Shown here piece by piece: positions 1 to 14,809 of a DNA stretch of 14,809 nucleotides. Every line of letters begins with the position of its first letter. The first letter of the stretch is position 1. A program made the position numbers and the translations under genes. A model generated the notes under the pieces. It saw only the letters and a list, made by a program, of their open reading frames with translations, had not been told where the DNA came from and did not search any database. The stretch is from NCBI GenBank assembly GCA_018672815.1, contig JABHDX010000008.1, positions 1-14,809 of the forward strand, in the 5' to 3' direction. The DNA is from Gammaproteobacteria bacterium (GTDB lineage: Bacteria; Pseudomonadota; Gammaproteobacteria; UBA11654).

Positions 1-400
1 CGCAGTGCGCATCAAAAGGTATTGCAGGAAAGTATGAAAGAGCAACATTAATGCCTGAAGATTTTGGGTCGTTAATAAATTTTTCAAGCTCATTAATTGA
101 ATTATCCCACATAAAACCAGACATGCTAGCAGAGCGATCTAATAAAAATACCAGATTAACCACATTTGTTTCTTGTTTTACTTCGTCAGAATAACATGTT
201 CCTGCGCCACCAAAATTACCATCAATACTAGAGGGTCCATTTATACTTACACCAAAGCCTCCACCTGATCCCTGTGGTGAGAATGCTGTACTAGCACTAT
301 CAAAAGCAGTAGCCTGTTCATCATCAAATGTAGACTCTGTTGTTGTTGCACAGTGAATTAACAGTAGCCCTAGGAGCAGTATTATAATATACTTCTGCAT
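1..400 (-). CDS. VWA-domain lipoprotein, N-terminal part (runs off the left edge)
   Basis: The frame is open from the ATG at 400 to the window edge, giving 133 residues without a stop. Residues 1-17 form a lipoprotein-type signal: a basic start, a run of Ile/Leu, then LLLIHC with the lipidated Cys at 17. His at position -1 is unusual for a lipobox. Residues 18-75 are low-complexity and Gly/Ser/Thr-rich, probably a flexible linker. From about residue 79 a von Willebrand factor A domain begins: a hydrophobic strand followed by DRSAS (D88, S90, S92), the first part of the metal-ion-dependent adhesion site. The remaining MIDAS residues lie outside the window. VWA lipoproteins bind protein ligands through a divalent metal at the cell surface or in the periplasm; the ligand here is unknown. 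The gene is divergent from the next one, with a 91-base gap that holds a perfect palindrome. The lipobox and MIDAS are seen; the role is inferred. Confidence 0.75.
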   Translation of the reverse strand, partial: MQKYIIILLLGLLLIHCATTTESTFDDEQATAFDSASTAFSPQGSGGGFGVSINGPSSIDGNFGGAGTCYSDEVKQETNVVNLVFLLDRSASMSGFMWDNSINELEKFINDPKSSGINVALSYFPAIPFDAHC

Positions 401-435
401 GTATAACCATAGCAAAAGAAATGTTATACTGTATA

Positions 436-447
436 TTGTAATTACAA
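436..447. promoter_or_regulatory. Perfect 12-base palindrome TTGTAATTACAA between divergent genes
   Basis: TTGTAATTACAA reads the same on both strands and sits in the gap between the VWA lipoprotein (minus) and the gene at 492 (plus). Just to its left, TATACTGTATA (424-434) is a second inverted repeat with a one-base centre. Their position suggests an operator for a dimeric regulator or overlapping promoters; no regulator gene is visible in the window. Confidence 0.3.
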
Positions 448-491
448 CTTTATATAGAACTTAATATTTACTGTATAGTGTGGGTCTAGGT

Positions 492-1229
492 ATGAAGATT
501 AATAAAAATAAGCTAAAGCAGTTTGTCAGAGAAGAAACTAAAGCATTTCTTCTTAAAAAAGCCAAAGTGATTGCTGAGCAAGACGTTAATTCTAGCGAAG
601 ACGGTGGTACTAAAAAAATCATCAGAGGAAAAGCTGCCGAAAAACAAGAGAAAATAAAGCAATATAACCTGCAAAAAGAAAAGCAGAAAATACAAAAGGC
701 ATTAGCTTTAGGCTATCTAAAAAGACTACATGGCTATTTTATTAAAAACTTTTATAACAGAAAATTAAATGAACAATTCGACGCAGGAATTACCTTCAGC
801 ACACTTTTAAATTTTAAAGATAAATTTGACCTATCAAGATATTTACCCAGTAAAGAAGACATCGGTGAAATACAAAAAGTAGAAAAATCACTTAAAGATA
901 TTTTAAACAGCTTTTTTGTTGAGGCTGCATCTGTGAAGCAAGCAGTCATAAAAAATAAAAAAACATACCCAGAAAAATGGGGAGACTATGACCAAGTTAC
1001 GCTTAAGGCAATAGATGAATATATACAAAAAGTACGTAACCTTGCTATAGCAGCAAAAAAGATAATGAGCAGAGTAAAAAAGCTTGCAGAGCTTACAAAG
1101 CTGGAAGATGCAGCCCAAGAAAATATCTGGAAAGACTATAAAAAAGCAAGTGATGAGCTAACAAAGGGTGAGAGTGGTGATACACTTCTTAGAAATATAT
1201 TAGCTCAAATTGCATTCCAAGATAGCTAG
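492..1229 (+). CDS. Lysine-rich helical protein with N-terminal IKI..LKxfvxE peptide; unknown function
   Basis: I do not recognise the body of this 245-residue protein. I chose ATG 492 rather than GTG 480 because the protein then begins exactly with MKINKNKLKQFVREE, which matches the short peptide found on other proteins in this window (IKI-x4-LK-x-hydrophobic pair-x-E). The rest is very rich in Lys, Glu, Ala and Leu, with no signal peptide, membrane segment or cysteine motif, and looks almost entirely helical. Residues 40-75 are highly charged and could form a coiled coil. It opens the plus-strand block of virion-like genes. A structural, scaffold-core or packaged internal protein is a reasonable guess from composition and context, but no catalytic motif is visible. 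No good ribosome-binding site precedes either start. Confidence 0.8.
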   Translation: MKINKNKLKQFVREETKAFLLKKAKVIAEQDVNSSEDGGTKKIIRGKAAEKQEKIKQYNLQKEKQKIQKALALGYLKRLHGYFIKNFYNRKLNEQFDAGITFSTLLNFKDKFDLSRYLPSKEDIGEIQKVEKSLKDILNSFFVEAASVKQAVIKNKKTYPEKWGDYDQVTLKAIDEYIQKVRNLAIAAKKIMSRVKKLAELTKLEDAAQENIWKDYKKASDELTKGESGDTLLRNILAQIAFQDS

Positions 1230-1263
1230 ACTTGGTGTGCCTTAATTTAAACAAAATTTTACT

Positions 1264-1479
1264 GTGGTATTTGGTACTGGAATTATCGGAGCTGCCAAAG
1301 TGCTCAAAGAGCGTGGGTGGAAGCTTGACATTGTGTGGGAACAAGCAGGGCCAAAGCTTGTTTTTTCAATAAAAGAAAAGTTATTTGAAATAACGCTAAC
1401 TGAATTAACGGATAATCAAATTATTGTAGATCCTGAAGCACTGGCTGATTTGGCAGAAAAAATCATTAAGGAAAGCTAG
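1264..1479 (+). CDS. Small hypothetical protein, GTG start
   Basis: This is a 71-residue frame with GTG as the only available start. It begins with a hydrophobic, Gly-rich stretch (VFGTGIIGAAKVL), followed by a mixed alpha/beta-looking body and an acidic C-terminus. It could have a short membrane-associated start, but the hydrophobic run is too short for a confident transmembrane segment. No family is recognised. The bases before the start (TTTTACTGTGG) resemble those before the dnaJ-like gene (AATTACTGTGG) and part of those before the gene at 492 (TATTTACTGT). It lies 34 bases after the preceding gene. Its coding status rests on an intact frame with normal composition in a gene-dense region. 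Confidence 0.55.
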   Translation: MVFGTGIIGAAKVLKERGWKLDIVWEQAGPKLVFSIKEKLFEITLTELTDNQIIVDPEALADLAEKIIKES

Positions 1480-1489
1480 TATTTATAGT
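1480..1489 (+). promoter_or_regulatory. Intergenic TATTTATAGT motif (site 1)
   Basis: TATTTATAGT starts directly after the stop codon of the preceding gene and 65 bases before the ATG at 1545. The same ten bases follow the stop at 4424. Related TATTTAT cores lie in four other intergenic gaps of the window, each pointing at the downstream gene. This is a candidate promoter element; no transcription data support it. Confidence 0.3.
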
Positions 1490-1544
1490 ATGTAGCGCTA
1501 AATTTATTATCTGCTGGCTAATAATTAAAAAATAGGAACCAGCT

Positions 1545-1724
1545 ATGGATAATGATATAGAAGCTACGGCGAGAGTACTAAAAAAGATAGATAGTGAAAT
1601 TAATAAAGCAGCGGAGCTCTTGACTAATATGGCTAGCGCTATTGAAGCACTAGAAGTAAGAGCAAGCTTAATTATTGATAGTGAACTATTATCTAGCAAA
1701 AATATAAAGATAATAAGCCAGTGA
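1545..1724 (+). CDS. Small helical hypothetical protein
   Basis: This 59-residue protein starts at ATG 1545 behind a fair ribosome-binding site (AGGAA at 1534-1538, six bases away). It is Ala/Glu/Ile-rich with a heptad-like spacing of hydrophobic residues and looks like a short coiled coil. Its TGA overlaps the GTG start of the next gene as GTGA (1721-1724), a classic translational-coupling arrangement, so the two proteins are probably made together. No family is recognised and no catalytic or metal-binding motif is present. It may be a small structural partner of the ferritin-like fusion downstream, but that is inference from coupling alone. Confidence 0.65.
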   Translation: MDNDIEATARVLKKIDSEINKAAELLTNMASAIEALEVRASLIIDSELLSSKNIKIISQ

Positions 1725-2806
1725 AGCTTATTGACAGTGAAACAGGCTATGTCTATAATGATGATATAGCATGGGAAGATGCAATAGAGCTATCTGCAAA
1801 AATGGGCTCTATGGTAAAGAAAATAAATGACAATGTATATGTAAGAGTGTATAAGCGTCATAATAAGTTTCCTGAAAAGGTTCAACATGTAGTATACCAC
1901 CAGTCAGGCATGGCAGAAAGAAATAAAATGAAGAGTATAAAGATAAGTCCTAAAATGCTAAAAAAGATTATACAAGAAATATCAGAAAAAGATATCTCTG
2001 AAGCCAATCAGGATAAACTTCGTATGCTATATAATGACACTGTTCGCCTGATAGATAAAATGAATCCACAGACATCCCTGGAGGATACAAAAGCAATTCG
2101 TCAGATGGTTTTAAATATTGGAAATACTGATCTTGAACTTGGAGAAAAATTGCTTGCAATGTTTAACAAAAAAGAAGATAGTATTGAAAAAGTGTGGAGC
2201 CATGTCAGGCTAAAGACTCCAATTGCAAAGCGAAAAGAAGTACCTATGGTTACCACTAGGCGACCAAGAAGAGAGCATATAAAGATCGGCATCAGAGAGC
2301 TTAAAGAAATCATTGCTGAAGAGTGTGGAGGTCAAACCGGCGAAGGACCAACAGTTAATGATATATTATCAAGCTATGTAGCATCTCTTAAAGCATTAGA
2401 AATATGGGCACAATCAGCGCATCATCTAGCAAAGGGTGATGGCTTTGCCGGAGATCATACTGAGCTATATGGAAATTTATATACAGTGTTACAGGACATG
2501 TTTGATGCAACAGTAGAAAAAATCGTAGGAATTACCAATGATGAAACATTTGGCTGTGGTGAAAAAGTTACAGAAGAATCACTTATATATCTTAAGCAAT
2601 ATGAGTCAGCGGCTAATTTAGCTTCACATACTATAGCAAAGACTGCACTTGAAATGATAAAAAACCATGTTACATTAGTAGCATGGGTCTTTGATACGCT
2701 TGAGCAAATGGGAGAACTCACACTTGGACTTAACGATTTTCTTGCTGCTCAAGCAAGTGAGCTAGAAACTTTTGTATACCTACTACAGCAAAGAATAAAA
2801 AGCTAG
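1721..2806 (+). CDS. Dps/ferritin-like protein fused behind two copies of the IKI..LKxIIxE peptide
   Basis: This 361-residue protein has several modules. Residues 1-65 are an unrecognised mixed domain. Residues 73-86 (IKISPKMLKKIIQE) and 187-200 (HIKIGIRELKEIIAE) are two copies of the recurring short peptide. Residues 90-150 are a small helical spacer. Residues about 210-361 look like a Dps/ferritin-type four-helix domain: AHHLAKGDGF..DH..LY followed by MFDATVEK places H234, H246, D262 and E266 as the ferroxidase-type ligands. The H-to-H spacing of 12 and D-to-E spacing of 4 match E. coli Dps (H51, H63, D78, E82), with one extra residue between H246 and D262. Such proteins oxidise and store iron and protect DNA. 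The GTG start overlaps the previous stop. Internal Met70 and Met176 precede each peptide copy, so shorter products are possible. The ferritin assignment rests on motif and spacing. Confidence 0.75.
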   Translation: MKLIDSETGYVYNDDIAWEDAIELSAKMGSMVKKINDNVYVRVYKRHNKFPEKVQHVVYHQSGMAERNKMKSIKISPKMLKKIIQEISEKDISEANQDKLRMLYNDTVRLIDKMNPQTSLEDTKAIRQMVLNIGNTDLELGEKLLAMFNKKEDSIEKVWSHVRLKTPIAKRKEVPMVTTRRPRREHIKIGIRELKEIIAEECGGQTGEGPTVNDILSSYVASLKALEIWAQSAHHLAKGDGFAGDHTELYGNLYTVLQDMFDATVEKIVGITNDETFGCGEKVTEESLIYLKQYESAANLASHTIAKTALEMIKNHVTLVAWVFDTLEQMGELTLGLNDFLAAQASELETFVYLLQQRIKS

Positions 2807-2924
2807 CAAATGAAAATATACAGAAGCTACAATTATTAAAGAGAATATTAAAGAAATACTTCTTATCGAAAAACTTAGTAAGCAAACTAGAAAGACACTC
2901 AAGAAGAAGACAGATGATGGTAAT

Positions 2925-3113
2925 ATGCCCCTAGGTGCTTTAACAGCTGTATATAGAAAAGGGCTTGCAGCATGGCTTACGGGTCATAGGCAGGGCGTTG
3001 GACAGCATCAGTGGGCCATGGGCAGAGTAAATAGCTTCATAAAGGGTGGTAAGGCAAGAAAAGTTGATAAAGCCGAGTGGAAAAAAGTAAAGAAGCACAG
3101 AAAGAAAAAATAA
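2925..3113 (+). CDS. DUF5824-like basic protein, probably 5'-truncated by a frameshift
   Basis: The 62 residues from ATG 2925 match my memory of a short basic phage family (DUF5824-type): TAVYRKGLAAW..GHR.G..QHQWAMGRVNSF..GGKARKVD, ending in a Lys-rich tail. The function of the family is unknown; a nucleic-acid or structural role is only suggested by charge. In the same frame the reading continues upstream without a stop to 2814, with protein-like sequence (IIKENIKEILLIEKL then LKKKTDDGN), but no ATG, GTG or TTG start is in that stretch. An ATG at 2810 lies one frame off, and removing one A from the AAAA run at 2813-2816 would join it to this frame and give a protein starting MKYTEATIIKE. The true gene is therefore probably 2810-3113 with a one-base indel. 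Confidence 0.65.
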   Translation: MPLGALTAVYRKGLAAWLTGHRQGVGQHQWAMGRVNSFIKGGKARKVDKAEWKKVKKHRKKK

Positions 3114-3117
3114 AGGT

Positions 3118-3864
3118 ATGGGCAGAACAACACTAGGCGGAAAGCAGATAAAAGATGAATCCATTAAGTCTGTTGACATTGCATCCGGTTCCATTAAGGC
3201 AGGGGAGTTAAGCCCAGAAGCAATTTCGGGACACACTACAATTACTGATGTTAGCTCAGCTGAAGACTATCTTTTAATATGGGATGCTAGTGATTCTACA
3301 CTTAAAAAAGCTGTACCATCAAATTTAGGTGTTAGTAGTGGTGGAGGATCATCTAGTGATACATTCCTACCAGCTAACGCAACATATTCTTTGGTTACAA
3401 ACCTGTTAGGCTCTGGTACACCAGCAATGGGTAGCTATCAGTCATTTACTGCAGGAATAAAGTTCATGCCATTACGGCCCAGGACAATTACTGGCGCTAG
3501 ATTATGGAATAACCTAGCCTCTGATACAGCCTTTAAAATATCACTATGGGATGATGATCAAAGCAGGCTAGCATCAGTTAGCCAGACTATCTCTTCTGGT
3601 GAGGGTATGTATACAGTATCATTTTCTTCACCATATACCATAACAGATGATCAGGTTGGAAATATAATGTGCATAACATTTTATCATGAAACAGGTACTT
3701 CATATCCAAAAACAATATCAAATGGTGTTGTACCAGCGCCACCATTTGTCGCAGATCCTCACTATGTAATAGTGGGATATAATTCCTATGGACTAGGTGA
3801 TTCATTTCCAGGCTCATCAGCTTCAGAATACTATATGATTGAACCCATCTTCTCAACAAACTAG
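3118..3864 (+). CDS. Tail-fibre-like protein with repeat stem and C-terminal beta domain (DUF4082-like)
   Basis: This 248-residue protein follows the previous gene by four bases. Residues 5-35 carry short imperfect repeats (QIKDESIKSVDIASGSIKAGEL), the kind of repetitive stem seen in phage tail or neck fibres. Residues 38-70 contain the segment LLIWDASDSTLKKA that I associate with fibre proteins of uncultured phages. A Gly/Ser linker spans 72-80. Residues 105-245 form a beta-rich domain with GIKFMPLRPRTITGARLW and KISLWDDD, similar to DUF4082-type carbohydrate-associated domains. No signal peptide or membrane segment is present, which fits a virion component rather than a secreted host protein. 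It probably contributes to surface recognition; the receptor is unknown. The fibre-like architecture is visible, while the domain name is from memory. Confidence 0.7.
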   Translation: MGRTTLGGKQIKDESIKSVDIASGSIKAGELSPEAISGHTTITDVSSAEDYLLIWDASDSTLKKAVPSNLGVSSGGGSSSDTFLPANATYSLVTNLLGSGTPAMGSYQSFTAGIKFMPLRPRTITGARLWNNLASDTAFKISLWDDDQSRLASVSQTISSGEGMYTVSFSSPYTITDDQVGNIMCITFYHETGTSYPKTISNGVVPAPPFVADPHYVIVGYNSYGLGDSFPGSSASEYYMIEPIFSTN

Positions 3865-3873
3865 TAAAAAGCT

Positions 3874-4098
3874 ATGCCTTATAAAATAAAAAAAGAAAAA
3901 TGCGTACAGTCTGATGGGGATAGGGGAGCATACACTTTATCCTATACTGATAAGAAGGGCAAGCAACACAAAAATTGCCACACATCCAAAAAGAAGGCAA
4001 AGGGTCAGATTGCTGCAATTGAGGGTCAATGGGAAAGTAAAGACTACTCAACACTAAAAGAATTAATACATGAAATGCTTATAGAGCTATTTAAATAA
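3874..4098 (+). CDS. Small basic phage-type protein
   Basis: This 74-residue protein starts nine bases after the fibre gene. Its middle (SKKKAKGQIAAIEGQWE) resembles the end of many small proteins in phage genomes, where a Lys-rich region precedes an AIEGQ motif. Two Cys residues (10 and 35) do not form a zinc knuckle on their own. The C-terminus STLKELIHEMLIELF has the LKE-hydrophobic-hydrophobic-x-E look of the recurring peptide described elsewhere in this window, here at the opposite end of the protein. The role is unknown. The compact spacing places it in the same transcription unit as the fibre-like gene. Confidence 0.65.
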   Translation: MPYKIKKEKCVQSDGDRGAYTLSYTDKKGKQHKNCHTSKKKAKGQIAAIEGQWESKDYSTLKELIHEMLIELFK

Positions 4099-4103
4099 TA
4101 TAA

Positions 4104-4424
4104 ATGATTAGTGCATGTGACCTATTAGTTGGGCATCTATATACATTTAAAATTATAGAAGATGATAATGATAGTGCTTTGCTACTATGGGTTCCTAGCT
4201 ATAGCACAAATGACTTTGTTGGTTCAGTAGTTAATCTTGATGAATATTATATTCTAGTTAATATTGTACAGCCACCCTTATTAGACAATCACTTTAATGC
4301 AGTCTATATTGGAAAAAATAATAATATAAAATTACTAAATCGCTGGCCTTATTCATTTGTATCGTCAAATATGACAAAAATAAGTCTTTCTGACATGGGA
4401 CTTGATCATGTTTATACTGTATAG
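4104..4424 (+). CDS. Hypothetical protein
   Basis: This 106-residue protein starts five bases after the previous stop and has no recognised family. It looks beta-rich, with alternating hydrophobic residues (YTFKII, ALLLWV, YYILVNIV) and several aromatic residues, suggesting a small compact or SH3-like fold. There is no signal peptide, transmembrane helix or metal motif. It is the last gene of the 492-4424 block. Its final codons include TATACTGTATA, which also occurs at 424-434. Confidence that it is coding comes from the intact frame and tight spacing. Confidence 0.6.
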   Translation: MISACDLLVGHLYTFKIIEDDNDSALLLWVPSYSTNDFVGSVVNLDEYYILVNIVQPPLLDNHFNAVYIGKNNNIKLLNRWPYSFVSSNMTKISLSDMGLDHVYTV

Positions 4425-4425
4425 A

Positions 4426-4435
4426 TATTTATAGT
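4426..4435 (+). promoter_or_regulatory. Intergenic TATTTATAGT motif (site 2)
   Basis: TATTTATAGT begins two bases after the stop codon at 4424 and is identical to the site at 1480-1489. It lies 160 bases before the malate synthase start, at the left end of the longest intergenic stretch in the window. It is a candidate promoter element; its reverse complement is TATAAATA, the T4 late-promoter octamer, but no minus-strand gene lies downstream of it. Confidence 0.25.
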
Positions 4436-4450
4436 CTTTTCGGTGGCATA

Positions 4451-4492
4451 CAATTGAATGTGAACAATTGAAGACCAAATAGCAAGATCTTG
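4451..4492. promoter_or_regulatory. Repeats in the malate synthase leader: CAATTGAA direct repeat and CAAGATCTTG palindrome
   Basis: The 161-base gap 4425-4585 holds two copies of CAATTGAA (4451-4458 and 4465-4472), spaced 14 bases start to start and each containing the palindrome CAATTG. A perfect ten-base palindrome CAAGATCTTG follows at 4483-4492. This clustering upstream of a metabolic gene suggests protein-binding sites or a structured leader. I see no tRNA and no terminator hairpin with a U-run here. Confidence 0.3.
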
Positions 4493-4537
4493 AGTGTGTG
4501 CTCCCACTGTCGAGTTTAGCTGTCTAATACAAAAATA

Positions 4538-4548
4538 TATTTATCATA
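4538..4548 (+). promoter_or_regulatory. TATTTATCATA motif upstream of malate synthase (site 3)
   Basis: ATATTTATCATA at 4537-4548 is repeated exactly at 9134-9145, upstream of the HAD gene. Here it ends 38 bases before the malate synthase ATG, a suitable distance for a promoter -10-like element. It belongs to the TATTTAT-core set described in the findings. Confidence 0.35.
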
Positions 4549-4585
4549 ATGCGGCATTTCATACTAAAATTACCTATAAAACGCA

Positions 4586-6199
4586 ATGAGTAATATAGGC
4601 CCTAGAATATTTACAAAAAAAACAAAAACTGGCTCTGCTATTCTTTCTAAGTCGGCTGCTGAATTTTTAACAGCACTTGATACTGCATTTACTAAAAGAA
4701 TTATTAACTGCAGGAAGCTTAGAAAGAAAGAACAGAAAAGCTATAATAAAGGTCGACTGCCTAAGTTTGATAAAAAGACCTCTTACATAAGGAATGGAAA
4801 ATGGAAAATAAAACCAGTTCCGGAATTTTTAGAAAAAAGAATTGTTGAAATAACAGGGCCTGTTGATCGAAAGATGATCATTAATGCTCTCAACTCTGGA
4901 GCAGATGTCTTTATGGCTGACTTTGAAGACTCAAGCTCACCTACATGGCAAAACATGCTAGATGGACAGAAAAATCTTAAAGATGCCATTAATAGAACTA
5001 TTCAGTTTAAGCATCCAACAAACAATAAGATATATAAGCTAAATGATAATACAGCCATACTCTTTGTTCGCCCTAGGGGACTTCACTTAGACGAAGTACA
5101 TTTTCAAACTGATGTAGGGGCAATACCGGCTTCCCTTTTTGATTTTGGACTTTATTTTTTCCATAATGCAAAAAAGCTTTTAAAAAGTGGCTGTGCACCA
5201 TGCTTTTATCTTCCTAAATTGCAACACAGCAGAGAAGCAAAACTATGGAATGATATTTTTGTTTTTGCGCAGGGCTATATAGGTATCCCTGAAGATAGTA
5301 TTAAGGCCACAGTGCTTATAGAAACATTGCCGGCAGTATTCCAAATGGATGAGATACTATATGAATTAAGAAACCATAGTGCTGGCTTAAATTGTGGCAG
5401 GTGGGATTATATTTTTAGCTATATAAAGACGTTACAAAAGCATAAACAGTTTGTGCTTCCTGATAGAGATCAGGTGACAATGACCGCACCATTTATGAAA
5501 GCCTATACCCAGCTGCTTGTAAAAACGTGTCACCTAAGGGGAGCACATGCAATGGGTGGAATGGCGGCCCAGATACCAATTAAAAATGACGAAGAAGAAA
5601 ATAAAGCTGCGCTGCTAAAGGTAAAATTAGATAAGACCCAAGAAGCTGAGGGTGGGTATGATGGTACATGGGTTGCCCACCCTGGCTTAATATCCACAGC
5701 AAGAGAAGCATTCTCTAAAGTCACTAAAGGTTCAAACAATCAGCTTGGTATTATTCCCAATATAACAGTAGAAGAAAAACAGTTACTAAATCCTGCTGAG
5801 GGTATCGTCACATTAGAGGGAATAAGAAAGAATATTAAAATTACTATTCGGTATATTGAAGCTTGGCTATGGGGCACTGGCTGTGTACCTCTTTATAACC
5901 TAATGGAAGATGCTGCTACAGCAGAGATAAGTAGAGCGCAGGTATGGCAGTGGATTAACCATGATACGCATGACAACTTTGGAAAAAAAGTTACAAAAAA
6001 GAGGGTAAAGCTATTAGTAGCTGAGCAGCTTAAACAGATTAAAAGTGAAGTTGGTGTAACAAGGTTTGACGCAGGAAAGTTTAATACTGCCAGCAAAATA
6101 TTTCAACAGATTGTACTTGATAAGAAGTTTATTGACTTTCTAACTCTGCCGGCATACCATAAATTATTAAATGAAACAGCAGGAATGCAGAATGAATAA
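4586..6199 (+). CDS. aceB: Malate synthase A
   Basis: Malate synthase condenses glyoxylate with acetyl-CoA to give malate and CoA, the second step of the glyoxylate bypass. The 537-residue length is close to E. coli AceB (533). Family motifs occur in order: GADVFMADFEDSSSPTW (about 105-121), LFVRPRGLHL with R162/R164, the ETLPAVFQMDEI Mg-binding segment with E246, NCGRWDYIFSYIK with D274, RGAHAMGGMAAQIP (318-331), YDGTWVAHPGL (358-368) and the C-terminal LMEDAATAEISR with the catalytic Asp at 442. All expected active-site residues are present, so it should be active. No isocitrate lyase (aceA) or regulator is in the window, so the glyoxylate source is unclear. It has its own 161-base leader with repeats, and its base composition looks like that of its phage-like neighbours. 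No ribosome-binding site is obvious. Confidence 0.95.
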   Translation: MSNIGPRIFTKKTKTGSAILSKSAAEFLTALDTAFTKRIINCRKLRKKEQKSYNKGRLPKFDKKTSYIRNGKWKIKPVPEFLEKRIVEITGPVDRKMIINALNSGADVFMADFEDSSSPTWQNMLDGQKNLKDAINRTIQFKHPTNNKIYKLNDNTAILFVRPRGLHLDEVHFQTDVGAIPASLFDFGLYFFHNAKKLLKSGCAPCFYLPKLQHSREAKLWNDIFVFAQGYIGIPEDSIKATVLIETLPAVFQMDEILYELRNHSAGLNCGRWDYIFSYIKTLQKHKQFVLPDRDQVTMTAPFMKAYTQLLVKTCHLRGAHAMGGMAAQIPIKNDEEENKAALLKVKLDKTQEAEGGYDGTWVAHPGLISTAREAFSKVTKGSNNQLGIIPNITVEEKQLLNPAEGIVTLEGIRKNIKITIRYIEAWLWGTGCVPLYNLMEDAATAEISRAQVWQWINHDTHDNFGKKVTKKRVKLLVAEQLKQIKSEVGVTRFDAGKFNTASKIFQQIVLDKKFIDFLTLPAYHKLLNETAGMQNE

Positions 6200-6386
6200 T
6201 GAAAAGATTACAAAGATGCTATATGATATTGAGCAAAGCACATATACGCTTAGAGCACTTTTACAAGAAAAAGGCTTAGCATTTAAGGCTGAATCAATTA
6301 TTAATATTATTAGTGATATTAGGCAAAATATTGCTAGCAATTCTATCAATGAGTTAAAAGGAAAAAAAGATATTTTATTAGGATAA
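6192..6386 (+). CDS. Small helical hypothetical protein overlapping the malate synthase end
   Basis: The frame is open from ATG 6171, but I prefer ATG 6192 because AGGA at 6181-6184 sits seven bases before it, whereas nothing precedes 6171. The start overlaps the end of malate synthase by eight bases, which implies translational coupling. The 64-residue product is helical, with Ile/Leu repeats (IINIISDIRQNIASN), and carries no recognised motif. It is probably co-expressed with malate synthase and the small gene after it. The function is unknown. Confidence 0.6.
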   Translation: MNNEKITKMLYDIEQSTYTLRALLQEKGLAFKAESIINIISDIRQNIASNSINELKGKKDILLG

Positions 6387-6390
6387 TTAA

Positions 6391-6546
6391 ATGAATAAAG
6401 CTAATATTAGAAAAGTTGATGGTGGTTATATTGTTGAGACAGTTATACCTGCAAAAACAATAAAAGAAACTGTATGTGCCGATTTCGATAGTCTCATGCA
6501 GGTCTTGCAGACTTATTACAAAGAAACTAGTAGTAAGGACAGATGA
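6391..6546 (+). CDS. Small phage-type hypothetical protein (51 aa)
   Basis: ATG at 6391 to TGA at 6544-6546 gives 51 residues, beginning four bases after the previous stop. The pattern KVDGGYIVET followed by ETVCADFDSLMQVLQTYY looks like small proteins I associate with tailed-phage genomes: a two-stranded start with GGYIVE, then a helix. It carries one Cys and no catalytic motif. It has no clear ribosome-binding site and may be read through coupling with the gene before it. The final SSKD resembles the NSSKD near the end of the small protein at 9596-9766, a minor similarity that may be chance. Confidence 0.55.
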   Translation: MNKANIRKVDGGYIVETVIPAKTIKETVCADFDSLMQVLQTYYKETSSKDR

Positions 6547-6598
6547 GCTTTTAAACATAACACTGTACTTAAACAAATAAAAATTAATAATAATTACT

Positions 6599-7606
6599 GT
6601 GGCTGATTTTTATAAAATACTTGGTATAGATAAAAGTGCCACCGAAGATGAAATAAAAAAAGCTTATAAAAAGCTAGCATTAAAATACCATCCTGATCGA
6701 AATAAGGCGCAGGATGCAGCAAAGCAGTTTAAACAAATTACAGAAGCATATGAAACTTTAAGTGATAAAAAAAAGCGTATTGCCTATGATTCATTTGGTA
6801 GTAAAGGGCAACATGATTCTGATATTTTTTCCCACTTCCATACAAACTTTGGTGATATTTTTGGTGACTTTTTTCGAAACCAAGCTGGTACACAGCAAAG
6901 TAAAAAGCAAAATAATAACCTCATAAATATAAAATGTAGTCTATCACTAAAAGACTGTTACATTGGCTGTAAAAAAGATATTGTATTAGACATACCTGAA
7001 ACATGCTCAACTTGTGCCGGCACTGGTAAAAAACCAAAAACTAACCCTATATTATGTAGCGTATGTAGCGGAAAAGGTAGCATATCAATTAATAAGGGAT
7101 TTGTATTATTTACTCAGACATGTACTGCTTGTCGTGGAGCAGGAAAGATAATAACTGCCTGTGATAACTGTATGGGTAGAAGATATATATCAGTACGGCG
7201 AACTCTTAATGTTAGATTCCCGATGGGCGTTAAGGCAGGGCAGAATCTTAGGCTTAATTATACAAATAATTTTATTAGAGGCATTATCATTAGTATCTTA
7301 ATCGAAGAAAGCAAGACATTTACAAGATTAGAAGATGATATTGTTGTGTATGAGACTATTAACTTTGCTGAAGCTGTTTTAGGCACAGAGCGAAAGATTA
7401 TGCTTCCAAGCTTAGAGACTGTTAATATTAGTATACCAGCAGGGACTCAGTTTAATGATAGTATTAGAATAGCTAGCAAGGGGTTTTTTAACAATGAAAA
7501 AAACTCAACTGGTGACCTTGTTGTAAAAATTAATATACCTGTCCCTAAAAAGCCAACAAAAGATTGCCTTGAAATTATTAAAAAACTAAAAGTTATGCTT
7601 ATTTAA
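6599..7606 (+). CDS. dnaJ: DnaJ-type (type I Hsp40) co-chaperone
   Basis: DnaJ proteins deliver unfolded clients to DnaK and stimulate its ATPase. The 335-residue product starts at GTG 6599 and reads [10 protein letters not shown]. The J domain (1-66) has the essential HPD at 31-33. A short Phe-rich G/F-like linker follows (about 67-95), with much less Gly than usual. The zinc-finger region has four CxxC motifs in order: [24 protein letters not shown] and CDNCMGRR; the last has lost the usual final Gly. The C-terminal client-binding domain ends early, near KKLKVMLI, so the protein is roughly 40 residues shorter than E. coli DnaJ (376) and may lack the dimerisation tail. No dnaK or grpE is in the window, so it probably works with the host DnaK. 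The gene follows a 52-base AT-rich gap and precedes a thioredoxin-like gene by four bases. Confidence 0.9.
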
Positions 7607-7610
7607 TTAA

Positions 7611-8189
7611 ATGAAGCGCTTTATCATAGTTTATTTATTTATTACTGCTATCATAGCATTAGCCCCTAAAGATAGTACCGAAATACAGGGCATTAATAAT
7701 ACTAATACTAAAAAATCTGAATTAGGTTTACAGAGTAAGTGTGGGTTTTATGTCAATAAAACAGCCTGTAACTTTACATTAAAAAATCAGTTTGGAAAAA
7801 ATGTAACACTATACGACTTAATGGGGAAGGTTATTGTACTAGATTTTAGCACAATGTGGTGTTGGCCATGCAATGCTGCAGCAATGTCTACTAGAGATAT
7901 ACAGAAAAAATATGGCAATAATGTTGCATATATTACAATCATAGCTGAAGATGAACAAGGTAAGCTCCCAACAAAGAAAAAGCTTTTAAAGTGGGCAAAT
8001 CGTTTTTGGATAACAACACCCTATGTACTAGCAGCAAATGACAAGCTTTTTGCCTCAAAACTCACAAGTGGCTGGAAAATTAAAGCATGGCCAACATTTG
8101 TAATCATAAATAGAAAAATGAAAATTGTTGATTACTTTGAAGGCTTTAGCAAAAAGTATGTTGAAAAGAAAATTGAAGAAAACCTATGA
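7611..8189 (+). CDS. Exported thioredoxin-fold protein (TlpA/redoxin-like)
   Basis: This 192-residue protein has an N-terminal hydrophobic segment (IIVYLFITAIIALA, about 4-18) behind Lys-Arg, so it is probably exported to or anchored at the inner membrane facing the periplasm. The thioredoxin domain spans about 54-192: VIVLDFSTMWCWPC with the redox pair C84/C87, and the cis-proline in AWPTFVI at P161. The CWPC active site resembles TlpA/ResA-type proteins, which reduce or rearrange disulfides outside the cytoplasm. An extra Cys pair (C44, C53) precedes the domain. It follows dnaJ by four bases and overlaps the end of the convergent kinase-like gene by six bases. The pairing with DnaJ suggests a joint role in folding, but one partner is cytoplasmic and the other exported. 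The exact partner is unknown. Confidence 0.8.
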   Translation: MKRFIIVYLFITAIIALAPKDSTEIQGINNTNTKKSELGLQSKCGFYVNKTACNFTLKNQFGKNVTLYDLMGKVIVLDFSTMWCWPCNAAAMSTRDIQKKYGNNVAYITIIAEDEQGKLPTKKKLLKWANRFWITTPYVLAANDKLFASKLTSGWKIKAWPTFVIINRKMKIVDYFEGFSKKYVEKKIEENL

Positions 8190-9065
8190 GCTAAAAACCA
8201 GTCTTCTAAGTCTTTCTTCAATTGTCTCAACAGTGCCGGGTGAACCTGTAATTTTTGATATCCCTAGGTCAATTAAGACTAGTGTACCATCTGGTCTTTT
8301 CATCATATTTCCTGCATGATAGTCATGGAAATCTATGCCTAAATTGTTGAGCGTATTAACAAGATCTCTAATCTTATATTCTTTTACCAAAAGATTCCAC
8401 TGATTGTTTACAGAGTTCACAAACTCTCTTGCTTCTTTTGAATTATAATTTTCTGGAAATTTCTTTTTTACCTGCCTAATAATATAATTCTTTACTTTTT
8501 CTTTTATTTTATTCCAATCACCAGAGGAAGTACGCAACCATACAGGTAAGCCTGTTGCAACAAGTGCATTATTGAATTTTTTTGAAACATCTTTTGGAAG
8601 TGATAACAACTTTTCCTGTGTAATTCCAAAATAACCCGTGTCACCAAAAGACCACACACTATAAAAGTCTACAATATTAGGTAAATTCTTTCCCTTTAAG
8701 ATATTTGCAACAGCTGCTTCTTGAGCATCATTAGTAATCTTTAGTACTCTATTTCCTAAATCTAATGCTACACCATGAGTGCCTATACCCATAGGCTGAA
8801 GACTGTCTGCCTTTGTAGCACTAATACCCACTTTTGCCATACCCTTTGGAAATTTTTGAATTAATTCTCTAGCAATATCAGGTGTTACAGCAGCAGGAGC
8901 TTCATTTATAGAAAAAGATAAACTAGGCTGAATTGTAGACGGCAGGCCAAATGTCTTTGCTTTATCCCAACGCTTATCTTTCTTCTTTTTTTCAAGTATA
9001 TTTACTTCTCTTATAATACCCTTGAGTTCACCTAACGTAATTTTTATTTTTCTATCTTGTTTCAT
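8184..9065 (-). CDS. Protein kinase-like protein with N-terminal IKI..LKxIIxE peptide
   Basis: This 293-residue protein begins with KIKITLGELKGIIRE (6-20), the recurring peptide of this window, then a Lys-rich linker. A kinase fold follows: a glycine loop G-I-G-T-H-G (93-98), the VLKIT strand with K109, a helix-C Glu near 116, the catalytic segment FHDYHAGNMM with D248 and N253, and IDLG with D266 in the place of DFG. These residues suggest it can bind ATP and may be active. The YHAGN form of the catalytic loop is closer to ABC1/APH-type kinases than to the HRD loop of eukaryote-like kinases. The substrate is unknown. No membrane segment is present. It is divergent from the HAD gene and overlaps the thioredoxin-like gene tail-to-tail by six bases. 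Confidence 0.75.
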   Translation of the reverse strand: MKQDRKIKITLGELKGIIREVNILEKKKKDKRWDKAKTFGLPSTIQPSLSFSINEAPAAVTPDIARELIQKFPKGMAKVGISATKADSLQPMGIGTHGVALDLGNRVLKITNDAQEAAVANILKGKNLPNIVDFYSVWSFGDTGYFGITQEKLLSLPKDVSKKFNNALVATGLPVWLRTSSGDWNKIKEKVKNYIIRQVKKKFPENYNSKEAREFVNSVNNQWNLLVKEYKIRDLVNTLNNLGIDFHDYHAGNMMKRPDGTLVLIDLGISKITGSPGTVETIEERLRRLVFSS

Positions 9066-9130
9066 TATAAATTAATTATCTTTACATAGTAAGATATTTT
9101 ACGTAACACTGTCTTTTTTTACTAGAAAAA

Positions 9131-9145
9131 ATGATATTTATCATA
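9131..9145. promoter_or_regulatory. 14-base inverted repeat ATGATATTTATCAT containing the TATTTATCATA motif (site 4)
   Basis: ATGATA-TT-TATCAT (9131-9144) has six-base arms around a two-base centre in the gap between the kinase-like gene (minus, start 9065) and the HAD gene (plus, start 9147). It contains the 12-mer ATATTTATCATA (9134-9145) that also precedes malate synthase. The motif ends only one base before the HAD ATG, so as a promoter for that gene it would give an almost leaderless transcript. It could instead be an operator, or act for the minus-strand gene 66 bases away. Confidence 0.35.
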
Positions 9146-9146
9146 C

Positions 9147-9593
9147 ATGAGACAGTTTCTAAATGTATGGAAAAGGTTTTTAAAAGAAGGCTACACTAAT
9201 AAAAGTGTAATTACCTTTGATTTTGATGACACACTATTGGGTTTTAGATTAGATCCTAGCTGGGGAATTGTCCAAGATCAGCCTAAGCTTGATACCATTG
9301 AGCTACTTAAAAATTTTAAATTGGCCGGCCATATAGTCTACATAGTAACAAGCCGGCATGAAAAAAATGAAAAAAACAACAGCTATGATAAAGCCCACCC
9401 AGCATTTGTTACATCTGTAACTGAGTTTATAGATCAACATAATCTGCCTGTTGATGGTGTATACTTTACAAATGGTACATTAAAATTTAAAAAACTTATT
9501 GAGCTACAATCAATTCGTCACTATGATGATGATACAGCTGAGATTGAAGCTATAAAACAATATGCACCAAATATTGAAGCAGTTATGGTATAA
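9147..9593 (+). CDS. HAD-superfamily phosphatase with N-terminal targeting-like peptide
   Basis: This 148-residue protein has haloacid-dehalogenase motifs in order: motif I ITFDFDDTL with the nucleophile D25 and acid D27, motif II IVTSR with the Ser/Thr at about 66-69, a Lys in GTLKFKK for motif III, and an acidic motif IV HYDDD near the C-terminus. Such enzymes remove phosphate from nucleotides, nucleic-acid 3' ends or small metabolites; the missing cap domain and small size suggest a compact phage-type phosphatase or 5'-nucleotidase. Residues 1-14 (MRQFLNVWKRFLKE) precede the first strand of the fold and end in LKE, similar in form to the T4 capsid-targeting peptide. The substrate cannot be told from the sequence. 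A small gene follows after two bases. Confidence 0.75.
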   Translation: MRQFLNVWKRFLKEGYTNKSVITFDFDDTLLGFRLDPSWGIVQDQPKLDTIELLKNFKLAGHIVYIVTSRHEKNEKNNSYDKAHPAFVTSVTEFIDQHNLPVDGVYFTNGTLKFKKLIELQSIRHYDDDTAEIEAIKQYAPNIEAVMV

Positions 9594-9595
9594 AA

Positions 9596-9766
9596 ATGTG
9601 TATTCTATGCATTGAGTTTGAAAAAGGTAAGCTTACATTTCAGGAAACACTAAGAAACTTTGGTGAAATGCTTAGCACTTTAGAAGAAGAACACGCTATT
9701 GAAATAATCAAGATGCTTAAAGATTTTAAAAAAAACAGTAGTAAGGATATTAAGTATGTTCGATGA
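9596..9766 (+). CDS. Small hypothetical protein (56 aa)
   Basis: ATG 9596 to TGA 9764-9766 gives 56 residues. It starts two bases after the HAD stop and its end overlaps the next gene by 11 bases, so three genes form a coupled run. The N-terminus MCILCIEFEKGKLT has a CxxC-like pair (C2, C5), followed by an amphipathic helix (LRNFGEMLSTLEEEHAIEII). It resembles small proteins I associate with phage genomes, but I cannot name a family. Two Cys residues alone do not prove metal binding. Confidence 0.6.
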   Translation: MCILCIEFEKGKLTFQETLRNFGEMLSTLEEEHAIEIIKMLKDFKKNSSKDIKYVR

Positions 9767-10094
9767 TGGTGGCAAAGATGATTTATCAGCGAATAAGCTA
9801 AATGAAGTTATATATGCAATTGATGGATGTCTAGATGAATGTATATTAATTGAAGCTGATGAGTTTAAGACCTTAAGTCAAACCCTGGAACTGGCAAGAT
9901 TTCAAAAGGTTTTATTATCAGGTGAATATGACACAACAGTGATTAGGCACTCAGCATGGAGAAGAAATATCTCAGGAATTGATAGTCTGTGTGTACAGAA
10001 TATTGAGATATTCTCAAGTGCACCAGAAAGAAATTGGCTAAGTGGATTTACACTTGTAAGAACTAGTGTAACATTTAGTGCAAATAATGACTAA
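9756..10094 (+). CDS. Hypothetical protein (112 aa)
   Basis: The start at ATG 9756 lies inside the end of the previous gene in another frame and has AAGGA about nine bases upstream, so translation is probably coupled. The 112-residue product has an acidic N-terminal half and a beta-looking C-terminal half (YDTTVIRHSAWRRN, FTLVRTSVTFS). No signal peptide, membrane segment or catalytic motif is visible, and no family is recognised. Two Cys residues at about 29 and 33 are not part of a larger motif. Confidence 0.6.
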   Translation: MFDDGGKDDLSANKLNEVIYAIDGCLDECILIEADEFKTLSQTLELARFQKVLLSGEYDTTVIRHSAWRRNISGIDSLCVQNIEIFSSAPERNWLSGFTLVRTSVTFSANND

Positions 10095-10113
10095 CATATG
10101 TTAAAATAATCTT

Positions 10114-10914
10114 ATGGAAAAAAAGAAGAATATTGCATGGTTTCCAGAAATAAGGCTAGATACTATCTCTTCTGTACAGCTATTACAGCTAAGTAGCAGA
10201 TTGAAGAAAGCCAATGCTGAAGCTATAGTCTTGGCCGGCAATATTTCACAGCAAGATCTACCGATTAATGATCTTCAGATGCTTGAAATGTATGCTGGTA
10301 TGCCAATATACTATGTGCTTGGTGTTGATGACTTTGGAGGGAAAAGTATCAAACAGGTAAAAGCCAGTGCAAGATCTCTAAGCACAAAAAATGTTGCATG
10401 GCTGGGAAATAGAGTAATAAAGCTATCCAACAATTCTTGTCTTATTGGTAGTAGTTGTTTAGGTGATGGTCAGCTAGGAAAAAAAGAAGATACAAAATTT
10501 TTTCTAAATTCATATTGTAAAATTAAAGACTTTAAAGAGCTTACTAGCAGTGATATTATTTCCGAACTTCAGAAATATGCAAGTAAAAGCGTTAAAGCTA
10601 CAGAAAAAGTACTTTTAAAAGCATTAAAAAAATATAAAAATGTTGTTCTTACAACACCAGTACCGGCATACGCTGAAAATACTATTAAAGATGGTAATGA
10701 AATGAATGAGCATATGCTGGCATTCTGCGTTTGTAAGTCACTTGGAGATATGCTTACTGCTGTAATGGGTAAGTATCCTGATAGTAAGCTTACTATTATT
10801 TCAGGTTTTGTTAAAACAAACACAACACATTCTCCTACTGATAATATTGTTTCCGTTACCGGCATAAACCATGACGTACTAGATGATATACAGAATATTG
10901 TGGAGGTTAACTAA
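10114..10914 (+). CDS. Metallophosphoesterase homologue lacking its metal ligands (pseudoenzyme)
   Basis: The 266-residue protein follows the layout of calcineurin-like phosphoesterases, but each motif is altered. Motif I (D-x-H, usually DIHLD) is EIRLD at 12-16; motif II (AGDIS) is AGNIS at 41-45; motif III (LGNHDF) is LGVDDF at 69-74; the WLG...LIG...GDGQLG middle section (96-122) is kept; motif IV (THVPPF) is TTPVPAY near 178-184; motif V (GHTH) is SGFVK near 232-236. Every metal-binding Asp, Asn and His that I can align is replaced, so hydrolysis by the usual two-metal mechanism is unlikely. The fold and hydrophobic core appear intact and the frame is undamaged, so it is more likely a repurposed binding protein than a decaying gene. 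The final TAA overlaps the next ATG by one base. Confidence 0.7.
   Translation: MEKKKNIAWFPEIRLDTISSVQLLQLSSRLKKANAEAIVLAGNISQQDLPINDLQMLEMYAGMPIYYVLGVDDFGGKSIKQVKASARSLSTKNVAWLGNRVIKLSNNSCLIGSSCLGDGQLGKKEDTKFFLNSYCKIKDFKELTSSDIISELQKYASKSVKATEKVLLKALKKYKNVVLTTPVPAYAENTIKDGNEMNEHMLAFCVCKSLGDMLTAVMGKYPDSKLTIISGFVKTNTTHSPTDNIVSVTGINHDVLDDIQNIVEVN
10902..10906 (+). promoter_or_regulatory. Strong ribosome-binding site GGAGG
   Basis: GGAGG lies seven bases before the ATG at 10914. It is the best Shine-Dalgarno match seen in the window, where most starts have weak or no matches, and it supports the choice of start for the next gene, whose ATG overlaps the previous stop (TAATG). Confidence 0.6.
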
Positions 10915-11174
10915 TGTCTGATATGCAGAAAGAAAATAGTGCAGAGCGGCTGGTTGCAAACTTTGACAACCTAAAAGATGCAGATGGTCTTAGGTCTGAG
11001 CTTATCTTTAACATAAAGCCCCCTCCTTTTATCTATGTAATAACATATGATCCTGAAAATGGACCTTGGGATGTTAACATTGCCAATGAGTTTGGCGGAA
11101 GAATGAATGATGAAGACTTTAAAAAAGTACAAAAAGTCTGTGAACAATTTTTAGATAAACTAAAAATAGAATAA
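10914..11174 (+). CDS. Small acidic hypothetical protein
   Basis: The 86-residue product starts at an ATG that overlaps the previous TAA and has a strong GGAGG site. The middle KPPPFIYVITYDPENGPWDVNIANEFGG looks like a short beta-hairpin domain with a Pro-rich lead, and the last 25 residues form a charged helix. No family is recognised. The tight coupling suggests it is made in step with the metallophosphoesterase-like protein upstream and could be its partner, but that is inference only. Confidence 0.65.
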   Translation: MSDMQKENSAERLVANFDNLKDADGLRSELIFNIKPPPFIYVITYDPENGPWDVNIANEFGGRMNDEDFKKVQKVCEQFLDKLKIE

Positions 11175-11192
11175 AATTAAATACTTATAAGC

Positions 11193-11489
11193 ATGGTTAA
11201 AAAAGGTGATTTAATCATGTTTCATGGACCTGAATTTTATTTTAAAAATAAACTTCTTTGGGCCACAGATAGCTTCTTATCATATAGTGAAGTTGCATTC
11301 TATATTTCAAGCAATGAAATATATGTTGTAATTGACATCTTTGAAACAAAGAGCTATCGTGAATCTCATGGAGGTAATAAGTGGTTTAATATTATGGAGC
11401 CATATGGAATATGTGGCTGGTGGTGGGATATTAGCCTAGCAATAAATGAAGAATATAGTGGTGTAAGAATAAAAAAAGTTAATGACTAA
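11193..11489 (+). CDS. Small aromatic-rich hypothetical protein
   Basis: This 98-residue protein begins MVKKGDLIMFHG, which reads like the first strand of a small SH3-like or barrel fold (K-x-GDL pattern). It is rich in Phe, Tyr and Trp, with a Trp triplet in GICGWWWDIS near residue 70. No signal peptide or membrane helix is visible. Its last 11 bases overlap the end of the convergent nucleotidyltransferase gene, so there is no room for a terminator between them. The function is unknown. Confidence 0.6.
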   Translation: MVKKGDLIMFHGPEFYFKNKLLWATDSFLSYSEVAFYISSNEIYVVIDIFETKSYRESHGGNKWFNIMEPYGICGWWWDISLAINEEYSGVRIKKVND

Positions 11490-12195
11490 CATTTTCCATA
11501 GACATAAGCTCATCATACATACTAGATGATTCATCCCATAGCTTTTTAATATAGCCCTTATTTCTAAGAAGCTTATAAGCAAGGTTTTCTATTGAAAATT
11601 CGCCTTCTTTTTCAAGCCCGCACTGACGCATTTTTTTTATCTTATCTTTAAGCAGCTCTAACTTATCAAGCTTGTCAAAAGAATCTAACTCTAACGTTGA
11701 GTTAATTAATCTAATTAACTGATTGGATTTATTAATAACCCCATAGTAGTCTATAATTTTTTCAGACTTACCTGGGTCCGGCTTTTTTATCCATTCATTA
11801 TTAAGTACACTGTAGACCCCTGTAGAGTGGTGCGGATCTCCTATATTCTCTGCATAGACTTCAACTTCACTACCTCTAATAAAAATATCATGTTCATCAT
11901 TCCATAAAGATTTTTTTGCTAATAGAAAATCTCTTACAAGATCCTCATTTTTATTAATCTTTGAAAAATCTAAAATTAGATGTAGATCTATATCACTATA
12001 TTTTGAATAATTAAAGTTTGCCAATGAGCCAGTAAATGTTACATCGGAAATGCTAACTGGAATGTCAAGCTCTTTAATAAACTCAGAGGCAATTTTTAAA
12101 AGTCTTTTTCTTACCTCAGGCCTAAGCTTATCGCCATTCCAGAGCTTCTGGTTTAAGGCTGAGTGTACTTTAATATCTTTAAAGATGTCTTCCAT
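11479..12195 (-). CDS. Phage-type nucleotidyltransferase (Pol beta superfamily)
   Basis: This 238-residue protein has the nucleotidyltransferase signature GS-x10-D-x-D: TGSLANF with G56/S57, then SDIDLHLILD with D68 and D70, and a third possible acidic ligand in EVEVYAEN. The N-terminal region (HSALNQKLWNGDKLRPEVRKRLL) matches a pattern I recall from predicted nucleotidyltransferases of marine phages. These enzymes transfer a nucleotide to a protein, RNA or small molecule; the target of this phage subgroup is not established as far as I know. The C-terminal 90 residues are helical and charged. It is the last gene of the minus-strand run and overlaps a convergent gene by 11 bases. The active-site residues appear intact, so it should be catalytic. 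Confidence 0.75.
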   Translation of the reverse strand: MEDIFKDIKVHSALNQKLWNGDKLRPEVRKRLLKIASEFIKELDIPVSISDVTFTGSLANFNYSKYSDIDLHLILDFSKINKNEDLVRDFLLAKKSLWNDEHDIFIRGSEVEVYAENIGDPHHSTGVYSVLNNEWIKKPDPGKSEKIIDYYGVINKSNQLIRLINSTLELDSFDKLDKLELLKDKIKKMRQCGLEKEGEFSIENLAYKLLRNKGYIKKLWDESSSMYDELMSMENVSH

Positions 12196-12204
12196 GGTTT
12201 ATAA

Positions 12205-12408
12205 CTATTTGCCTCTATAGGGACAGTGGCGACATTTTGAATTACAACAGTAATTTCTTTTTAAAAGATAATACTCGGTTAACACAAACTTTCCTGTATC
12301 AGGATCAACATAACCATCACTCTGTGTTATGCAGGCTACATAGTGTAACCTGTTAATCTCCTCTGTAGTTTCTATGACCTCACTCATGAATAGCCTAGGG
12401 CAATCCAT
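12205..12408 (-). CDS. Small cysteine-rich protein, DUF5522-like
   Basis: The product is 67 residues from ATG 12408, or 60 from the internal ATG at 12387. The core YVDPDTGKFVLTEYYLLKRNYCC followed by CRHCPY matches the short DUF5522-type family found in bacteria and eukaryotes. Cys residues in CCNSKCRHC form a possible metal-binding knuckle. No function is established for the family to my knowledge. It lies nine bases upstream of the nucleotidyltransferase gene and 20 bases after the protease gene, in one minus-strand run. It is an unusual companion for phage-like genes and may point to exchange with a bacterial genome. Confidence 0.7.
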   Translation of the reverse strand: MDCPRLFMSEVIETTEEINRLHYVACITQSDGYVDPDTGKFVLTEYYLLKRNYCCNSKCRHCPYRGK

Positions 12409-12428
12409 TATATAATATCAAGAAATAA

Positions 12429-13238
12429 TTATTTTTTCTTACATTTTGCTAAAAAGCACTGTATGGCATCTCTATGTGCAAAGAAGCCTAAGTGCATTGG
12501 TGCACGGATATTCATATAAGAAGCTATTCCGATTAACTCACCAGAGCGTGTATAGAGGCCGCCACCAGAATTTCCAAAATATATCGGTGCAGTTACCTGT
12601 ATAACTAATCTATTTGACATGCTCAATGTTGTTCTGTCATGTTCACGTATTCCTGAGACATGTCCATATGAGTATGTAAAGGGTATTCCAACTGTGTGAC
12701 CTACGACATGTATTTCTTGTCCTACTTTAATTTTTTCTTTAGATACCTTTACAAAGCTGTCTGTATAATACTGACTATCTACCCTAACCAATGCAAGGTC
12801 ATCATGGCTTGAAAAGCTTACAATAGTTCCCTTTTTAGGGAACTGTACGTTTACTCTCCCTGTATCATTTCCTTCCGGAACCTGATCTTTACTTAAGAAT
12901 GAAATCATTTTTCCAGCTAGCTTAAGATCTTCACCCTTTTCTATTTCATCATCTGTACTTTTTCTTGTAACATATGACTGTACACAGTGGTGTGCTGTTA
13001 GGAACTCACTTTTATTAATCCATACACCTGAGCAGTATATTCTTTGTAGCTTTAGCTCACACTCACCTACGCTATTGCGTATTCGGCATGTTTCCATGAC
13101 AAGTGCAACTGTTGAGTTTTTTAAATGCTTGACAAGCTTTACTCTACTAAGAGCACCTGAGTTATATTTTGTTTGACTGTGTGGTGCGCAATTAAGAGCG
13201 CAGAGCGTAAGAAGAAGTAAAAATATTTTTTTAAGCAT
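12429..13238 (-). CDS. Lipoprotein trypsin-like serine protease
   Basis: This 269-residue protein starts with a lipoprotein signal (MLKKIFLLLLTLCALNC) that puts the lipidated Cys at 17; Asn at -1 is atypical. The chymotrypsin-fold catalytic triad is complete: H84 in FLTAHHC, D147 in HDDLALV, and S224 in YFGNSGGGLY. Cys pairs near 51/60/69/85 could form disulfides, which fits export. No PDZ domain follows, unlike DegP/HtrA, so it is a stand-alone protease, probably facing the periplasm or cell surface. AGGGA at 13245-13249 (minus strand) is six bases before the start and supports it. In a phage context it could be a lysogenic-conversion or envelope-modifying gene; in a bacterium it would be a normal surface protease. 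The substrate is unknown. Confidence 0.85.
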   Translation of the reverse strand: MLKKIFLLLLTLCALNCAPHSQTKYNSGALSRVKLVKHLKNSTVALVMETCRIRNSVGECELKLQRIYCSGVWINKSEFLTAHHCVQSYVTRKSTDDEIEKGEDLKLAGKMISFLSKDQVPEGNDTGRVNVQFPKKGTIVSFSSHDDLALVRVDSQYYTDSFVKVSKEKIKVGQEIHVVGHTVGIPFTYSYGHVSGIREHDRTTLSMSNRLVIQVTAPIYFGNSGGGLYTRSGELIGIASYMNIRAPMHLGFFAHRDAIQCFLAKCKKK

Positions 13239-13258
13239 TTATTGTCCCTAAACAATTC

Positions 13259-13275
13259 TTTATTTAAATAAATAT
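13259..13275 (-). promoter_or_regulatory. AT palindrome TTTATTTAAATAAA overlapping a TATTTAT motif upstream of the protease gene (site 5)
   Basis: TTTATTTAAATAAA (13259-13272) is a perfect 14-base palindrome in the gap between the protease and cysteine synthase genes. Read on the minus strand, ATATTTAT (13268-13275) lies about 30 bases before the protease ATG, in the same orientation as the other motif sites. AT-only palindromes are common in such sequence, so this is weak evidence for a promoter. Confidence 0.25.
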
Positions 13276-13307
13276 AAGAAATTACACATATTTTTAGTTA
13301 TAAGTGC

Positions 13308-14168
13308 TTAAGAATTATAAACTGACATATATCTTTCGCCTCGATCACAGAGTATGGTGACTATAATACCATCAGGATTATTATGCTCGAGCCACTTTTC
13401 TGATGCTAGAATATTTGCTCCTGAGCTTATCCCAACGAATATCCCAGTATCTCTTGCAAGCTTTTTTGCTCTTTTAATAGCATCATCTGTTTTAATAGTA
13501 ATAATATCATCCATACAGCTAACACTTGCAAGAAAATCTTTTCCATCATTTATTCCTTGGATGCCGTGCGGCATCTCTACCGGCATTACCATACAGACTT
13601 TTGTATCTAGTGAACTATTCTTTATAAACTGACGGATACCTTCAATTGTGCCTCCAGTTCCAGAGCCGTGGATGAAGGCACACCACTTTTTTTCTAATCC
13701 TATAACCTGCCTATGTATCTCTGGAGCTGTAACTATTCTATGGCACTCAGTGTTATCAGGATTGCTAAACTGTAGTGGTGACCAAGCATTTTTATTCTCA
13801 TTTATAAACTGATCTCTCATACTAATAGCAGCTTCAAAGTCATTTGGTGGAGCATCAATAATTTCGGCGCCATATGATCTCATCATTTGCCGGCGTTCGG
13901 TTGACATGTTACTAGGCATAAAGATCCGGCAGGGCACTGAATATGATGATGCAACTGCGCTCAAGGCAATTCCAGTATTTCCGCTTGTTGCCTCACAGAA
14001 AATACTATCTCTATTAATTTTCTTTTGTTGAAATGCTTTATTAACTACGTAGTGCACCATTCGATCTTTAACAGAACCTGTTGGGTTGTATGTTTCAAGC
14101 TTCGCATAGATTTTATCACTAATTTTTAATAAAGGTGTATTACCTATAATGTCACTAAGTTGACTCAT
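13308..14168 (-). CDS. cysM: Cysteine synthase (O-acetylserine sulfhydrylase, CysK/CysM family)
   Basis: The enzyme makes cysteine from O-acetylserine and sulfide or thiosulfate using pyridoxal phosphate. The 286-residue protein is near the usual 290-320 and has family motifs in order: NTPLL (10-14), NPTGSVKDR with the PLP lysine K34, the substrate loop TSGNTG (61-66), the phosphate-binding GSGTGGT, GISSGAN with the Ser that contacts the PLP ring nitrogen, and the C-terminal CDRGERYMS. All key residues are present, so it is probably active. The length and NPTGSVKDR motif do not decide between CysK and CysM, so the symbol is tentative. No cysE or sulfate-reduction genes are nearby. It starts seven bases after the MscS-like gene and is probably co-transcribed. 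Cystathionine beta-synthase-type use is less likely, since there is no CBS domain. Confidence 0.88.
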   Translation of the reverse strand: MSQLSDIIGNTPLLKISDKIYAKLETYNPTGSVKDRMVHYVVNKAFQQKKINRDSIFCEATSGNTGIALSAVASSYSVPCRIFMPSNMSTERRQMMRSYGAEIIDAPPNDFEAAISMRDQFINENKNAWSPLQFSNPDNTECHRIVTAPEIHRQVIGLEKKWCAFIHGSGTGGTIEGIRQFIKNSSLDTKVCMVMPVEMPHGIQGINDGKDFLASVSCMDDIITIKTDDAIKRAKKLARDTGIFVGISSGANILASEKWLEHNNPDGIIVTILCDRGERYMSVYNS

Positions 14169-14175
14169 TTTTTAT

Positions 14176-14544
14176 TTAGTCTTTTGCTTCTGGAAGAACT
14201 TTTTCAATTTTTAATCTATATAGATCAACATTGGGAACAATTAATTTTCTATCAGTATCAATAATATGAAAAACAGTCTTTGTAGGCGTTTGCCTTACTA
14301 TTCTTGCTTTTTTCTCACCACCAATATATACAATATCATCTGTATCAAAATCGCTTCCAAACATAAACATCATACCTGCTAAAATATTAGAAACAAGATT
14401 TTTAAATAATAAAGTAAGAAAAGCTACAGCAAAAAGCCAGCCATATTGTCCAACTAGATCAGAAAATATACGTTCAATAGCATGGACATCAGAATCGTTT
14501 ATTATTCTTGCAGCCGTAAGAGCAAAAAAATTGGACTTAAACAT
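14176..14544 (-). CDS. Minimal MscS-like mechanosensitive channel protein
   Basis: From ATG 14544 the product has 122 residues; a GTG at 14553 would add three. Residues 35-60 are one hydrophobic segment (WLFAVAFLTLLFKNLVSNILAGMMFMFG) with the SN-x2-AG pattern of the MscS pore helix TM3. It is followed by the beta domain: FDTDDIVYIGGEKKARIV and a final LIVPN, which correspond to the MscS cytoplasmic beta domain. E. coli MscS has 286 residues with TM1 and TM2 before the pore helix and an alpha/beta cage after the beta domain; both are missing here. The frame is undamaged. It might still form a small pore, or act on host MscS assembly, but that is inference. It heads the minus-strand run with cysteine synthase. 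Confidence 0.7.
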   Translation of the reverse strand: MFKSNFFALTAARIINDSDVHAIERIFSDLVGQYGWLFAVAFLTLLFKNLVSNILAGMMFMFGSDFDTDDIVYIGGEKKARIVRQTPTKTVFHIIDTDRKLIVPNVDLYRLKIEKVLPEAKD

Positions 14545-14552
14545 TAGTAACA

Positions 14553-14564
14553 CATTATAAATAT
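14553..14564 (-). promoter_or_regulatory. ATATTTATAATG motif upstream of the MscS-like gene (site 6)
   Basis: On the minus strand 14564-14553 reads ATATTTATAATG, again a TATTTAT core directed towards the downstream gene; it also contains TATAAT. The core lies about 13 bases before ATG 14544, so a transcript from it would have almost no leader. On the plus strand the same bases contain TATAAATA (14556-14563), identical to the T4 late-promoter octamer, 48 bases before the gene at 14612, so either direction is possible. Confidence 0.3.
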
Positions 14565-14611
14565 TGAGCCAGGCTATTTAATCTCACATAAAAAACTTTA
14601 TAAAATTTGTC

Positions 14612-14809
14612 ATGAGAGAAAAACTTATAACGCTTATAACAATTTTTTCTGTCTTATTATTTACTGCTGCTGGGCACACAGGTGATAATAATAATAGTCG
14701 ACGAAGAAATAAAGTCTTAACACCATTAAACAAGACACAGATAGTAGTTGCACTGAAGTGTGGCTATAAAAAAGTTTTTAGTAAAAAACCTAATATGAAT
14801 ACCATTGCC
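14612..14809 (+). CDS. Exported protein, N-terminal part; possible peptidoglycan hydrolase
   Basis: The frame runs from ATG 14612 to the window end, giving 66 residues without a stop. Residues 1-20 form a signal-like segment (Arg/Lys, then LITLITIFSVLLFTAAG), so the protein is probably exported. Residues 38-66 (LNKTQIVVALKCGYKKVFSK then PNMNTIA) resemble the first helix of lysozyme-like or glucosaminidase-like domains, where a similar helix precedes an AxQxALETGRG-type active-site motif. That motif would lie just outside the window, so the hydrolase call is a guess. If right, it would be an endolysin or virion-associated wall enzyme. It is divergent from the MscS-like gene. Confidence 0.5.
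   Translation, partial: MREKLITLITIFSVLLFTAAGHTGDNNNSRRRNKVLTPLNKTQIVVALKCGYKKVFSKKPNMNTIA

Follow-up and report, generated by a model that had tools for sequence, protein, structure and literature searches.

Why should proteins that share nothing else begin with, or carry inside them, the same short peptide? The question is raised by a 14.8-kb stretch of DNA (14,809 nucleotides, here called the window), for which an earlier note, made from the letters alone, had reported such a peptide in unrelated proteins and had read it as a modular tag that sends enzymes into a phage capsid or marks them for cleavage. The recurrence was borne out: all four copies of what we call the class I tag were present when rechecked in the window DNA, and on a profile made from viral tags alone they score 15.2-19.6, against a top score of 10.0 anywhere in 715 random viral proteins. 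A regular expression for the tag, written with the copies already in view, gave 3 matches in the 27 window proteins tried, and residue shuffles gave one match in 5 of 3000 cases and more than one in none.

Carriers of the tag in the window

The copy MKINKNKLKQFVRE (492..533, + strand; score 19.6) begins a 245-residue protein (492..1229, +) with relatives P0004 and P0005, for which no PHROG family was found at E 0.1 and all Pfam matches lay below cut-off. P0005, which is 68% identical, keeps the tag as MKISRKKLKKIVKE. After the tag, the I-A-E of VIAE followed by QD (570..578, +) is a candidate protease site; VIAEQD is unchanged between the two proteins and the residues right after it differ. 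Two further copies, IKISPKMLKKIIQE (1937..1978, +; 15.2) and IKIGIRELKEIIAE (2279..2320, +; 18.2), lie inside a 361-residue fusion (1721..2806, +) laid out as N-terminal piece, tag, middle piece, tag and ferritin-like domain, with residues 212-357 matching PHROG 3636 (E 6.6e-6). P0002 and P0003 share this layout (the source name of P0003 is DNA-binding ferritin-like protein), and in the alignment of the three sequences I92 and E94 of a candidate site I-S-E after copy 1 (1994..2002, +) are invariant, while the linker after copy 2 is of very different length among the relatives. For both this fusion and the protein at 492, the motif positions are conserved among relatives and the x positions are variable. 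The structure model of the fusion was poor (pLDDT 43.5) and was left unused, and a search of viral contigs with the ferritin alignment, its patterns drawn from the first residues only, gave no relative.

The fourth copy, IKITLGELKGIIRE (9006..9047, - strand; 18.1), starts a kinase-like protein of 293 residues (8184..9065, -); here the earlier note had the presence of the tag right and its coordinates wrong, giving 9050-9006 for what is 9047-9006. The protein has a PHROG kinase match (E 6.8e-5) and none among named phages, and its relatives, which start with tag-like variants, come from six viral loci, the contigs measuring 12-340 kb. Its structure model (pLDDT 78.8) is of low confidence for the tag and the linker behind it, and Foldseek matched the model to kinases with probability 1.00, yet with TM-scores of about 0.3. 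On sequence only, I-L-E at 8991..8999 (-) is a candidate protease site after this tag.

The 148-residue HAD-type phosphatase-like protein (9147..9593, +), which matches PHROG 1238 (E 3.2e-8) and also PHROG 415 (polynucleotide kinase; E 8.2e-6), had been thought to begin with a looser form of the same peptide, and this part of the claim fell. Its start, MRQFLNVWKRFLKE (9147..9188, +), gets a negative score from the class I profile and 9.8 from that of a second class (consensus MKLLxENWRxYLxE), on which 715 random viral genes gave one score of 8.4 and a next best of -6.2. The class II pattern was composed after the HAD start of the window and the starts in the head-module profile comparison had been seen, and the counts from its search, like those of the class I viral search, are raw counts and not densities per base. 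Going by these scores, the class I carriers in the window are the protein at 492, the ferritin fusion and the kinase-like protein, and the HAD protein carries a separate class II tag, which would act like class I.

A weakly tag-like C-terminus, DYSTLKELIHEMLIELFK (4042..4095, +; loose motif, score 4.6), is found on the 74-residue protein at 3874-4098 and was absent from the earlier note; C-terminal copies occur also in L030, L116 and L471. No relative of the malate synthase was found in viral contigs. The closest named-phage relative of the window's cysteine synthase belongs to a 635-kb phage, and in three giant phages including this one the prohead protease family PF03420 passed the cut-off in 0/3 (two weak matches lay below it) and no tag score of 16 was seen in the short stretches scanned. 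The window is without head genes, so its own protease is out of view.

Spread and modularity of the tag

The earlier note had proposed that a profile be built from the copies and searched in related genomes, and had named equal frequency in comparable bacteria as the observation that would count against it. The tag proved commoner in viral contigs than could be seen from the window: the strict class I DNA pattern matched at least 120 viral-contig stretches, versus 11 for a block-permuted control. The 81 stretches that it matched in 257 Gb of prokaryote genomes are mostly chance, and tagged ORFs numbered 0/693 in bacterial loci, from which 9 phage-like ones had been excluded. They also numbered 0/741 in random viral loci and 0/257 in 150 kb of T4, and two phages of about 300 kb have 23/399 and 28/442, with runs of 11 and 16.

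In all, 340 tagged genes were collected with overlaps (302 distinct), and without their tags the 340 fall into 235 families, of which 189 are singletons and the largest has 43 members; a short N-terminal peptide is here common to otherwise unrelated proteins, as in a T4-type capsid-targeting (CTS) system. Because matches to MKI-x4-[LF]K-x-II-x-E served to build the class I profile, these positions are fixed by choice. A scan of G026 with a widened profile, 7 of whose 12 seeds came from G026 itself, gave 10 matches at 14 or above, 3 of them new. At least one apparent carrier, L037, is an ordinary acyl carrier protein and was dropped as cargo: it matches the tag pattern through its own first helix, with which acyl carrier proteins typically start. 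It belongs to the 76 proteins surveyed for cargo and is still counted among the 155 tags and the 340 genes.

The diversity of the cargo was surveyed in 76 proteins that were not drawn at random: the four from the window, proteins of G026 (among them carriers of weak or variant tags), four from head modules and, for the tagged families, long representatives. Pfam assigned 19 families, each to 1/76; PHROGs gave 53 families, and each of the 25 listed matched a single protein, save a kinase family that matched two; and PADLOC matched 1/76. Cargo with a recognisable family includes GNAT, kinase-like and HAD proteins and a weakly tagged NUDIX protein. Most tagged genes found here have no recognisable family. 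Moreover, tag variants are genome-specific: at the 9 variable positions identity is 0.538 within contigs versus 0.409 with shuffled labels, and 0/500 shuffles reach the within-contig value. Same-codon sharing within tags, observed against expected, is 0.65/0.46, 0.58/0.40 and 0.49/0.39 in three sets, and given the 0.65 versus 0.46 the likeness of tags inside one contig could stem from recent copying.

Prohead protease, candidate site and head-module gene

A prohead protease with hydrophobic-x-Glu specificity had been suggested as something to look for in tag-bearing genomes, and a T4-gp21-type protease (PF03420) is found in 26/32 records (28 with tags and 4 kinase relatives) versus 1/25 controls. 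This corresponds to a Fisher value of 2e-9, or 0.002 against only the 7 controls of at least 80 kb, the controls being on the whole smaller contigs than the records. The 6/32 records from which the protease is absent are perhaps fragments, and in MAG G023 protease and tags sit on separate contigs. The cleavage motif of T4 gp21 is given as L/I-X-E in the available text of PMC9026906, and [LI]-x-E is in excess after the tag with a peak at positions 20-22, which lie outside the positions fixed by the class I pattern. Its density at starts in tag positions 17-26 is 4.7 times that at 35-75; the corresponding ratios are 0.5-0.9 for [LI]-x-K/R/D/Q/S, 1.6 for E-x-[LI] and 1.7 for [VMF]-x-E. At positions 17-30 [LI]-x-E occurs in 117/235 tagged proteins versus 27/235 in a control stretch, so that a motif between tag and cargo is found as an excess and not in each protein, and the residue following its E tends to S and G. 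The hydrophobic-x-Glu site of the earlier note thus stands as an excess of [LI]-x-E, and its placement does not, the commonest candidate cut lying about 8 residues past the I-x-E of the 14-mer. The Glu at the T4 gp23 E65 column is kept in three capsid proteins, those of two tag phages and of Flavobacterium phage immuto.

A link with the head itself comes through a small gene that lies within 3 kb after the protease and in 24/26 head modules starts with the same kind of peptide; 2/26 are without a tagged gene. A profile of 11/24 of these starts matched the cargo tags at 97.5% (E 7.6e-12, 25 gapless columns), versus 11.1% for the best of 60 column-shuffled profiles; the 13/24 genes that carry an insertion were left out of this match. 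In 9/11 of the sequences used, E-I-L-x-E-G stands at the position of the candidate site. The regular expression for the head module was composed after the module starts had been read. Against named phages, the tagged head-module products of two phages had no matches above chance level, and for this reason led to no cultured relatives.

Possible role of the tag and comparison with known systems

Since the peptide is common to unrelated proteins and to a small protein of the head-building set, it suggests a postal code for packing into the head. The tag would form a short helix of amphipathic character with the consensus MKITKxxLKxIIKEEL, and some 8 residues past it [LI]-x-E plus a small residue is often found. 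Because the small head-module protein starts with the same kind of peptide, tagged cargo could be taken into the prohead core in the manner of this protein. As the head matures, cleavage after [LI]-x-E by the gp21-type protease would remove the helix, and the trimmed cargo would stay inside the head and then be injected along with the DNA. Cargo genes would be exchanged behind a conserved leader, so that unrelated small genes bearing one tag could come to stand in arrays. We consider the class I peptide to be, quite probably, a prohead-core targeting propeptide that is cut by a gp21-type protease and leaves its cargo in the head for injection, and we infer from sequence comparison both the core-protein role of the head-module gene and the steps of capsid entry, packaging, cutting and injection. 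That a modular tag is tied to capsid assembly, as had been proposed, is supported by the unrelated cargo, the protease, the site excess, the Glu at gp23 E65 and the head-module peptide. On a broader proposal we are evenly divided: that in a large, mostly uncultured phage group whose heads are of T4 type a peptide address code is at work, the helix of a core protein having been copied to as many as twenty to thirty unrelated genes in one genome, many of them arrayed in tandem, and each virion being loaded with a mixed arsenal for injection, with two parallel codes (class I and class II) and genome-specific variants that fit a co-evolving reader.

It is unlikely that the tag stays uncut and serves only to dock cargo, be it on the head core or elsewhere in the virion, [LI]-x-E then being just where an amphipathic helix ends. 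In favour of this, the tag has an amphipathic helical moment of 1.16 versus 0.78 when shuffled, and 118/235 tagged proteins miss [LI]-x-E at positions 17-30, but the 4.7-fold rise of this motif without one of [LI]-x-K/R/D/Q/S, the S or G favoured after its E, and the E-I-L-x-E-G at the matching place in the head-module sequences argue for a cut. Routing to a compartment or complex of the infected cell (replication site, nucleus-like shell or membrane), with a head-module gene that merely borrows a docking helix, is less likely still: the enzymes among the recognisable cargo would be able to act in the cell, yet the shared partner found is the head-module gene after the prohead protease, and it is gp21-type proteases that accompany the tag.

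Codon sharing above expectation in all three sets would fit a shared start that is mainly a DNA-level leader or recombination site for cargo genes, with a peptide of little function. We regard this as highly improbable, since between relatives the peptide positions stay while the x positions change, tags also occur inside proteins and at a C-terminus, and the match to the head-module gene is one of protein-level profiles. The probability that an ordinary amphipathic helix was met several times in one contig by chance is close to nil. The window pattern was composed with the copies in view and L037 matches through its own helix, but chance is already refuted by the counts (at least 120 versus 11 stretches; 5/3000 shuffles with one match), and the permuted pattern, prokaryote counts, family count, ORF counts and profile scores speak against it as well.

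If the class I peptide is a targeting propeptide, a 14- to 22-residue signature would pick out, straight from metagenomes, the unknown phage genes whose products are packed into the virion and injected, and capsid targeting tags would gain a testable origin as copies from a head-core protein. Tags could then be used to load foreign proteins into large phage heads, and orphan-gene arrays in huge phages would become candidate early host-takeover or anti-defence proteins. If the address code holds, the injected proteome of uncultured phages would be predictable from sequence.

Among cultured phages immuto (vB_FspM_immuto, host Flavobacterium sp. LMO8) is the best lead, with one clear class I start in the 40 kb covered (immuto35A_190, 24.6). 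Rhodothermus phage RM378 showed no class I start in the 30 kb covered, and tblastn of the 22-residue consensus tag against 50,697 named phages returned nothing, the query being too short to be informative. Among the literature matches listed there is no paper naming immuto, and no title or abstract opening retrieved by topic names this tag; a search by tag letters gave only an unrelated match, which says little because the T4 CTS letters are absent too.

As described in the available text of PMC9026906, phiKZ and SPN3US have many head proteins with propeptides, which are packaged and ejected and are processed by a distant gp21 relative. By this description the tag system would resemble theirs in the processing of many different proteins by a protease of the gp21 kind. 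Similar to T4 gp67/gp68, the tagged head-module product is a small protein encoded beside the prohead protease; however, its gene follows the protease, whereas those of gp67/gp68 precede it, and hhalign placed it within the range of shuffled sequences, with no detectable relation, on which result descent from T4 gp67 was dropped. In T4 itself, according to the available text of PMC3012670 and PMC9026906, the CTS is carried by the internal proteins IPI, IPII, IPIII and Alt, its cargo is diverse and injected, and it is removed at the gp21 site L/I-X-E; the class I tag is likewise a short N-terminal peptide on unrelated proteins. The T4-like capsid-targeting peptide of the earlier note stands as an analogue and not as a relative in sequence: scanned with the class I profile, eleven T4 proteins gave -4 to -14, hhalign of the tag against the T4 CTS stayed within the range of shuffled sequences, and membership in the T4 CTS sequence family was dropped on these results. 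The two also differ in build, since class I tag and site span about 22 residues versus 10 in T4, tagged genes number 23 and 28 in two genomes here versus four in T4, and internal and C-terminal copies occur here whereas the T4 tag is N-terminal; and in contrast to the T4 CTS, the class I peptide also starts a head-module protein.

Phage distribution and cargo of the class I peptide

All four class I copies in the window (peptides of the MKITK type, at the start of the protein at 492, twice inside the ferritin-like fusion and at the start of the kinase) were recovered in place, the kinase copy after a one-codon correction, and they score 15.2 to 19.6 on a profile made from viral tags only, compared with a best score of 10.0 anywhere in 715 random viral proteins. 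Both internal tags of the ferritin fusion persist in its relatives (67% and 63% identity) as I-K-[IV]-x4-L-[KR]-x-I-I-x-E or nearly so, with different residues at the x positions; the second keeps [IV]-K-I, the I-x-E after the first (I92, E94) does not vary, and the length of the linker behind the second differs greatly. Similarly, a relative of the protein at 492 retains MKI, KLK, V-x-EE and a later VIAEQD, and kinase relatives carry tag variants such as MRIKLGRLRRLVREA and MIRTTMGRLRSLILED. The window proteins are assigned to the tag system by their peptides.

The DNA pattern MKI-x4-LK-x-II-x-E occurs in at least 120 stretches of viral contigs, compared with 11 for a reordered-block control, and 157 of the 162 matches in 120 viral loci have 30 or more open codons behind them. 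A search of 257 Gb of prokaryote genomes gave 81 stretches; the 80 loci examined hold 89 matches. The frame stays open for 30 codons in 39 of these, and 18, spread over 7 contigs, resemble true tags by eye. Equal frequency in bacteria, which would have counted against the reading in the earlier note, is thus not seen. All seven contigs are titled as MAG contigs. One of them, NHDW01000006.1 (306 kb; G024 contig 5, loci L261-L276), is filed in a Methylococcaceae MAG (TMED69) and is phage-like, bearing a phage head module, a gp21-type (S77) prohead protease and 28 tagged genes; it is probably mis-binned. In a Halobacteriovorax MAG (SP2999, G023), contig PBIO01000025.1 (L180) packs 14 tagged genes into 8 kb, and the S77 protease lies on a different contig (G023 contig 13).

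Our profile found 340 tagged genes in the 120 viral loci, 8 MAG loci and four large contigs, of which 302 are distinct since some loci overlap. With the tag removed, the 340 fall into 235 families (blastp E 1e-3, single linkage; 189 singletons, the largest of 43), as expected of the modular tag on unrelated proteins that had been proposed. In two phages of about 300 kb selected because of their tags, 23 of 399 ORFs (G005) and 28 of 442 (NHDW01000006) are tagged, with 16 and 19 adjacent tagged pairs compared with 1.3 and 1.7 in shuffles, and longest runs of 11 and 16. Two other large records have 5 of 175 (G008) and 1 of 513 (G026), further G026 tags being variants from a widened, partly circular profile. 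No tagged ORF was found among 741 in random viral loci, 693 in bacterial loci (9 phage-like loci excluded) or 257 in T4 (150 of 169 kb).

Among 76 scanned proteins, identifiable cargo includes pentapeptide-repeat, GNAT, kinase-like and HAD proteins; it also includes a NUDIX protein, whose tag is weak. An acyl carrier protein (L037:3094-3336) was rejected from this set as a false member; its own first helix fits the tag pattern, a caution for pattern scans. Two tags are present in 15 of 356 distinct tagged proteins, three of these with a C-terminal copy, and such proteins parallel the double-tag fusion of the window and, to a lesser degree, the small protein that it encodes at 3874-4098. In several of them (L223, L270, L471, L108, L067 and others) the second tag still starts MKITK, as if adjoining tagged genes had fused.

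A second tag class and genome-specific variants

The start of the HAD protein at 9147, previously taken for a looser form of the same peptide, instead fits a second class (score 9.8 on the class II profile), and the window thus has both. The class II pattern MK-L-hydrophobic-hydrophobic-E-[NS]-W-x2-[FY]-L-x-E occurs in at least 120 viral stretches and its permuted form in none, and 141 class II proteins make up 84 families. The motif W-x(1,2)-[FY]-[LI]-x-E, present in the HAD start, lies within the first 30 residues of 18 of 1547 tag-locus ORFs (0.8 expected from internal density) and of 0 of 715 random viral ORFs. Moreover, among 117 class II loci not selected for class I tags, 26 have them (54 of 1591 ORFs).

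We also compared within contigs the 302 distinct tags, which come from 111 contigs, 68 of these contributing two or more. At nine variable positions, tags that share a contig but sit on non-homologous proteins are 0.538 identical, compared with a mean of 0.409 and a maximum of 0.448 in 500 trials with shuffled contig labels. This likeness fits a co-evolving reader; recent copying of leaders also contributes, since same-codon sharing exceeds expectation.

Prohead protease, candidate cleavage site and a tagged head-module gene

A prohead protease, which the earlier note had suggested seeking, is present in most records examined: PF03420, the family of T4 gp21, exceeds the cut-off in 26 of the 32 (28 picked for tags, 4 as kinase relatives; 30 are viral contigs and 2 are MAGs), compared with 1 of 25 control contigs and 1 of the 7 that reach 80 kb, these controls being the longer contigs of permuted-pattern and other sets and on the whole smaller than the tag records. 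Of the 302 distinct tagged proteins, 235 are of sufficient length for a test of site density. In these, [LI]-x-E is 4.7 times as dense with starts at positions 17-26 as with starts at 35-75, most commonly at position 20 (59 of 235), and the ratio rises to 10.3 where G, A, S or N follows. Replacing the Glu by K, R, D, Q or S gives 0.5-0.9, and the ratio is 1.6 for E-x-[LI] and 1.7 for [VMF]-x-E. PMC9026906 places the cut by T4 gp21 after L/I-X-E. In the major capsid proteins of G005, G026 and phage immuto a Glu occupies the column of E65, the maturation site of T4 gp23; the contexts are LLRE, VLKE and IVSE, of which IVSE departs from strict [LI]-x-E.

The regions around the protease, read in all 26 genomes, yielded a gene that ties the tag to the prohead more strongly than any other result. 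In 24 genomes this gene, located after the protease and about 124-157 aa long, opens with a tag-like peptide (the G029 copy is truncated by the contig end); it is absent from G030 and G031, the latter having an ordinary class I gene in this region. Its start aligns gap-free to cargo tags in 11 genomes, 9 of which have E-I-L-x-E-G at positions 18-23, and by eye the other 13 carry an insertion of about four residues. A profile of the 11 starts matched the profile of the 155 cargo tags over 25 gapless columns (97.5% probability, E 7.6e-12), compared with 11.1% at most for 60 column-shuffled tag profiles, and 14 of the 24 starts score at least 10 on the cargo profile, compared with 0 of 715 random viral genes. 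From its position we infer that this gene encodes a core protein. A second small gene (about 83-122 aa; L229:16988-17353, L263:3940-4281, also L359, L361, L363, L364 and L366-L368) has a tag-like start by eye in 9 of the 11 genomes, two scoring at least 14, and is positioned like a further core protein.

Source of the window and comparison with T4

These 14.8 kb mix two kinds of genes. Those for the nucleotidyltransferase, the kinase, the ferritin-like fusion and a small protein with a PHROG 28338 match are phage-type, and those for malate synthase, DnaJ, a thioredoxin-like protein and cysteine synthase are bacterial-type. In a search confined to viral contigs the kinase has relatives on contigs of up to 340 kb. 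The nucleotidyltransferase (11479-12195) matches 45 phage records; the 20 listed include Maribacter, Synechococcus, Prevotella Lak and giant uncultured phages at 37-42% identity. It also occurs in the 635-kb uncultured phage LR745206, the nearest named phage by cysteine synthase (13308-14168; 47.6% identity). The complete malate synthase gene (4586-6199), set among phage-like genes, has no close relative in the viral contigs searched and matches only five named phage records, from Salmonella or Escherichia; two of these are 501 kb and under bacterial names. By eye, a von Willebrand-type domain gene (2-415) and a trypsin-like protease gene (12429-13238) look like bacterial lipoproteins. No head genes were seen among the window ORFs, and none of three giant phages sharing other window genes has S77 over the cut-off, two giving weak matches below it. 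The likeliest source of the window would be a huge phage.

Two tagged G026 proteins (L260:14858-15391 and L259:11528-12106) look ADP-ribosyltransferase-like by eye, with no Pfam family match; this is the activity of T4's packaged Alt. PMC3012670 describes the T4 capsid targeting sequence (CTS) as the conserved portion of T-even internal proteins that otherwise differ. By sequence comparison the tag is not a member of the T4 CTS family. On our analysis the tag would best be read as a prohead-core targeting propeptide working like the T4 CTS, whereby tagged proteins would be packaged into the head, the tag cut off and the cargo injected.
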